Assembly (NCBI RefSeq): GCF_003056355.1
Contig: NZ_PYVW01000005.1
Span: forward strand, 62,001-126,000
Direction of reading: 5' to 3'
From: Devosia naphthalenivorans
GTDB taxonomy: Bacteria > Pseudomonadota > Alphaproteobacteria > Rhizobiales > Devosiaceae
DNA: 64,000 nt
Shown here: piece by piece, positions 1-64,000 of the stretch
Layout: each line of letters starts with the position of its first letter
Position numbering within the stretch: position 1 is the first letter of the stretch
Notes under the pieces: generated by a model
Databases searched by the model: none
Seen by the model: only the letters and a program-made list of their open reading frames with translations
Told to the model about the DNA's origin: nothing
Made by a program: the position numbers and the translations under genes

Positions 1-889
1 GGTCCTCCCCGGTGGTTGCGATTTGCGTGCGCAGCTCGGTTGAGCGGGTCAAAAGCTTGGGCAGTTCACTGGCCCAGTCGGCAGGGGGCGTCGGCAATTC
101 GCCAATGGCGGCAAGGGCTTGAACCAAGCCGTGGTGTTCGCTGGCAAGAGGCGCCGCGCGGAGCAGGCGGGTTAAGCCATCAAGCTGTGCCTTGGTTTCG
201 GCCTGCTCGCGGATGGCGCTTTCATAGGTGGCTTCGGCTTGGGCGAGGGCAGCAACCAGGGCGGAGTGCGCCGAGGCGAGGGTGTCGACGGCGTCGCGGT
301 CGGCCTTGAGCAGGGCAAGCTGTTTCTTGAGCTCGGCTATGTCGGTTGTACGACCGCGCTGCTTGTAGATTTCTTCCGCTTTGCTGCGAATTGCTTCGAG
401 CATGCTGCTGAGATCCGCGAGGCCTGCACTGGCGGAGAACAGCAATTCGCCCAGATCGCCCTTGGACTGAATGATGGCGTTGCCCCCTTCCTCGAGCGTG
501 CGGTCATCCAGCGAGAACATAGTCTGGTAGGCGTCGCGGGTGAGACCGGCGAGGGGGACGCTGAGCAGGGCTTCGTTGAGCGGTTGCCCGGATTTGTCGA
601 GCAGCGATCCGGTGCGTTGCTTGACGCGGACGAGTTCGTGCCTCTCGCCGCTGAATTCGAGCAGGCCGCCGATCTGCATGCTGGGATAGGGATGGAGGAA
701 ATTGAACCGGCTGCGCTCCTCGATGCCGAAGATCAGATCGAGATAGGCGGCCAGAGCGGTGGATTTGCCCGCTTCGTTGAGGCCGTAGACGATGTGCAGA
801 TCGGGCGCGCCGGGCTCGGCGGGGCCAAAGTCGATGCTGTGGTCGGTGAACTTGCCGTAGCGGGTGAGGTCGAGGCGGCGCAGGCGCAT
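1..889 (-). CDS. YhaN-like AAA ATPase, N-terminal part (partial)
   Basis: The frame is open from an ATG at 889 to the left edge, so about 296 N-terminal residues are seen and the C-terminus is missing. It begins MRLRRLDLTRYGKFTD and has a Walker A loop GLNEAGKS near residue 35, followed by an SMC/RecN-type fold and the start of a coiled coil (Glu/Lys/Ala-rich, with ELKKQLALLKADRDAV). This is the pattern of YhaN, the SbcC/Rad50-like ATPase that partners a metallophosphoesterase. The upstream gene encodes such a phosphoesterase, and its TGA shares one base with this ATG, so the two are translationally coupled. The likely role is an ATP-dependent DNA-end nuclease complex in the cytoplasm; this is inferred from the family. 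The lower part of the ATPase (Walker B) lies outside the window. Confidence 0.85.
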   Translation of the reverse strand, partial: MRLRRLDLTRYGKFTDHSIDFGPAEPGAPDLHIVYGLNEAGKSTALAAYLDLIFGIEERSRFNFLHPYPSMQIGGLLEFSGERHELVRVKQRTGSLLDKSGQPLNEALLSVPLAGLTRDAYQTMFSLDDRTLEEGGNAIIQSKGDLGELLFSASAGLADLSSMLEAIRSKAEEIYKQRGRTTDIAELKKQLALLKADRDAVDTLASAHSALVAALAQAEATYESAIREQAETKAQLDGLTRLLRAAPLASEHHGLVQALAAIGELPTPPADWASELPKLLTRSTELRTQIATTGED

Positions 890-2169
890 CAGTGGTTTCC
901 AGCGCCATCGTGGCGGAGGCGAGCGACGATGTCCTGGCTGCCTTCGGAGAGGAGCCGTTCGACAAAGGCTTCGAGCTCGGCTTCGTCCTTGCCGGCAAAG
1001 CCGCGGATTTCGGCCGGGAGATCGTTGCGTAAGTCCTCGACGAGTTGCCGCACTTCGAGCCGGGCGGCTGAATTGGCGCCGATGTCGGCGAGCATCAGGG
1101 CGCCAAGTTCAAGCACGGGGTCGGCAGCGCTGCCGTTGCCCTGTTCGCTTGGCGCTTGCGCCGAAATTTCGAGCTTTTCGATCCAGGTCGCGCCGATCCC
1201 TTCGGCGCGCTGTTCGGCTTCGGTGAGGACCAGGTCGCGGTCCCTGCGCAATTGCCAGGCCAGCGGTGTGCGGCCGGTGAGGCTGAGGCGGGCGACCAGA
1301 TGGGGTGAGCGGGTGGTGGCACGCGCTGTGGCAAGCTGGCCTTCGATGGCGTCCATGGCTTCGCGCCAATCGGCAATGCCGCTGAGGTCAACGGCGACAC
1401 GCTCGAACTGGGCAATGCTGGTGAGCCGCTCCTCGACCAGAATCGAGCGGTCATCGTGGACGGTGACGAGGGTCACGGTCTTTTCGCCGGCCTCGTTGAT
1501 GTCGCGGCCCTGTGGCATGCCGGGCATGATGACGGGGCGCTTGTCGTCATGGGCAGCGCGCTTGTGGATGTGACCCAGCGCCCAATAGTCGAAGCCTGCG
1601 GCGAGCAGGTCGGCAACGTTGGTCGGAGCGTATTGGTCGTGTCCGGGGGCGCCACCAAGGCTTGTGTGCATGATGCCGATATTGACGGCGCCGGGTTCGG
1701 GCAGTTTGTATTTGGGCAGCAGGGTCTCGGGCGCCTGCGGCTTGGCAAAGCTCAGCCCATGAATGGCAATGTCGAGACCGCCCCAGCGCTGAACCATCGC
1801 TTCCGGGCGTCCGCCGAACACCTTGACCGTGGGGGGCAGCACCAGTTCCTGGGTGATACGCGAGAGCGCATCGTGATTGCCGCGGATCTTGTAGACTGCA
1901 ATCCCGGCCTCATGCAGGCGGCCCAATTGCGTGGCGAGGAACCGCGCCGTCTTCATGGAAGTCTGGTCGCCGTCGTAGAGGTCGCCGGCGATGATGAGGG
2001 CGTCCACCTGCTCATCGAGGCAGAGATCGACGATGGCGATCAGCGCTTGACGGGTGGCATCGCCCACCAGCCCTGCCAGGTCGCTGTTGCGCAGCGACAG
2101 GGACCGAAGCGGGGAATCGAGGTGAATGTCGGCGGTGTGGACGAAGCGGAAGGGCATTGCGGGCACCAT
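889..2169 (-). CDS. YhaO/SbcD-like metallophosphoesterase (DNA repair exonuclease)
   Basis: About 426 residues. The calcineurin-type metallophosphoesterase motifs are all present: FVHTADIHLD (D-x-H), IAGDLYDGD (GDxxD), IRGNHDA (GNHD), MHTSLGG and WALGHIHKR (GHxH). This matches SbcD/Mre11 and especially YhaO, which is found with YhaN. The protein should be the manganese-dependent nuclease subunit of a two-protein DNA-end processing complex; the family supports this and the sequence shows the metal ligands. The frame is open to a TTG at 2193, but I chose the ATG at 2169 because GGAG lies 11 bases upstream; another ATG at 2157 is possible and sits right before the conserved domain. The gene overlaps the next one by one base. 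Confidence 0.88.
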   Translation of the reverse strand: MVPAMPFRFVHTADIHLDSPLRSLSLRNSDLAGLVGDATRQALIAIVDLCLDEQVDALIIAGDLYDGDQTSMKTARFLATQLGRLHEAGIAVYKIRGNHDALSRITQELVLPPTVKVFGGRPEAMVQRWGGLDIAIHGLSFAKPQAPETLLPKYKLPEPGAVNIGIMHTSLGGAPGHDQYAPTNVADLLAAGFDYWALGHIHKRAAHDDKRPVIMPGMPQGRDINEAGEKTVTLVTVHDDRSILVEERLTSIAQFERVAVDLSGIADWREAMDAIEGQLATARATTRSPHLVARLSLTGRTPLAWQLRRDRDLVLTEAEQRAEGIGATWIEKLEISAQAPSEQGNGSAADPVLELGALMLADIGANSAARLEVRQLVEDLRNDLPAEIRGFAGKDEAELEAFVERLLSEGSQDIVARLRHDGAGNH

Positions 2170-2373
2170 GGCTTCGGGCGCTCCGGCTTTCAAGTCGGAA
2201 TGGCATCACGAACCCGGCCAGGCGCAATTCTCCGGTTCATATCGGCAGCGTAAACCGAAAGCGGTGCAGGATTTGATAACCATGAATCAATGCGTGAACC
2301 ACATCGGTTGGGCCTTTCAGGATTCATTGGGGTTGAAGCGGTACGACGAAGACGGGGCCGGATCTTTTTTCTC

Positions 2374-4596
2374 ATGCTTTCGTCCATGCCGATTACCCGC
2401 AATCGCGTAACTACCCAGATTTTCTGGGCTTCGCTTCTATTGGGGTTTTGTCTCGTTTCAGCTTTGGCGGCTTGCCTGTGGTGGGCTGCCGGCCGCATCG
2501 ACGCTCGCGCGATAGCCGAAGAGCGCATGACCGTCGAGGCGGCGCTGCGTCAGGAGATGGAGCGCATTCCCATCGACCAGGACGGCTCGGCTGTCTGGGA
2601 CGACGCCGTCCTCAACGTCCGGAACAATAATCAGGACTGGATTGCCGACAACCTTGCCGACTGGATGAGCGAGTTCTTCGGCCACAATCGCGTCTACGTC
2701 ATTTCACCCGAGGGACGGGTCATTCGCGCGGCGGAGGATGGCGCCTATGCCGGCACCACCTACAAGCCCATCGACGTAAGTGTGCTGCTGCCACGCCTCG
2801 CCCAGTTGCGCCGGCAGATGGCCGAGGCAAGCCTGGGCCTTGAGGACTCCACTGCGGCTATCGCGGATCTGGGCGTGCTCGAGGCGGATCGCCTGTCGGA
2901 CGGAAGTGTCGTCTTCGTAAGTATTCGCCCGGTGGTGCCGAGCAGCAGCAATGTTCTTCAGTCGCCGGGCAGCGAAGCCCTGATCGCATCGGTGAAGCTG
3001 GTTGACGTGCCGATGCTGACGGAAATTTCCGAGCGCTTCGGCATCAAGAACCTGCATCAGGTTCACTACACCAAGGATGAAGCGGCGTTTCGGATCAGGG
3101 ATGGGCTGGGCCACGCCATCGCATCCCTGACCTGGACGCCAGCCCGGCCGGCCGCTGCCCTGCTGGTCGAAACAGCACCCGCAACGGTGGGCCTGCTGCT
3201 CGTTGGGCTGACGTCGGTCGTGGCGCTGCTGATCTGGCTTTTGACGACGTCGCTCAAGCTGGAAAAAAGCCGCGAACAAACCGCCTATTTTGCGCTGCAC
3301 GATCCCCTCACTGGTGCGGCGAACCGGATATTGTTCGATCGCAAGCTGCGCGAGGCGATGAACTATGAGTTCCTGGCGCGAGCGCAAATCCTGCTGGTCT
3401 CCATCGATCTCGACCACTTCAAGGAGATCAATGATGCGCTTGGTCACGCGGCAGGGGATCAATTGCTCAAGGAAGTTGCGCAGAGGCTGATGTTCGAATT
3501 GCCTGAGGAGGCAACCGTCGGCCGCCTCGGTGGAGACGAGTTCGCGGTTGTGCAGCCCGGCATCATCAGTGAGGGGCAGGCACTCTGGATCTGCCAGAGA
3601 TTGCTCAACGCCCTGGAGAAGCCATTCCACATCGATGACTCGCCCGTGGTGGTGACCTTCAGCCTCGGGGTCGCGCTCGAAGACGGCGCTTCGGTATCCC
3701 ACGAGGAGATCCTGCGGCGGGCCGATGTCGCACTTTATGCCGCCAAGGCGGAGGGCCGTGACCGGTTCAAGCTTTATAACGAGAGCATGGACCAGAGCCG
3801 GCGTGAAAAGCGCGCCCTGGAGATCGAACTGCGCAATGCCCTGCTGAACAAGCAGGAATTCTATCTGCAGTATCAGCCGATCTTTGCGGCTCGCAGCGGC
3901 AAGATCGCGGGCGTCGAAGCGCTGGTTCGCTGGCAGCACCCCATCCGCGGCGCAATGCCGCCAGACCAGTTCATCAGCCTCGCCGAAGAAACCGGGCTCA
4001 TCGACCAATTGGGCCATTGGGTCATGGGCGAAGCCTGCCGGATGGCGGTTGCAAGCGAATTGCCCTGGGTCGCGGTCAACGTGTCTCCGATTCAGTTCCG
4101 CGATCCGCAACTGGCCGACAAGATCCTCGAAATTCTGGTGCAATCGGGGCTGGCCGCCGATCGGCTCGAAATTGAGATCACCGAAGGCGTGCTGTTGCAG
4201 AACTCGCCGATTGTCCAGCAAACCCTGACGAGGCTACGCGAAGCGGGCGTACGGGTGGCGCTTGATGACTTCGGCACTGGCTATTCCTCGATCAGCTATT
4301 TGCGTGCCTATGCCGTGGACAAGCTCAAGATCGACCAATCATTCACCCAGCTGGTCATCGAGGATCACGCCATCGCCCGCATCGTCAGATCGATTGCGGA
4401 AATGGCGGAAGCGCTGGGGATGAGCGTGACGGCAGAGGGCATCGAAGACGAAGCGCAGCGGCGGACTCTGGCCAATCTGGGCTGCACACATCTTCAGGGC
4501 TATCTGTTGTCCCGGCCCCTGACGGGAACGCAACTCACGGCCCTGTTGGCTGAGCACCACTCGGGTGCGTTGGTCAGACTATTTGCGCGTGACTGA
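2374..4596 (+). CDS. CHASE4-like sensor with GGDEF and EAL domains
   Basis: About 740 residues. After a short N-terminus there is a membrane helix (about 14-38), a periplasmic region with W-DDAV and NWADNL-like features typical of CHASE4, and a second membrane helix (about 265-290). A GGDEF domain follows with intact GGDEF at about 386, then an EAL domain with VEALVRWQHP at about 515, DDFGTGYSS and AEGIEDE. Both catalytic motifs look complete, so it could make and degrade cyclic di-GMP; which activity dominates cannot be read from sequence. I see no RxxD inhibitory site ahead of GGDEF. The frame is open from 2290, but the ATG at 2374 (or 2386) places the first helix normally; upstream residues are hydrophilic and Arg-rich. 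It stands alone, divergent from the nuclease pair. Confidence 0.9.
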   Translation: MLSSMPITRNRVTTQIFWASLLLGFCLVSALAACLWWAAGRIDARAIAEERMTVEAALRQEMERIPIDQDGSAVWDDAVLNVRNNNQDWIADNLADWMSEFFGHNRVYVISPEGRVIRAAEDGAYAGTTYKPIDVSVLLPRLAQLRRQMAEASLGLEDSTAAIADLGVLEADRLSDGSVVFVSIRPVVPSSSNVLQSPGSEALIASVKLVDVPMLTEISERFGIKNLHQVHYTKDEAAFRIRDGLGHAIASLTWTPARPAAALLVETAPATVGLLLVGLTSVVALLIWLLTTSLKLEKSREQTAYFALHDPLTGAANRILFDRKLREAMNYEFLARAQILLVSIDLDHFKEINDALGHAAGDQLLKEVAQRLMFELPEEATVGRLGGDEFAVVQPGIISEGQALWICQRLLNALEKPFHIDDSPVVVTFSLGVALEDGASVSHEEILRRADVALYAAKAEGRDRFKLYNESMDQSRREKRALEIELRNALLNKQEFYLQYQPIFAARSGKIAGVEALVRWQHPIRGAMPPDQFISLAEETGLIDQLGHWVMGEACRMAVASELPWVAVNVSPIQFRDPQLADKILEILVQSGLAADRLEIEITEGVLLQNSPIVQQTLTRLREAGVRVALDDFGTGYSSISYLRAYAVDKLKIDQSFTQLVIEDHAIARIVRSIAEMAEALGMSVTAEGIEDEAQRRTLANLGCTHLQGYLLSRPLTGTQLTALLAEHHSGALVRLFARD

Positions 4597-4597
4597 C

Positions 4598-4639
4598 GAG
4601 CGCACGGCCATTTCGAGGCCCTGACCGGGCGCTCTCTTT
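4598..4639 (+). terminator. Possible terminator after the GGDEF/EAL gene
   Basis: An outer stem GAGCGC/GCGCTC encloses a GGCC/GGCC hairpin and is followed by a short TCTTT tract, just after the stop codon at 4596. The T tract is weak, so this may be a processing hairpin. Confidence 0.4.
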
Positions 4640-4774
4640 ACAGGCAATTAAGCAAAAAACTGTACTGACAGCTACGAAGGCAAGCTTCGGGAATCAATTC
4701 CATTTCAGTGATGAACGACTTGCAAGGTTTGTAGCAAGTCCGCCGCCGCATGGGCGCGGACAGGAAGTCAGAAA

Positions 4775-6829
4775 TTGATCAGGTTCATCACAGCAAGCAT
4801 CAGCCGCCGCCTCTATCTCCTATTGACGCTGTTTGCCCTCGGGCTCGTGGGCGTCGTCGGCTATCAGCTCTATAGCTTGCGCACCAATCTGGAGGACTTC
4901 AAGCGCACGGAACTGCAAAGCGTTGTCCAGTCGGCAACCAGCATTGTCCAAAGCTACCACGACCGGGCCCAGGCCGGCGAGTTTACCGAAGATCAGGCCA
5001 AGCAGATGGCGCTCGAAACGCTGCGTGGCCTGCGCTATCAGGGCAAGGAATATGTCTTTGTCGACAGCTTCGGCATGGTGCTGCTCATGCACCCGACCAA
5101 GCCCGAAAAGCAGGGTTCGGATCGCTCGGTCGAGCAGGACGGCAACGGCAAGCTCTTCATGAAGGAGATGATCGAGAACGCCAGCGCCGACGGCTCCGCC
5201 TTTGTGGAATATGCGTTCCTCGATCCCGAGACCAAGAACTTCCTCGACAAGGTCACGTTCGCACAGGCCTTCGAGCCATGGGAATGGACGATCGCTTCGG
5301 GTGTCCTGCTCATCGATGTGGATGCCGAGTTCATGGAGGCCGCGACCATTGCGGCCCTGGTCAGCCTGAGCGTGGTACTGGTGTTGCTGGCGGCGGGTGT
5401 TGTTATCGCCCGTGGCATTGCCAGGCCGCTGGTCCGGCTGAACACCGACATGCTGGCCATTGCCGATGGCCGCTTCGACATTGCTCTGGAGGGCCAGGAT
5501 CGCCGTGACGAGATCGGCGACATGTCCCGTGCCGTGGAAGTGTTCCGCCAGAACGGCCTCAAGGTGGCGGAGATGACGGAAGCGGAAGCGGCCCGCATCA
5601 TTCGCGACGATGAAGCCCGCAAGGACATGATGATCGAGTTGCAGGCCGCCTTCGGCTCGGTGGTCGATGCCGCTGTCGACGGCGATTTCTCGCGGCGCGT
5701 GGACAAGACCTTCCCGGACGCCGAACTCAATTCCATCGCCAATGGCCTCAATGCCCTGGTCGATGTGGTGGATCGGTCGATCGATGCCACCGGCGAAGTG
5801 CTCTCGGCGCTGGCGCAGGCAGATCTGACCAAGCGGGTGGAAGGCGATTTCAAGGGATCGCTGGCGCAGCTCAAGGCCGATACCAACAGCCTTGCCGAAA
5901 ACATGACGCAGGTCATGGGCCAGATCCGCGATACCTCGCGCGCACTGAAATCGGCGACGGGTGAAATCCTGGCCGGTGCCAATGACCTCTCCGAGCGCAC
6001 CACCAAGCAGGCGGCCACCATCGAGGAAACCTCGGCGGCGATGGAGCAGTTGGCGACCACCGTCAGCGAGAACGCCAAGAAGGCCCATGATGCGGCGCTG
6101 CGCACCGAGTCGGCGGCCCAACTGGCGCAGGAAGGCGGCCAGGTGATGAACGAAGCAACCGTCGCCATGGAGCGGATCAGCACGTCATCGTCGCGCATCT
6201 CCAATATCATCGGCATGATCGACGACATCGCGTTCCAGACCAATTTGCTGGCGCTCAACGCCTCGGTGGAAGCGGCGCGTGCCGGCGAAGCGGGCAAGGG
6301 CTTTGCGGTTGTCGCGGTGGAAGTGCGCCGGCTGGCCCAATCTGCCGCCCAGGCTTCGGCCGAGGTCAAGCAGTTGATCGAGCAGAGCTCGCAGGAAGTG
6401 GCGGGTGGCTCCAAGCTGGTGGATAGTGCCGCGGCCAAGCTGCAGGCGATCCTGCAATCGGTGCAGGAAAACAGCGCCTTTATGCAGGCCATCTCCTCGG
6501 CGAGCAAGGAACAGTCATCGGCCATTGGCGAGGTGACCACGGCCGTTCGCCAGATGGATGAAATGACCCAGCACAATGCGGCCCTGGTCGAAGAAACCAA
6601 TGCCGCGATCGAGCAGACCGAAGCGCAGGCCAATGACCTCGATCGGGTGCTCGATACGTTCAAGATCGACGAGACCGGCACGGGCAAGGCCGTCCGTGCT
6701 CCGGCGGCCAGCAAGCCAGCTCTGGCGCAGAACGGCGTCAATGTGCTGCAGCAACGGGTCAGGACGGCTGCCAAGTCTTATCTGAGCCAGGGTAATACGG
6801 CGCTCAAGGACGACTGGAGCGAGTTCTAG
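4775..6829 (+). CDS. Methyl-accepting chemotaxis protein with single Cache sensor
   Basis: 684 residues. A signal-anchor helix (about 10-30) leads into a periplasmic single Cache (sCache_2/Cache_2) domain with [18 protein letters not shown] and [11 protein letters not shown] second helix (about 188-212), HAMP ([13 protein letters not shown]), a second HAMP-like segment and a classical signalling domain follow. The tip contains [27 protein letters not shown] and the downstream [20 protein letters not shown]. The C-terminus ends WSEF, without a clear NWETF-type CheR pentapeptide. It should sense a small ligand and control CheA; the ligand is unknown. The start is TTG at 4775, supported by AGGA nine bases upstream and by the lack of any suitable ATG before the sensor domain. 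No other che genes are adjacent, so it is an orphan receptor. Confidence 0.93.
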
Positions 6830-6839
6830 GAGCCTAATC

Positions 6840-6866
6840 GGCGGGGGGTGCATGTTGCTCCCCGCC
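6840..6866 (+). terminator. GC-rich hairpin after the chemoreceptor gene
   Basis: GGCGGGG pairs with CCCCGCC across a 13-base loop, 11 bases after the stop codon. No T tract follows, so termination is uncertain. Confidence 0.3.
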
Positions 6867-6940
6867 AATGCTTGCCTGTCATCGCCACGGGCATTCTTCT
6901 GATCCTCGTATCGGTACGGCCTGTTCACTGCTTCGTGGAT

Positions 6941-6973
6941 TTACGCATCGTTATCGTTCAGTGTATACTGAAC
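6941..6973 (+). promoter_or_regulatory. Promoter and 18-bp palindromic operator of the efflux operon
   Basis: A -35-like TTACGC (6941-6946) and a -10 TATACT (6964-6969) are 17 bases apart. The -10 box lies inside GTTCAGTGTATACTGAAC (6956-6973), whose 7-bp arms GTTCAGT and ACTGAAC match perfectly around a 4-base centre. Such a site directly upstream of a MarR/GbsR-like regulator suggests autorepression; the arms are seen, the binding is inferred. Confidence 0.6.
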
Positions 6974-6997
6974 GTACTAATGGAAGGGTTGTGGCAC

Positions 6998-7468
6998 GTG
7001 TCGGCTGTCGAGCGATTTATCGAAGAAATGGGATTGATCTCCCAGGAGGGCGGCGACGCCCGGATCGCTGGCCGCATCTTCGGGCTGCTGGTCGTGGAAG
7101 GCCGTGAGCTCAGCCTGCACCAGATCAGCGAGCGGCTGGGCGTGAGCCGCGCCAGCGTCAGCACCAATGCGCGGCGGCTTGCCCAGCGCGGCGTCGTCAG
7201 GCTGACCGCTCATGCGGGCGACCGGCAGGACTATTACGTGCTCAATAATTTCCCCAATGTGGACATGCTCGGCGATCTCGCGGATCGCCTTATCCGCAAT
7301 GCCCGGGACATTCAGGCTTGCGTCGAGCCGATGCGTGCGGAAAATGAAGCGGCTGCGCGGCGGGTGGATGATCTCTCCGATGCTTTCGAGCAATCCGCCC
7401 AGATTCTCCAAGACTGGGCTATTGCCCTGCGCAATGGCGACAAGACCTTCCGAAAGGACCACCAATGA
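6998..7468 (+). CDS. MarR/GbsR-like transcriptional regulator of the efflux operon
   Basis: About 156 residues. A winged helix-turn-helix is visible in LSLHQISERLGVSRASVSTNARRLAQRGVVRL, with the wing followed by GDRQDYY, a pattern of the GbsR/MarR branch. The C-terminal half is helical and probably dimerises. I chose GTG at 6998 because GGAAGGG lies nine bases upstream and the predicted transcription start (about 6976) comes before it; the frame extends upstream to 6848, but that extension would run through the promoter and palindrome. The stop overlaps the start of the adaptor gene in ATGA. It very likely represses this operon and releases it when a toxic compound binds; the inducer is unknown. 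Confidence 0.82.
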   Translation: MSAVERFIEEMGLISQEGGDARIAGRIFGLLVVEGRELSLHQISERLGVSRASVSTNARRLAQRGVVRLTAHAGDRQDYYVLNNFPNVDMLGDLADRLIRNARDIQACVEPMRAENEAAARRVDDLSDAFEQSAQILQDWAIALRNGDKTFRKDHQ

Positions 7469-8661
7469 CAGCGTCGCACCCCAAGCCGGAATGGGCCCAG
7501 AGCCGGCGCGAAAAGGCAAATGCCGAGCGCGTGGCCCAAGGCCTGAAGCCGAAGCGCCGGATTTTGCCCTGGGTGGTGCTGGCGGTTGTCGTCATTGGCA
7601 TTGCGGGTTTTGTGTTCTTCCGCCCGGCACCGCCTCCTGTTCAGGAGGTCGTGGAGGAGACGCCTGTGACCAAGCAGATCCGTCAATCCGAGACGGCGAC
7701 GATAGAAGCGGCGACGCTTAGCCAGACGGTCAAGGTCACGGGCACGCTGGTGCCCGGGCGCCAGTCCGAGGTCTCTGCGCAGGCTTCAGGCCGGGTGATA
7801 GCCGTGCTGAAGCGTCCTGGCGATGCGGTGCAGGACGGCGATGTTCTTGCCCAGATCGACCGCGCCACGCTTGAACTGCAGCTCAACCAGCAGCAGGCCA
7901 CGGCTGAAGCAACCCGGGCACAATTGGTGTCCTCGCAACAACAGCTCGACCGCACCGAGGAACTGGCGCGGCAGGGGCTCGCCAGTCCGTCGACGCTGGA
8001 ACAGGCGCGATCTGCGACTGCGGCATTGGCGGCCAATCTGGCAGCGCTGGAAACCGCCGTGCAAAGCGCCGAGCTTGCCCTGAGCAATGCGACAGTCAAG
8101 GCGCCGCTTTCGGGCGTGGTGTCGTCAAGGTCGGTCGAGCCGGGACAGACCATAGCCTCCGGTACGCCCCTGTTCACCATCGTCAATCTCGAAGAGATGG
8201 AGTTCCAGGCTGCGGCCTCGGTCAACACCAGTGCCATGGTCGATGCCGGGCAGACTGTGAGCGTCGACGTAACGGGCCTTGAGGGGCAAACCTTCAGCGG
8301 CGTCGTGACACGCGTCAATCCGGTGGCCGTCAGCGGCACGCGCACGGTTCCCATTTATATCGATCTGGAAAACACAGAGGGCAGTCTGCGCGGCGGCATG
8401 TTCGCGACCGGCAACATCACCGTGGTGGAAAAAGCCGAAGCCCACGCCGTTCCGGCTGCGGCGCTGCGGGAGGATGCGGAAGGGCAGTTTGTCCTCAAAC
8501 TTGCCGATGGCACTCTGGTGCGCCAGGGCGTGGAAGTTGTGCAGGAGTGGGAGCGCGGACGCCTCGTGGAGGTTACCGGGCTTGCCAATGGCGACGTCGT
8601 GGTTGCCGCGCCACTCGATGATCTGGAAGCCGGCGCCGCCTATACGCTTGTGGAGGGCTGA
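7465..8661 (+). CDS. RND efflux periplasmic adaptor (membrane fusion protein)
   Basis: 398 residues. A basic cytoplasmic N-terminus of about 33 residues precedes one membrane helix (about 34-52). Then come the biotinyl-lipoyl-like halves (TGTLVPGRQSEVSAQASGRV ... VKAPLSGVVSSRSVEPGQTI), a helical hairpin with Gln/Ala/Glu-rich heptads, a beta-barrel and a C-terminal domain (VVAAPLDDLEAGAAYTLVEG). This is the HlyD/AcrA-type adaptor that links an inner-membrane RND pump to an outer-membrane channel. It overlaps the regulator gene by four bases and is followed three bases later by the pump gene. AAAGGA lies just upstream of the start. There is no lipobox, so it is anchored by the helix. Confidence 0.93.
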   Translation: MTASHPKPEWAQSRREKANAERVAQGLKPKRRILPWVVLAVVVIGIAGFVFFRPAPPPVQEVVEETPVTKQIRQSETATIEAATLSQTVKVTGTLVPGRQSEVSAQASGRVIAVLKRPGDAVQDGDVLAQIDRATLELQLNQQQATAEATRAQLVSSQQQLDRTEELARQGLASPSTLEQARSATAALAANLAALETAVQSAELALSNATVKAPLSGVVSSRSVEPGQTIASGTPLFTIVNLEEMEFQAAASVNTSAMVDAGQTVSVDVTGLEGQTFSGVVTRVNPVAVSGTRTVPIYIDLENTEGSLRGGMFATGNITVVEKAEAHAVPAAALREDAEGQFVLKLADGTLVRQGVEVVQEWERGRLVEVTGLANGDVVVAAPLDDLEAGAAYTLVEG

Positions 8662-8664
8662 TCG

Positions 8665-11600
8665 ATGTTTCTCACCCGCATCAGCGTAAATCATCCGGTC
8701 TTTGCCACCATGATCATGGTGGCGATCATGGTGTTCGGCGTCTACTCCTACCAGCGCCTGCCGATCGAGCAATTGCCCGACGTGGACTTCCCCGTCGTCG
8801 CCGTTGTCGTGAGTTACCCCGGCGCGTCGCCGGAAGCGGTGGAAACCGACATCATCGAGCCGCTCGAAGAAGCGGTCAACACCATTGCGGGGCTCGATAC
8901 GATCCAGTCCACCGCGCAGGCCGGTCAGGCCATGGTGCTGATGATCTTCAATCTGGAAAGCGATTCCCAGCAGAAAGCCCAAGACGTTCGCGACAAGATC
9001 GACCCTATCGCGGCTACCCTGCCCGATGGCGCCGGTGATCCGCGGGTGCTGCGCTTCGACCCCAGCGCGCTCCCGGTGCTGTCGCTGGCGGTCAGCTCCG
9101 ACTCGCTGTCGGAGCGCGAGCTCACGGCGCTGACCGAGGACGTCATCGCCAAGCGCATCTCCAACATCGAGGGCGTCGGCAGCGCCACCGTGGTGGGCGG
9201 GGTGCCGCGCCAGCTCAATATCCAGATCGATCCAGACCGGCTGGCCGCGTTCAACATCAGTCCGAGCGCGGTGGTGCAGGCACTCGAGGCTGCGAACCGC
9301 GATCTTGCCGCTGGAACCATCACCCAGGATAGCATCGTGCAATCGGTGCAGGTGCTCGGGCGGCTGGAGGACGAACAGGATTTCTATGACATAAGCGTCG
9401 GCAACCAGGGCGGACAGCCCGTTACGGTGCGCGATGTGGCGACAATCGTGGACGGAACGGGAGAGGCGCAGAGCCTTGCCATATTGAATGGCGAGCGCGC
9501 CATCGCCATCGATATTCTCAAGACCCAGGGCGCCAATACCGTTGGCGTCGCCGAGGAAGTCCGGACACTGATCGCCGACCTTCTGGCCAATGAGCTGCCG
9601 GAAGGGCAGGTCAATATCCAGGTGGTTGTCGACAACGCCGAGCCCGTCGAGGAGTCCTTCCACGCCGTGCAGAACATGCTCGTCGAGGGCGCTGTCCTGG
9701 CCGTCGTGATCGTCTTCCTGTTCCTCAATTCCTGGCGTTCCACCATCATCACGGGCCTGACCCTGCCGATCTCGATTATCGGCACCATGGTGGCGCTCAA
9801 TGTGCTGGGCTTCACGCTCAACATGATGACGCTGCTGGCGCTGTCGCTGGCCGTCGGTATCCTGATCGACGACGCCATCGTGGTGCGTGAAAACATCACG
9901 CGGCACCTGCATATGGGCAAGTCGCACCGGCAGGCGGCGTTTGACGGCACCAACGAGATCGGCCTCGCCGTGATGGCGACCACGCTCTCCATTGTGGCGG
10001 TGTTCCTCCCCGTCGCCTTCATGGACGGCATTATGGGCCGCTTCTTCCTGCAGTTCGGCGTGACGGTTTCTGTTGCCGTGCTGATCTCGCTGTTCGTCGC
10101 CTTTACGCTCGATCCGATGATGTCGAGCGTCTGGTACGACCCGGCGTCGCACCCCGGCGCCAAGCGCGGGCCGATCGGCAGAGCGGTGCAGCAGTTCGAC
10201 CGCTTCTTTGAGTGGGTTACCGGGGGCTATCGTGGGCTCATCCGTTTGGCCCTGAAATACCGCAAGAGCGTGTTGCTCGTCGCCCTGCTCTCCTTTGTGG
10301 GATCGTTCCTGCTGTTTCCGCGCGTCGGGGTGGAGTTCATCCCGGTTACCGACACGGGGATATTCACCGTGACGGTGGAAACCCCGGCGGGTTCATCCAA
10401 GGAGGCGACGGCCGCCAAGCTGCGCCAGGCAGAAACCGTGATCCGGGCATTCCCGGAGATCGCCCGCACATATTCAACCGTGGGCGGTGGCTTGGCCGCG
10501 TCCGGGGCCAATACCGGCACCATGACCGTCACCATGGTGGAGAAGGCGGAGCGCTCCATAACGCCCGAGCAAATCATGCCGCGCATACGCCACGCGCTGA
10601 CGGCCGTACCCGGAGCAGAGTTCCAGGTGTCGGCGGCTTCGGGCATGGGTGGCAGCAGCGCGCCTGTTTCCGTCACGCTTTATGGCGATAATTTCGCCAC
10701 GCTGGGCCGGCTCTCGGACCAGCTGGAAGCAGAGCTGGCGCAGATTCCTGGCTTGATAAACATCACTTCCAGTATCGACGCGGCCCAGCCAGTGATCGGC
10801 ATCAGGGTCAATCGCGATCTGGCCAGCAATCTGGGCGTATCGATGGACCAGATTGCCGCGACGCTGGGGCCGCTGATCAGCGGCGAGGACGTTGCCGACT
10901 GGACGGCCCAAAATGGCGAGGTCTATTCGGTGGTCGTACGTCTGCCCGAAGAGCTTCGCAGCGATGTGGATGCCATCGGCAATTTGCCGATAGCGCAATC
11001 TGGCGCCACGGGATCGAGCGAGATGATCACCCTGCGCCAGGTTGCCGAAACGGTGCAAAGCACCGGCCCGGCGACGATCAACAGGCAGGACCTTCGGCGC
11101 GGGGTCACCGTGGAGGCCTATCTGGAAGGCGTGGAGCTGGGAACGGTGACGCCGCAACTGCAAGCGGCCGTCGACCGACTCGACTTCCCCACCGGCTATA
11201 GCAGCTCATTTGGCGGCGACGTCGAGCAAATCGGGGAAACCATGGGGGCGGTGGGTTCGGCCCTGCTGCTGGCCGTGATCTTCATCTACCTGGTTCTGGC
11301 CAGCCAGTTCGGCAGCTTCCTGCAGCCGATCGCGATCATGGGTTCGCTGCCGCTGGCCCTGATCGGGGTGATGGTGGGCCTGCTGGTGGGCGGATCGACG
11401 CTCAACATGTTCTCCGCCATCGGCTTCATCATGTTGATGGGCCTGGTGGTCAAGAACGCCATTCTGCTGGTCGATAATGCCAACCAGCACGTCAGGCAGG
11501 GCTGGAACCTTTATGAGGCTCTGGTCGAGGCGGGCGCGACGCGCTTCCGGCCGATCATCATGACCACGCTGGCGATGATCTTCGGCATGCTGCCGCTGGC

Positions 11601-11820
11601 GCTGAACCTGCATGAAGGCAGCGGGCAGAACGCGCCCATGGCGCATGCGGTGATTGGCGGGCTGATCAGCTCGACGGCGCTGACCTTGCTGGTGGTGCCG
11701 GTGCTGCTGACCTATATCGACAGCTTCAGCGCATTCACGCGGCGCTTCCTGCCCAAGGCCCCGGAGGACAGCGGCGAGCAGACAGGCGAAGAACAATCGG
11801 GTGCTCGCCTGGAGAGCTAG
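8665..11820 (+). CDS. RND efflux pump, inner-membrane transporter
   Basis: 1051 residues, the usual length for hydrophobe/amphiphile RND pumps. The N-terminus (FLTRISVNHPVFATMIMVAIMVFG) is the first helix, and YPGASPEAVETDIIEPLEEAVNTI is a family signature of the porter domain. The transmembrane relay has paired aspartates in LAVGILIDDAIVVRENI, and the second repeat has GFIMLMGLVVKNAILLVDNAN. It should use the proton gradient to export drugs or other amphiphiles from the periplasm. It is the third gene of the regulator-adaptor-pump operon. No outer-membrane TolC-type gene follows, so the channel must come from elsewhere in the genome. Substrate cannot be told from sequence. Confidence 0.95.
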   Translation: MFLTRISVNHPVFATMIMVAIMVFGVYSYQRLPIEQLPDVDFPVVAVVVSYPGASPEAVETDIIEPLEEAVNTIAGLDTIQSTAQAGQAMVLMIFNLESDSQQKAQDVRDKIDPIAATLPDGAGDPRVLRFDPSALPVLSLAVSSDSLSERELTALTEDVIAKRISNIEGVGSATVVGGVPRQLNIQIDPDRLAAFNISPSAVVQALEAANRDLAAGTITQDSIVQSVQVLGRLEDEQDFYDISVGNQGGQPVTVRDVATIVDGTGEAQSLAILNGERAIAIDILKTQGANTVGVAEEVRTLIADLLANELPEGQVNIQVVVDNAEPVEESFHAVQNMLVEGAVLAVVIVFLFLNSWRSTIITGLTLPISIIGTMVALNVLGFTLNMMTLLALSLAVGILIDDAIVVRENITRHLHMGKSHRQAAFDGTNEIGLAVMATTLSIVAVFLPVAFMDGIMGRFFLQFGVTVSVAVLISLFVAFTLDPMMSSVWYDPASHPGAKRGPIGRAVQQFDRFFEWVTGGYRGLIRLALKYRKSVLLVALLSFVGSFLLFPRVGVEFIPVTDTGIFTVTVETPAGSSKEATAAKLRQAETVIRAFPEIARTYSTVGGGLAASGANTGTMTVTMVEKAERSITPEQIMPRIRHALTAVPGAEFQVSAASGMGGSSAPVSVTLYGDNFATLGRLSDQLEAELAQIPGLINITSSIDAAQPVIGIRVNRDLASNLGVSMDQIAATLGPLISGEDVADWTAQNGEVYSVVVRLPEELRSDVDAIGNLPIAQSGATGSSEMITLRQVAETVQSTGPATINRQDLRRGVTVEAYLEGVELGTVTPQLQAAVDRLDFPTGYSSSFGGDVEQIGETMGAVGSALLLAVIFIYLVLASQFGSFLQPIAIMGSLPLALIGVMVGLLVGGSTLNMFSAIGFIMLMGLVVKNAILLVDNANQHVRQGWNLYEALVEAGATRFRPIIMTTLAMIFGMLPLALNLHEGSGQNAPMAHAVIGGLISSTALTLLVVPVLLTYIDSFSAFTRRFLPKAPEDSGEQTGEEQSGARLES

Positions 11821-11841
11821 GTTGTGTGGGTGATGCCTTTT

Positions 11842-11864
11842 CCTTCTCCCCTCAGGGGAGAAGG
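11842..11864. repeat. Perfect hairpin between convergent genes (CTCCCC family)
   Basis: Ten-base arms CCTTCTCCCC and GGGGAGAAGG match exactly around TCA. It lies between the convergent pump and PilZ genes and resembles the C-rich palindromes near 50569 and 54198. No T tract follows on either strand, so I call it a repeat rather than a terminator. Confidence 0.5.
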
Positions 11865-11883
11865 GAAGGGAGCACCGAGCCGG

Positions 11884-12141
11884 TCAGGACGGTTGCATGA
11901 ACTGAATACCTGCCAGGGCGCCTTGCTGCCAGACCAGGCGGCAAGGTTCGGCAGTGTGCCTGAACAACAGCACGAACTGCTCCGGCAATGCTGTTCGCTG
12001 CGACACCTCGACCATCGCGCCGGACTTAGACTGGTTGACCACCCAAACGGGCAGCCGGATCAGTCCATCTCCGGCAACAGCGGTGCCTTCGATGCGGATC
12101 GCTTCTCGCGCGTGCCGTCGACGCTCATCATGGGTGCTCAT
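11884..12141 (-). CDS. PilZ domain protein
   Basis: 85 residues, a stand-alone PilZ domain. The two cyclic di-GMP binding motifs are visible: RRHAR (RxxxR-type) at about residues 7-11 and NQSKSG (D/NxSxxG) at about 37-42, followed by a typical barrel ending FQFMQ-like (GIQFMQPS). It should bind cyclic di-GMP and act on a partner protein; the partner is unknown. The frame continues upstream to a TTG at 12183, but the ATG at 12141 starts just before the first motif, as in small PilZ proteins. It is transcribed towards the RND pump gene. Confidence 0.8.
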   Translation of the reverse strand: MSTHDERRRHAREAIRIEGTAVAGDGLIRLPVWVVNQSKSGAMVEVSQRTALPEQFVLLFRHTAEPCRLVWQQGALAGIQFMQPS

Positions 12142-12245
12142 GGCCAATCGATACCGCCACGCGCTTAAGGACTCATAAAGCAAATCGCCGCAATTTTAAC
12201 GATTGGCGCCTCGGTGGGGCAGGCGATGCCCGGGGATCAGGACCT

Positions 12246-12585
12246 GAGATAAATGGGATTGCCGATGGCGCGGCGGATCGACTGGTCGGCGATAGCTGGA
12301 TACATGGTGCCGGCAGCGATCTGCACAAGCTGGGCCAGTGCCGCGCGATGCAACGCTTTAGTGACGGGTTCGAGGATATTACCCCCGAACGCCTCGCCTT
12401 GGGCGGGACCTTGCCATGGTGGCGGAGCATACCTGGAGCGTCGATCTCAAGACCTATCTGCGGGAAAGCCCGACTACGCGGCCGGCGTGCGCTTCAATCT
12501 CTACAGCAATAAATGGGGCACCAATTTCCCGATGTGGTGGGAAGGCAGCGTGATGTTCCGCTTCGTCGTGGAACTCGCTCGTTAG
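12246..12585 (+). pseudogene. Frameshifted remnant of a DUF5054-like (GH38-related) gene
   Basis: Three frames in succession read as parts of one protein. Frame one (about 12246-12414) gives GDSWIHGAGSDLHKLGQCRA and then SPER-like TPERLALGGTL. Frame two (from 12416) gives MVAEHTWSVDLKTYLRES. Frame three (from 12472) gives PDYAAGVRFNL, then NKWGTNFPMWWEG and MFRFVVEL before TAG at 12583-12585. These phrases, in this order, match the C-terminal part of DUF5054 proteins, which have an alpha-mannosidase-like (GH38) N-terminal domain. The order across two frame changes, with no upstream part of the gene present, indicates a decayed fragment. The family call is from memory of its motifs and needs a profile search. 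Confidence 0.6.
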
Positions 12586-12676
12586 CCTCAGCGCTCCATA
12601 CAATGAAGGCAGACTGGAACCCTCAGGCCGTTCGGTCGTTCCGCGCTGGTAACGATTTATCAGGGGGGCCTTCCAC

Positions 12677-15190
12677 ATGGCGCGATCGGTCGGGGGATTT
12701 GGTTATTGGGCCGTGGTGGCTCTGGCGGCGGTTCTGGTGCTGTTTGGCGTGCCGATCCTGGGGGGCGGCGTGTGGCTCATCACCCTGGGAGGGTCCTGGT
12801 ATTATGCATTGGCGGGGATTGGCCTGCTGATCACGGCCTGGTTCCTGTTCAGGCACTCGATGCTGGCGGTGTGGGTTTATCTTCTCACCTTTGCCGGCAC
12901 CCTGGCCTGGGCGCTGTGGGAGCGGGGCTTCAACGGTTGGGCGCAGGTCCCGAGGCTCGTGGCCCCGACAATCATCCTGATCCTGGTGCTGCTGGCCATT
13001 CCGGCATTGCGAGGTCGCTTTGCCGGCGGGCGAGCGGCGGTGGCAGCGGTGGCGGTGGGCGTTCTTGGCCTGGGTGTTTCGGGGCTCGCCCTCGTCTCGG
13101 TGCAGCAATCGCCATTGCTGGCGCAGGAAGCGGTACCTTCGGAAGCCGCACCTCCCGAAACAGTACCTCCCGAGGCCGCTCCTCCGGTGGCGCCGCCAGC
13201 GGCTCCCCCCGCGGCAGCGCCGGAGACACCTCCTGCAGTCGCCGAAAATGCCTCGCCAGAGCGGGTCGCCGAAGCCCAGATTGCCGTTGGCGCCGCCTGG
13301 CCCGCCTATGGTGGCACCTACGAAGCCGTCCGCTACTCGCCCCTATCGCAGATCACGCCGGACAATGTCGCCCGGCTCGAACGCGCATGGGAATACCACA
13401 GCGGCGACCTGCCGTCCGAGGCCGCCGAGGGCAAGTATTCGCCAGAAAACACGCCGCTCAAGGTGGGCGATAACCTCTTCATGTGCACGGCAAAAGGCAT
13501 TGGTGTTGCCATTGACGCAATGAGCGGCGGCGAAGAATGGCGCTTCGATCCGGTGGTGTCAGATGATGCCATCCCCTATGGCGCTACCTGCCGCGGCGTC
13601 GCCTATTATCAGGTGCCCGATGCACCTGCGGACGAGGCATGTGCCACCCGCATACTCTGGGGTACGCTCGATGCGCGCCTGATCGCCGTTGACGCCGAAA
13701 CCGGGCAGCCCTGTGCCGAGTTCGGCAATAATGGCGAGGTGGACATGGAGCAGGGCATCGGTGAGACAGTGCCGGGCTGGTACGCCGTCACCTCCGCGCC
13801 GACCATAGTTCGCGGCGTCGCCGTCATGGGCGCCCAGGTCAAGGATGGCCAGGCCGAAGATGCACCCTCCGGCGTTGTGCGTGGCTACGATGCCGTAACG
13901 GGCGAACTCGCCTGGGCGTGGGACCTCGGCAATCCGGGGAACCGCGGCGCGCCGCCGGAAGGCGAAGTCTATACTCGCGGCACACCCAATATGTGGACCA
14001 CCGCAGCAGGGGACGAGGAACTCGGCCTGGTTTACCTGCCGCTGGGCAATTCATCGGTCGACTATTACGGCTCGAACCGCAGCGAGCTCGAAAACCAATA
14101 CGCCACCTCGCTGGTTGCGGTGGACGTCACTACTGGCGAGGATGTCTGGCACTTCCAGACCGTACACAACGACGTCTGGGATTATGATCTTGGCTCGCAG
14201 CCGACGCTGATCGACTTTCTGGGTCCCGATGGAACCGTTCCGGCGCTCGTGCTGGCTTCCAAGCAGGGCGATATCTACATTCTCGATCGCGCCACCGGCG
14301 AGCCGCTGGTGCCGGTAGAGGAGCGTCCTGCGCCCACAGGCGGCGTCGAGCCTGAATATCTCTCACCCACCCAGCCCTATTCCGGCTATCACACCCTGGC
14401 TTTTCCCGACCTGACCGAAGCCGATATGTGGGGCATGACGCCGCTCGACCAGCTTTGGTGCCGTATCGAGTTCAAGCGCTCGCATTACGAGGGCATGTAC
14501 ACGGCGCCAACGAGCGACCGGCACTGGATTCAGTATCCCGGCTATAATGGCGGCAATGACTGGGGCTCCATCGCCATTGATGCCGAGCGCGGGCTAATCA
14601 TCGCCAATTACAACGACATGCCAAACCACAATCGCCTGGTTCCGCGCGAGGAAGCCGATGCAGCTGGGCTCGTGCCGATCACCGACCCGGGCGCTGGACA
14701 GGGCGAGGGCCCTCTGGGCGAAGCCGGACCACAGATGGGTGCGCCCTTTGCCATCGACGTCAATGCCGGCTGGCGCGTGCCGTATACGGGCCTGCTCTGC
14801 AAGGAGCCTCCCTATGGCGGCATCCGTGCCATCGATCTTGCGACCGGCGAGACGGTTTGGGATCGTCCCTTCGGCACGGCGCGCAAGAATGGTCCGTTCG
14901 GCATCCCTTCTATGTTGCCCATCGACATCGGGACGCCTAATAATGGCGGTCCGGTGATCACGGCGGGTGGCCTGATCTTTATTGCTGCCACCACGGACGA
15001 TCTGCTGCATGCCATCGACATCGAAACGGGCGAAACCCTGTGGACGGATGCCCTGCCGGGTGGCGGGCAGACCAATCCCATCATGTATGAGGCAGACGGG
15101 CGGCAATTCCTGGTCATCGCGCCGGGTGGGCACCATTTCATGGAAACCCCGATCAGCGACGCGGTTATCGCCTATGCTCTTCCCCGGTAA
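12677..15190 (+). CDS. gcd: Membrane-bound PQQ-dependent glucose dehydrogenase
   Basis: 837 residues, close to the roughly 800 of known Gcd enzymes. Five hydrophobic helices fill residues 1-140, then comes a Pro/Ala-rich linker (about 150-195), then the eight-bladed PQQ propeller from about 205. Recognisable pieces are WPAYGGTYEAVRYSPLSQI, ATCRGVAYY, the quinoprotein motif VHNDVWDYDLGSQPTL and GYNGGNDWGSIAID. The enzyme oxidises glucose or other aldoses in the periplasm to lactones and passes electrons to ubiquinone. The linker is longer and more Pro-rich than usual. ATG at 12677 has an AGGGGGG stretch upstream. It converges on the terminal oxidase operon, which could use the electrons. PQQ synthesis genes are not in the window. 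Confidence 0.9.
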   Translation: MARSVGGFGYWAVVALAAVLVLFGVPILGGGVWLITLGGSWYYALAGIGLLITAWFLFRHSMLAVWVYLLTFAGTLAWALWERGFNGWAQVPRLVAPTIILILVLLAIPALRGRFAGGRAAVAAVAVGVLGLGVSGLALVSVQQSPLLAQEAVPSEAAPPETVPPEAAPPVAPPAAPPAAAPETPPAVAENASPERVAEAQIAVGAAWPAYGGTYEAVRYSPLSQITPDNVARLERAWEYHSGDLPSEAAEGKYSPENTPLKVGDNLFMCTAKGIGVAIDAMSGGEEWRFDPVVSDDAIPYGATCRGVAYYQVPDAPADEACATRILWGTLDARLIAVDAETGQPCAEFGNNGEVDMEQGIGETVPGWYAVTSAPTIVRGVAVMGAQVKDGQAEDAPSGVVRGYDAVTGELAWAWDLGNPGNRGAPPEGEVYTRGTPNMWTTAAGDEELGLVYLPLGNSSVDYYGSNRSELENQYATSLVAVDVTTGEDVWHFQTVHNDVWDYDLGSQPTLIDFLGPDGTVPALVLASKQGDIYILDRATGEPLVPVEERPAPTGGVEPEYLSPTQPYSGYHTLAFPDLTEADMWGMTPLDQLWCRIEFKRSHYEGMYTAPTSDRHWIQYPGYNGGNDWGSIAIDAERGLIIANYNDMPNHNRLVPREEADAAGLVPITDPGAGQGEGPLGEAGPQMGAPFAIDVNAGWRVPYTGLLCKEPPYGGIRAIDLATGETVWDRPFGTARKNGPFGIPSMLPIDIGTPNNGGPVITAGGLIFIAATTDDLLHAIDIETGETLWTDALPGGGQTNPIMYEADGRQFLVIAPGGHHFMETPISDAVIAYALPR

Positions 15191-15212
15191 TCGGGGGAGA
15201 GGTTAGCCGCGT

Positions 15213-15240
15213 CGTCATTCCCGCGAACGCGGGAATGACG
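15213..15240. repeat. Palindromic repeat, TTCCCGCG family, copy 1
   Basis: CGTCATTCCCGCG and CGCGGGAATGACG are perfect 13-base arms separated by AA. It lies between the convergent gcd and cytochrome c genes. Related copies occur at 36097-36174, 36491-36513, 37987-38044 and 46119-46188. It may help end both transcripts. Confidence 0.75.
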
Positions 15241-15264
15241 CGGTGAAATTGAACCAAAGTCGTC

Positions 15265-16251
15265 TTACTCTCCGTACCACTCTGCGACGGCGTGCATGTC
15301 TTCTTCGGACAGATTGCCGATGGCATGGGCCATGATGTTGGCGTAGGGGCCGCCGCGCTCGATGCCCAGCTCGGCAAAGAGCTTGAGTTGTCGCAGCAGA
15401 TAGGTGGTGTCCTGGCCGGCCAGTCGAGGGTAATGGGGATTGCCGGTTTCGCCATGACATGAATCGCAGGCGGCGACGTCAGCCTGGGGGATACCCGTTC
15501 TTGCGATCTCGGCGCCGCGAGTTGCGCCATCCGGTTCGAACTTTGTCGAGCGCCCGAATTTCGTAGCGAGTTCGGCAATCGCCGTTTCATCCAACTGGGC
15601 TGCAACGGCCTTCATGGTGCCGCTCTCGCGCGTGCCGTCGCGGAATGCCCGCAGCGCTGCTGCGATATATTGCGGGTCCTGGATGTCGAGGCGCGGCTGA
15701 CCCGCAACGCCGCCTTCGCCATTCTCGCCATGGCAATCGGTGCAACGCGCCGCGCCGGCCATGGCCCGGTATTGGCTTGCGTCCATCTCGGCCATGACCC
15801 CGAGGAAAGCGACCATGTCCCAGACTTCGTCATCCCTTACGTCGCTGGGCCAGCCAGGCATGGCGGTACGGCGGATGCCGTGGCGGACTGTCCAGAACAG
15901 CCGCGCATCGGGGCGCCAGCGCTCCATCTGCTGCATCAGCAAGGGTGGCTGTGGGGACAGTTCCTGTGCCAACCGCTCCGGCGGCCCGGCGGGACTGCCA
16001 TGGCAGGTCGCACAGACCAGTTCGTAATGACCCGAAGCGCGCTGAACCATGGCCGGATCGTCAAGCGGCGGCACGGTGAGATCGAAGCTGCGCAGGGCGA
16101 TCGACTGGCGGGACGCCAGGCGAAAATAGAGATCGGTTAGATCTGATTGCGCCGGGTCAGCGGAGAAATTGAGCAGGCCCGAAATCGGCAAGATGGCGAG
16201 GCCCAGCACGCCTCCGACCGCACCGATGATAAAGGGGCGCAGCTTGGTCAA
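15265..16251 (-). CDS. Triheme membrane-anchored cytochrome c
   Basis: 328 residues with three CxxCH haem sites: CATCH, CTDCH (CTDCHGENGEGG) and CDSCH (CDSCHGETGNPHYPRLAGQ). The N-terminus has one hydrophobic helix (FIIGAVGGVLGLAILPISGLL), so the protein is exported and probably anchored. The second and third sites are in cytochrome c4/c553-like folds, as in alcohol or gluconate dehydrogenase cytochrome subunits. I placed the start at TTG 16251, since GGAGG lies seven bases upstream and the TTG overlaps the ctaG stop codon (TTGA). It is the last gene of the oxidase operon and most likely carries electrons to the oxidase; it could also accept them from a periplasmic dehydrogenase. Confidence 0.85.
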   Translation of the reverse strand: MTKLRPFIIGAVGGVLGLAILPISGLLNFSADPAQSDLTDLYFRLASRQSIALRSFDLTVPPLDDPAMVQRASGHYELVCATCHGSPAGPPERLAQELSPQPPLLMQQMERWRPDARLFWTVRHGIRRTAMPGWPSDVRDDEVWDMVAFLGVMAEMDASQYRAMAGAARCTDCHGENGEGGVAGQPRLDIQDPQYIAAALRAFRDGTRESGTMKAVAAQLDETAIAELATKFGRSTKFEPDGATRGAEIARTGIPQADVAACDSCHGETGNPHYPRLAGQDTTYLLRQLKLFAELGIERGGPYANIMAHAIGNLSEEDMHAVAEWYGE

Positions 16252-16868
16252 GGCGTCACCTCCCGGCGGAGGGCACGGGCTACCAGCGTCAATCCGCCTG
16301 CCAGATAGATCACGCCACCGATGGCGAGCATGATGACTCCGCCCAATTGCTGGTCGGCCAGAGGCGGGAGACCGGCCAGGCCATGGTGGGAATGATCGAA
16401 CATCGTTCGCGGGGCCAATCCCAGCAGCGCCCCCAGCAAGGTCATGTGCATGGACGTAAAGAACAGCGTCAGCGCGCCGGAAAGGGCGGCCTGGGTGCGG
16501 GTTTGTTCGGTGCCGGCCAGCGCGAGGACCCACACCAGCAAGGATACAACGGCGAAACTGGCCTGCTCGACGGCCAATACCGCGGGGTTGCTGCGGGCGG
16601 CATCGTGTAGGGCAGGCGCATGCCAGCCCCAGACGACAACGAAATCGATCAGGCTGACCGCAATGGGCAACATCAGCTGCGAGCGCGGCAAGCGATCGGC
16701 TACCAGCGGCGCCAGCCCGATTGCCACCAATGGAACCCCGATGCCGACCACGCTCATGTGCAGCATCATGTGCGCGGCAAAGCTCGCCGGCACCAGAGAG
16801 GGCAGTGGCCCGGCCCAGGCGATGAGCAGCACCAGCAGGCCGCAAATGAGCACACCCCGGCTGCTCAT
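16248..16868 (-). CDS. ctaG: CtaG-type cytochrome c oxidase assembly protein
   Basis: 206 residues, strongly hydrophobic with about six membrane helices. The signature region HMMLHMSVVGIGVPLVAIGL and the later DFVVVWGWHAPALHDAAR and FFTSMHMTLLGALLGLAP fit the Caa3_CtaG family (Bacillus type), not the copper chaperone also called CtaG/Cox11. It is needed for active caa3 oxidase in Gram-positive bacteria; a role in metal centre assembly is the usual proposal. The ATG at 16868 overlaps the preceding stop (ATGA) and its own stop overlaps the cytochrome gene, so translation is coupled. The frame is open further upstream but that part lies within the neighbour gene. Confidence 0.82.
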   Translation of the reverse strand: MSSRGVLICGLLVLLIAWAGPLPSLVPASFAAHMMLHMSVVGIGVPLVAIGLAPLVADRLPRSQLMLPIAVSLIDFVVVWGWHAPALHDAARSNPAVLAVEQASFAVVSLLVWVLALAGTEQTRTQAALSGALTLFFTSMHMTLLGALLGLAPRTMFDHSHHGLAGLPPLADQQLGGVIMLAIGGVIYLAGGLTLVARALRREVTP

Positions 16869-17272
16869 CGGCAGTTCACCAGATAGAGCATCGGAATGGC
16901 GACATAGATCACCGCAACTGCCGACAACACGCAGAGCATCAGCGCGACATGGCTGAGGAAGCGATGCCGCTCCTCGGGCGTATTGTGCTCGAACTCGAAG
17001 TCGTTGTCGGTCAGGCTGCGGCCGCGCACGCGCCAAAGGTGGACGGTGGAAAGGGCGATCAGCGCCAGAGCGAATACGGTGGCGATGATGATGGCGATCC
17101 GTGCGTCGTCCAGTGGTGCATCGCGGCCCAGCTTCTCGCAGTAGATGGCGCCGTAGATGTAGCAAAACAGGAAATGCAGCGCCCAGACGATCGGCGCCGC
17201 GATGACGCGCCACAAATCGGTGCCGTGACCGGTTTCGCGCTCGACTTCGTCATGGGCTCGGTTTGCGTTCAT
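16865..17272 (-). CDS. Small membrane protein of the oxidase operon
   Basis: 135 residues. After a charged N-terminus (MNANRAHDEVERETGHGTDL) there are three hydrophobic segments, starting VIAAPIVWALHFLFCYIYGA, then an ATVFALALIALSTVHLW segment and a C-terminal LCVLSAVAVIYVAIPMLYL segment. A charged loop with ERHRFLSHVALM lies between helices two and three. I do not recognise a named family with certainty; similar-sized proteins of unknown function are found in CoxBAC-type operons of rhizobia. Start and stop overlap both neighbours by four bases, so it is made together with CtaG and the oxidase and probably acts as an accessory subunit or assembly factor. Confidence 0.75.
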   Translation of the reverse strand: MNANRAHDEVERETGHGTDLWRVIAAPIVWALHFLFCYIYGAIYCEKLGRDAPLDDARIAIIIATVFALALIALSTVHLWRVRGRSLTDNDFEFEHNTPEERHRFLSHVALMLCVLSAVAVIYVAIPMLYLVNCR

Positions 17273-19758
17273 TGCACCAGCGGGAAGCCTCCAATTACCA
17301 GAGCAGTCAGCAGGCCGCAGAATCCGGTGAAGTGCCAGTAGAGGGTGACGTTCCACAGATCGGCATCATGCTCGGGCGTGAGCTTGCGGAAGCGGGAGCG
17401 GGCGATGCAGTAGGCCTGCATGATCATGCCCGCCGCCAGATGCAGCACGATCCACACCACCAGTGCCCAGACGATTGCCGGATAGGTGTGCTCGGTCGGA
17501 TCAAGCCCGTTAGTCCAGGGCCCCGCCATCAGCGCCAGGCCGGATGCTGCGGCTGCCACCAGCCCCAAGGCCAGCAGCACTTGCGCAAGTCCCGGCCTGC
17601 CGCGGGCATTAATCAGGCGCGCGCCCAGCGTCAACGCCCAGGTAAGCAGCGTCAGCAGCGCTGCAACAGCCGGCCATTGCCAGCCGGGACCCTCGATATG
17701 GGCGGGCGGAAATTCCTCATGCACGGTCCAGAAAAAGAAATAGCCGAACAGCAAGGACAGATAGGCCGTCAGATCACCCGTCATGGTGATGAACATGGCC
17801 CACCATCCCGTCGAGCGGACGCCGGCCACGTAGAGCGGCATCTGCCGTCCGTCGCCGACATCCTTGGTGGGTTTTTCTGGAATGACGGCGGTTCCGGTCC
17901 AGAGCCACCACAGCACGGCCACGAGGAACACGATCCCCCCGGCAAGCGTCAGCCACCAGAGCTTCCAGGTGGCGAAGATGAAGACCGCGCCCAGTCCGAA
18001 CGCTGAGATCATCGGCAACCAGCTCGGGCCGGCGACGCGCAGGATCTGCAGGGGCTTCGCATCGAGGACCGAGGTCACCAGCGTTTCGCGCTTGCCCTCT
18101 TCGGCGCTGGGCAACAGGCCCCGGCCCTGGTCGATGGTCTCCAGCAGGGTCTTGTCGTCCCACAAGGGATAGCGGCTATTAATTTGGGGAATAGAGCGCA
18201 TGCCCCAATTATCGGCCGGCACACGCCCCGCCCATTCCAGGGTCCCCGCGTTCCAGACGTTGCGGGTGGCGTCCTTGTCCCGGCCTTTGGGGCGCACGCA
18301 ATCCCACACCATTACCAAAAAACCGGCGGCAAAGATGAAGGCGCCAATGGTCGAAACCATGTTGAGCAGGTCCCAGCCGCGATCGGCGTCATAGGTGAAG
18401 ACGCGGCGCGGCATGCCCAGCATTCCGGTGAAGTGCATGGGCAGGAAACCGATGTTGAAGCCGCCGAACATCAACCAGAACGACCAGATCCCCAGGCGCC
18501 ACGAAAGCACCTTGGCGGTGACGAAGGGATAATAATATTGCACCCCCGCCATCACCGGAAACAGCATGCCCCCGATCAGCGTGTAGTGCAGGTGCGCCAC
18601 GATGAAGTGGGTATCGTGGACCTGGAAATCGAATGGTGCGACGGCGATCATTACGCCGGTGAGGCCACCCACGATAAAGGTCGCCAATGCGCCCAGGCAG
18701 AACAGCATGGGCACGCTGCGCACCACATTGCCCATCATGACGGTGGCGATGAAGACAAAGATCTGGATGCCGGTGGGAATGGCGACGGCTTCTGACGCTG
18801 CCGAGAAAAAGCCCAGCGAAATCGCGGGCAGGCCAGTGGTGAACATATGGTGCACCCAGAGCCCGAAGCTGAGGAACCCGGTGCCCAGCGCCGAAAGAAC
18901 GATCCAGGAATAGCCGGCGATCGGGCGCTGGGTGAAGGTCGGCACGATCATCGCCAGCAGCGCGATGGCGGGCAGGAAGATGATGTAGACTTCCGGATGC
19001 CCGAAAATCCAGAACAGGTGCTGCCAGAGCAGCGGGTCGCCACCGCGCGACACGTCGAAGAATGGCCAGTCAAAGGCGCGTTCGAGCTCGAACAGGTAGT
19101 CGCCAGCAATCAGGGGCGGAAAGGCAAAGAGGATCATGGCGCCCACGATCAGCACATACCAGCCATAGAGCGGGGTGAGATTGATGTGCATGCCCGGCGC
19201 CCGGCATTTGAGCACGCCTACGATCAACTCCACCGCCGCGGCGATGGAGGCGACCTCGATGAAGGAGAGGCCAAGGAGCCAGATGTCGGCGCCGATGCCG
19301 CTCTGTTCGGTCGACAGCGGGGGGTACATGAACCAGCCGGCATCGGGCGCGGAGTCGAAAAAAATCGAGCCGCAGACGAAGACACCACCGATCAGGAAAC
19401 ACCAGTAGCCGAACGAGGACAGCCGGGGAAACGGCAGGTCCCGCGCCCCCAGCATGGCGGGCAGGATCAGGATGGCGACGGCCTCGAAGATCGGAACCGC
19501 GAACAGGAACATCATCACCGTGCCGTGCAGGGTGAAGACTTGGTTGTAGAGGTTGGCGGATAGCAGGGTGTTTTCCGGAACCGCCAGCTGCAGCCGGATC
19601 AGCAAGGCCAATGCGCCGCCAAACAGCATGAAGGCGAAGGCGGTGGAGATGTACCAGACGCCAATCGTCGAGTTGTTGACGTCGGAGAAATAGCGCCAGC
19701 CTTTGGGTGGCTCCCAGACCTTGGCGAGTTGCCGTTCCTCGGCGCTTTTGTAGATCAT
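17269..19758 (-). CDS. Cytochrome c oxidase subunit I-subunit III fusion
   Basis: 829 residues. Residues 1-about 545 are haem-copper oxidase subunit I: a haem ligand in FTLHGTVMMFLFAVPIFEA, the copper-B site in FGHPEVYIIFLPA (His and cross-linked Tyr) and VHHMFTTGLP, and both haem ligands in VHDTHFIVAHLHYTLIGG. A linker region with ETLVTSVLDAKP follows, and then a subunit III-like domain (about 630-829) with STGWWAMFITMTGDLTAYLS, FFFWTVHEEFP and a C-terminal WHFTGFCGLL. Such fusions occur in caa3-type oxidases. The protein reduces oxygen to water and pumps protons. Start and stop both overlap neighbours in ATGA. Confidence 0.93.
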   Translation of the reverse strand: MIYKSAEERQLAKVWEPPKGWRYFSDVNNSTIGVWYISTAFAFMLFGGALALLIRLQLAVPENTLLSANLYNQVFTLHGTVMMFLFAVPIFEAVAILILPAMLGARDLPFPRLSSFGYWCFLIGGVFVCGSIFFDSAPDAGWFMYPPLSTEQSGIGADIWLLGLSFIEVASIAAAVELIVGVLKCRAPGMHINLTPLYGWYVLIVGAMILFAFPPLIAGDYLFELERAFDWPFFDVSRGGDPLLWQHLFWIFGHPEVYIIFLPAIALLAMIVPTFTQRPIAGYSWIVLSALGTGFLSFGLWVHHMFTTGLPAISLGFFSAASEAVAIPTGIQIFVFIATVMMGNVVRSVPMLFCLGALATFIVGGLTGVMIAVAPFDFQVHDTHFIVAHLHYTLIGGMLFPVMAGVQYYYPFVTAKVLSWRLGIWSFWLMFGGFNIGFLPMHFTGMLGMPRRVFTYDADRGWDLLNMVSTIGAFIFAAGFLVMVWDCVRPKGRDKDATRNVWNAGTLEWAGRVPADNWGMRSIPQINSRYPLWDDKTLLETIDQGRGLLPSAEEGKRETLVTSVLDAKPLQILRVAGPSWLPMISAFGLGAVFIFATWKLWWLTLAGGIVFLVAVLWWLWTGTAVIPEKPTKDVGDGRQMPLYVAGVRSTGWWAMFITMTGDLTAYLSLLFGYFFFWTVHEEFPPAHIEGPGWQWPAVAALLTLLTWALTLGARLINARGRPGLAQVLLALGLVAAAASGLALMAGPWTNGLDPTEHTYPAIVWALVVWIVLHLAAGMIMQAYCIARSRFRKLTPEHDADLWNVTLYWHFTGFCGLLTALVIGGFPLVQ

Positions 19759-20744
19759 TGCAGCCCCAGCAGAAATTGGACGATGGCGTCGCGTTGTTCG
19801 TCATCGAGTGCGGCGAAGTCGGGCATGCGGGCACCCGGTTTGATATGGGAGGGCGCGGCGATCCAATCCTCGAGTGCTTGGCGGGTCATCGGCATTGTGC
19901 CCGCTGCCAGCGTCCGGCGACGGGCAAGGTGGGTCAGGTCCGGCCCGACTGATCCCGCTTCGCTGACGCCGCGCACCGTGTGGCAGCCGCCGCAGCCGGC
20001 GGCGATGAAGGCCTCGCTGCCGGCGGGGTTGGCGGGCAGGGCTTCGGCCTCCAGCCAGCTCTGGAAATCGGCAACCGGATGGACGATGGCAGGAAAGGCC
20101 ATGAAGGCATGGGATGGTCCGCAAAATTCGGCGCAAACACCGCGATAAACGCCCGCCTTGGTTGGCTTGAGCCGCAGCACATTGGTGCGTCCGGGGATAA
20201 GGTCCATCTTGCCGCCCAGGGCGGGGATCCAGAAGGAGTGGATGACGTCGGTGCTGTCGAGCACGAATTCCACATTCGCACCGACGGGCAAATGAAGTTC
20301 GTTGGCGGTTTCGATACGCTCGCCGGAAGGGCCCTTATAGGCGAAGCGCCACCAGAATTGCTCGCCGGTAACATGGACGCGCATGTCGGGCTCATCCCCG
20401 CCTGCCCAATTGGGCAGCAGTGCGAGGCCAAACACCAATAGCGCCGCGAGCGTAACGGTGGGAAAGGCTACGCCGCCAAAGAAAATGAAGCGATCGGCAA
20501 AGCGCTCGCTGCGGGGACGTTTCTTGCCGAGAACAGCATAGATTGCCGCTCCCATCACAACGCACCAGATGACGACGCCAGCGGCAGCCATGACCCAGAA
20601 CAGGGTTGCCAGACCCTCGGCCTGCTCGCCGGCAGGATGCAGCATGCTTTGCTCGCCATTGCAGGCCGCGAGCAGCACCGCACTCGACGCGAGCAGCATC
20701 AGGCGTAAGATGGTTTTTGGTTGCTTGCCCCTGTCTCGCCTCAT
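19755..20744 (-). CDS. Cytochrome c oxidase subunit II fused to cytochrome c
   Basis: 329 residues. The N-terminus is a lipoprotein signal (LMLLASSAVLLAAC, lipobox LAAC), followed by two membrane helices. The copper-A domain has STDVIHSFWIPALGGKMDLI and CAEFCGPSHAFM with both cysteines, histidine and methionine. A C-terminal cytochrome c domain has the haem site CGGCH and a later Met ligand in GARMPDF. This is the caa3 arrangement, in which the subunit passes electrons from its own haem to copper A. I set the start at ATG 20744, just before the signal peptide, with a G-rich stretch upstream; the frame runs to 20828. It is the first gene of the operon and overlaps the subunit I start. Confidence 0.92.
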   Translation of the reverse strand: MRRDRGKQPKTILRLMLLASSAVLLAACNGEQSMLHPAGEQAEGLATLFWVMAAAGVVIWCVVMGAAIYAVLGKKRPRSERFADRFIFFGGVAFPTVTLAALLVFGLALLPNWAGGDEPDMRVHVTGEQFWWRFAYKGPSGERIETANELHLPVGANVEFVLDSTDVIHSFWIPALGGKMDLIPGRTNVLRLKPTKAGVYRGVCAEFCGPSHAFMAFPAIVHPVADFQSWLEAEALPANPAGSEAFIAAGCGGCHTVRGVSEAGSVGPDLTHLARRRTLAAGTMPMTRQALEDWIAAPSHIKPGARMPDFAALDDEQRDAIVQFLLGLQ

Positions 20745-20804
20745 TGCCCCCCACAGCTTCGAGATAGTTCGGGAACGCGGAGCGGCCGCTGGAGTTCCTG
20801 CCTC

Positions 20805-21317
20805 ATGCGTCCTGCGACACGAGATCACACATCAGCGCCCTCCGGCTACTCCAATCTGCAGATCGTTTTGCATTGGACGATTGCGGCGCTGATCATTTTT
20901 CAATTGCTGGTCAACAAGGACATGCAGGCAGCCTTCAATGACCGGCTGGAGGGGCGTCCGACGGAAGAGTTCGGTGCTGCTGTCCTGCATATCGCCGTAG
21001 GGTCGACAATTTTGCTGCTGGCGATAGTTCGCCTGTTCATCCGGCGGACCCGCGGCGTACCGGCTGCTCATCCCGACAATCCTGCCCTCGTCAACTGGCT
21101 GGGCCAGGCGACGCATTTTCTGCTCTACGGTTTTCTCTTCCTCATGCCGGTGACTGGCCTTGTCGCGTGGTTCGGCGGGGTGGAACTCTCCGCCGAGTTG
21201 CACGAGCTTGGGCGGCTGGTGCTGATCCCGGCCATCGGCCTGCATGCCCTGGGCGGGCTTGCCGAGCATTTCGTTTTCCGCAACGACTCCCTTCGGCGCA
21301 TGCTGACCTTCAAGTAA
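20805..21317 (+). CDS. Cytochrome b561-family protein
   Basis: 170 residues with four membrane helices. Candidate haem ligands are His in IVLHWTIAALI, AAVLHIAVGS, THFLLYGFLFLMPVTG and IGLHALGGLAEH. This is the bacterial cytochrome b561 (CybB-like) family, which moves electrons between quinone and other carriers in the inner membrane and in some cases oxidises superoxide. ATG at 20805 has GGAG ten bases upstream. The gene is divergent from the oxidase operon with only 60 bases between starts, so the two promoters must lie close together or overlap. Confidence 0.85.
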   Translation: MRPATRDHTSAPSGYSNLQIVLHWTIAALIIFQLLVNKDMQAAFNDRLEGRPTEEFGAAVLHIAVGSTILLLAIVRLFIRRTRGVPAAHPDNPALVNWLGQATHFLLYGFLFLMPVTGLVAWFGGVELSAELHELGRLVLIPAIGLHALGGLAEHFVFRNDSLRRMLTFK

Positions 21318-21397
21318 TCAGCCGCTGGTGGAGGCGGGCTCGACTTCCCCGCCGATCTTGCGCACACTCCGGGGCCAAGGTGCGAAGCAGGACGGGC

Positions 21398-22792
21398 ATG
21401 TTCTTATCCATATTCGACGTCTTCAAGATCGGCATCGGACCGTCAAGCTCGCACACTATGGGCCCCATGAGTGCAGCGCGGCGGTTCCTCGATGAATTGC
21501 AGAGTGGCGACCGTCCGCGCGCCGTCAATGCGCGACCAGCCTCCCTGACCGCGAGCCTGCATGGCTCGCTCGCCTTTACCGGGGTGGGACATGGCAGCGG
21601 CCGCGCCGTGATCCTGGGGCTGTGCGGGGAAGACCCCAAGACCATCGATCCCGATACGATGGATGCGAAAGTTGCGGCCGTTGAAAGCCATGGCCGAGTG
21701 CAGCCACCCGGCCATCCCACCTATCGGTTCCGCCCGGCGGTCGATCTGGTGTTCGACAAGCGCAACGTCTTGCCGGGGCATCCCAATGGCCTGCAGTTCG
21801 CCGCCTTCGATGATGATGGGCAGCTCTTGTTGCGCCGGGTTTACTACTCGGTCGGCGGCGGTTTCGTGGTGAGTGCCGAGGAGCTTGAGACGCTCAAGCA
21901 GGCGCAGCCCGAGCAGACCGATACGCCCTATCCCTTTGCACACGCCCGCGACATGCTGGCCATGGCTGCCGCTTCGGGCCTGTCCATTGCGGCGATGAAG
22001 CGGGCCAATGAGGAAACCCAGCGTTCCCCGCTCGCCCTTGATCGGGGAATCGATGAAATCTGGGGCGCGATGAGCGGGTGCATCGAGCGGGGCATCGCCC
22101 AGGAGGGCATCATGCCCGGTGGGCTCAACGTCAAGCGCCGGGCGCGGAGCATTTTCGTCCAGCTCGATGCGCAATGGCAGCGCAATGAAATTACGCCGCT
22201 GATGGCCAATGACTGGCTCAGCCTGTTCGCCATGGCGGTGAACGAGGAGAACGCTGCGGGCGGGCGCGTGGTCACCGCGCCGACCAATGGCGCTGCGGGC
22301 GTGATCCCTGCGGTGCTGCGGTATTTTCTCAAGTTTAACGCGGGAGCCAGCAGCCGTGACATCCGGGATTATCTGCTGACCGCGGCCGCTATCGGCGGCA
22401 TCATCAAGCACAATGCCTCGATCTCGGGCGCCGAAGTGGGCTGCCAAGGCGAGGTGGGTTCCGCCTCGGCCATGGCCGCCGCTGGTCTTTGCGCCATTAT
22501 GGGTGGCACGCCGCTGCAAGTGGAGAACGCTGCCGAGATTGCACTCGAGCATCATCTGGGCATGACGTGCGATCCCGTTGCCGGCCTTGTCCAGATCCCC
22601 TGCATCGAGCGCAACGCCTTTGGGGCGGTCAAAGCCGTCACTGCTGCTTCCCTGGCCCTCAAGGGCGACGGCACGCATGCCGTTCCCCTGGATGCCTGCA
22701 TCGAGACGATGCGCCAGACCGGTCTCGACATGAGCGAACGCTACAAGGAAACCAGTCTGGCGGGCCTCGCCGTCAACGTGGTGGCGTGCTGA
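21398..22792 (+). CDS. sdaA: L-serine ammonia-lyase (one-chain, iron-sulfur type)
   Basis: 464 residues. It converts L-serine to pyruvate and ammonia with a 4Fe-4S cluster. The beta domain opens with [20 protein letters not shown], and the alpha domain has [21 protein letters not shown] and [19 protein letters not shown], supplying the cluster cysteines. This is the fused type found in proteobacteria. The start is ATG 21398, with AGGA five bases upstream; the frame is open far upstream but that sequence is not protein-like. It is followed by a convergent MFS gene with only 12 bases between stops, so terminators must overlap coding ends. Confidence 0.93.
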
Positions 22793-22804
22793 GAAACGCA
22801 GTCC

Positions 22805-24115
22805 TCAGGTCAATGAGGTTTGCCGCGTTTCTATCCTGATCATGAACGCCGCCCCCGCCGCCAACAGCAGCAGGACGGCGAACAGCCCGATCGCGACGGA
22901 AAAGCCCTGTGCAATCACCAGCGCCAGAGCCGATGGCGCCAACAACCCGCCCAGACGCGCCATCGATCCCGCCGCGCCCATGCCGGTTGCCCGGCTGGCC
23001 GTGGGGTAGAGCTCGGGCGTGAAGGCGTAGAGCGCCCCCCAGGTGCCCAGCAGGGCAAAGCTCATCAGGAGAATGGAGCCCCCGATAAACAGGCTTTCCG
23101 AAGCGACAAGGAACAGGGCGCAGCCGACCGCACTCAGCAGCAGGAATGCAATCAGCGTGGGTCGGCGGCCCCAGCTCTCGACACCCCATGCGGCGAGGGC
23201 ATAGCCAGGGAGTTGCGCCAGAGCCACCAGAACCAGGAAGCCGTAGCCGCGCACATAGCCAAAGCCTTCGTCGGCCAGTCGCGCCGGCATCCAGGTGAAT
23301 ACGCCGTAGTACGAGATCGAGACCAGGAACCAGACCAGAAGGACCCAGACCGTGCGGTGGCGCAGCATGGGAGAGAATATGCTGGATTGAGCAACGGGCG
23401 CAGGGATGACGATTTCGTCGCCGGCTACCAGTTGGGGCGCGCCATTGGCGTCGAGCACCTGATTGAGGACCTGTTTGGCTTCCTTGGCCTTTCCCTTGCG
23501 CAACAGGTGATGCGGGGATTCCGGCACCCAGAGCCGCAGCCAGATGCCCACAACGGCGGGCAGGCCGGTGACGAGGAAGATATAGCGCCACCCATCGGCC
23601 GGTACGTAGAGGCTGACCGCCCATGCCGCCAGGGCAATAACCACGGTTCCCACTGCCCAGAAACCTTCCAGCATCACCAGCCATCGCCCGCGTGAGCGCG
23701 CCGGCAGGAACTCTGCCATCAGCGCGTAGTCGACCGGCAAGGTGCCGCCCACCGCAAGACCCGTCAGAAACCGCAGGCCCAGGAGGATGGCGAAGTTCGG
23801 TGCAAAGACCGACAGCAGACCGAACACGGCATCCATCGCGACCGTGATGATCAGCACTTTCCGACGCCCGAAGCGGTCGGCCAGGCGGCCGAAGAGGCTG
23901 GCGCCGATCAGCATACCCAGGAAAAACAGGGTTCCGGTTTGGAGCGCTTCCGGTATCGAGAGCCCGAACGTTGCCGCGATGGACGCGCCGGTAAAGCCGA
24001 CCGCCAGAACCTGCATTGCGTCGGCCGCCCAGACCAGCCCGAACACCATCAGCAATTTTCGCTGGAACGAGCCCGTACCGGCGCGGGTAAGGATATCATC
24101 GACAGTCTGCGGCAC
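22805..24115 (-). CDS. MFS transporter (sugar/acid porter type)
   Basis: About 436 residues with twelve predicted helices. The loop 2-3 motif is GRLADRFGRRKVLI, and the N-terminal half has FLTGLAVGGTLPVDYALMAEFLPARSRGRW, resembling SV2-like and aromatic acid/niacin porters. A central hydrophilic loop (about 215-265) separates the halves. It probably imports a small organic acid or sugar with protons; I cannot say which. GTG at 24115 follows GGGGAGAG at a good distance, so I prefer it over the upstream frame to 24175. Confidence 0.85.
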   Translation of the reverse strand: MPQTVDDILTRAGTGSFQRKLLMVFGLVWAADAMQVLAVGFTGASIAATFGLSIPEALQTGTLFFLGMLIGASLFGRLADRFGRRKVLIITVAMDAVFGLLSVFAPNFAILLGLRFLTGLAVGGTLPVDYALMAEFLPARSRGRWLVMLEGFWAVGTVVIALAAWAVSLYVPADGWRYIFLVTGLPAVVGIWLRLWVPESPHHLLRKGKAKEAKQVLNQVLDANGAPQLVAGDEIVIPAPVAQSSIFSPMLRHRTVWVLLVWFLVSISYYGVFTWMPARLADEGFGYVRGYGFLVLVALAQLPGYALAAWGVESWGRRPTLIAFLLLSAVGCALFLVASESLFIGGSILLMSFALLGTWGALYAFTPELYPTASRATGMGAAGSMARLGGLLAPSALALVIAQGFSVAIGLFAVLLLLAAGAAFMIRIETRQTSLT

Positions 24116-24193
24116 AGCTCTCTCCCCTGCTGTAATAGCGAGCGAAGCGGTAGGTCGATTCTGGGCGCGCTGCAACGCAGGTGATGGCTCGGC

Positions 24194-24222
24194 TTGCCCA
24201 ATAACGCTGGCTGCGCCATACT
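24194..24222 (+). promoter_or_regulatory. Possible promoter for the small ORF and ABC exporter
   Basis: TTGCCC (24194-24199) and CATACT (24217-24222) are exactly 17 bases apart. The predicted transcription start near 24229 precedes the small ORF at 24253. Confidence 0.35.
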
Positions 24223-24252
24223 ATGGCTTCAAGCACGCACCAGGAGAGCGAG

Positions 24253-24357
24253 ATGAAAACCTTCGTGTCCCACCAGAAAGGAGCCGATCAACAGGACATG
24301 ATGCGTTATGCACTTCCACTTTCCATGGGCGAGGGCCACAGCCGACACACGCCCTAG
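24253..24357 (+). CDS. Possible 34-residue leader ORF before the ABC exporter
   Basis: ATG at 24253 has AGGAGA five bases upstream and opens a 34-codon frame ending in TAG at 24355. The peptide begins MKTFVSHQKGADQQDMM. Its last 17 codons overlap the start of the ABC exporter gene in another frame. The ribosome site is better than that of the exporter itself, so it may be translated to open or couple the exporter start. No family is recognised and the peptide could be spurious. Confidence 0.35.
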   Translation: MKTFVSHQKGADQQDMMRYALPLSMGEGHSRHTP

Positions 24358-26152
24358 CCGCTTTTTCAAACACCGTTTCTTAAACCTATTCCAGCCGACG
24401 CCCGCGCCTCGACCAAGCGCCCGCTGGCGCACGTTTTTATCTTATTATCGTCCCCACCTGCCGCTGCTCGCGGGCGATCTCGCCTGTGCAATGCTTATTG
24501 CGGCAACGGCGCTGGCGCTGCCGCTTTGTGCAAATTACGTGACCCGCAATCTGGTTGAACTGCCCGAGGCGCCGCAAGCCATTGGCAGCATCTACGCCGT
24601 AGGCGGATTGATGCTGGCGCTGCTTGCCGCGCAGGTGCTGGCAATCTTCTTCGTGGACTATCAGGGCCATGTCATGGGCGCCAGGATCGAGGCGTCCCTG
24701 CGCAAGGAGCTGTTCGAACACTGCCAGAAGCTCTCCTTCAGCTTCTACGATGGCCAGCGCGTGGGGCAGTTGATGAGCCGCATCACCAACGATTCCCTAT
24801 GGATCGGCGAGCTTTATCATCATGGGCCCGAGGACCTTTCGATCTCAGCGCTCAAATTCTTCGGAGCGCTCGCGGTCCTCACCTTTATCGATCCGGTGCT
24901 GACCTTGCTGATTGCCGGTCTGACGCCGTTCGCGGTGGTCTATGCCCTCCATTTCAATCAGCGGATGAACCGGGCCTTGCAGCAAAGCAAGGAGCAGATC
25001 GCCAGCGTCAATGAAAGGGTGGAAGATGCGCTGGCCGGCATCAGGGTCGTGCAATCCTTTGCCAATGAAGACCTCGAGGCGCGGCGTTTTGGCGAGGCCA
25101 ACGGGCTGTTTCTCGAGAGCCGCAAGGATGGCTATCGCAGCGAGGCATTTTTCTCGGTCGGCAGCGAGACATTCGCCCAATTGGTGACGGTGATCGTGAT
25201 CGTTGTCGGTGCCGTTCGGGTGGTGAACGCCCAACTGACGGTCGCCGAAATGCTGACCTTTTTGTTGTGCGTTGCGGTGCTGGTCGATCCGGTGCAGCGC
25301 CTGGCCAATTTCGTGCGGCTTTGGCAGGAGGGCTATACCGGGTTCGTGCGGGCCATGGAACTGCTCGAAATCGCGCCGGATATCGAGGATCGGCCCCATG
25401 CCAGGGAACTGGACCGCGTCAAGGGCGCTATCAGTTTCCGCAATGTGGGTTTCAGCTACGAAGCGGAAGGAGCCCGGGTCCTGAGCAATCTATCGCTCGA
25501 TATTGCGCCCGGCGAATTTGTCGCGCTGGTCGGGCCGTCAGGGGTAGGAAAATCAACGCTTTGCGCCTTGATTCCCCGATTCTACGAGGTCAATTCGGGG
25601 CAGGTGCTGATCGACGGCACGGACGTCCGCGATGTTACCTTGGCATCGTTGCGCCGCAATGTCGGGGTGGTGCAGCAGGACATCTATTTGTTCAGTGGGA
25701 CCGTGGCGGATAATTTGCGGTATGGGCGGTCGGATGCTTCGGATGAGGCGGTGATCTCGGCGGCCAAGGCGGCGAATGCGCATGAGTTCATCATGGCGTT
25801 GCCGCAGGGTTATGGCACCGATATTGGGCAGCGCGGGGTGAAGCTGTCGGGTGGGCAGAAGCAGCGGCTGACGATTGCCCGGGCCTTCCTAAAGAACCCC
25901 GCCATCCTCATTTTCGACGAGGCGACCAGTGCCCTGGACAATGAGAGCGAGCGGGCGGTGCAGCAGGCGCTGCTGGAGCTAACCCGCGGGCGGACAACGA
26001 TTGTTATCGCCCATCGGCTGTCGACGGTGCGCCATGCCGACCGCATTGTGGTGTTGACGGAGCATGGTATTGGCGAGGAGGGCAGCCATGATCAGCTCAT
26101 GGCGGCGGATGGGCTTTATGCCAATCTGCACCGGGTGCAGGGCAGTATCTAG
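24308..26152 (+). CDS. ABC exporter, fused membrane and ATPase domains (MsbA-like)
   Basis: 614 residues. Six membrane helices fill about 50-340 with the helix-coupling region FYDGQRVGQLMSRITNDS. The ATPase has Walker A GPSGVGKST, Q-loop region VVQQDIYLFSGTVADNL, signature LSGGQKQR, Walker B ILIFDEATSALD and the H-loop AHRLST. It is a half-transporter that should work as a dimer, exporting a lipid, drug or peptide; the substrate is not evident. The first 35 residues are basic and vary in this family, so the true start could lie downstream of 24308. No partner gene is adjacent. Confidence 0.9.
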   Translation: MHFHFPWARATADTRPSRFFKHRFLNLFQPTPAPRPSARWRTFLSYYRPHLPLLAGDLACAMLIAATALALPLCANYVTRNLVELPEAPQAIGSIYAVGGLMLALLAAQVLAIFFVDYQGHVMGARIEASLRKELFEHCQKLSFSFYDGQRVGQLMSRITNDSLWIGELYHHGPEDLSISALKFFGALAVLTFIDPVLTLLIAGLTPFAVVYALHFNQRMNRALQQSKEQIASVNERVEDALAGIRVVQSFANEDLEARRFGEANGLFLESRKDGYRSEAFFSVGSETFAQLVTVIVIVVGAVRVVNAQLTVAEMLTFLLCVAVLVDPVQRLANFVRLWQEGYTGFVRAMELLEIAPDIEDRPHARELDRVKGAISFRNVGFSYEAEGARVLSNLSLDIAPGEFVALVGPSGVGKSTLCALIPRFYEVNSGQVLIDGTDVRDVTLASLRRNVGVVQQDIYLFSGTVADNLRYGRSDASDEAVISAAKAANAHEFIMALPQGYGTDIGQRGVKLSGGQKQRLTIARAFLKNPAILIFDEATSALDNESERAVQQALLELTRGRTTIVIAHRLSTVRHADRIVVLTEHGIGEEGSHDQLMAADGLYANLHRVQGSI

Positions 26153-26153
26153 C

Positions 26154-27242
26154 TCACTTTCGCGGCCTTGATCGCAGGGCGGCGAGGGCCAGGGAGACGG
26201 GCAGGGCGACGGCCATCGAGCCGAGCGAATGGCTGCGCTGGGGACGGTATTTCTCCTGCGCAGCCTGGAAGCCTGCCTGCCATTCGGCGCTGTTTTGCGG
26301 CGAGCTTGCTGCCGAATTGCTTCGGTTCTGCTCCCCATTTGCTGCAACGTTTGCTTCGGTCTGTCGCTCCGCCTCGGAATTGAGCTCGGCGCCGATGATT
26401 ACCGCCGTGACGGTAATCCAGATCCAGGTCAGCAGCGCGATGAGGCCGCCGAGCGAGCCATAGGTCTTGTCGAAATTGCCGAAATTTGCGGCGTACCAGG
26501 AGAACAGCAGCGACACGACCATGATGGCGAGTGTGGCAAGGATCGCGCCGGGCGTTATCCAGCGCCAGCGGGCCTGCTGCCGGCTCGGGCCAAATCTGTA
26601 GAGAGCAGCCAGCCCCAGCAGCAGGGCGAGGGCCAGCAGCACATAGGAGCCGATGCGGATCAGCCATTCGAACCCGGTGCCGAGGCCGATGAACTGCAGA
26701 ACGATAGGCATCAGCACTGCCGCGCCGATCATCAGCATGGCGCCGACGATGCCGGCCAGGGTGAACAGCAGCGCCGTGGCGTTGAGGACGAAGAAATTGC
26801 GGCTTTCGCGCTCGTCATAGGCCACGTTCATGGCTTCGAACATGGTCTTGACGCCGGAGCTGGCGCTCCATAGCGCGATGGCGAGGGAGATGAACAGCGC
26901 CAGGCCCAGGGTTGTGCCGCCGGTGCTGGCAAGGCGTGTCAACTGCTCGTTGATGATAGCCATGCCGCCTTCGGGCACCACCGACGACAGCATTTGAACC
27001 TGCTCGGAAACCGTGGTCGGATCGGTGAACAGGCCGTAGATCGAGACAAAGGCGGTCAGCGTGGGGAACAGCGACAACAGCAGATAATAGGTGACGGCGG
27101 CGGCGATCAGGGTCACCCGGTCATCGTTTATCTCCTGGTAGGTCCGCCACAAAATGTCCTTCCAGCCGGTCGGCGGTATCTGCTCGGGGCTTTCGGCGTG
27201 CCGGCCCTTGCCGCTTTCCGGGCCGTGATCTGCAGGGGACAT
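26154..27242 (-). CDS. YihY/UPF0761-family membrane protein
   Basis: About 362 residues. Six helices are visible, with family motifs TLIAAAVTYYLLLSLFPTLT, LWSASSGVKTMFEAMN, a late GPSRQQARWRWITPGA and a final YGSLGGLIALLTWIW helix that leads into GAELNSEAERQT. This is the YihY (formerly misnamed ribonuclease BN) family, of unclear function, often linked to envelope or lipid biology. The C-terminal 70 residues are Gln/Asn/Ala-rich and end in a hydrophobic stretch. The ATG at 27242 has GGAG six bases upstream and is preferred over ATG 27254. Its stop lies two bases from the convergent ABC exporter stop. Confidence 0.85.
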   Translation of the reverse strand: MSPADHGPESGKGRHAESPEQIPPTGWKDILWRTYQEINDDRVTLIAAAVTYYLLLSLFPTLTAFVSIYGLFTDPTTVSEQVQMLSSVVPEGGMAIINEQLTRLASTGGTTLGLALFISLAIALWSASSGVKTMFEAMNVAYDERESRNFFVLNATALLFTLAGIVGAMLMIGAAVLMPIVLQFIGLGTGFEWLIRIGSYVLLALALLLGLAALYRFGPSRQQARWRWITPGAILATLAIMVVSLLFSWYAANFGNFDKTYGSLGGLIALLTWIWITVTAVIIGAELNSEAERQTEANVAANGEQNRSNSAASSPQNSAEWQAGFQAAQEKYRPQRSHSLGSMAVALPVSLALAALRSRPRK

Positions 27243-27396
27243 TTTGCGCTCCATTTTGGAGGCAAACGGCGGCTCCTGTCGGGCGGTTGCACATGCGCTG
27301 CCGGTTGCTCGGAGGGTACGCAGTAGTGGCGGCTTGCCAGCGCCGGTTTGTTGTTGATATCTATTAGTCGATATTTTCCACCATTCCGGACCCTTT

Positions 27397-28488
27397 ATGC
27401 CGCGGCGCAACGACATGAACGGATCTGCCGGGAGCGTGGTGCGGGCCGGGCGGCGGGCGCAATCGCGCCGGGTGACGATGACGGACGTGGCGCGTGAAGC
27501 CATGTGTTCCCAGGCAACAGTGTCCTTCGTGCTCAACAATGCCCCGGGCATCAAACTGTCGTCCGAAACGCGGCAGCGGGTGTTCGATGCGGCGCGGCGG
27601 CTTGGCTATATCGCGCCGCTCTCGGGGGCGAATCTGCGGCCCGAAACTGCTACGCCGCAGATCGGCTTCGTGGTCGATCAATTGGCGACCAGCCCGGAAG
27701 CGGCCATTGCCATCGACGGCATCAATACCGCCGCACGCTCGAACGGCATGATCGTCATGGTGGCGCAGACCTCCAACGACCCGCTGGTGCAATCCCAGGT
27801 GGTGCGCGCCTTCAAGGAACAGGGCGCCTCGTGCCTTGTTTATATGACGATCTTTACGCGCGAGGTGGAATTGCCGCCGGAGATCCTGGCGTTGGATATT
27901 CCGGTGTTCCTGCTCAATTGCTACACCGAAAATCAGTCGCATCCGGCCGTAGTGCCGAGCGAGATTGCCGGCGGGCAGCGCAGCACGCGGCACCTGATCG
28001 AGCATGGACATCGCCGCATCGCGACCATCACCGGGGAAATCTGGATGGAAGCGGCACAGGACCGGCTCAAGGGTTATCGCCGCGCGCTGGCCACGGCGGA
28101 TATTCCGTTCGATCCGGCGCTGGTGGTGGAGGGCAACTGGTCGGCAAGCGCGGGTTATGAAGGCACCCGCAAGCTGCTGGCGCTCGACAACCCGCCGACG
28201 GCGATATTCTGCCAGAACGATCGCACGGCGATTGGCTGCTACGAGGCGCTCAAGGAGGCGGGGCTTTCCGTGCCCCGCGATATGTCTGTGGTGGGCTATG
28301 ACGACGAGGAAATCTCGCGCCATCTGCATCCACGGCTGACGACATCCATCCTGCCGCACCGGGCGATGGGGCAGTGGGCGATCGAGCAGTTCGAACTGGG
28401 CCTGGCCAGTGCTGCGCGGTTTCCGATCACCAAGCTCGAATGCCCGCTGGTCGAGCGGGATTCAGTCGCGGCGCCACGGTCTGCCTAA
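27397..28488 (+). CDS. LacI-family regulator of the sugar locus
   Basis: 363 residues. The helix-turn-helix is VTMTDVAREAMCSQATVSFVLNN at about 27-49, and the hinge region has RRLGYIAPLSGANLR. The rest is a periplasmic-binding-like effector domain ending in the usual PRDMSVVGYDDEEISRHLHPRLTT signature. It probably represses the glycosidase and ABC genes downstream until the sugar binds; the position in front of them supports this. An AT-rich patch with ATTAGT lies just ahead of the gene and recurs before both target transcription units. Start: ATG 27397; later Met codons at residue 7 are possible. Confidence 0.9.
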   Translation: MPRRNDMNGSAGSVVRAGRRAQSRRVTMTDVAREAMCSQATVSFVLNNAPGIKLSSETRQRVFDAARRLGYIAPLSGANLRPETATPQIGFVVDQLATSPEAAIAIDGINTAARSNGMIVMVAQTSNDPLVQSQVVRAFKEQGASCLVYMTIFTREVELPPEILALDIPVFLLNCYTENQSHPAVVPSEIAGGQRSTRHLIEHGHRRIATITGEIWMEAAQDRLKGYRRALATADIPFDPALVVEGNWSASAGYEGTRKLLALDNPPTAIFCQNDRTAIGCYEALKEAGLSVPRDMSVVGYDDEEISRHLHPRLTTSILPHRAMGQWAIEQFELGLASAARFPITKLECPLVERDSVAAPRSA

Positions 28489-28509
28489 GGTGGAGGCCCG
28501 GTGGCACGA

Positions 28510-28538
28510 CCTCGTGGTTCGACAGGCTCACCATGAGG
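28510..28538. repeat. Palindromic repeat, GTTCGACAGG family, copy 1
   Basis: A 29-base element starts CCTCGTGG and ends CCATGAGG, so its ends pair with one G-T mismatch; the middle contains TTCGACAGGCTCA. An identical 29-base copy lies at 35997-36025. It sits between the LacI and glycosidase genes and may form an RNA hairpin. Confidence 0.8.
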
Positions 28539-28675
28539 TCTGCTGGGTGATCCCATTCTGTGTGATGCGCTTGAGGTCGCGACCAGTTCGACCGATGTGC
28601 ACACCCCAAATGGGCCTCTTGCCAGCGTCGCGGACCCGGCCTAAGCTAATAATAATATAACTAATATCGTCGAGG

Positions 28676-31453
28676 GTGGAGATGGATCACAGCAGCCTGG
28701 CAAATGCCGAGCAATCGCAGGCGCCGACGCGTCGCACGGCTTCGCTGGATGGCGTGTGGCGCTTCCGGCATGAGGATGGACCGTGGCGCGACGCGCATGT
28801 TCCGTCGCCCTGGCAGGCAGAGTTTTCCGATCTGGTCGATACCAGCGGCCATGCGGTTTACCAGCGCAATTTCACCGTGCCCGAAGGCTGGGCCGACAAG
28901 GAGTTGGCGCTCAAGTTCGGCGCGGTCAGCTATTTCTGCGATGTGTTCCTCAATGGCGAGAAGCTGGGCAGCCATGAAGGCGCCTATCTGCCGTTCGAGT
29001 TCGTGCTGCCGCCGCATCTGCTCAAGGCGCAGAACGAAATCGAAGTGCGGGTGACCATGCCTTCGTCCGACCAGCGCGCCTATCCCGATTACCCGTTCAG
29101 CGAAGTGCCGCACGGCAAGCTCAGCTGGTATGGCCGCATTGGCGGGCTGTGGCAGTCGGTGACGCTGGAAGCGCGCGATGCGCGCCGCACCACCGAAGTT
29201 GTTGTCACCGCTGGAATGGATGGGGTGTTGAACCTCGATCTGGGGTTCTCCGCTGATGCTGCCGGGCTCGATGCCGAGATCAGCCTGCGGGATGCCGATG
29301 GGTCGGTGGTCGCAAGCGCGACCGTCTCCGCGGCGGAGACGGCAACGGTCAGTCTTGCGGTACCCGATGCCAAGCTCTGGTCACCCGAGGCGCCCAATCT
29401 TTATGCGCTGACAATCGATCTGGGTGCCGGTGTCGACCGGCTGACACAGAACATCGGTTTCCGCACCATCACGACCGAGAACGGACAAATCCTGCTCAAT
29501 GGCCAGCCGCTCTATATGCGTGGCGCGCTGGACCAGGATTACTATCCCGAGGGTATTTATACCACGCCGTCGCTGGAGTTCCTCGAGGACCAGGCGCGCA
29601 AGGCCAAGCATCTCGGGCTCAATTTGCTGCGCTGCCATATCAAGGTGCCGGACCCGCGCTATTACGACGTGGCGGATCGCCTGGGCCTGCTGGTCTGGAC
29701 GGAAATCCCGAACGTTGCGAGCTTCACCACCCATTCGGCCCAGCGGATGCGCGACACCATGACGGGCATTCTGGCCCGTGACCGCAACCATCCCTCGATC
29801 ATCGCCTGGACGATCATCAACGAGGATTGGGGCACGCGGCTGGTGGAGAATGCCGAGCACCGGCAATGGCTCAAGGATGCTTATGACTGGCTCAAGGCCG
29901 AAGATCCGAGCCGGCTGGTGGTCGACAATTCGGCCTGTTTCCCGAACTTCCACGTCAAGACAGACCTCAACGACTACCATTATTACCGCTCGGTGCCCGA
30001 GCGGCGGCAGGAATGGGACGACATAACCGCCCAGTTCGCCGCCGGCGCCGACTGGACGTTCTCCTCCCTCGGAGACGCCGAGCGCCGGGGCGATGAGCCA
30101 CTCATCGTTTCGGAGTTCGGCGTGTGGGGGCTGCCCGACCCGAGCAAGCTGCGCCGCGAGGACGGCAGCGAGCCCGACTGGTTCGAGACGGGTGCGGTAT
30201 GGGGCGACGGCGTTGCCCTGCCGCATGGCGTGGAAAAGCGCTTCGCAGCGCTCGACCTGCACCGGACCTTTGGCTCGTTCCCGGCCTTTATCGAGGCTGC
30301 GCAATGGTATCAGTTCATGAATTTGCGCTACCAGATCGAGCAGATGCGGCTGCATCCCTCGATCATGGGCTATGTCATCACCGAACTGACGGACGTGCAT
30401 TGGGAGGCCAATGGCCTGCTCGACATGGAGCGCAACCCGCGCGTCTTCCATGACGTCTTCAGCCAGATCAATACCGACATCGTTATCGTGCCGCGGCCGG
30501 AGCGTTATTCGGCCTATGCAGGAGCGAAGCTGCCGATCGAAGTCAACATCGCCACGGGCGGGCTGAGCGTGCCCGAGGGGGCGGAGCTGCGCTGGAGCGG
30601 GGATGTCGAAGGTTCGACCGCGATTGCGGCGACAGAACCGGTTTCAACCACCGTGACCGTACTCAACCTCGAAATGCCGCAGGCCAGCGCCAATCGCATG
30701 GTGCATCTGGATTTCGTGCTGACCGCGAACGGGCAGGAACTGGCGCGCAACAGCCTCGAGGTTTCCCTGTTCGCAGCGCGGGACACGGCCAGCCTGCCGT
30801 GCCTGGCGGTTGCGGACCCGCAATTGGCCGAGTACGCCCAAGGCCTGGGCTATCGCGTGGTGGGGGCCGATGAGGCGGATGTGCATCTGGTGCATGCTGT
30901 CGATGGCGATGACGTCGAAGCCATAAAGGCCGGGGCGCGCTATGCGATCCTTGCCGATGGCTCGGTCGAGACCAACAAGAATTTGCGCGCCGACATGCCG
31001 GTGGGCGAACTGCCCCATCGCAGCATCGTCGCCGATGGCATCCAGTTCCGGCCGTCGCTGGACCAGCATCTGCCGGGCATCAACCTGGTCGAGCGGGACG
31101 GCACGATCTGGCGCGGCGACTGGATTGCCGGTTTTTCCTGGGTGCGGCGCGACGGTCCGTTCCGCAACATTCCGGGCGGCCCAATTCTCGACCTGTCGTT
31201 CTCGGGCGTGGTGCCGCACTATCTGATGACCGGCTTCCGGCCATGGGAATATGGCTCCAACGTGCATGCCGGCATCGTGGTCGGCTGGGTGCACAAGCCG
31301 GCGGCGATAGTGGTCGAAAAGAAAGTGGGGCGCGGCGGCGTCGCGGCAACGACGTTCCGCCTGACGCGGGAGGCGCCGGGCGCCGATCCGCTGGCCGCCG
31401 CACTGTTTGATGCCGTGGTGCAAACCGCGCTGGAAATCGTGGTGGATCGCTAA
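28676..31453 (+). CDS. Glycoside hydrolase family 2 enzyme (beta-glucuronidase/galactosidase type)
   Basis: 925 residues. The GH2 sugar-binding domain (about 25-180, AVYQRNFTVPEGW and SYFCDVFLNGEKLGSHEGAY), the immunoglobulin-like domain and the TIM barrel (about 285-600) are in order. The acid/base glutamate is E383 in TIINEDWG and the nucleophile is E480 in LIVSEFGVWG. The C-terminal 300 residues include a beta domain and a region like the alpha/beta trimerisation domain of some galactosidases (GFRPWEYGSNVHAGI). There is no signal peptide, so it acts in the cytoplasm on a disaccharide or glycoside brought in by the adjacent ABC importer. The exact sugar cannot be named. Upstream lies an AT-rich promoter region with a likely operator. 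Confidence 0.88.
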   Translation: MEMDHSSLANAEQSQAPTRRTASLDGVWRFRHEDGPWRDAHVPSPWQAEFSDLVDTSGHAVYQRNFTVPEGWADKELALKFGAVSYFCDVFLNGEKLGSHEGAYLPFEFVLPPHLLKAQNEIEVRVTMPSSDQRAYPDYPFSEVPHGKLSWYGRIGGLWQSVTLEARDARRTTEVVVTAGMDGVLNLDLGFSADAAGLDAEISLRDADGSVVASATVSAAETATVSLAVPDAKLWSPEAPNLYALTIDLGAGVDRLTQNIGFRTITTENGQILLNGQPLYMRGALDQDYYPEGIYTTPSLEFLEDQARKAKHLGLNLLRCHIKVPDPRYYDVADRLGLLVWTEIPNVASFTTHSAQRMRDTMTGILARDRNHPSIIAWTIINEDWGTRLVENAEHRQWLKDAYDWLKAEDPSRLVVDNSACFPNFHVKTDLNDYHYYRSVPERRQEWDDITAQFAAGADWTFSSLGDAERRGDEPLIVSEFGVWGLPDPSKLRREDGSEPDWFETGAVWGDGVALPHGVEKRFAALDLHRTFGSFPAFIEAAQWYQFMNLRYQIEQMRLHPSIMGYVITELTDVHWEANGLLDMERNPRVFHDVFSQINTDIVIVPRPERYSAYAGAKLPIEVNIATGGLSVPEGAELRWSGDVEGSTAIAATEPVSTTVTVLNLEMPQASANRMVHLDFVLTANGQELARNSLEVSLFAARDTASLPCLAVADPQLAEYAQGLGYRVVGADEADVHLVHAVDGDDVEAIKAGARYAILADGSVETNKNLRADMPVGELPHRSIVADGIQFRPSLDQHLPGINLVERDGTIWRGDWIAGFSWVRRDGPFRNIPGGPILDLSFSGVVPHYLMTGFRPWEYGSNVHAGIVVGWVHKPAAIVVEKKVGRGGVAATTFRLTREAPGADPLAAALFDAVVQTALEIVVDR

Positions 31454-31481
31454 AGCGTGCACCGGCATGTTTTGTGGTGGA

Positions 31482-31512
31482 TTGACTAGGACGACCCAAG
31501 CCTGATTAGTAT
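31482..31512 (+). promoter_or_regulatory. Possible promoter of the sugar ABC operon
   Basis: TTGACT (31482-31487) and TAGTAT (31507-31512) are 19 bases apart, a slightly long spacing. The -10 overlaps ATTAGT (31505-31510), a hexamer also present ahead of the lacI and glycosidase genes. Confidence 0.3.
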
Positions 31513-31594
31513 GATAAATGGGTGCGAGCGACCGCAGAGTTGCCGCATCCGATAGGTGGATGTTGCAGGGCCGAGGCCCCGCCGAGGAGACACA

Positions 31595-32680
31595 ATGGCC
31601 GATATCGTCCTCAATGAGGTCAGCAAGTCGTTTGGCGCGGTGAGCGTGCTCGACAAGGTGTCCATGCACATCAAATCGGGTGAGTTCATCGTGTTCCTGG
31701 GGCCATCGGGCTGCGGGAAATCCACCTTGCTGCGCATGATTGCGGGCCTCGAACAGGTTAGCGAAGGCGAGATCTTCATTGGGGACCGCCGGGTCGATCA
31801 ATTGCCACCCAACGAGCGTGGCGTCTCCATGGTGTTCCAGAACTACGCGCTCTATCCGCATATGAGCGTGCGCGACAATATGAGCTTCGGGCTGCAGAAT
31901 GTCGGCACGCCCAAGGACGAGATCGCCCGCCGGGTCGATGAAGCCGCGCGCATGCTGGAAATCGGCCAATTGCTGGATCGCAAACCCGCCCAGCTTTCGG
32001 GCGGGCAGCGGCAGCGCGTCGCCATCGGCCGGGCGATTGTACGCGAGCCGGTGGCGTTCCTGCTCGATGAGCCATTGTCCAATTTGGACGCCGGCCTGCG
32101 GGTGCGGACGCGCGTGGAACTGGCGCAGTTGCACCACCGGATCGGCACCACGATGATCTTCGTGACGCACGACCAGACCGAAGCCATGACCCTGGCAAGC
32201 CGGATCGTGGTGATGAACAACCGCCGCATCGAGCAGATCGGCAAGCCCATGGAAATCTATTCGCGCCCGGCCAGCCGGTTCGTGGCAGCGTTCGTGGGTT
32301 CGCCCGCGATGAATTTCCTGCCGGTAACGGGGGTCAGCGACGCGGGTGGGTTTGCCGCGATCAGCTTTGCCGGGCAGGGGCCGGTCACCACCACCGTGCC
32401 ATTCACCGATATTCCCAAGGACAAACTTACCTTCGGCATACGCGCCGAGGCTGCGCGCATTTCGCGCGAGGGGCAGGGCGTCACGGGCGTGGTCGACGTG
32501 GTCGAGCGGCTCGGTGAGCGCACGCTGGTCTATGTGAGCCTGCCCGACGGTACGCCGCTGATCGCCGAAGACGAAGGCGTCAGCGCGGTCGAGCCAGGTC
32601 AAACCGTGCACATCGCCATAGATGGCGGTGCGGGGATCATCTTCGATGAGCCCGGCAAAGCATATCACGCCGCAAAATAA
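31595..32680 (+). CDS. Sugar ABC transporter ATPase (UgpC/MalK type)
   Basis: 361 residues. Walker A GPSGCGKST, Q-loop FQNYALYPHMSV, signature LSGGQRQR, Walker B VAFLLDEPLSNLD and H-loop THDQTEAM are all present, followed by the TOBE-type regulatory domain (about 240-361). It powers the importer encoded by the next three genes. ATG at 31595 is preceded by GAGGAGA, so I prefer it over the frame start at 31556. Family members often serve several binding proteins, so it may energise more than one system. Confidence 0.93.
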   Translation: MADIVLNEVSKSFGAVSVLDKVSMHIKSGEFIVFLGPSGCGKSTLLRMIAGLEQVSEGEIFIGDRRVDQLPPNERGVSMVFQNYALYPHMSVRDNMSFGLQNVGTPKDEIARRVDEAARMLEIGQLLDRKPAQLSGGQRQRVAIGRAIVREPVAFLLDEPLSNLDAGLRVRTRVELAQLHHRIGTTMIFVTHDQTEAMTLASRIVVMNNRRIEQIGKPMEIYSRPASRFVAAFVGSPAMNFLPVTGVSDAGGFAAISFAGQGPVTTTVPFTDIPKDKLTFGIRAEAARISREGQGVTGVVDVVERLGERTLVYVSLPDGTPLIAEDEGVSAVEPGQTVHIAIDGGAGIIFDEPGKAYHAAK

Positions 32681-32801
32681 GCGGCGGAGCAATTCAGGGC
32701 CGTCCCAGGACGGTTATCTGAACATCGGCGCGGATCGCATCGCCGGCGAGCCGCAATGCCAGAGGAAATGGCGCCGGGGCCCTGCCCCAAGGGAGGATTA
32801 C

Positions 32802-34079
32802 GTGAAGACATTTTTGAAGATCGCTATGCTGTCGACCGCGCTGCTGTCGGTCGGCTCCGTCCAGGCCCAGGAAACCGTGGTGTGGTGGGATTTTCTCAGC
32901 GGCGGCGACGGCGTGCGCATGAAGGCGCTGATCGAGCAGTTCAACACCGAGCATGCCGGCGAAATCGAAATCCAGCCGACGACGCTGGAATGGGGTACGC
33001 CGTTCTACACCAAGGTGCAGACCTCGGCCGCCATCGGTGAAGGCCCCGATGTGATGACCTATCACCTCTCGCGCGTGCCGCTCGGGGTGGAATCGGGTGC
33101 CCTGGCCCCGATCAGCGCCGAAGACCTTGCGGGCGTTGACCTCGGGCCGGATACCTTTGCGCCGGCCAACTGGGAAGCCGGGCAGATCGAGGGCCAGCAA
33201 TATGCCGTGCCGTTCGATATCCACTCCCTGATCCTCTACTACAACAAGGACAAGCTGGCCGAAGCGGGCCTGCTTGGCGAAGACGGGCTGCCGACCGGCC
33301 TCGATGGCGCCGACAATTTCATGGCGGCGCTCGAAAAGCTTCGCGGCGGCTCGGAATATGCGCTGTCGCTGCAGACTTCGGGCGATGGTACGCCGTGGCG
33401 CGTGTTCTATTCGCTGTTCGGCCAGCAGGACGGCGTGTTCCTGGCCGAGGATGGCACATTCTTCCCCGAGGAAAGCATTCCGAAGGCCGTCGCTGCCGTC
33501 GAAACCATGGCCAGCTGGGTCGAAGGCGGTCTTGCGCCGGCATTGACCGAATATGAAGGCTCGGTGGCCCTGTTCACCTCTGGCGCTGCTGCGCTGCACC
33601 TGAACGGCGTGTGGGAAGTGCCCACCATGGCCGACCTGTCCGAAAAGGGCGAACTGGGCTTCGAGTGGGGCGCCATTGCAGTCCCGACCTTCTTTGACCA
33701 TCCCGCGACCTGGGCCGACTCGCATGGCTTTGCCATCCCGAACAATGTCGGCAAGGAAGTGACGCCCGAGAAGAAGGCCGCCGTGCTCGAAGTCATCTCC
33801 TGGATGAACAAGAACTCGCTGGCCTGGGCCAATGCCGGTCACATTCCGGCCTATACGCCGGTTCGCGAAAGCGAAGAGTTCAAGACCATGCAGCCAAACG
33901 CCACCTATTCGATCCTGGCCGACACCGCGGTGTTCGATCCTCGCTCGACCCTGGCCGGCGTTGCATCGCCCGTCTATGACGCTGTGGCAAACTATATCAG
34001 CCCGGCCATGAACGGCGAGCTCGAACCTCAGGACGCCATCGAAGAGATGAAGGCCGACCTGCAGGATCAGGCTGAATAA
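32802..34079 (+). CDS. Sugar ABC transporter substrate-binding protein
   Basis: About 425 residues. A Sec signal peptide (KTFLKIAMLSTALLSVGSVQA, cleavage before QETVVWW) precedes a type-1 extracellular solute-binding domain, with VVWWDFLSGGDGVRMKALIE and GEGPDVMTYH typical of the MalE/UgpB-like group that captures oligosaccharides. GTG at 32802 follows GGGAGGA at five bases, so I chose it although the frame is open from 32622. It stands between the ATPase and permease genes, 121 bases after the ATPase stop. The ligand is likely a glycoside split by the GH2 enzyme. Confidence 0.93.
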   Translation: MKTFLKIAMLSTALLSVGSVQAQETVVWWDFLSGGDGVRMKALIEQFNTEHAGEIEIQPTTLEWGTPFYTKVQTSAAIGEGPDVMTYHLSRVPLGVESGALAPISAEDLAGVDLGPDTFAPANWEAGQIEGQQYAVPFDIHSLILYYNKDKLAEAGLLGEDGLPTGLDGADNFMAALEKLRGGSEYALSLQTSGDGTPWRVFYSLFGQQDGVFLAEDGTFFPEESIPKAVAAVETMASWVEGGLAPALTEYEGSVALFTSGAAALHLNGVWEVPTMADLSEKGELGFEWGAIAVPTFFDHPATWADSHGFAIPNNVGKEVTPEKKAAVLEVISWMNKNSLAWANAGHIPAYTPVRESEEFKTMQPNATYSILADTAVFDPRSTLAGVASPVYDAVANYISPAMNGELEPQDAIEEMKADLQDQAE

Positions 34080-34142
34080 CAAGTCCCTCGCATCTGGCTC
34101 GGTGGCGGAGCGCCACCGGGCCTTCTTGAGGCCGGAGCACCC

Positions 34143-35021
34143 ATGATCAGGAACCACCGCGGCGAAGTTGCGATTGCCTATCTGTTTATCCTACCGTTCG
34201 TGCTGACGTACGGCGTGCTGTTCCTGTGGCCAACCCTGCAGATGGTCTATCTCAGCTTCACCGACGCGCCGCTGATCGGCCCCGGCGAGTGGATCGGCTT
34301 CGAGAATTATGTCGAAATGTTCGACGACCGCAGGTTCTGGACCTCGGTCAAGAATACCGCCTACTTCGTTGCGCTGACGGTGATCCCCAACACGCTGATC
34401 GGCCTGGCCATTGCCATGATGGTGTCGCGCCTCAAGGGCTGGCAGCAGAGCCTGATCCTGGCGATGTTCTTCCTGCCCTATATCCTGCCGGTATCGGTGG
34501 TCTATCGCATCTGGAACTGGATGTTCAACTTGCAGTTCGGCATCATGCAATACCCGCTGACCTGGGTTTTCGGGAAGCCAACGCCGGTATTCCGTACCCA
34601 GTGGATGTTCATGCCCGCGGTGGCGTTCGTCACTATCTGGTGGACATGCGGCTTCAATATCCTGCTGTTCCTTTCCGGCCTGCGCTCGATTTCGACCGAT
34701 ATCTATGAGGCCGCAGCCCTCGACAATGCCAGCCGCTGGACCATTTTCCGCCGCATAACCTGGCCGCTGATCTGGCCGGTGACGGCGCTGGTGCTGACCA
34801 TCCAGCTGATCCTGCAGCTCAAGATCTTCGATCAGGTCTATCTGTTCGTGCAGGGCGGCCGCCCCGATCCATCGATGGTGCTGGTGCAATATATCTACAG
34901 CCAGGCATTCCAGAAAAACCAGGGCGGCTATGCCGCCGCGATTGCCGTGGCGCTGTTTGTCATCGTGATCGTCTTCTCCGTGCTGCAATTCCAGCTGCTT
35001 CGTGCCCGAGGTGAAAAATGA
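34143..35021 (+). CDS. Sugar ABC transporter permease (MalF/UgpA type)
   Basis: 292 residues with six membrane helices. The EAA loop for ATPase contact is SISTDIYEAAALDNASRWTIFRRITWPLIWP (EAA near residue 191). It starts with ATG 34143 and ends in an ATGA overlap with the second permease, so both are made in equal amounts. It forms half of the channel of the importer. Confidence 0.93.
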   Translation: MIRNHRGEVAIAYLFILPFVLTYGVLFLWPTLQMVYLSFTDAPLIGPGEWIGFENYVEMFDDRRFWTSVKNTAYFVALTVIPNTLIGLAIAMMVSRLKGWQQSLILAMFFLPYILPVSVVYRIWNWMFNLQFGIMQYPLTWVFGKPTPVFRTQWMFMPAVAFVTIWWTCGFNILLFLSGLRSISTDIYEAAALDNASRWTIFRRITWPLIWPVTALVLTIQLILQLKIFDQVYLFVQGGRPDPSMVLVQYIYSQAFQKNQGGYAAAIAVALFVIVIVFSVLQFQLLRARGEK

Positions 35022-35911
35022 GTATTGCCGAGAGCCGGGACGCTGACATTGGCGCTGCCGCAGCCTCCAAACGGGCGCGGACCATCAAGACGCTCGATAT
35101 CGGCGGGCTGATCCTGACACTGGTGACGGTGATCTTCGCCGTGCTGTGGGCCTTCCCGATCTATTGGGGCGTGGTTACCTCGCTCAAGCCAGAATCCCAG
35201 GTCATCGCCAAGACGGTAGAGTTCCTGCCGCGCACCTGGACGATCGACGCCTATTGGCACGTGCTGGTCAACACCATGATCGGGCGCTGGTATCTCAACT
35301 CGCTGGTGACATCGGTCGCGGTGACGCTGCTGACCCTGGTCATCAGTGCAACCACCGCCTATGCCCTGTCGCAGCTTCGCTTTCCGGGCCGCACGCTCAT
35401 CTGGTACATGATCCTGGCGAGCTTCATGGTTCCGATCGCCGCGCTGATCGTCAACCACTTCATCCTGATGGCGCAGTTCGGCCTGATCAACACATGGATC
35501 GGCGTCATCCTGCCCCAGCTGATCCATCCCGTGGTGATCATCGTCTACAAGAACTTCTTTGACTCGGTGCCCAAGGAGTATCGGGAGGCCGCCAAGATGG
35601 ATTCAGCCAATGAATGGCGCATCTTCAGCCGCATCTACCTTCCGATGAACTGGGGTGTCACGACGGCCCTCGCCATCGTCACCTTTATCGGTGCCTGGAA
35701 CAACTTCCTGTGGCCGTTCCTTGCGGTATCCAAGCCGGAGATGATGAACGTTGCCGTCGGCATCACTCAGGTGAACGACGCCTTTGGCGTGCAATATGCC
35801 CGCGAACTGGCCGGTGCCATTCTGGCGGCGCTGGTGGTTGCCGTGCTTTATTTGATCTTCCAGCGTCGGGTGACGCAGGCGATCATGCTGTCGGCTGGGG
35901 TGAAGGGGTGA
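35018..35911 (+). CDS. Sugar ABC transporter permease (MalG/UgpE type)
   Basis: 297 residues with six helices and the EAA loop VPKEYREAAKMDSANEWRIFSRIYLPMNWGV. The N-terminus has a soluble stretch of about 25 residues before the first helix, typical of MalG-like subunits. It overlaps the previous permease gene by four bases and closes the ABC operon. A pair of palindromic repeats begins 28 bases after its stop. Confidence 0.93.
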   Translation: MSIAESRDADIGAAAASKRARTIKTLDIGGLILTLVTVIFAVLWAFPIYWGVVTSLKPESQVIAKTVEFLPRTWTIDAYWHVLVNTMIGRWYLNSLVTSVAVTLLTLVISATTAYALSQLRFPGRTLIWYMILASFMVPIAALIVNHFILMAQFGLINTWIGVILPQLIHPVVIIVYKNFFDSVPKEYREAAKMDSANEWRIFSRIYLPMNWGVTTALAIVTFIGAWNNFLWPFLAVSKPEMMNVAVGITQVNDAFGVQYARELAGAILAALVVAVLYLIFQRRVTQAIMLSAGVKG

Positions 35912-35939
35912 AGTGTCGTTGAGCAGGGTCCACAGTAGA

Positions 35940-35968
35940 CCTCATCCTGAGCTTGTCGAAGGACGAGG
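35940..35968. repeat. Palindromic repeat, CTTGTCGAAGG family
   Basis: A 29-base element that starts CCTCATCC and ends GGACGAGG, with GAGCTTGTCGAAG in the middle. It resembles the element at 35997-36025 in length and layout but differs in sequence, so the two are likely sister families. Confidence 0.7.
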
Positions 35969-35996
35969 TCGTGGCACCAATCCTCCACTCGCTCGA

Positions 35997-36025
35997 CCTC
36001 GTGGTTCGACAGGCTCACCATGAGG
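35997..36025. repeat. Palindromic repeat, GTTCGACAGG family, copy 2
   Basis: Identical over 29 bases to the element at 28510-28538. The two copies flank the glycosidase and ABC operon, in the same orientation, 7.5 kb apart. Confidence 0.8.
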
Positions 36026-36096
36026 CCTTCTGGGGCCCTTCGTCTGAGGGAGTGTTTACGTCCGGCCGCTAGTTTTGATGATGCAACAACCACCAC

Positions 36097-36174
36097 GTCA
36101 TTCCCGCGAAAGCGGGAACCTCTGTTTTTCTTGCAACCATCGCCAACGGAGGTTCCCGCTTTCGCGGGAATGAC
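36097..36174. repeat. Inverted pair of TTCCCGCG-family repeats, copy 2
   Basis: Two 26-base arms (36097-36122 and 36149-36174) are exact reverse complements around 26 bases. Each arm is itself nearly palindromic (TTCCCGCG then AAAGCGGGAA). The layout resembles a bacterial interspersed mosaic element. Confidence 0.8.
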
Positions 36175-36316
36175 CCGGTGGAAAGCGTACCGATTTATCC
36201 AACGCGGTGTTCTTGAATACATTGCGCCACTGGCAGGCGTTTGATGTGCGTTCGGCGAGTATGCAGGACCGTGCTGCAGCAATTTCAGTCTCTCTTAACC
36301 GCGCTGCGGGATTGCG

Positions 36317-36345
36317 TTGACCCTGTTGCTGCACAAAAATAATAA
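36317..36345 (+). promoter_or_regulatory. Promoter of the tRNA-Cys gene
   Basis: TTGACC (36317-36322) and TAATAA (36340-36345) are exactly 17 bases apart. The expected start point near 36352 is just three bases ahead of the tRNA. The match is good for sigma-70 and suggests the tRNA is expressed. Confidence 0.6.
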
Positions 36346-36354
36346 TAGGGGCAT

Positions 36355-36429
36355 GGCCTCGTGGCGGAGGGACACGCAGGGGATTGCAAATCCCCGGACC
36401 CTTGGTTCAAGTCCAGGGCGAGGCCTCCA
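36355..36429 (+). tRNA. tRNA-Cys (GCA), atypical 13-bp acceptor plus T stack
   Basis: 75 bases including the encoded CCA. The anticodon stem GGGGA/TCCCC encloses TTGCAAA, giving anticodon GCA (cysteine), and base 73 is T, the usual cysteine identity base. The acceptor GGCCTCG pairs with CGAGGCC. The T loop is TTCAAGT. Six bases lie between this loop and the acceptor instead of five, so the T stem is CCTTGG/CCAGGG (six pairs, one T-G) with a 7-bp acceptor, or five pairs with an 8-bp acceptor whose last pair is T-G. Either way the stack is 13 pairs, not 12. The D arm has three pairs (GCG/CGC). A good promoter lies upstream. Odd enough to be a non-standard tRNA, but it could be a mildly degraded one. 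Confidence 0.72.
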
Positions 36430-36490
36430 TTTCCCTGATTGCTTGCGAAGCTGGCAAAGGAATTTTTCTTCATTGCCAACCAGAAGTGGG

Positions 36491-36513
36491 ATTCCCGCGT
36501 CCGCGGAAATGAC
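36491..36513. repeat. Degraded TTCCCGCG-family repeat, copy 3
   Basis: ATTCCCGCG is followed by TCCGCGGAAATGACG, an imperfect palindrome with the same ends as the other copies. It lies between the tRNA and the PQQ dehydrogenase gene. Confidence 0.5.
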
Positions 36514-36637
36514 GCCGTGGATGTTTGAGGTGAACACTGCCGGGCTTGCCAATAGATTGTGCGAAAGGCTGGTTTTTAGGCCGGCGCAATGCCATTAGGT
36601 TGATCCAAGTCCCGGGTTTCGCAATCGAGATGCTTTC

Positions 36638-37939
36638 ATGACCGACACTTCCATTTTCGCCCGCGCCGTTGCCGCCATCGGCGCTGTCGCCGTTGCCGTG
36701 CGGCACTCCAAGGATGGTCCGCGCGCGCCGGTTTATGGCACGGCACCGAGCATTCCCGAGGCCAAGCCGCAGGGCGCAATTCCGACGCTGAAAATGCCGA
36801 CTGCCCAGGGCTGGGAGAATGGGCGCACGCCCATCGCCGCACCGGGGCTCAAGGTCACGGCCTTTGCTGCCAAGCTCGATCACCCGCGCAATATCTATGT
36901 GCTGCCCAATGGGGATGTGCTGGTAGCGGAATCCATGGGTGAATCGGGTAACCCCAAGACATTGTTCGACCACGCCATGTCGAGCACCATGAAGCGGGCC
37001 CGCGCTTCGGGCGATAGTCCCAATCGTATTACCCTGCTGCGCGACAGCGATGGCGACGGGATTGCCGAGACGCGCCATGCGTTTATCGAAAACGTGCGCC
37101 AGCCCTTTGGCATGGTGCTGCTGGGCGATACGCTCTATGTGGGCGCGAGCGATGCCGTGCTGGCCTATCCCTACCAGCCCGGCTCCACCAGGATCACGAC
37201 ACCGGGCCGCAAGATCATGGATCTCGTGCCCGGCGGGCACTGGACGCGTAACCTGATCGCCAGCAAGGATGGCAGCAAGCTTTATGTTGCCGTCGGCTCG
37301 CTCAGCAATATCGGCGATGCGGGTTTCGATGCGGAGATCAACCGCGCCTGCATCCATGAGCTGGACCTGGCAACCGGCCAGTCGCGCATTTTCGCGGGCG
37401 GGCTGCGCAATCCCGTCGGCATGGCCTGGGAGCCGGGCACGGATACGCTTTTTACCGTCGTCAACGAACGCGACGGGCTGGGCGATGAAACCCCGCCCGA
37501 CTATCTGACCTCGGTGCGCGATGGCGGCTTTTATGGCTGGCCCTACAGCTATTGGGGCAAGACGGTGGATGACCGCGTGCCACAGGACGCTGCCAAGGTG
37601 GCGTCGGCCCTGGCGCCGGATTATGCGCTGGGCGGGCATACTGCCTCGCTGGGCCTTTGCTGGTTGCCCGAGGGAACCCTGCCGGGCTTTCCCGCCGGCA
37701 TGGCCATCGGCCAGCATGGCTCGTGGAACCGCAGCAAGCTCAGCGGCTACAAGCTGGCTTTCGTGGCGTTCGAGAATGGCAAGCCAACCGGATTGCCGCG
37801 GGAAATTCTCACCGGCTTCCTGTCAGCGGATGAGAAGTTCTCCTTTGGCCGCCCGGTCGGCGTGGCGTTGGCGGCCGATGGCGCCGTGCTGATGGCCGAC
37901 GACGTGGGTGACGTGATCTGGCGCGTCACGGGCGCCTGA
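36638..37939 (+). CDS. PQQ-type aldose sugar dehydrogenase (soluble, YliI/sorbosone family)
   Basis: 433 residues. The N-terminus has a hydrophobic stretch (FARAVAAIGAVAVAV) that may export or anchor it. Beta-propeller repeats follow: LDHPRNIYVLPNGDVLVAES, NRITLLRDSDGDGIAE, RQPFGMVLLGDTLYVG, GLRNPVGMAWEPGTDTLFTVVNERDGLGDE and GGFYGWPYSYWG, the last two typical of glucose/sorbosone dehydrogenases. It oxidises aldoses in the periplasm with PQQ. It follows the tRNA and the sugar importer, and could act on sugars that are not imported. No haem site is present, so it needs another electron carrier. Confidence 0.85.
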   Translation: MTDTSIFARAVAAIGAVAVAVRHSKDGPRAPVYGTAPSIPEAKPQGAIPTLKMPTAQGWENGRTPIAAPGLKVTAFAAKLDHPRNIYVLPNGDVLVAESMGESGNPKTLFDHAMSSTMKRARASGDSPNRITLLRDSDGDGIAETRHAFIENVRQPFGMVLLGDTLYVGASDAVLAYPYQPGSTRITTPGRKIMDLVPGGHWTRNLIASKDGSKLYVAVGSLSNIGDAGFDAEINRACIHELDLATGQSRIFAGGLRNPVGMAWEPGTDTLFTVVNERDGLGDETPPDYLTSVRDGGFYGWPYSYWGKTVDDRVPQDAAKVASALAPDYALGGHTASLGLCWLPEGTLPGFPAGMAIGQHGSWNRSKLSGYKLAFVAFENGKPTGLPREILTGFLSADEKFSFGRPVGVALAADGAVLMADDVGDVIWRVTGA

Positions 37940-37986
37940 AGGGGGTCATTTCCGGCACTTGCCGGCTTTCCAGTTATCACCGGGTA

Positions 37987-38044
37987 ATTCCCGCGAAAGC
38001 GGGAACCTCCGTTTCAAAACAGGGGTTCCCGCTTTCGCGGGAAT
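37987..38044. repeat. Inverted pair of TTCCCGCG-family repeats, copy 4
   Basis: Arms of 21 bases (37987-38007 and 38024-38044) are exact reverse complements around 16 bases. They lie between the convergent PQQ dehydrogenase and VOC genes. Confidence 0.8.
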
Positions 38045-38082
38045 GACGCGGTGGATGGAACTGACAGCAGGCTCAGCCCGCT

Positions 38083-38487
38083 TTATGCGTCTTTTTGCAC
38101 GGACTGACCGATGGCCCAGGTGACGCCGAACGGGTCCTTGAGCTGGCCATAGATGTCGCCCCAGAATTCCTGCTTGAGGGGCGAGGTGACGGTGCAGCCG
38201 GCGCCGACTGCCCGATCCCACCATTGCTGGGCATCATCGACATGCAGATGCAGATTGAACGCCTGGGGCGCAACCGGCGGATAGCCATAATCGGGGAAGA
38301 AGTCGGACAGGAATAGCGGCGTGCCGTTGACGTCGACCTGCGCATGCATCAACCGGTCGCCCGCGTCGTTTGGAATGGCCTCCCGCTCGATGGCGCCAAA
38401 TGCCTGAACATAGAAATCGATGGCCTTGCGGGCCCCGTCGACGCTGAGATAGGGCGTGAGGCCGCTCTTGGGGCGAAACTCGTTCAT
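38083..38487 (-). CDS. VOC-family (glyoxalase/PhnB-like) protein
   Basis: 134 residues with the two paired beta-alpha-beta-beta-beta modules of the VOC superfamily: LTPYLSVDGARKAIDFYVQAFGA at the N-terminus and FWGDIYGQLKDPFGVTWAI at the C-terminus, with PQAFNLHLHVDDAQQWWDRAVGAG between. The family is close to PhnB-like proteins of unknown function; some are enzymes, others bind small molecules. GGAG is just upstream of the start. It lies 118 bases from a YCII gene in the same direction, a pairing often seen for small stress-related proteins. Confidence 0.8.
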   Translation of the reverse strand: MNEFRPKSGLTPYLSVDGARKAIDFYVQAFGAIEREAIPNDAGDRLMHAQVDVNGTPLFLSDFFPDYGYPPVAPQAFNLHLHVDDAQQWWDRAVGAGCTVTSPLKQEFWGDIYGQLKDPFGVTWAIGQSVQKDA

Positions 38488-38605
38488 GGGGGTCTCCTCT
38501 GGAACTGGTTATGCCGAGACGACGAGCCAGTTCACGCCGCTTCGACACGGCTGGCAAGATTAATTGCGCGGGCGCGAATGCCGCCGGAGGCAGCGGCATT
38601 GTCCG

Positions 38606-38980
38606 TCACCTGGCGGGCTCGCCGGGGTGATAAAGCGAGACCGGCCGGATTTCATAGGAACCGAGGCCCGGATTGGCGACTGCGAGGTCCTTGGCGAACT
38701 GGACGGCTTCGTCCAGCGTGTCGCAATCGGCGACATAGAAGCCCAGGAACTGCTCCTTGGTTTCGGCGAACGGCCCGTCGATAACGATCGGTTCGCCCGA
38801 GCTTTTGCGCAGTGTGGTGGCGGCGGTGGTTGGCTGCAGCCGCGCGACTGGGCCGAGCTTGCCCTTGGCTTTCATGGCGTCCTGGACCTTGCCGAGGCGC
38901 GCCATGCAGGCGTCATCCTCTTCCTTGGTCCAGGTGGCGACAGCGTTCTCATCGTTATAGCAGAGGATGGCGTAAAGCAT
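38606..38980 (-). CDS. YCII-related domain protein
   Basis: 124 residues, single YCII (YciI-like) domain. It begins MLYAILCYNDENAVATW, has PIVIDGPFAETKEQFLGFYV (the family's conserved segment) and ends YEIRPVSLYHPGEPAR. Such proteins have a ferredoxin-like fold with a His/Asp pair in some members; function is mostly unknown. In actinobacteria and alphaproteobacteria the family often sits next to ECF sigma factors, but none is seen here. Confidence 0.8.
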   Translation of the reverse strand: MLYAILCYNDENAVATWTKEEDDACMARLGKVQDAMKAKGKLGPVARLQPTTAATTLRKSSGEPIVIDGPFAETKEQFLGFYVADCDTLDEAVQFAKDLAVANPGLGSYEIRPVSLYHPGEPAR

Positions 38981-39049
38981 TCTGGTCCCTCGTCAGTTTG
39001 CTGGGCGGGGAACTATGCCTGATTTGGATGCCGGGTGAAGCCCCTTTCG

Positions 39050-39973
39050 TCAGGAAACCGGTGGCGGGGCGTTGCGGGCGATGGTCACCGTGGCGCCGAG
39101 CGAAGCGATGATGATCGCGGCGATGCCCGCGAGTTGCCACGGGCTCAGTCTTTCGCCAAGCACCAGAAGGCCCATCAGGGCCGCAAGCGCCGGTTGTCCG
39201 CTCATCAGTATGCCGAAGAGGCGCGAGGGAATATGGGGCAGGGCAACCATGTCCAGCGCATAGGGAATGGCGCTTGAGAGCAGCGCGACGCCCAGCGCCA
39301 GGGGCAGGATGGCGGGGTCGAGTAGCGCCGTCCCCGCCGTGGCGACGCCGAACGGCAGGGCGATGATGGCGGCAATCGAAACACCGAGCGCGGTGATATG
39401 CGGGCCTCCACCGGTGCCGGCCCGCTGGCCGAAAATGATGTAGCCCGCCCAGCAGCCGCCGGCGGCCAGCGCCAGCAGGATGCCGGGCAGGGCGATATTG
39501 CCTGAGGTATGCCCCAGCGGCAGGAGCGCGCCAAAGCCTGCGACCGCCAGCGCGATCCAGAAAAAATCGAGCGGCTTGCGCGATCCGGCCAGGGCAACTG
39601 CCAAGGGGCCGGTGAATTCCAGCGCCACGGCCACGCCCAGGGGGATGGTGGCGAGCGCCGCGTAAAAGAACAGGTTCATGGCGCCCATCGTGGCCCCATA
39701 AAGCCAAACGAAGCGCCATTGCCGCCGGTCCAGTTTTTGCCGCCAGGGTTGGAACACGACCAGCAGCACCATGGCGGCGAGGGTCAGCCGCAGCGTGGTG
39801 GCGCCGGCCGCGCCGACCTGGGGAAAGAGGCTCTTGGCGAAGGATGCCCCGGTCTGGGTGAAGACCATGCCGAGGGTGATGAGGGCGACGGAAAGGAGGA
39901 CAGATGGAGGCCGCACGGAAAGCGCTTTCGAGGTGAGGCGTTTGCTGTAGCGCGGTTCGAGGCTTCGTGCCAC
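39050..39973 (-). CDS. EamA-family exporter (RhtA-like)
   Basis: 307 residues with about ten helices and the two EamA repeats. Typical segments are GASFAKSLFPQVGAAGATTLRL, FYAALATIPLGVAVALEFTGPL and LLSSAIPYALDMVALPHIPSRLFGILMSGQPALAALMGLLVLGE, a pattern very close to RhtA, which exports threonine and homoserine. The start is GTG 39973; other in-frame starts lie close downstream. The transported compound remains a guess. Confidence 0.88.
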   Translation of the reverse strand: MARSLEPRYSKRLTSKALSVRPPSVLLSVALITLGMVFTQTGASFAKSLFPQVGAAGATTLRLTLAAMVLLVVFQPWRQKLDRRQWRFVWLYGATMGAMNLFFYAALATIPLGVAVALEFTGPLAVALAGSRKPLDFFWIALAVAGFGALLPLGHTSGNIALPGILLALAAGGCWAGYIIFGQRAGTGGGPHITALGVSIAAIIALPFGVATAGTALLDPAILPLALGVALLSSAIPYALDMVALPHIPSRLFGILMSGQPALAALMGLLVLGERLSPWQLAGIAAIIIASLGATVTIARNAPPPVS

Positions 39974-40049
39974 GCCCTCGACACCAATCCATTGACCCGA
40001 TCCTCATTGCCCGGTAGCGCTAGGGAGCAAGAACAAAGGAGGAATGTCG

Positions 40050-41103
<1,054 letters not shown>

Positions 41104-41111
<8 letters not shown>

Positions 41112-41787
41112 TTTCTTGTTCGAGCCTTATGCCCCGGTTACCGTGCCGATCGCGCGGGGCGGGCTGTTCGCGGTGCGGCGCATCTATTGCGTGGGCCGCA
41201 ACTACGTTGAGCACATCCGCGAGATGGGCAATGACGAGCGCGATCCGCCGTTCTTTTTCGCCAAGCCGGCGGATGCCGTGGTGGTTGGCGGCGCATCCAT
41301 CCCCTATCCACCGCAAACGGCCGATCTGCATCACGAGATCGAACTGGTGGTTGCCATCGGCAAGGACGGCAGCGACATCGCCGTTGGGGATGCGCTGGAC
41401 CATGTCTATGGTTACGCGGCCGGGCTCGACATGACCCGGCGTGACCTGCAGGCTTCGGCGAAGAAGGCCGGGCGTCCGTGGGAGATGGCCAAGGCGTTCG
41501 ATTATTCGGCGCCTATCGGCACCATCGAGCCGGCCAGCGCCATCGGCCACCCGGACAAAGGCGGCATCATGCTGTCGGTCAATGGCGCGGTGCGCCAGCA
41601 GGGTGATCTGGCCGAACAGATCTGGAGCGTGAGTGAAGCGATCGCTCACCTCAGCGGCTTCGTGACGCTGCGGGCGGGCGATCTCATCATGACGGGCACG
41701 CCTTCGGGTGTGGGCGCGGTGGTGCGCGGGGATGTGCTGGAAGGCGCCATCGAGGGTGTCGGCACCGTCCGGACAATTATCGCCTGA
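41104..41787 (+). CDS. Fumarylacetoacetate hydrolase-family protein
   Basis: 227 residues. The family metal ligands are visible in HHEIELVVAIGKDG (E-x-E type) and in VYGYAAGLDMTRRDLQ, and the C-terminal half has LSVNGAVRQQGDLAEQIWSV, LRAGDLIMTGTPSGVGAV. This is close to fumarylpyruvate hydrolases of gentisate breakdown. The start at GTG 41104 overlaps the aldo/keto reductase gene and is preceded by GAGG; ATG 41086 is the alternative. Coupling to the reductase suggests a shared catabolic step, but no aromatic-degradation genes are nearby. Confidence 0.88.
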
Positions 41788-42875
41788 TGCCTGCCTGGTC
41801 TCCCCAGCAGGACGCGGCGCTAAAGGCCGTGTCCGATTGGCTCAAGGACAAGAACGGACCCCAGGTGTTCCGCCTGTTCGGCTGGGCCGGCACCGGCAAG
41901 TCGACGCTTGCGGTGCACCTGGCGCAGGACGTGCGCAGCGTCAAGTTCGCGGCCTTCACGGGCAAGGCGGCGCTGGTCATGCGCAAGCGCGGCTGCAAGG
42001 GCGCCCAGACCATTCATTCGCTGATCTATACGCTGGTCAGCGAAAAGGAGGGTGAGCCGCGCTTTGTGCTGGATGACGAAAGTCCCGCCGCCGACGCCGA
42101 TCTCATCGTCATCGACGAGGTGTCGATGGTCGACGAGCAATTGGGCAAGGACCTGCTCAGCTTCGGGGTCAAGGTGCTGGTGCTGGGCGATCCGTTCCAG
42201 CTGCCGCCGGTGCAGGGCGCGGGGTTCTTCACCGCCGACGAGCCCGACATCATGCTGACCGAAATCCACCGGCAGGCCGCCGACAACCCGATCATCCACC
42301 TCTCCATGCAGGTGCGCGAGGGCGGTTTCCTCGAACGCGGCTCCTATGGCGATTCCATCGTGGTCGGGCGCGATCATGTCGACCGCAATGCGGTGCTTGA
42401 GGCCGACCAGGTGCTGGTGGGCCGCAACAAGACGCGGCTGCAGTACAATGACCGGCTGCGGGAGCTCAGGGGGCTGCCGTTTCATGAGCCGGTGCTGGGC
42501 GACCGCATGGTCTGCCTGCGCAACAATCCGCGCAAGAAGCTGCTGAACGGGCAAATCTGGATCGTGACCGAGGCCACCCGCCGCACCAACGGCAAGTGGA
42601 GCCTGTTGCTGGGGGCCGACGAGGGCAAGGGCGAAGCCAAGGTTTTGACCCACAAGGCGTTCTTTTCCGGCGAGGAAGACGCCATGGGCTGGCCCGAGCG
42701 GCGCCAGTTCGACGAGTTCACCTTTGGCTATTGCCTCACCGTGCACAAGGCGCAGGGCTCGCAGTGGGACAATGTCTATCTGTTCGACGAGAGCTTCGTG
42801 TTCCGTGAGGAGCGCGCGCGCTGGCTTTATACCGGCATTACGCGGGCCGCTGAAAAGATCACGGTCGTCTCGTAG
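41787..42875 (+). CDS. RecD-like ATP-dependent helicase/exodeoxyribonuclease (short)
   Basis: 362 residues. Walker A GWAGTGKST, Walker B LIVIDEVSMVD, motif III-like GDPFQLPPV and the C-terminal UvrD/RecD motifs YCLTVHKAQGSQWDNVYL and RWLYTGITRA are intact. It is far shorter than RecD and resembles small phage-like helicases (Dda type) found in alphaproteobacterial chromosomes. It probably unwinds DNA during repair or replication restart. The ATG shares one base with the previous TGA. No nuclease domain is present. Confidence 0.88.
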   Translation: MPAWSPQQDAALKAVSDWLKDKNGPQVFRLFGWAGTGKSTLAVHLAQDVRSVKFAAFTGKAALVMRKRGCKGAQTIHSLIYTLVSEKEGEPRFVLDDESPAADADLIVIDEVSMVDEQLGKDLLSFGVKVLVLGDPFQLPPVQGAGFFTADEPDIMLTEIHRQAADNPIIHLSMQVREGGFLERGSYGDSIVVGRDHVDRNAVLEADQVLVGRNKTRLQYNDRLRELRGLPFHEPVLGDRMVCLRNNPRKKLLNGQIWIVTEATRRTNGKWSLLLGADEGKGEAKVLTHKAFFSGEEDAMGWPERRQFDEFTFGYCLTVHKAQGSQWDNVYLFDESFVFREERARWLYTGITRAAEKITVVS

Positions 42876-43020
42876 GCCGGCCGGCGGCACGACCATCGCC
42901 AAGCCAGCCTAATTGCTGACGTTTTCGTTTCGCACAACGCTTGCGCGTCAGGTTTCGATATCCCATCTTGGTAGTCGAGATTTCAGTTTCACCCCAGTCT
43001 TGAACCCAGCCGGAGGCAAT

Positions 43021-45501
43021 ATGCACCACGACACCCCCCTGATCTCAACGATCGTCGCGGGTCTGGTGCTGGCGTTTATCTTCGGGATGATAGCCAACCG
43101 GTTCCGCATGCCGCCACTGGTGGGGTATCTACTGGCCGGTGTGCTGGTGGGTCCCCATACGCCCGGCTTCGTGGCCGACCAGGCGCTCGGGGCGGAACTG
43201 GCCGAACTTGGCGTGATCCTCCTGATGTTCGGGGTGGGACTGCATTTTTCGCTCAAGGATTTGATGAGCGTGCGGGCGCTCGCCATTCCCGGCGCCATCG
43301 CCCAGATCGCCTTGGCGACGCTGCTTGGCCTGGGGCTGGCGCTCCTGCTGGGCTGGGGCATCGGCGCGGGGCTGATCTTCGGTCTGGCGCTGTCGGTTGC
43401 CTCCACCGTGGTGCTGCTCAAGGCGCTGCAGGACCGGCGTCTCATCGAGACCGAGCGCGGGCGCATCGCCGTGGGCTGGCTGATCGTGGAAGATCTGGCC
43501 ATGGTGCTGGCGCTGGTGCTGATCCCCGCCATTGCCAGCCTCAGCGGCGTGGAAAACGCCGTGCACGACCCGTTCGTGTCGTTCGTGGAACGCCTGATAG
43601 GCGGGTCGGTCGGGATCTGGGGCGTGCTGGCGCTCACCATCGTCAAGATCGCCGCCTTTGTCGGCTTCATGCTGGTCGTGGGCCGGCGCCTCATTCCGTG
43701 GGCGCTCCATGCCACCGCCCATACCGGCAGCCGCGAACTGTTCCGTCTTGCGGTCCTCGCCATTGCCCTGGGCGTGGCGCTCGGCTCGGCCGTGCTGTTC
43801 GGGGTTTCCCTGGCGCTGGGCGCCTTCTTCGCGGGCATGATCCTTTCCGAAAGCGAGCTCAGCCACCGCGCCGCGCAGGAAACCCTGCCCCTGCGCGATG
43901 CGTTTTCCGTGCTGTTCTTTGTTTCGGTCGGCATGCTGTTCGACCCCAGCATCATCGTCACCAATCCGCTGCCGATCCTGGCCACGGTCTTCATCATCGT
44001 CATCGGCAAGTCGCTCGCCGCCTTCGGCATCGTCCTGCTGTTCAGGAGGCCGGTCGCCACGGCATTGACCATTTCGGCGTCGCTGGCGCAGATCGGCGAG
44101 TTCTCGTTCATTCTGGCCAGCCTTGGCGTATCGCTCGCCATCCTGCCGCGGGAAGGGCAGGATCTGATCCTGGCCGGCGCATTGATCTCCATCGTGCTCA
44201 ACCCGGTGGTATTCTGGGCGCTGGACCTCGTCAGGCCGCGGTTCGAGGCGAAGGCGGCGCAGCACCGTGCCGCCCGCATGGAGCGCGATGGCGTGCGCAT
44301 CGAGCCCGGCGAACCCCCGGCAGCTGCACAGGGTCCGCTGACTACCGATGCGCCGGGTGAACCCGCCATAGACACCGGCGCGCCCGGAGCCGATGACGAT
44401 GTGCCCGAGCCCACTACGCAAACCGATCACACGGTTCTCGTCGGCTTCGGCCGCGTCGGGCGCACGGTGGGCGAGGGGCTTCACGCGGCTGGTGCGCCGC
44501 TGGTCGTCATCGAGGATATTGACCATGCCGTGGCTGCGGCCCGCGCCAAGGGTATCGAGGTCGTGGTGGGCAATGCCGCCAGCGCCGCAGTGCTGCAACT
44601 GGCCAATCTGCCCGCCGCGCGTTCCCTCTTGATCGCCATTCCCAACGGCTTTGAGGCCGGCACGGTCTGCGAGGTGGGCCGCAAGCTTTGTCCGTCCATC
44701 CGTATCATCGCCCGGGCTCACTCCGACGAAGAAGAGGCGCATTTGCGAGCGCTTGGTGCCGATACCGTCATCATGGGCGAGCGCGAAATCGGGCTGGGCA
44801 TGCTGGCCTGGTTGCGCGGAGAGCGCCGGGCTGAGGTCGCCGCAGAACCTGCGCCGGCCGAGCCCAAATTGCCGCCGGTCGACAATATCCTGCAAACCGC
44901 TGGCGCTGCGCCTGTGATCGCCGAACTGATCCCGCTTGCCCCCGAGGAGGCAAGTCCCAGCGCTGAGGCGCCGGTTGCCGATGAAGCGGCTGTCGAGGCG
45001 GAGGAAAACCGGGAAGCAGTGCTGGAAGAAGAGTTGCCCGGCATTGAAACGCTGGAGCCGGAGATCATCGATGCTGATCTGGAACTGACGCCGCCAGAGA
45101 CGCCGGATGAGGACACGGTGGAGGCCAGCGAGCCCGAGGTAATCGAATTGCCCGCTCCCGATGTTGAAACGGTGGATGCCGCGCCTTCAACTGCAGTTGA
45201 AGCCCTTGATGTCGGCGAGGCGCCACCGGCCATCGACGAGATCGTCGTGGCGGTGGTTCCGCAGTCGGGGCCCGCGCAGAGCATCGTCAGCGAAGTGGTG
45301 TTGCCGACGGAGATCATCGCCCTGGAGCCTCTGCCTGAGGACGCCATGCCGGCACTGGAGAGCGATCTGGAGCCGGAAGACGAAGCGGCAGTGGAGGGTG
45401 ATATTGCGGCACCCGCCGAGCCCGATGGCGAACAGGAGACGGCCGGGCCGGACAAGAGCGAAGGCGTCGTACCGCCAGTGGTGCCGGAACCCCGGAGTTG
45501 A
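43021..45501 (+). CDS. YbaL-type cation/proton antiporter with acidic tail
   Basis: 826 residues. Residues 1-about 400 are a CPA2 antiporter with about twelve helices (MPPLVGYLLAGVLVGPHTPG, VGWLIVEDLAMVLALVLIP, LGAFFAGMILSESELSH). A linker with Pro/Ala follows, then an RCK/TrkA-N nucleotide-binding domain (about 460-590, HTVLVGFGRVGRTVGEGLHAAG and AARSLLIAIPN). The last 220 residues are rich in Glu, Pro and Ala with very few basic residues and no fold I recognise. Typical YbaL proteins end soon after the RCK domain. Potassium or glutathione-linked efflux is the usual role. ATG 43021 has GGAGG just upstream; the frame is open from 42913. Confidence 0.9.
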   Translation: MHHDTPLISTIVAGLVLAFIFGMIANRFRMPPLVGYLLAGVLVGPHTPGFVADQALGAELAELGVILLMFGVGLHFSLKDLMSVRALAIPGAIAQIALATLLGLGLALLLGWGIGAGLIFGLALSVASTVVLLKALQDRRLIETERGRIAVGWLIVEDLAMVLALVLIPAIASLSGVENAVHDPFVSFVERLIGGSVGIWGVLALTIVKIAAFVGFMLVVGRRLIPWALHATAHTGSRELFRLAVLAIALGVALGSAVLFGVSLALGAFFAGMILSESELSHRAAQETLPLRDAFSVLFFVSVGMLFDPSIIVTNPLPILATVFIIVIGKSLAAFGIVLLFRRPVATALTISASLAQIGEFSFILASLGVSLAILPREGQDLILAGALISIVLNPVVFWALDLVRPRFEAKAAQHRAARMERDGVRIEPGEPPAAAQGPLTTDAPGEPAIDTGAPGADDDVPEPTTQTDHTVLVGFGRVGRTVGEGLHAAGAPLVVIEDIDHAVAAARAKGIEVVVGNAASAAVLQLANLPAARSLLIAIPNGFEAGTVCEVGRKLCPSIRIIARAHSDEEEAHLRALGADTVIMGEREIGLGMLAWLRGERRAEVAAEPAPAEPKLPPVDNILQTAGAAPVIAELIPLAPEEASPSAEAPVADEAAVEAEENREAVLEEELPGIETLEPEIIDADLELTPPETPDEDTVEASEPEVIELPAPDVETVDAAPSTAVEALDVGEAPPAIDEIVVAVVPQSGPAQSIVSEVVLPTEIIALEPLPEDAMPALESDLEPEDEAAVEGDIAAPAEPDGEQETAGPDKSEGVVPPVVPEPRS

Positions 45502-45597
45502 GGTCTTGTCAAAGGCCTCCAGCTTGGCGCATAGGTCTTGTCGGAGCCCACTCCGGCTCCACACCGGTGTAATGGATGCGCCTCCCAAAGCGCATCG

Positions 45598-45607
45598 CGA
45601 CTAGTCG
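45598..45607. promoter_or_regulatory. Possible operator ahead of the Rrf2 gene
   Basis: CGACTAGTCG is a perfect 10-bp palindrome seven bases before the ATG. A second one, ACACCGGTGT, lies at 45571-45580. Either may bind the regulator itself. Confidence 0.3.
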
Positions 45608-45613
45608 GCAGCA

Positions 45614-46042
45614 ATGATTTCGCAGAAAGCCAAATACGCCCTACGCGCCCTGGTTTCCCTTGCCCGGGCGGGGCGTGGCGAAACCCGGATGATCGGCGAG
45701 ATCTCCAAGGAACAATCGATTCCCAAGAAGTTCCTCGAACAGATCCTGCTTGAGCTCAAGCGCGCGGGCTATGTGGCCAGCCGTCGCGGGCGGTCGGGCG
45801 GCTATGAACTGCTCAAATCGCCCGAGCAGATCATGTTCGGCGAAGTGCTGCGGCTGATCGACGGGCCCATCGCGCCGCTGCCATGCCTGTCCAAGATCGC
45901 CTATCGCAAATGCGAGGATTGCCGGGATGAGGAATCCTGCGAGATCCGGCATGTGTTCGAGCGGGTGACATTGGCCACGCGCGCCGTGCTGGACCAGACC
46001 ACGCTGGCGGATTCACTGCGGCTTGAGGATTTGCCGGTTTAA
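45614..46042 (+). CDS. Rrf2-family regulator
   Basis: 142 residues. The winged helix is MISQKAKYALRALVSLA ... SKEQSIPKKFLEQILLELKRAGYVASRRGRSGGYEL, typical of Rrf2. The sensing region has four cysteines in CLSKIAYRKCEDC and ESCEIRH, so an iron-sulfur cluster or metal could be bound, though spacing differs from IscR. It stands 112 bases after the antiporter gene, which it might regulate. A clear terminator follows. The target genes are unknown. Confidence 0.9.
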   Translation: MISQKAKYALRALVSLARAGRGETRMIGEISKEQSIPKKFLEQILLELKRAGYVASRRGRSGGYELLKSPEQIMFGEVLRLIDGPIAPLPCLSKIAYRKCEDCRDEESCEIRHVFERVTLATRAVLDQTTLADSLRLEDLPV

Positions 46043-46060
46043 GTGCTGTACTTCACCTGA

Positions 46061-46090
46061 CACTCTCCTGTCAGGGGGAGTGTTTATTTC
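46061..46090 (+). terminator. Rho-independent terminator after the Rrf2 gene
   Basis: Stem CACTCTCC pairs with GGGGAGTG (one T-G) around a six-base loop, followed by TTTATTT. It starts 18 bases after the stop codon. Confidence 0.75.
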
Positions 46091-46118
46091 CTCGTCTCCT
46101 GTCAGTCCCATCCACCGC

Positions 46119-46188
46119 GTCATTCCCGCGAAAGCGGGAACCCCACTTGTGTCGAAGGAAGTGAGATTCCCGCGTTCGCGGGAATGAC
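46119..46188. repeat. Inverted pair of TTCCCGCG-family repeats, copy 5
   Basis: GTCATTCCCGCG with AAAGCGGGAA (46119-46140) faces TTCCCGCG with TTCGCGGGAATGAC (46167-46188). The arms are imperfect complements. They lie in the convergent gap between the Rrf2 and purU genes. Confidence 0.75.
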
Positions 46189-46270
46189 AGGGTGATAATG
46201 GGGAACCCGGTAAGTGCGGGAAGTGAACACCCAAATACACCTGCCATTGGCACAAGGCAGTCAATAACGC

Positions 46271-46372
46271 CGTGCTGCCCTCGGGCCTGACCCGAGGGCC
46301 GTTCAGGGAGCCCTTGCCGGGGCGGTTGTCCCGGCGGGACGTGGCCCTCGGGTCAGGCCCGAGGGAAGCACG
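46271..46372. repeat. Long inverted repeat, CCCTCGGG family
   Basis: Two 30-base arms (46271-46300 and 46343-46372) match as reverse complements with one mismatch, around 42 bases. Each arm contains the smaller palindrome CCCTCGGG/CCCGAGGG. It ends 14 bases from the purU stop codon. A single palindrome of this family is at 54132-54152. Confidence 0.8.
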
Positions 46373-46386
46373 GTGGGTGGGGTGCC

Positions 46387-47241
46387 TTACCCAAACACCA
46401 CGGTCTTCTTCCCATTCAACATCACCCGGCTTTCCAGGTGCAGCTTGACGGCGCGGGCCAGCACCCGGCTTTCGATGTCGCGGCCAGCGGCGACGAGATC
46501 GTCGGGGCTCATGGCGTGGGTGACGCGGGCGGTTTCCTGTTCGATGATCGGGCCCTCGTCGAGGTCCGGGGTCACGTAGTGGGCCGTGGCGCCGATGATC
46601 TTGACGCCGCGCTCATGGGCCTGGTGATAGGGTTTGGCGCCTTTGAAGCTGGGCAAAAACGAATGGTGGATGTTGATGACCTGGCCGAACAGGCGGGTCG
46701 ACAGATTATCGGACAGCACCTGCATGTAGCGCGCCAACACCACCAGGTCGGCGCCAGATTGCTTGACCAGGTTAAGCACCTGCTCCTCCTGTTCGGCCTT
46801 GGTCTGGGGCGTTACCGGCAGCAGGTGGAATGGAATGCCTTCGGCTTCGGCGAGCTTGCGGGTGGTGTCGTGGTTGGAAATAACCGCCGCGACCTCGGCA
46901 TCGAGCCAGCCAACCTGGATCTGGTAGAGCAGATGGCGCAGCGTGTGGTCGAACTTGGAGACCATGATGACGATGCGCTTCTTGCGCGCTTCCTCGGTCA
47001 GGTTGGTCTTCATGGAAAAGCGCTCGATGGGCGATTTCAGCGCCCGCTCGATGGCTTCGCGGTCGACGCCTTCGGGCGCGGTAAAAGCCAGGCGCATGAA
47101 AAAGCGGCCGGTTTCGCGGTCCCAGAACTGGTTGGATTCGGCAATATTGGCGCTGAGCGCTGCCAGTTCGGTGGTGACGGCCGCCACGATGCCGGGACGG
47201 TCGGCGCAGCTCAGGGTCAAAACGAAATTGGCCGGGGACAT
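46387..47241 (-). CDS. purU: Formyltetrahydrofolate deformylase
   Basis: 284 residues. An N-terminal ACT domain (FVLTLSCADRPGIVAAVTTELA) is joined to a formyl transferase fold with the catalytic Asn/His/Asp set in VINIHHSFLPSFKGAKPYHQAHERG and GATAHYVTPDLDEGPII. It splits 10-formyltetrahydrofolate into formate and tetrahydrofolate, balancing one-carbon units and supplying formate. ATG 47241 has GGAG eight bases upstream; the frame is open to 47307. A promoter lies just upstream, after the terminator of the preceding small gene. Confidence 0.92.
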   Translation of the reverse strand: MSPANFVLTLSCADRPGIVAAVTTELAALSANIAESNQFWDRETGRFFMRLAFTAPEGVDREAIERALKSPIERFSMKTNLTEEARKKRIVIMVSKFDHTLRHLLYQIQVGWLDAEVAAVISNHDTTRKLAEAEGIPFHLLPVTPQTKAEQEEQVLNLVKQSGADLVVLARYMQVLSDNLSTRLFGQVINIHHSFLPSFKGAKPYHQAHERGVKIIGATAHYVTPDLDEGPIIEQETARVTHAMSPDDLVAAGRDIESRVLARAVKLHLESRVMLNGKKTVVFG

Positions 47242-47268
47242 GAATACAGCTCCAGGATTGTTGCGAGC

Positions 47269-47297
47269 GGTATCAATGGCTTGGTCCCATTCGTCAA
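47269..47297 (-). promoter_or_regulatory. Promoter of purU
   Basis: On the minus strand, TTGACG (47297-47292) and GATACC (47274-47269) are 17 bases apart. The start point would be near 47262, giving a leader of about 20 bases before the ATG. The -10 box is weak. Confidence 0.4.
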
Positions 47298-47303
47298 GGG
47301 ACA

Positions 47304-47334
47304 ACAAAAAGGGCTGCCCCGAGGAGCAGCCCTT
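47304..47334 (-). terminator. Strong rho-independent terminator after the 23-residue gene
   Basis: On the minus strand AAGGGCTGC pairs exactly with GCAGCCCTT around an eight-base loop, followed by TTTTTGTTG. It lies 35 bases after the small gene's stop, and just before the purU promoter. Confidence 0.88.
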
Positions 47335-47368
47335 CCTGAGTAATTCGGCCTCGAGGCCTGGAGGTGTG

Positions 47369-47440
47369 CTAGGCGGGCATCCCCGTCACCAGCACTTCAA
47401 ATCCATGACCTTTAACGAGCGCCGTATTCTCAAAAGACAT
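47369..47440 (-). CDS. Small gene, 23 residues, with near-perfect ribosome binding site
   Basis: The frame ATG (47440) to TAG (47369) encodes 23 residues starting MSFENTALVKGHGFEV and ending TGMPA. Upstream is AAGGAGGTGATCC, matching the 16S anti-Shine-Dalgarno tail over its whole length, at the ideal seven-base distance. A strong terminator follows. Together these make a translated, possibly very highly expressed gene likely. There is no signal peptide, membrane helix or cysteine. It lies 100 bases after potI on the same strand, so it may be the last gene of the polyamine operon or have its own promoter, which I cannot see clearly. I do not recognise the family. GFEV recalls PqqA, but the needed Tyr is missing. 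Confidence 0.65.
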   Translation of the reverse strand: MSFENTALVKGHGFEVLVTGMPA

Positions 47441-47540
47441 TGGATCACCTCCTTCGCGTTGGTTGAACATGGGGGAATGGTGCCCGGCTTTTCGGGGCTT
47501 GTCCAGTCACACAAATGTCACGCTGGCAGAGGGAACCCAT

Positions 47541-48350
47541 TCATGCCCGCGCCTTCCTGGGACGCGAACGCAGCTGCAGCAGCGTCGCGGCCAGCACGCC
47601 AAGGGCGACGATGCCGATGATGATGGTGGCGAGCGCATTGACGTCCGGCGAGACGCCCAGGCGGACCTTGGAGAAGATCACCATGGGCAGGGTGGACGAT
47701 CCCGGGCCCGAAACGAAGCTGGCGATCACCAGATCGTCGAGCGACAGCGTGAACGCCAATAGCCACCCCGAAACCAGCGCCGGGGCGATGATGGGCAGGG
47801 TGATGTCGAAGAACACGCGGATGGGCGTGGCGCCGAGGTCCATGGCGGCTTCTTCCAGGCTCAGGTCGAGATCGGACAGGCGCGACTGTACCACCACCAC
47901 GACATAGGCCGTGCAGAAGGTGGAATGGGCGATGACGATGGTCATCAGGCCACGCCCGGCCGGCCAGCCCAACGTTGCCTCCATGGCAACGAACAGCAGC
48001 AATAGCGCGAGGCCGGTGATCACGTCCGGCATGACGAGCGGTGCGGATGCCGTGCCGGCCAGAACCGTGCGCCCACGGAATTTGCGGAAGCGCACCAGCG
48101 CCACGGCACACAGCGTTCCCAGCACCAGCGCGATGGAAGCGGCAGCGAATGCCACCTGCACGCTGAGCCAGGCGGCGCCCAGCATTTGCGGATCGGCCAG
48201 CAAAGCGCCGTACCATTTGGTCGAGAAGCCGGACCACACGGTCACCAGATTGCTTTCGTTGAACGAAAACACCACCAGCGAAACGATGGGGGCATAGAGG
48301 AAGGCAAAGCCCAGGCTTGCCGCTATAGGGAGAAACCAGCCGCGCCGCAT
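47541..48350 (-). CDS. potI: Putrescine ABC transporter permease
   Basis: 269 residues with six helices, PotC/PotI type. The N-terminus LYAPIVSLVVFSFNESNLVTVWSGFSTKWYGAL is diagnostic, and the EAA loop is LDLSLEEAAMDLGATPIRVFFDITLPII. Its ATG follows directly on the potH stop (TAGATG). It forms the channel with PotH. The family name fits by sequence and gene order; spermidine transport (PotC) cannot be excluded. Confidence 0.9.
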   Translation of the reverse strand: MRRGWFLPIAASLGFAFLYAPIVSLVVFSFNESNLVTVWSGFSTKWYGALLADPQMLGAAWLSVQVAFAAASIALVLGTLCAVALVRFRKFRGRTVLAGTASAPLVMPDVITGLALLLLFVAMEATLGWPAGRGLMTIVIAHSTFCTAYVVVVVQSRLSDLDLSLEEAAMDLGATPIRVFFDITLPIIAPALVSGWLLAFTLSLDDLVIASFVSGPGSSTLPMVIFSKVRLGVSPDVNALATIIIGIVALGVLAATLLQLRSRPRKARA

Positions 48351-49313
48351 CTACTTGGCCCTTTCCCGGTCCTGCACCGCATCCTGCGCCTTTTGCAGCA
48401 GCATGATGGGAATGACCACCACCACCAGCATGGCGACCGCGACAGCGGAAGCGCGCGGCCAGTTGGTATTGGCAAAGAACTCGTCCCAAAGGACGCGCCC
48501 GATCATCAGCGTCGATGGTCCGCCCAGGAGCGCGGGAATGACGTATTCCCCGATGGCGGGGATGAACACCAGCATGGAGCCGGCAATGATCCCCGGCATG
48601 GACAGCGGCAGGGTGATGGTGAGGAAGGTGCGCAGCGGCCGCGCGCCCAGATCCGCCGACGCTTCCAGCAGCGCGCCATCAAGCTTCACGAGGTTGGTGT
48701 AAAGCGGCAGGATCATGAAGGGCAGGTAGGAATAGACGATGCCGACATAGACGGCGAAATCGGTCTGCATCATCACCAGCGGCTCGATGCCGAACAGCCC
48801 GAGGAAATTGTTGATGACGCCATTGCCGCGCATGAAGCCGGTCAGCGCATAGACGCGCAACAGGAACGAGGTCCAGAACGGCAGGATCACCAGCATCAGC
48901 AGGATATTGCGCCACTGGTCCGGCGCACGGGCGATGGCATAGGCCATGGGGTAGCCGATGCACAGCGCGATGACCGTCGAGATGAACGCGATCTTGATCG
49001 AGGACAGATAGGCCGAGATATAGAGCCCGTCGGTGAACAGGCGGATATAGTTGTTGAGATGCAGGGTCAGCTGCACCGTGCCGTCCTCATTGGTGAGGAG
49101 CGGGGTATAGGGCGGGCGGCCGAACTGCTTGACCGTCAGCGAAATGCCGAACACCACCAGCAGCGGCACGAGGAAGAACACGGTGAGCCAGATGGCGGGC
49201 GCAGCAATCACCAGCGCCTTGCCGGAGAGCCCGACAGCGGCGAGGCCGCGTTCCACCACGGTCCAGGGACGCCGCGGGCGCGGCGGTGGGGCTTCGGTGT
49301 CAAAGCTGGACAT
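48351..49313 (-). CDS. potH: Putrescine ABC transporter permease
   Basis: 320 residues, PotB/PotH type with a long N-terminal soluble part (about 30 residues) before the first helix. Key segments are FFLVPLLVVFGISL, PLMVMQTDFAVYVGIVYSYLPFMILPLYTNLVK and the EAA-like loop LLEASADLGARPLRTFLTITLPLSMPG. The large insert with PYTPLLTNEDGTVQLTLHLNNYIRLF is usual for PotH. It lies 36 bases after potG in the operon. Confidence 0.9.
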   Translation of the reverse strand: MSSFDTEAPPPRPRRPWTVVERGLAAVGLSGKALVIAAPAIWLTVFFLVPLLVVFGISLTVKQFGRPPYTPLLTNEDGTVQLTLHLNNYIRLFTDGLYISAYLSSIKIAFISTVIALCIGYPMAYAIARAPDQWRNILLMLVILPFWTSFLLRVYALTGFMRGNGVINNFLGLFGIEPLVMMQTDFAVYVGIVYSYLPFMILPLYTNLVKLDGALLEASADLGARPLRTFLTITLPLSMPGIIAGSMLVFIPAIGEYVIPALLGGPSTLMIGRVLWDEFFANTNWPRASAVAVAMLVVVVIPIMLLQKAQDAVQDRERAK

Positions 49314-49349
49314 GGGATGCTCCAGGCAGAGGAGTGATGGGATAGTCCA

Positions 49350-50498
49350 TCATACCGTCAACACCGATCCGGCATTGTCGTCCCAGCTGAGATAGACCTG
49401 TTCGTCCCAGGTGATCGAGTCCGGATTGCCGCGCACGGTGTTGGTCTGAGTGACGCGGATATGCTTGCCGCTTTCCAGGCGCACCTGATAGACGCTCATG
49501 TCGCCGAGATAGCCGATTTCCTCGACGATGCCCTGGGTGACATTGGCGTCTTCGGCATTTTCCGGCTTGTCGCGGCTGAGCGTGATCTTTTCGGGCCGGA
49601 TTGCCCACCACAGGATCTGGTCGGGCGCGCAATCGACGCCGTGGCCGACGAAGATATCGCAGCCCAGTTCGCCCGAGCGGATGCGGACATGGTCGGGCTC
49701 GTCCTCGATGACGATGCCTTCCACCATGTTGACCGAACCAATGAAGCCGGCGACGAATTTGGAATTGGGGAATTCATAGATGTCGGTCGGTTCGCCAATC
49801 ATGGCGATTTCGCCCGAATTCATCACCCCGATGCGGGTGGCGAGCGACATCGCCTCTTCCTGGTCGTGCGTCACGACGATGAAGGTCACGCCCAGCGTTT
49901 CCTGGATCTTGACCAGTTCGAACTGGGTTTCCTCGCGCAGCTTCTTGTCGAGCGCGCCAAGCGGTTCATCGAGCAGCAGGAGCTTGGGCCGCTTGGCGAG
50001 CGCACGAGCCAGGGCCACGCGCTGACGCTGGCCACCCGAGAGCTGGTGCGGGCGGCGCTTGCCATAGTCCTGCAGCTTCACAAGGCTGAGCAGTTCCGCG
50101 ACACGGTTGTTGATTTCGGCGGGCGGCAGGTGATCGCGCTTGAGGCCATAGGCGATGTTCTGTTCCACATTCATGTGCGGGAACAGCGCATAGCTCTGGA
50201 ACATCATGTTGACGGGGCGATTATAGGGCGCCACCTCCGTCATGTCCTGGCCGTCGATCTCGATGCTGCCCGAGGTCGGCTGCTCGAAGCCGGCCAGCAT
50301 GCGCAGCAGGGTGGATTTGCCCGAGCCCGAACCGCCCAGCAGGCAGAACAGCTCCGACTTGTAGATATCCAGCGACACATCCGAAACGGCATAAACGTCA
50401 CCAAATCTCTTGGTGACGTTCTTGATGCGGACAAACGGTTTCGCATCGGGATCGCGCCAGGGGCGGGTGTCGATAGCAAGTTGCGGTTTTTTAGCCAT
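49350..50498 (-). CDS. potG: Putrescine ABC transporter ATPase
   Basis: 382 residues. Walker [11 protein letters not shown]-loop [14 protein letters not shown], signature LSGGQRQR, Walker [13 protein letters not shown] and H-loop VTHDQEEAM are present, followed by a TOBE domain (about 290-380). A 30-residue extension before the ATPase core is typical of PotG. Order potF-potG-potH-potI is as in other proteobacteria. About 190 bases with C-rich repeats separate it from potF. Confidence 0.93.
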
Positions 50499-50568
50499 CT
50501 AGAGTTCCTAACCGCGTTGGCGGCGAGCAGTTGTGTCTGGCACCATCGCGTCCATCCACCGGGCGGTA

Positions 50569-50669
50569 CCTCCCCCTTGACGGGGGAGGCCAGGAGGGGG
50601 TGTCGGTTGGCCCCGATATGCGGGCCAGCCATCCCCCACCCTTGATCCCTCCCCGCCAGGGGGAGGGTG
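50569..50669. repeat. Tandem palindromes of the CTCCCCC family inside the pot operon
   Basis: CCTCCCCC/GGGGGAGG (50569-50589) is followed by AGGAGGGGG, and a mirrored set ATCCCCCACCC ... CCTCCCC/GGGGGAGG ends at 50669. The two halves face each other. Placement between potF and potG could cap or stabilise the potF message, which must be made in excess. Confidence 0.65.
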
Positions 50670-50692
50670 TCGACTGCGGCATATGAGGCAGA

Positions 50693-51784
50693 TTACTGGC
50701 CGGTTTTGATGCGGGTCCAGGTGCGGGTCAAGACCTCTTCGTAGTCGGGGCTGTGCGCGCCCAGAACGAAGGCCTTGGCGATGGTTTCCGCCGGGGGGTA
50801 GATGCCAGGGTTGTTCTTGACTTCCTCGTCCACGAACTCGATCGCGGGCAGGTTGGGGTTGGCATAGAACACGTAGTTGGTGATCGCGGCCACGACTTCG
50901 GGCTCAAGGATGTAGTTGATGAACTTGTGCGCGTTGTCCGGATGCGGGGCATCGGCGGGGATGGCGAGGAAATCGAACAGCGTCGCCGCGCCTTCCTTGG
51001 GGATCACATACTGCACTTCGACGCCCTGGTTGGCGGCAGCAGCGGCGTCGGCGGCGATGAAGATATCGCCCGAATAGCCCAGAGCCAGGCAGATTTCGCC
51101 ATTGCCCAGATCGTCGATGTATTGCGAGGAATTGAAGTAGCGCACGAACGGCTTGATGGACGTCAGCAGTTCCTCGGCCTTGGCGAGATCCTCTTCGCTT
51201 TCGCTGTTTGGATCGAGCCCGAGATAGTGCAGGGCAATGCCGACCACTTCGGAGGGGCTATCGAGCAGGCTGATGCCGCAGGAGCTGAGCTTTTCGGCAT
51301 ATTCGGGCTTGAAGATCAGGTCCCAGCTGTCGAGCGGGGCATCGGTACCCAGGGCTTCGGTCACCTTGGCGACATTGTAGCCAAAGCCGATGGTGTTGAT
51401 CATGTAGGGCACGGCATGGGCGTTGTCGGGGTCCTGGGCCGTTGCCGTCTGCATCACTGCGGGATCGAGATTGCTCAGATTGGGCAGCTTGGACTTGTCG
51501 AGCTCAAGGATCAGCCCGGCCTGGATCTGGCGCTCGAGGAAATTGCCCGAAGGCACCACGATGTCATAGCCGGACGAGCCGGCCAGCAGCTTGGCATCGA
51601 CAATCTCGTTGGTATCGTAGACGTCGTAATTGACCTTGATGCCGGTCTCCGCCTCGAAATTGGCGATGGTGTCCTCGGCGATATAGTCGGACCAGTTGTA
51701 GACGTTGAGCACGGGCTCTTCCTGGGCCAGCGCGGGGCTGGCGACCATCAGGGCACCGAAGGCAAGGGCGAGCGATTTGTTCAT
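50693..51784 (-). CDS. potF: Putrescine-binding periplasmic protein
   Basis: 363 residues. A signal peptide (MNKSLALAFGALMVASPALA, cleavage before QEEP) precedes the PotD/PotF fold starting VLNVYNWSDYIAEDTIANFEAETGIKV. Binding-site features include YDIVVPSGNF, MINTIGFGYN and LGYSGDIFIA, in the positions of the acidic and aromatic ligands of PotF. It captures putrescine or spermidine for the PotGHI complex. It is the first gene of the operon. GGAG and CTC-rich leader sequence lie ahead of its ATG. Confidence 0.92.
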   Translation of the reverse strand: MNKSLALAFGALMVASPALAQEEPVLNVYNWSDYIAEDTIANFEAETGIKVNYDVYDTNEIVDAKLLAGSSGYDIVVPSGNFLERQIQAGLILELDKSKLPNLSNLDPAVMQTATAQDPDNAHAVPYMINTIGFGYNVAKVTEALGTDAPLDSWDLIFKPEYAEKLSSCGISLLDSPSEVVGIALHYLGLDPNSESEEDLAKAEELLTSIKPFVRYFNSSQYIDDLGNGEICLALGYSGDIFIAADAAAAANQGVEVQYVIPKEGAATLFDFLAIPADAPHPDNAHKFINYILEPEVVAAITNYVFYANPNLPAIEFVDEEVKNNPGIYPPAETIAKAFVLGAHSPDYEEVLTRTWTRIKTGQ

Positions 51785-52209
51785 TGTGAAAAGAGCTCCT
51801 GTGCAGGGTCGTTCGATTGAGTGATGGGGCGCCAGGCGTGCAGCATGGAAACAGGTCCCCGTCCGCTAGGCAGGGTGAGCGGCACGCGCTTATCTTTGAG
51901 TGAACGGCAGGCGGGAAAGAAAGGATGCGGCAATCCGACGCCCGGAGGCGCCGGCAAACTTTGCTGAACTCTGCCCGGAGCGGGGCGCGTATCGATCGGT
52001 GGATGGTGCCCGATCAACAATGAGCGTCTGCAGCGAAGTGCCCTTTCTCGCCAGAATACCGGGGGGACCCTAAAACCAAATCCGCCCCGCGACAAGCGCC
52101 TTTGCCCATGATTTTCGGGGGGTTGACGCGTTGCGGCAACCGGGCCCAAATCCCCCCCAAACAGGGCCGCAATGGCTCAAGCACCAGATCGATGAAGCGA
52201 GCCATTTTC
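51785..52209. other. Divergent control region between potF and psuG
   Basis: This 425-base gap has no protein-like reading frame. It must carry the leftward potF promoter and the rightward psuG promoter. I could not pick clear -35/-10 pairs. GC-rich blocks (CGCCCGGAGGCGCC near 51940, TGCCCGGAGCGGGGCG near 51973) could fold in the potF leader, but I do not recognise a known riboswitch. Confidence 0.5.
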
Positions 52210-53145
52210 ATGAGCGCCAAAGCCTATCTCTCCATCAGCCCGGAAGTCCGCCATGCCCTGGGCGAAGGCAAGCCCGTAGTGGCGCTGGAATCCACCATCA
52301 TAACCCACGGCATGCCCTATCCGCAGAACCTGGAAATGGCCAACAATGTGGAGGCGGTGATCCGCAAGCATGGGGCCACGCCGGCCACCATCGCCATCAT
52401 GGATGGCCGGTTCTGCGTCGGCGTGTCGGGCGAGGATCTGGAGCGGCTGGCGCTTGAAGGCGGCAAGGCCGCCAAGGCGTCGCGGCGCGATGTGAGCGCA
52501 TTGCTTGTGCAGGGTGCGGTGGCGGGCACCACGGTTGCCACCACCATGCAGATCGCGGCGCTTGCCGGCATCCATGTGTTCGCCACCGGCGGTATTGGCG
52601 GCGTGCATCGGGGCGCCGAGGAAACCTTCGATATTTCGGCGGACCTGGAAGAGCTCGGCCGCACCCCGGTCGCCGTGGTTTGTGCCGGTGCCAAGTCGAT
52701 CCTCGATATCGGCAAGACGCTGGAAGTGCTGGAAACCAATGGCGTGCCGGTCCTGGGCTATGGCACCGAGGATTTCCCCGCATTCTGGGCCCGAAAGAGC
52801 GGCCACAAGGTGGATCACCGGTTCGACGATGTCGCCGATATCGCCAAGGTCATGCAGACCCAGATCGCCCTGGGGCTGGGGGGTATCCTCGTCGCCAACC
52901 CGATCCCCGAGGCAAGCGAGCTTGATGCGGAGGCCATTGAAGCGCGGATTGCCGAAGCGATTGCCGGCGCCGAACGGGAAGGGGTGTCGCGCAAGGCGCT
53001 GACGCCGTTCCTGCTCAAGCGCATTTTCGAGCTCACCGAAGGCAAGTCGCTGGTCGCCAATATCGCGCTGGTGGAAAACAACGCCATGGTGGCCGCCCAG
53101 ATTGCCAGCGCAATGGCCAGGAAGCCGGCGACCCTGCGCGCATGA
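52210..53145 (+). CDS. psuG: Pseudouridine-5'-phosphate glycosidase
   Basis: 311 residues. Signature pieces are VALESTIITHGMPYPQNLEMA near the N-terminus, GVSGEDLERLA, TTVATTMQIAALAGIHVFATGGIGGVHRGAEETFDISADL and the C-terminal NIALVENNAMVAAQIA. It splits pseudouridine 5'-phosphate into uracil and ribose 5-phosphate, using a lysine and manganese. ATG 52210 starts directly before the conserved region; ATG 52192 is an alternative. The stop overlaps the kinase start (ATGA), so the two enzymes of pseudouridine breakdown are coupled. No nucleoside transporter is adjacent. Confidence 0.93.
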   Translation: MSAKAYLSISPEVRHALGEGKPVVALESTIITHGMPYPQNLEMANNVEAVIRKHGATPATIAIMDGRFCVGVSGEDLERLALEGGKAAKASRRDVSALLVQGAVAGTTVATTMQIAALAGIHVFATGGIGGVHRGAEETFDISADLEELGRTPVAVVCAGAKSILDIGKTLEVLETNGVPVLGYGTEDFPAFWARKSGHKVDHRFDDVADIAKVMQTQIALGLGGILVANPIPEASELDAEAIEARIAEAIAGAEREGVSRKALTPFLLKRIFELTEGKSLVANIALVENNAMVAAQIASAMARKPATLRA

Positions 53146-54026
53146 GCGGCCGCGTCCTGGTCGTCGGGGATGTGATGACCGACGTGATCGTGGTGCCGGA
53201 GGGGCCGATCGTTAGGGGCAGCGACCGGCGCGCGACGGTGCGCAGCCGTCCCGGCGGATCGGGCGCCAATCAGGCGGTGTGGCTGGGGGCCATGGGCGCC
53301 GACGTGGTGTTTGCCGCCCGGGTCGGGGCTGGCGACCGGATGGGCTACGAGAATTATTTCCGCGGTCTGGGCGTCGTGCCGGTGCTGGCCGGTGACAAGG
53401 CTCAACCATCGGGCGTGCTGGTCACCATTGTCGATCCGGACGGGGAGCGCAGTTTCCTCACCGACCGTGGCGCCAATTTGCATCTATGCGCCGAGGACCT
53501 GCCGGAAAACCTGCTGGACGAGGTCAGCATGGTGATGGTTTCAGGCTACAGCTTTTTTGCACCCGGACCGCGGGAGGCGGTGCAGGGATTGTTCGCGCGG
53601 GCCCGGACGCGCGGCATCGCCATTGCCGTCGATCCGGCGTCGGTGGGTTTTCTCCATGAAGTGGGCCCGGCAGAGTTTCTGAAATGGACGGCGGGAGCGG
53701 ACTGGATCTTTGCCAACCAGAGCGAAGCCGAAGCCCTGACGGGAGCCGCCGGCCATGAAAAGCAGATCGCAGCGCTGAGCGCGCAGTTCGGCAATGTGGT
53801 GATCAAGCGCGGTGCCGAGGGCGCCGCCCTGGGCGGTCGCGACGGCGTGCGGGTTAGCCTGCCGGCCCAGCGGGTCGAGGTGGTGGACAGCACCGGCGCC
53901 GGTGATGCGTTTGCTGCGGGGTTCATCGCCGCGCATCTGGCGGGCGAGGATGAGCGGACGGCGTTGGCAAAGGGGATCGAGGCGGGGGCAAGGGCGGTGC
54001 AGAGCCTGGGTGGGCAGCCGGGGTAA
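53142..54026 (+). CDS. psuK: PfkB-family kinase, probably pseudouridine kinase
   Basis: 294 residues. The ribokinase-fold signatures are RPGGSGANQAVWLGAMGADV near the N-terminus and DSTGAGDAFAAGF near the C-terminus (catalytic Asp). Coupling to psuG makes pseudouridine the likely substrate, giving the 5'-phosphate that PsuG cleaves. Family members also include ribokinase and sugar kinases, so the exact substrate is inferred from context. Confidence 0.85.
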   Translation: MSGRVLVVGDVMTDVIVVPEGPIVRGSDRRATVRSRPGGSGANQAVWLGAMGADVVFAARVGAGDRMGYENYFRGLGVVPVLAGDKAQPSGVLVTIVDPDGERSFLTDRGANLHLCAEDLPENLLDEVSMVMVSGYSFFAPGPREAVQGLFARARTRGIAIAVDPASVGFLHEVGPAEFLKWTAGADWIFANQSEAEALTGAAGHEKQIAALSAQFGNVVIKRGAEGAALGGRDGVRVSLPAQRVEVVDSTGAGDAFAAGFIAAHLAGEDERTALAKGIEAGARAVQSLGGQPG

Positions 54027-54131
54027 GCGAAGTGGTTCGCTGCTGGCCCCCAGGCATGACGATCGGGAGTGTGGGACCTCCTCGCCGGTCACAATCCGTG
54101 TGTGGCACCATCTCACCCACCCATCGCGCTT

Positions 54132-54152
54132 CCCTCGGGTCAAGCCCGAGGG
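54132..54152. repeat. Palindromic repeat, CCCTCGGG family, single copy
   Basis: CCCTCGGG and CCCGAGGG are perfect arms around TCAAG. The same core occurs twice in the long inverted repeat at 46271-46372. Confidence 0.7.
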
Positions 54153-54197
54153 CAGAATGGCGTTTTTGATTATATCTCCTCCACCCACAATCCCGTC

Positions 54198-54218
54198 CCT
54201 CCCCCTCCCAGGGGGAGG
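54198..54218. repeat. Palindromic repeat, CTCCCCC family
   Basis: CCTCCCCC and GGGGGAGG are perfect arms around TCCCA, followed by TCAGGTGGGGG, as in the copies at 50569-50669. Confidence 0.6.
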
Positions 54219-54556
54219 TCAGGTGGGGGTCCTTCGTCCGATAAATAATCTATCCATCTTCTCCCCCCTCCATCCCACACACACTATCCTTCCCATACCA
54301 ACCTCACGCCCAGCGGGTCGCGCGAACCGGCTAGTGTTGTTGTCAGATGGGGCGGGGATGTCGTGATCCCTGCAGGCAAGCGGAAGTGTCGCCGGGGCTA
54401 TTGACGCTCCGAGGCCAGAGTCGCGCGCGCCGCAAATCCCATCGCATGTGGCGGGGCTCTGTCTCACACACTAAACTATACCGAGGCAGGGCCTCGCCAC
54501 GTGCACGCTGACCCAAACCGCCCTGCCATTGGCCGGACGGCGCTTCGGGGTGCCGT

Positions 54557-55954
54557 TTAGACCTGCGCCGCGAACGCTGCCAGCACGCGCACCCAGGAGC
54601 GGATGCCGCGATGGTAGCTGTCGAGATCGTATTTCTCGTTGGGAGAATGGATCTGGTCGTCGACATGGGCAAAGCCGATCAGGAGGGTATCGAGATCGAG
54701 GATGCGCTTGAAATCGCCCGCCACGGGGATGGAGCCGCCCGAGCCGGTGATCACAGCCTGCTTGCCCCATTCGCCGGAAAGCCCTTCGAGCGCCTGGCGC
54801 AGATGGGTGCCATCGCTGGGCACGGTGATGGCCGGCGAGCCGCCATGTTCGGTAAATTTTACCGAGCAATCGGCCGGAATGCGATCCTGCACATGCTTGC
54901 GGAAGGCGGCGCGGATCTTGACCGGGTCCATGCGCGAGACGAGGCGGAAGCTGATCTTGGCGCTGGCCTTGGCGGGAATGACCGTCTTGAAGCCATCGCC
55001 GGTATAGCCCCCGATGATGCCGTTGATCTCGCAGGTGGGCCGTGCCCAGATCATTTCGAGCACCGAGCGGTCCTGTTCGCCCGCCGGCACGGAAAGGCCG
55101 GCTTCGCCCAGGAATTTCGCTTCGTCGAACCCCAGGCCCTGCCATTGTGCCTTCAGTTCGGGGCTGATTTCGGCGACGTCGTCGTAAAACCCGGGCAGGG
55201 TGACGCTGCCATCGGGTGTGCGCAGGCTGGCGATGATATCGGCCAGCACCTGGTTGGGATTGCGCGCGGCATTGCCGAACATGCCCGAATGGAGGTCCTT
55301 GTTGGCGCAGGAGATTTCGATTTCCTCGCCGACCAGGCCGCGCAGCATGGTGGTGACGGATGGGGTCTGGCGGTCCCACATATCGGTGTCGCAGACCAGC
55401 GCAATGTCGGCGGCGCCCAGCTCGTCGCGATTGGCCTGCATGAACGGGGGCAGGTTCTTGCCGCCCGATTCTTCCTCGCCTTCGAGCATCAGCGAGATGC
55501 GTACCGGAAGGGAACCCGTCGCCGCCTTCCAGGCGCGGCAGGCTTCGATGAAGGTCATCATCTGGCCCTTGTCGTCCGAGGCGCCGCGCGCCACGATGAT
55601 CTTGCGGCCATTGCTGTCGGTCTTGAGTTCGGGCTCGAACGGGTCGGTGTGCCACAGATTGAGCGGATCGACCGGCTGCACGTCATAGTGGGCATAAAAC
55701 AGCACATGGGTGCCGTCCTGCTCCGGGCCATGCGCCACAACCACGGGATGGCCGGGCGTCGGGCGCGCCGAGGCATCAAAGCCGATGCCGTTCAACTCGG
55801 TTACGATCCAGTCCGCGGCGCGCTGGCACTCGGCGGCAAAGGCCGGGTCGGTCGAGATCGATTTGATGCGCAGCAAGTGATAGAGCCGCTCCAGGCTCGC
55901 ATCGAGATTGCTGTCGACATGGGCGAGAACGGCGTCGAGTTGGGCAGCGGACAT
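54557..55954 (-). CDS. M20-family dipeptidase
   Basis: 465 residues. The zinc ligands are visible: His in VLFYAHYDVQPVD, Asp in ARGASDDKGQMM, Glu pair in MLEGEEESGGKNLPP, Asp in VCDTDMWDR and a late His in LIGFAHVDDQIHSPNEKYD. The small dimerisation domain lies at about 205-360. Family members (carnosinase-like, PepV-like) cut dipeptides; the specificity is not clear. It is divergent from the FadR-type regulator with about 120 bases between starts, so it may be regulated by it. Confidence 0.9.
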   Translation of the reverse strand: MSAAQLDAVLAHVDSNLDASLERLYHLLRIKSISTDPAFAAECQRAADWIVTELNGIGFDASARPTPGHPVVVAHGPEQDGTHVLFYAHYDVQPVDPLNLWHTDPFEPELKTDSNGRKIIVARGASDDKGQMMTFIEACRAWKAATGSLPVRISLMLEGEEESGGKNLPPFMQANRDELGAADIALVCDTDMWDRQTPSVTTMLRGLVGEEIEISCANKDLHSGMFGNAARNPNQVLADIIASLRTPDGSVTLPGFYDDVAEISPELKAQWQGLGFDEAKFLGEAGLSVPAGEQDRSVLEMIWARPTCEINGIIGGYTGDGFKTVIPAKASAKISFRLVSRMDPVKIRAAFRKHVQDRIPADCSVKFTEHGGSPAITVPSDGTHLRQALEGLSGEWGKQAVITGSGGSIPVAGDFKRILDLDTLLIGFAHVDDQIHSPNEKYDLDSYHRGIRSWVRVLAAFAAQV

Positions 55955-56077
55955 GGGCGATTCCTTTTTGCGCTACCCTTGCGCAGCGACGCCTGCGCTG
56001 TCCAGCACAAGGCTAATTCATATTGTAACACTTATTGTCGCGTGCTTAGGTCCGGCCATGGCAAGCGGGGGCAAATA

Positions 56078-56854
56078 ATGGTGGAGCGGGACGCACAAGG
56101 CGGCACATCCGGCGATCTGATCGCCTCGATTGCGGGCCGCGTACCGCTGCGCAATCTGCATTCGCAGGTGCTCTGGCAATTGGGCGTGGCCATTGTGGGC
56201 GGGGTTTACCGCGAGGGCGAGATTTTGCCGTCCGACACCGAGTTGCTGCAGCGTTTTTCCGTATCGCGCACCGTGCTGCGCGAGGCGCTCAAGACGCTCG
56301 CCGCCAAGGGCATGATCGAGGCGCGGGCCCGGGTGGGCACCCGCGTGCTGCCGCGCAAGCGCTGGAACCTGTTCGACGCCGATGTGCTGGCCTGGCACTT
56401 CGAAACCGGGCCGGACGTGGCATTCCTGCGCAGCCTCTCGGAAATCCGCATCGGGGTCGAAGTCGAATCAGCGGCTCTTGCCGCCGAGCGGCGTACCGCT
56501 GAACAGGCGGCGGCGCTGATCGCCTGTGCCGATCGCCTAGGCGAAGCCCGCACGCCCGAAGAGTTCGCCCGCACCGATCTTGAATTTCACCGCGCCGTGG
56601 CCGAGGCTTCGGGCAATCCGTTCATGGCCTCGATCAGCGCGCTGGTGGAACTGGCGCTGACGGCGGTTTTCACCATCAGTTCGCCCATGCAGGACCAGGA
56701 GGCCATGACGGCGACGGTCCGCGCCCATGGCCGGATCGCCCAGGCCATCAAGGCGCAGGATGCCGAGGAAGCGCGCGAGGCGATGAAGGCGGTGATCGCC
56801 GAAGGGTTCGGCCGTGCCTCGGGGCGGATGGACAAAACCTCCAGCGCGTCCTGA
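56078..56854 (+). CDS. FadR-type GntR regulator
   Basis: 258 residues. The winged helix-turn-helix is ILPSDTELLQRFSVSRTVLREALKTLAAKGMIEARARVGTRV, and the C-terminal FCD domain has the metal ligands in FARTDLEFHRAVAEASGNP and VRAHGRIAQAIKAQDAEEAREAM. FadR-type proteins usually respond to sugar acids or other carboxylates. ATG 56078 was chosen because the helix-turn-helix starts about 55 residues later; the frame is open for another 1.4 kb upstream but only as shadow of the peptidase gene. Its likely targets are the divergent peptidase or the deoxysugar genes downstream. Confidence 0.9.
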   Translation: MVERDAQGGTSGDLIASIAGRVPLRNLHSQVLWQLGVAIVGGVYREGEILPSDTELLQRFSVSRTVLREALKTLAAKGMIEARARVGTRVLPRKRWNLFDADVLAWHFETGPDVAFLRSLSEIRIGVEVESAALAAERRTAEQAAALIACADRLGEARTPEEFARTDLEFHRAVAEASGNPFMASISALVELALTAVFTISSPMQDQEAMTATVRAHGRIAQAIKAQDAEEAREAMKAVIAEGFGRASGRMDKTSSAS

Positions 56855-56868
56855 ACGGCGTGAAACCG

Positions 56869-57639
56869 CTAGGTGTGGGCCCAGCCGCCATCGACCACGA
56901 ATTGCTGCGCGGAAATCATGGCGCTGTCCTCGGACGCCAGGAACAGCGCCATGCGCGCCACATCCTGGGGATAAAGGCGGCCGGCCAAAGCCTGGTTGGA
57001 ATCGATCTGGCGTTCGCTTTCCTCATCGACCCAATGGGTCAGCTGCCGCTCGGTCATGATCCAGCCGGGCACCAGCGTATTGACCCTTATGCCCGATTTG
57101 CCCAGTTCCCGCGCCATGGAGCGGGTCAGCCCGTGCGCTGCGGCCTTGGCCGTCTCGTAGACCGGAATACGCGGGCTCATGATCATCCAGCTGATCGAGC
57201 CGGTATTGATGATCGAGCCACGCTTGGCCTTGACCATGCCGGGGGCCACCGCCTGGATGGCAAAGAAGGCATGCTTGAGATTGACCGCCATGCGGTCGTC
57301 CCAATAGGTCGGGGTGACCTCGGCCCAGTCGTGGCGGTCGTCATGGGCGGCATTGTTGACCAGCACCAGCGCGTCGCCATGGGCCTGGGCAAAGCCGGCA
57401 ATGGCCGCCTGGTAAGCCTGCATGTCGGTAACGTCGCAACGGGCAAACCGCGCGGTCATGCCCTGCGCCACAAGGTCCGCCGCCAGGGCGTTGCCCGCGT
57501 CATCCGCTATATCGACAAAGCCGACCTTGGCGCCCTGGGCTGCGAATTCGCGCACCAGGAACTCGCCAATGCCGCTGGCGCCGCCGGAAATGACGACGGG
57601 TACGCCGGCAAGCGACGGATAGCGTGCATATTCAACCAT
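56869..57639 (-). CDS. Short-chain dehydrogenase (L-fucose/L-rhamnose dehydrogenase-like)
   Basis: 256 residues, classical SDR. Cofactor loop VVISGGASGIGEFLV, NNAA motif in LVLVNNAAHDD, catalytic Ser in INTGSISWMI and Tyr/Lys in PVYETAKAAAHGL. The C-terminus has the usual DGGW. An Asp at the end of the second strand (FVDIAD) favours NAD. Next to a RhaM mutarotase and a second SDR, it could be the first oxidising enzyme of a deoxysugar route. It is transcribed away from those genes. ATG 57639 is preferred; a TTG at 57645 has slightly better ribosome-site spacing. Confidence 0.85.
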   Translation of the reverse strand: MVEYARYPSLAGVPVVISGGASGIGEFLVREFAAQGAKVGFVDIADDAGNALAADLVAQGMTARFARCDVTDMQAYQAAIAGFAQAHGDALVLVNNAAHDDRHDWAEVTPTYWDDRMAVNLKHAFFAIQAVAPGMVKAKRGSIINTGSISWMIMSPRIPVYETAKAAAHGLTRSMARELGKSGIRVNTLVPGWIMTERQLTHWVDEESERQIDSNQALAGRLYPQDVARMALFLASEDSAMISAQQFVVDGGWAHT

Positions 57640-57805
57640 GGGCAAGCGGGCTCCTCTGCGGTGCGATTCTTCTTAGCGCCTGTGAACTTAAGCAAAGCTT
57701 GCACGAAACACTATGGCGCTTCAAAGATGGAACGCTATCCCCATGAAGTGCGCTGGCGCACCGCGTCCGACTCGTTCATTTTTGCACCGCAAGCAGGAGA
57801 AGCTG

Positions 57806-58123
57806 ATGGCTGAACGCGTGGCCTTTCGCATGCGGGTACATCCCGACAAGATCGCCGAATACAAGAAGCGGCATGACGAAATCTGGCCCGAGCTGGTCAA
57901 GGCGCTCAAGGACGCAGGCGTTTCGGATTATTCCATCTGGCACGATCCCGAAACCAACTATCTGTTCGCCACCCTGATCCGCGCGGACGATCACACCATG
58001 CCCGACCTGCCCAAGACGGATGCCAACCGTCGCTGGTGGGACTTCATGGCCGATGTGATGGACTATAATGACGATGGCACCCCAACCACGGTCGACCTCG
58101 CCGAAGTCTTCCACCTTCCCTGA
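57806..58123 (+). CDS. rhaM: L-rhamnose mutarotase family protein
   Basis: 105 residues, the usual size. The family phrases are RVAFRMRVHPDKIAEYKKRHDEIWPELVKALKDAGVSDYSIW, with the catalytic His in KRHDEIWP, and DANRRWWDFMADVMDYN near the C-terminus. It interconverts the alpha and beta forms of L-rhamnose (or L-fucose) so the next enzyme gets the right anomer. AGGAGA lies six bases ahead of ATG 57806. It is followed 12 bases later by an SDR gene in the same operon. Confidence 0.9.
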   Translation: MAERVAFRMRVHPDKIAEYKKRHDEIWPELVKALKDAGVSDYSIWHDPETNYLFATLIRADDHTMPDLPKTDANRRWWDFMADVMDYNDDGTPTTVDLAEVFHLP

Positions 58124-58135
58124 GCCGGAGAGAAC

Positions 58136-58882
58136 ATGAACCAGATCGATCTTGAAGGCCGCGTTGCCGTCGTTACCGGTGGTGCACAGGGGCTCGGTTT
58201 CGCCATTGCGCAGCGCCTTGTGCGCTCGGGCGCCAAAGTCAGCCTGTGGGACATGAATGCGGAACTGCTCGCCAGTGCGCGGGCCGAGCTGGGCGACGCC
58301 GCCTCCACCATCCTTGTCGACATCACCGATTATGAATCGGTGGCAGCGGCGACGGCGCAGGTGGAGCAGGAACTGGGGAGCCTCGATATTATGGTCAACT
58401 CGGCTGGCGTCGCCGGTCGCAATGCTCCGCTCGATGAATATGATCTCGAGGAATGGCACCGGGTCATCAATATCGACCTCAACGGCGCCTTCTACGTCAA
58501 TCGCGCCGTGCTGCCGGGAATGAAAGCCCGCAATTACGGGCGCATCGTCAACATTGCGTCCATTGCCGCCAAGGAGGGCAATCCCAACGCGTCTGCCTAT
58601 GCCGCAGCCAAGGCGGGTGTCGTGGGCATGACCAAGGCCGTGGGCAAGGAGTGCGCCCAGTACAATATCGCCATCAATGCGATCACGCCCGCCACGGCCA
58701 AGACGCGCATCCTCGATGAACTCAAGCCCGAGTTCATCGACTATATGCTCAGCCGCATTCCACGCGGTCGGTTCCTCGAAGTCGAGGAAGCGGCCAATAT
58801 GGTGGCCTGGCTGGTGTCAGCTGAAAACAGTTTCACCACTGCCTCGGTGTTCGACCTCTCAGGCGGCCGGGCAACCTACTAA
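58136..58882 (+). CDS. Short-chain dehydrogenase (2-keto-3-deoxysugar acid dehydrogenase-like)
   Basis: 248 residues. SDR motifs: VAVVTGGAQGLGFAIA, NSAG in IMVNSAGVAG, catalytic Ser in IVNIASIAAKEG and YAAAKAG (Tyr/Lys). The C-terminus has TTASVFDLSGGRATY. The sequence resembles dehydrogenases for 2-keto-3-deoxy-L-fuconate or -rhamnonate. With the mutarotase gene just upstream, a non-phosphorylated route for L-fucose or L-rhamnose is likely, though the dehydratase and aldolase or hydrolase are not in the window. Confidence 0.87.
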   Translation: MNQIDLEGRVAVVTGGAQGLGFAIAQRLVRSGAKVSLWDMNAELLASARAELGDAASTILVDITDYESVAAATAQVEQELGSLDIMVNSAGVAGRNAPLDEYDLEEWHRVINIDLNGAFYVNRAVLPGMKARNYGRIVNIASIAAKEGNPNASAYAAAKAGVVGMTKAVGKECAQYNIAINAITPATAKTRILDELKPEFIDYMLSRIPRGRFLEVEEAANMVAWLVSAENSFTTASVFDLSGGRATY

Positions 58883-58891
58883 GGCTTGCCG

Positions 58892-59665
58892 CTAGGCTGC
58901 GTCTGGCGAGGTTTCGATCAGGCGCACATCGGCATCGCGGCAGATTGTGCGGATCGATTCCAGCGAGCAACGGTCCGTCACAAAGGTATCGACCTGCGAC
59001 AGATGGGCGATGCGGACCGGCGCGGTGCGCTCGAACTTGGTGGAGTCCGAGACCACGATAACATGCCGCGCATTGGCGATGATGGCCTGGGCGACCCGGA
59101 CTTCGCGATAGTCGAAATCGAGCAGCGCGCCATCCTCGTCGATCGCCGAAGCCCCGATCACGGCGTAGTCGACCTTGAACTGGTTGATGAAATCAACCGT
59201 CGCATCGCCGACCACCCCACCATCGGACCCGCGCACCACGCCGCCCGCGATCACCACTTCGATGCCGGGATAGATCCGCAGCCGGTTGGCGACATTGATG
59301 TTGTTGGTGATGACCATCAGGCCGGAATGATCCACCAGCGCCTGGCTCACCGCTTCGGTCGTGGTGCCGATATTGATGAACAGCGAAGCATTGGACGGAA
59401 CAATGGACGCAGTGGCCTTGCCGATAGCGGTCTTTTCCGCGGCCGCTATGCGCCGGCGAGCCTCATATTCGAGGTTCTCGACACCCGAAGGGAATATTGC
59501 GCCGCCGTGCGTGCGTTTGAGCACCCCGGCATTGCACAGATCATTGAGATCCTTGCGGACGGTCTGGGCCGTTACATCGAACAAGCTTGCCAGCGCTTCG
59601 ACCAGAACATGGCCTTGCTGCTTGGCAAGCTCAACGATCTCGGCGTGACGTTCCCTTGAATTCAC
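58892..59665 (-). CDS. DeoR-family regulator (GlpR-like)
   Basis: 257 residues. The N-terminal helix-turn-helix is RHAEIVELAKQQGHVLVEALASLFDVTAQTVRKDLNDL, with the family phrase LKRTHGGAIFPSG. The sugar-phosphate isomerase-like domain has FINIGTTTEAVSQAL, GVVRGSDGGVVGDATVDFI and FDYREVRVAQAII. Such proteins respond to phosphorylated sugars or glycerol 3-phosphate. It lies 9 bases from the convergent SDR gene. Two inverted repeats in front of it are candidate operators. Confidence 0.9.
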   Translation of the reverse strand: MNSRERHAEIVELAKQQGHVLVEALASLFDVTAQTVRKDLNDLCNAGVLKRTHGGAIFPSGVENLEYEARRRIAAAEKTAIGKATASIVPSNASLFINIGTTTEAVSQALVDHSGLMVITNNINVANRLRIYPGIEVVIAGGVVRGSDGGVVGDATVDFINQFKVDYAVIGASAIDEDGALLDFDYREVRVAQAIIANARHVIVVSDSTKFERTAPVRIAHLSQVDTFVTDRCSLESIRTICRDADVRLIETSPDAA

Positions 59666-59686
59666 AGCAGCACTGGCCCGGTCGGT

Positions 59687-59706
59687 GCGTATAGGCTGCT
59701 ATACGC
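59687..59706. promoter_or_regulatory. Palindrome ahead of the DeoR-type gene
   Basis: GCGTATAG and CTATACGC are perfect eight-base arms around GCTG, 21 bases before the regulator's start. The position suits an operator for autoregulation. Confidence 0.45.
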
Positions 59707-59732
59707 CATGACAGCGCGAGTTCACAACAGCG

Positions 59733-59769
59733 GCTTTCGTTCAGCCAGCATGTCCCGCCAAACGAAAGC
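59733..59769. promoter_or_regulatory. Inverted TTTCGTT pair, DeoR-type operator candidate
   Basis: GCTTTCGTT (59733-59741) and AACGAAAGC (59761-59769) are perfect nine-base arms separated by 19 bases. TTTCG-containing half sites are typical of GlpR/DeoR operators, and the DeoR-type gene starts about 70 bases away. Confidence 0.5.
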
Positions 59770-59790
59770 GGGTGCTACACTACCGTATGC

Positions 59791-59816
59791 GCTCCGCCAG
59801 CCGAAGCTGACGGAGC
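59791..59816 (-). terminator. Stable hairpin after the catalase gene
   Basis: On the minus strand GCTCCGTCAGC pairs with GCTGGCGGAGC (one T-G) around a TTCG tetraloop, 23 bases after the catalase stop. No T tract follows, so it may protect or end the message with help of Rho. Confidence 0.45.
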
Positions 59817-59838
59817 GGCGTTCACGGTCGGGGCAGAG

Positions 59839-61347
59839 TTATCCTTCACCCATGCCTTCGGCCGGCCTGGGGGCGGTGCCCGCGCGGACCTTTTCCTCGA
59901 TGCGGCCGCCGACCTGGGGATCGACGCTCTTCCAGTAGTCGATGGCGCGGCTCAGCACGGGCTCACGCACACCGCCAAGCAGGCTGCCGGCGACCTGTTC
60001 CACCAACTTGGTGCGTTGATCGTCGTTGAACACCTCGCGCACGAGCTTGCCCGGCTGGCTGAAATCATCATCGTCACTGCGCAACGTATAGGCGCTGCGC
60101 ACCATGGCGCCGTCTGTCTCCCAACCATCCGCAGCGGGACCGGTTTGGTCGGCCCACATGCGATCGCCGCTATTGGGGGCGTAGATCGGTGCATCGCCGC
60201 TATGGTGATAGGCCATCTGTCCGTCGAACATATAGGTGTTGACGGGTACCTTGGGCTGGTTGACCGGCAGTTGATGGAAATTGGTGCCGATGCGGTTGCG
60301 CTGGGCGTCATTGTAGGCAAAGGCGCGGCCGAGCAGCATCTTGTCGGGCGAGAGGCCGATGCCGGGCACGGTGTTGCCAGGCGAGAAGGCCGCCTGCTCG
60401 ATCTGGGCAAAGAAATTGACCGGGTTGCGGTTGAGCGTCATCTTGCCGACCTTGATCAGCGGATAGTCGGCATGCGGCCACGTCTTGGTCAGATCGAACG
60501 GGTTTATCCTGTAGGTGCTGGCTTCGGCATAAGGCATGACCTGGACCCACAGGATCCAGCTCGGATGCTCACCGCGCGCGATGGCATCGAACAGGTCGCG
60601 GCGGTGGAAGTCGGCATCGGCGCCGGCCATGGCAGCCGCTTCCGCATTGGAGAAGAATTCCATGCCCTGCTCGGTATGGAAATGATACTTCACCCAGAAT
60701 TTCTGGCCGTCGGCATTGATCCACATATAGGTGTGGGAGCCGTAGCCATTCATATTGCGCCATGTGCGCGGCAGGCCACGCTCACCCATCAAATAGGTTA
60801 CCTGATGGGCGCTTTCGGGATTGTTGGTCCAGAAATCCCACTGCATGTGGTTGTCGCGCAGGCCGGAATCGGGAAGGCGTTTCTGGCTGCGGATGAAGTG
60901 GGGGAACTTCATCGGGTCGCGCACGAAGAAAATCGGCGTGTTGTTGCCGACGAGGTCGTAATTGCCCTCGCTGGTATAGAACTTCAGCGAGAAGCCGCGC
61001 ACGTCGCGCCAGGTATCGGGACTGCCCATTTCACCGGCCACGGTCGAGAAGCGCGCCAGCATCTCGGTTGCAGTGCCCTTCTGGAACAGCGCTGCCCTGG
61101 TGTAGGCGGATACATCCTCGGTGGTCTCGAACACGCCGAATGCGCCGGCGCCCTTGGCATGCGGCTGGCGCTCGGGAACCTTCTCGCGGTTGAAATGCGC
61201 CATTTGCTCGAGGAAGTGCACATCGTGCAGCACGATAGGGCCATCGGCTCCGATGGACAGGGAATTGCGGTCGCTCGGTGCCGGTGCACCGGCGCCAGTG
61301 GTGGAAGCGGCAGAGCGGGTATCCCCGGCATTGCGATTTTCGGACAT
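59839..61347 (-). CDS. Catalase (monofunctional haem)
   Basis: 502 residues, a small-subunit clade size. The catalytic His lies in [15 protein letters not shown], the Asn in [16 protein letters not shown], and the haem-ligand Tyr in [14 protein letters not shown]. It breaks hydrogen peroxide to water and oxygen in the cytoplasm. The first 28 residues (Ser/Thr/Ala/Pro-rich) are variable. AGGAGG is seven bases before ATG 61347; the frame extends to 61536 without a ribosome site. It is a single gene, divergent from the LacI-type regulator. Confidence 0.95.
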
Positions 61348-61562
61348 AAGCACCTCCTGACAGGATGAAAACGAAACTTTTGCTGCCAAGTTTGTACCAA
61401 CTCGGAATGACTTAGGCCATCTGCGGCCGATGCGCGCACGGGAATTGTCGGCGGGGTCAGCGCCGGTTGCTTTGCTGGCAAGGAAGGCCCGTGCTACAGG
61501 CCATTGTCGGTGGCTCCTGCGGGGCAGGACGGCCAAGCGAGAATATCGGCGAGAGGCCGGAG

Positions 61563-62618
61563 GTGATTTTGGACCAGGGCAATCCTGCGCGAACGGGCAA
61601 GCGGCGCTCGATAACGGGGCGGCAATTGGCGCGGCTTGTCGGGGTCAGCCAATCGGCCGTTTCGCGTGCCTTTACCCCTGGGTCCAGCATCTCGGCGGAA
61701 ATGCGCGAGCTGATTCTGAAGACCGCGCGCGAGCTCAACTACCACCCCAATGCCATTGCCTCGATGCTGTCGCGCAGCCGCACCAATATCGTGGGCATCG
61801 TCGTCTCGGAGATGCAGAACCCGTTCTATCCGCTGATCATCGAAAGGCTGTCGCGGGCGCTGCAACAGGTAGGATTGCAGAGCCTGATGTTCAATGTGAC
61901 GCGCAGTTCCAGCTTCGAGCAGCAGCTGGCGGCGCTGCGGCAATACAATGTCGACGCGGTAATCGTGCTGTCGGCCACTGCGCTTTCGGGGCCGGCCTTG
62001 CACTGGGCGACGGAAAACCGGGCCGCCATCCTGGTCAATCGCAACCTGCCCGACAACAGCATCACCTCGGTCTGCTGCGATAATGCCAGCGGCGCCCGCG
62101 AGATCGCCGACCATCTCTATGCCATTGGGCGGCGGCGTGTAGCCTATGTTGCCGGGCTCGCGCATACATCGACCAATCTGGAACGCCAGAGCTCTTTCAT
62201 CACGCGGGTGGCCGAACTGGGCATGACGCTGACCATGCAGCTGTCGGGCGGCGAATACAGCTACGAGGCCGGCTATCGTGCCGCGCGCCAAATTGCGGCC
62301 AAGGGCGACACCGACGGTATTTTCTTTGCCAATGACATCCTGGCCATTGGCGGCATGGACGCGCTGCGCGACGAAGCCGGATTGTCGGTGCCCGACGACA
62401 TAGCCGTCGTCGGTTTCGACGATATCGCCATGGGCAGTTGGCCGCGCTATTCGCTGACCACCTACCGCCAGCCGGTTGACGATCTCGTCGACAGGACCGT
62501 GCGGCTGATTGCCGATGGCGACGTCGAACCCGGCAAGCCGCCCATTGCGGTCCGGCTGCCAGGAAGCCTGATCAAGCGCGCTTCCAGCATGGGCGGAGCG
62601 AGTGTGGCATTTGCCTGA
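61563..62618 (+). CDS. LacI-family regulator
   Basis: About 351 residues. The helix-turn-helix is [36 protein letters not shown], followed by the hinge [15 protein letters not shown]. The effector domain has [21 protein letters not shown] and the C-terminal [28 protein letters not shown]. The start is GTG 61563 or TTG 61569; GGAGG at 61559-61563 favours TTG slightly. The target is unknown. Neighbours are catalase and malic enzyme, not sugar genes, so it may act at a distance. Confidence 0.88.
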
Positions 62619-62641
62619 CCGGCGCCAGGGACCCCCTCCTA

Positions 62642-62667
62642 TTGTCCAATGCCCCTGGTTTGGACAA
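62642..62667. promoter_or_regulatory. Inverted repeat ahead of malic enzyme
   Basis: TTGTCCAA (62642-62649) and TTGGACAA (62660-62667) are perfect eight-base arms around ten bases. With no T tract following, it looks like an operator, located 24 bases after the LacI-type stop and 144 bases before the maeB start. Confidence 0.4.
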
Positions 62668-62810
62668 CAATATAGCTTTCGCGACCGCGTCTCCCCGGAT
62701 CGTTGATCGGCTTGAGCAGCCAAACGGCCAATACCGAACTGCTGTTGCACAAGGGCGGGCGGCGCAAAAAAGGCCGAACTGGCTGCAAACTGACGGAGGG
62801 AGAGTGCCAC

Positions 62811-64000
62811 ATGGCCGATGACAACACGCCGAGCCTGCATGATGCGGCTTTGCATTTCCATGAATACCCGCGTCCGGGCAAGCTCGAGATCGTGGCGACC
62901 AAGCCCCTGGCCAATACGCGCGATCTGTCGCTGGCCTATTCGCCCGGCGTGGCCATTCCTTGCGAAGAGATCGCGGCCGATCCGCAGGCTGCCTACAAAT
63001 ACACCTCCAAGGGAAACCTGGTTGCGGTGATTTCCAATGGCACGGCCGTGCTGGGCCTGGGCAATATCGGGGCGCTGGCCTCCAAGCCGGTGATGGAAGG
63101 CAAGGCCGTCCTGTTCAAGAAGTTCGCCGGGATCGATTCCATCGATATCGAGGTCAACGAGCAGGACCCGCAGCGCTTCATCGAGATCGTGGCGCCGCTG
63201 GAGCCCAGCTTTGGCGGCATAAACCTCGAAGACATCAAGGCGCCGGAATGCTTCGAGATCGAGGAAACGCTACGCGAACGCATGAACATTCCGGTGTTTC
63301 ATGACGACCAGCACGGCACGGCCATCATCGTGGCGGCCGCCGTGCTCAACGCCATGCAATTGGTCGGCAAGGATATTGCCAAGGCCAAGATCGTAACCTC
63401 GGGGGCAGGAGCGGCGGCCATCGCCTGCATGAACATGCTGATCGCGGTGGGTGCGGCGCGCGAGAATATCTGGATCGCTGATTCCAAGGGGCTGGTGACC
63501 AAGGCGCGGCACAACAATGTCGATCGCTGGCGCGGCGCCTTTGCGCAGGACACCGACAAGACGGAGCTCAGCGAGGTCATGGCCGGGGCCGACATCTATG
63601 TCGGGCTATCCAAGGCCGGTGCGCTCAAGCCCGAAATGATGAAGGACATGGCGGAAAATCCGCTGATCCTGGCGCTCTCCAATCCCACCCCGGAGATCAT
63701 GCCTGAACTGGCGCGGGAAGCGCGGCCCGACGCAATGATCTGCACCGGGCGGTCGGACTATCCCAATCAGGTCAATAACGTCCTCTGCTTTCCCTTCCTG
63801 TTCCGCGGAGCGCTGGACTGCGGCGCAACCGTAATCAACGAGGAGATGAAGGCCGCGGCAGCCCACGCGATCGCCAGGCTCGCGCATGAACCGGGTCTGG
63901 AATCCTCCGCTCATGGCGTGCCAGCCATTTTCGGGCGGGATTACCTCATCCCCAATCCCTTCGACCAGCGGCTGATCCTGCGCATCGCACCGGCAGTGGC
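62811..64000 (+). CDS. maeB: NADP-dependent malic enzyme, N-terminal part (partial)
   Basis: The frame runs from ATG 62811 to the right edge, 396 residues. It begins [20 protein letters not shown] and has [34 protein letters not shown] (catalytic region), [18 protein letters not shown] and [18 protein letters not shown] (dinucleotide binding). It turns malate into pyruvate and carbon dioxide with NADP, feeding gluconeogenesis or NADPH supply. In alphaproteobacteria this enzyme has a C-terminal phosphotransacetylase-like domain, which would lie beyond the window. A GGAGGGAGAG ribosome site lies just upstream. Confidence 0.95.

Follow-up and report, generated by a model that had tools for sequence, protein, structure and literature searches.

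A second tRNA-Cys gene with a 13-bp acceptor/T branch in Devosia naphthalenivorans and related bacteria

The genome of Devosia naphthalenivorans (G000) carries a 75-nt tRNA-Cys(GCA) gene that deviates from the 12-bp (7/5) acceptor/T branch of canonical elongator tRNAs and is predicted to stack 7 acceptor and 6 T-stem pairs. To judge from sequence comparison, it belongs with other 13-bp tRNA-Cys genes, grouped by form, in the order of Devosia and its sampled relatives, which we take to be Hyphomicrobiales. The predicted structure of the tRNA, its status as a second gene and its apparent maintenance are well supported, and a specialised role is favoured over a drifting duplicate. The explanation that we prefer, at a probability of about 0.45, is that of a genuine, selectively maintained second cysteine isoacceptor, which would be charged by the ordinary cysteinyl-tRNA synthetase (CysRS), would be a poor ligand of EF-Tu, and would stand apart from bulk translation.

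The window analysed here is the whole stretch of 64,000 nucleotides, in which ARAGORN reports this tRNA as the only one (Table 1). It scores 46.0 bits against the Rfam tRNA model for a gathering threshold of 29 when filters are permissive, and is nevertheless missed by a default-filter scan over the whole window. When the Rfam model is run on the whole genome, the window tRNA has the bottom score of 46 tRNA hits. In the Rfam alignment, C36400 and G36418 are inserted bases flanking the T-stem, one per side; as C36400 pairs with G36418, the branch comprises 7 acceptor and 6 T-stem pairs, and C36400-G36418 is taken as the added, thirteenth pair of the predicted structure. The tRNA reads GGCCTCG/CGAGGCC in the acceptor stem, GCG/CGC in the D-stem, GGGGA/TCCCC in the anticodon stem and CCTTGG/CCAGGG in the T-stem, with a 4-nt variable loop, U73 and CCA. 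The minimum-energy fold agrees with 7 acceptor and 6 T-stem pairs; its stability is modest (z-score -1.87, with 7/200 shuffles equalling the window tRNA), and the centroid structure retains just 3 T-stem pairs. Chance is excluded because the form occurs in 13 Devosiaceae genomes, and in 12 of these every one of the six T-stem positions is paired. The 13-pair stack proposed by an earlier, sequence-only reading therefore holds, as 7 + 6, on the Rfam inserts, the fold and the 13 genomes. An 8/5 branch closed by U8.G64 was considered and set aside: C46 and G64 co-occur in 13/13 Devosiaceae copies and 7/6 is preferred, U8 normally belonging to the tRNA core. The same invariance makes covariation powerless to settle 8/5 versus 7/6 for that pair. 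Of the G18-G19 of the D-loop, one invariant G (36371) is found across the 13 Devosiaceae copies; the window D-loop reads GGG and that of G012 also GG(G), the G18/G19 assignment being ambiguous in the window.

Table 1. Features of the second tRNA-Cys gene and its surroundings (window coordinates).
Feature	Coordinates	Strand	Basis
Second tRNA-Cys(GCA), 75 nt, predicted 7/6 acceptor/T branch	36355..36429	+	ARAGORN; Rfam RF00005, 46.0 bits
Acceptor 5' strand, 7 bp with 36419-36425, has G2-C71 and C3-G70	36355..36361	+	
D-loop, 8 nt	36367..36374	+	Alignment of 13 Devosiaceae copies; canonical copy has 9
Anticodon GCA	36386..36388	+	ARAGORN; invariant across 13 Devosiaceae copies
T-stem 5' strand, 6 bp, partner 36413-36418	36400..36405	+	Rfam alignment, fold
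T-stem 3' strand	36413..36418	+	Rfam alignment, one insert per side
Acceptor 3' strand	36419..36425	+	Fold, stem comparison
Discriminator U73 and encoded CCA	36426..36429	+	Sequence; invariant across 13 Devosiaceae copies
Sigma70-like promoter TTGACC / AATAAT, ending 8 bases 5' of the tRNA	36317..36346	+	10/12 matches
AT directly 5' of the tRNA	36353..36354	+	Leader comparison
Upstream gene, ABC-transporter permease, PF00528	35018..35911	+	Pfam; context
Downstream gene, glucose/sorbosone dehydrogenase-like, PF07995	36638..37939	+	Pfam; context

The genome (4.49 Mb in 55 contigs) also holds a canonical 74-nt tRNA-Cys at G000:C55:110066-110139, and the window tRNA is therefore a second gene. A covariance model built from five 75-nt copies and searched in 136 Devosiaceae genomes reports the 75-nt form in 13 of them, 12 belonging to the genus of the window (75 genomes), with a score gap separating the 75-nt copies (down to 88.7 bits) from canonical genes (~77 bits). 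A canonical copy lies alongside in 12/13 holders, the exception being G089, which is 55% complete. According to a pattern scan, most of the 136 genomes have one tRNA-Cys only. Scanning named genomes for the odd T-arm returns six contigs, all of Devosia (D. equisanguinis, D. limi DSM 17137, D. submarina JCM 18935 and three MAGs), which are not additional to the 13 holders. For the order, a second covariance model built from 13 copies was applied to 397 genomes (21 of them Devosiaceae) at a threshold of 1e-15, which misses weaker forms. Outside Devosiaceae, a form of 75 or 76 nt whose T-stem has a position for the extra pair is present in 8/376 genomes: four genomes of genus g99, from another family (three copies of 75 nt, and a 76-nt copy whose T-stem contains a mismatch), and four 76-nt hits in genus g65, from a third family. 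All eight also possess a 74-nt tRNA-Cys. Among 385 genomes of the class, the window's own copy alone passes a stricter threshold, one that would miss the g65 form. A pattern scan of g65 finds the 76-nt form in 37/146 genomes among the matches listed, 31 of the 37 being seen at full length and the other six only up to the T-loop; eight further genomes beyond these 37 have two matches each, and G950, from the same scan, has another kind of second gene. The sequence-only reading had proposed a second tRNA-Cys, whose 75-base form was to be sought in relatives; the form is indeed shared, by 13/136 Devosiaceae genomes and by g99. Its opposite case, in which this would simply be the sole tRNA-Cys of the order, is excluded by the canonical gene beside nearly all odd copies and by the patchy occurrence of the form.

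Cross-species conservation, compensatory changes and a promoter kept in three genomes indicate that the gene is maintained in most holders. In the Devosiaceae alignment of 13 copies, 12 of them distinct, the paired share of stem cells is 99.2%, a value that 0/500 shuffles match. Stem cells changed on both sides number 14 for a shuffled mean of 4.4, and the covariation score is 0.206 against 0.094 in shuffles, neither being reached in 500 shuffles; two further covariation measures, the pairs with a both-side change (99/500) and the further pair types (456/500), fall within the shuffled range. The both-side changes are located in the acceptor and anticodon stems, and none is scored at a T-stem pair among the Devosiaceae copies, where the T-stem pair 48:62 is seen as U.G, U-A and C-G. 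In g65, all 32 distinct full-length genes (31 genomes) pair the six T-stem positions, G.U counted; a double change turns U-A into C-G once, and U.G is seen once. At the site common to G000 and G012, the tRNAs are identical at 73/75 positions and the fourfold sites of the adjacent gene at 66.8% (P about 5e-11), the intergenic DNA having diverged to local matches of 20-21 nt only; the G089 copy is identical to the window tRNA at 71 of 75 positions. That the gene is a drifting, unexpressed duplicate thus seems very unlikely, given this identity within diverged DNA, the compensatory stem changes and a promoter spacing conserved in three genomes, despite the patchy distribution and a few damaged copies that speak for it. 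The latter, with stem mismatches in G093 and G360 and an acceptor deletion in one of the two G280 copies, appear from their sequences to be decaying. The decay across relatives that the sequence-only reading held out as the mark of drift is therefore seen in these three copies, whereas conservation and compensation characterize most holders.

The good promoter that the same reading placed just upstream of the tRNA is also recovered, the search near the tRNA returning one such promoter for 0.2 expected. Its -35 and -10 elements occur at an equal 17-nt spacing in G000, G012 and G089, with unrelated spacer sequences. Among 13-bp copies, 48/49 distinct leaders end in AT, the exception being G076 with CT, compared with 3/79 for canonical tRNA-Cys leaders. 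This AT may mark a transcription start two bases upstream of the tRNA, or may aid RNase P on a 13-bp substrate; since the g65 leaders share descent, independent support for it comes from the Devosiaceae and g99 sites. A small ORF starting from the conserved AT and the following G was rejected, as the sequence 3' of the tRNA differs between sites. Many g65 leaders (L246-L249, L274-L317) display, by eye, the motif TTAAC(C)TTTCCG(T/C)AA ~40 nt 5' of the tRNA, and the conserved TTAA element resembles a CtrA-type site. In the window, the intergenic segment 36098-36175, 5' of the tRNA, contains inverted REP-like palindromes (ATTCCCGCGAAAGCGGGAACC and its complement). Neither of the two genes flanking the window tRNA, when tested, is a phage gene, and the downstream PF07995 gene is matched in 73/75 genomes of the genus and is therefore not a tRNA-specific partner.

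Comparison with known systems sets the window tRNA apart from each of them. Like the canonical (7/5) bacterial tRNA-Cys, it has GCA, U73, G2-C71, C3-G70, an encoded CCA and a 4-nt variable loop, but it differs by its 13-bp instead of 12-bp branch, by a D-loop of 8 instead of 9 nt, by the C38 often found in its group, and by being an additional gene. The 13-bp branch is shared with bacterial tRNA-Sec, of which it is a hallmark and the chief cause of EF-Tu avoidance. However, tRNA-Sec is 8/5, with a long variable arm, usually a UCA anticodon and SerRS identity, and the 7/6 branch, 4-nt variable loop, GCA anticodon and Cys determinants of the window tRNA rule out this identity. The staphylococcal non-proteinogenic tRNA-Gly, a second isoacceptor with an altered elbow, a 12-bp branch and a role in peptidoglycan, provides a model for another amino acid: its charging is normal, and it is withheld from EF-Tu to be used in a reaction outside the ribosome. 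Mukai et al. 2017 are said to have defined the selC* tRNA-Cys. As described in the portions of PMC7609411 that were available, it is likewise a minor isoacceptor for Cys, has U73 and GCA and departs from the canonical acceptor/T branch, its own being a modified 8/4 form, bulged at 51a, on a tRNA-Sec-like body with a longer variable arm; its hosts are anaerobes, and selB*/cysS* are linked to it in some groups. The window tRNA, in contrast, is 7/6 without a bulge and has a 4-nt variable loop, and selC* identity was rejected on branch form and variable loop. The same portions of PMC7609411 give allo-tRNAs 12-bp branches (8/4 or 9/3) and assign 13 bp to tRNA-Sec. Of the two precedents that the sequence-only reading cited for 13-pair stacks, that of tRNA-Sec thus stands and that of allo-tRNAs falls; an allo-tRNA, with SerRS identity, is ruled out here by the 7/6 form, the 13 bp and the Cys determinants.

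The case for cysteine, made at first from GCA and U73, extends to the full CysRS determinant set. U73, G2-C71, C3-G70 and GCA, which form the bacterial Cys determinant set in the part of PMC9976931 consulted, are invariant in 13/13 Devosiaceae copies and kept in all full-length 13-bp copies except the deleted G280 copy. A CysRS domain search covering 25 genomes that have an odd second tRNA-Cys and 12 that lack one reports one strong match in each of 36 of these 37 and none in G089, presumably because the latter is incomplete; the weaker hits would be other class I synthetases. The domain search finds no second CysRS in the 36 genomes with a match, so that the second tRNA, if charged, would be charged by the ordinary enzyme. 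This bears on the least probable of the explanations considered, a dedicated SelB-like elongation factor serving special codons, as proposed for selC* tRNA-Cys. Its precedents, in the available portions of PMC7609411, are the long acceptor branch by which SelB distinguishes tRNA-Sec and the second selB linked to selC* tRNA-Cys in two deltaproteobacterial groups, but the few neighbouring genes that were tested at each site include neither selB nor a second cysS, and the domain search of the 36 genomes finds no second CysRS.

EF-Tu binding of 13-bp tRNAs is described as minimal in the part of PMC11231383 consulted, and as ~100-fold weaker for bacterial Ser-tRNA-Sec than for Ser-tRNA-Ser in that of PMC7609411. 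By analogy, the 13-bp tRNA-Cys is likely excluded from EF-Tu; a 7/6 tRNA might bind better, having a normal 7-bp acceptor, as the cited binding concerns tRNA-Sec-type branches. In the preferred explanation, the tRNA would be transcribed from its own promoter and loaded with cysteine by the only CysRS of the cell, and the 13-bp branch would make it a weak EF-Tu ligand, thereby withholding Cys-tRNA from bulk translation. The withheld pool could supply cysteine to a reaction outside the ribosome, or the tRNA could be a decoder that is used slowly and only under certain conditions. No partner enzyme adjoins the tRNA in the small set of neighbours tested at each site.

U33, which forms the U-turn in decoding and is not an absolute requirement in suppressor assays, is kept in the window, in 13/13 Devosiaceae copies and in the four g99 copies. 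In g65, among the matches listed, G33 occurs in 22/37 and U33 in 15/37, on two anticodon-stem backgrounds (an example with G33 is L247:5869-5944 on the minus strand). Since U33 is intact in Devosiaceae, g99 and these 15/37, normal decoding may be possible there. Position 38 is C in 10/13 Devosiaceae copies and A in the window, G012 and G273. Charging determinants kept and decoding features lost make up a pattern that points, indirectly, to a non-ribosomal Cys-tRNA, the lost-U33 argument being drawn from g65 and the window's own family retaining U33. A wider and tentative reading, which we consider doubtful, is that Hyphomicrobiales and their phages share a second Cys-tRNA line, charged by CysRS, nearly invisible to EF-Tu and acting as a donor outside the ribosome; it would explain the loss of U33 in 22/37 listed g65 genomes alongside the retained charging determinants. 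A simpler proposal, in which this is an extra decoding tRNA-Cys whose additional pair is tolerated and whose sole effect is on dosage, draws on the intact CysRS determinants, on the U33 of Devosiaceae and g99, and on the mostly single tRNA-Cys of Devosiaceae genomes, to which added supply could be of help. We find it improbable: a duplicate would be expected to be canonical, yet what is conserved is a 6-bp T-stem and a short D-loop, 13-bp branches are disfavoured by EF-Tu, and G33 is common in g65, although the tolerance of suppressor assays to U33 loss tempers this last point.

The genomic locations of the gene bring in the main rival. The 13 Devosiaceae copies occupy about ten sites, one common to G000, G012 and G089 and, separately, one common to G018 and G003; G020/G076 and G093/G273 each have one protein family in common near the tRNA, in a different arrangement. 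Such a number of chromosomal sites fits mobility. In this rival, the gene is a phage-type tRNA-Cys, which phages and other mobile elements would carry so that Cys codons stay readable once a host defence or a toxin has cut the normal tRNA-Cys; its altered elbow and its anticodon loop (C38) would make it a poor nuclease target, and the window copy would be domesticated or stranded. Phage tRNAs reportedly escape via the anticodon loop (van den Berg et al. 2023). Consistent with this rival, the G093 copy lies in a prophage, flanked by helicase/primase and HNH/terminase genes, and the G080 copy in another, adjoining an endolysin gene and an antirepressor-type gene; one neighbour in G076 matches an uncharacterised phage family. 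Moreover, the viral-collection contig L174 (IMGVR_UViG_3300012862_000041) carries a related 75-nt tRNA-Cys near an endolysin-like peptidase. Its integrase adjoins a tRNA-Gly(TCC), ~4.3 kb from the 75-nt tRNA-Cys, which suggests a provirus inserted at tRNA-Gly, with a boundary made uncertain by the host-type tRNAs close by. Other odd tRNA-Cys of 73-74 nt and 7/5 form, with a 5-bp T-stem, a D-loop without GG and a TGCAAC loop, are present in G062 (two), G009, G016 and G031 (L118-L119, L121-L123); phage endolysins are encoded close to those in G062 and G009, and the two of G062 are identical to tRNAs of two IMG/VR contigs.

At most other sites, however, the one to three neighbours tested, mostly with Pfam, return no phage family, as do five neighbours in g65 and g99 (Pfam), and A38 is kept in the window copy, G012 and G273. 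Searches of viral contigs gave zero hits with three stricter patterns, and 1 and 29 hits with two looser ones; the C38 scan among them is circular as evidence for this rival, the pattern itself having demanded C38. The phage collection yields seven records with half matches only, and the plasmid collection 74-nt matches in 4 and 5 records. On this balance we hold the phage-type origin to be rather unlikely, and retain the second, CysRS-charged isoacceptor set apart from bulk translation as the preferred explanation.

A limited literature search, including the available part of the review of Cys-encoding systems PMC8762117, returned no mention of a 7/6 tRNA-Cys; the novelty in print of a 13-bp tRNA-Cys is not established. 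As a natural 13-bp tRNA with a sense anticodon and Cys determinants, it would offer a test of how EF-Tu, CysRS, RNase P and the ribosome measure the acceptor/T branch, and it could seed orthogonal tRNA design. For the bacteria that carry it, this second tRNA-Cys may indicate a new cysteine-tRNA-dependent reaction or a defence-evasion trait.
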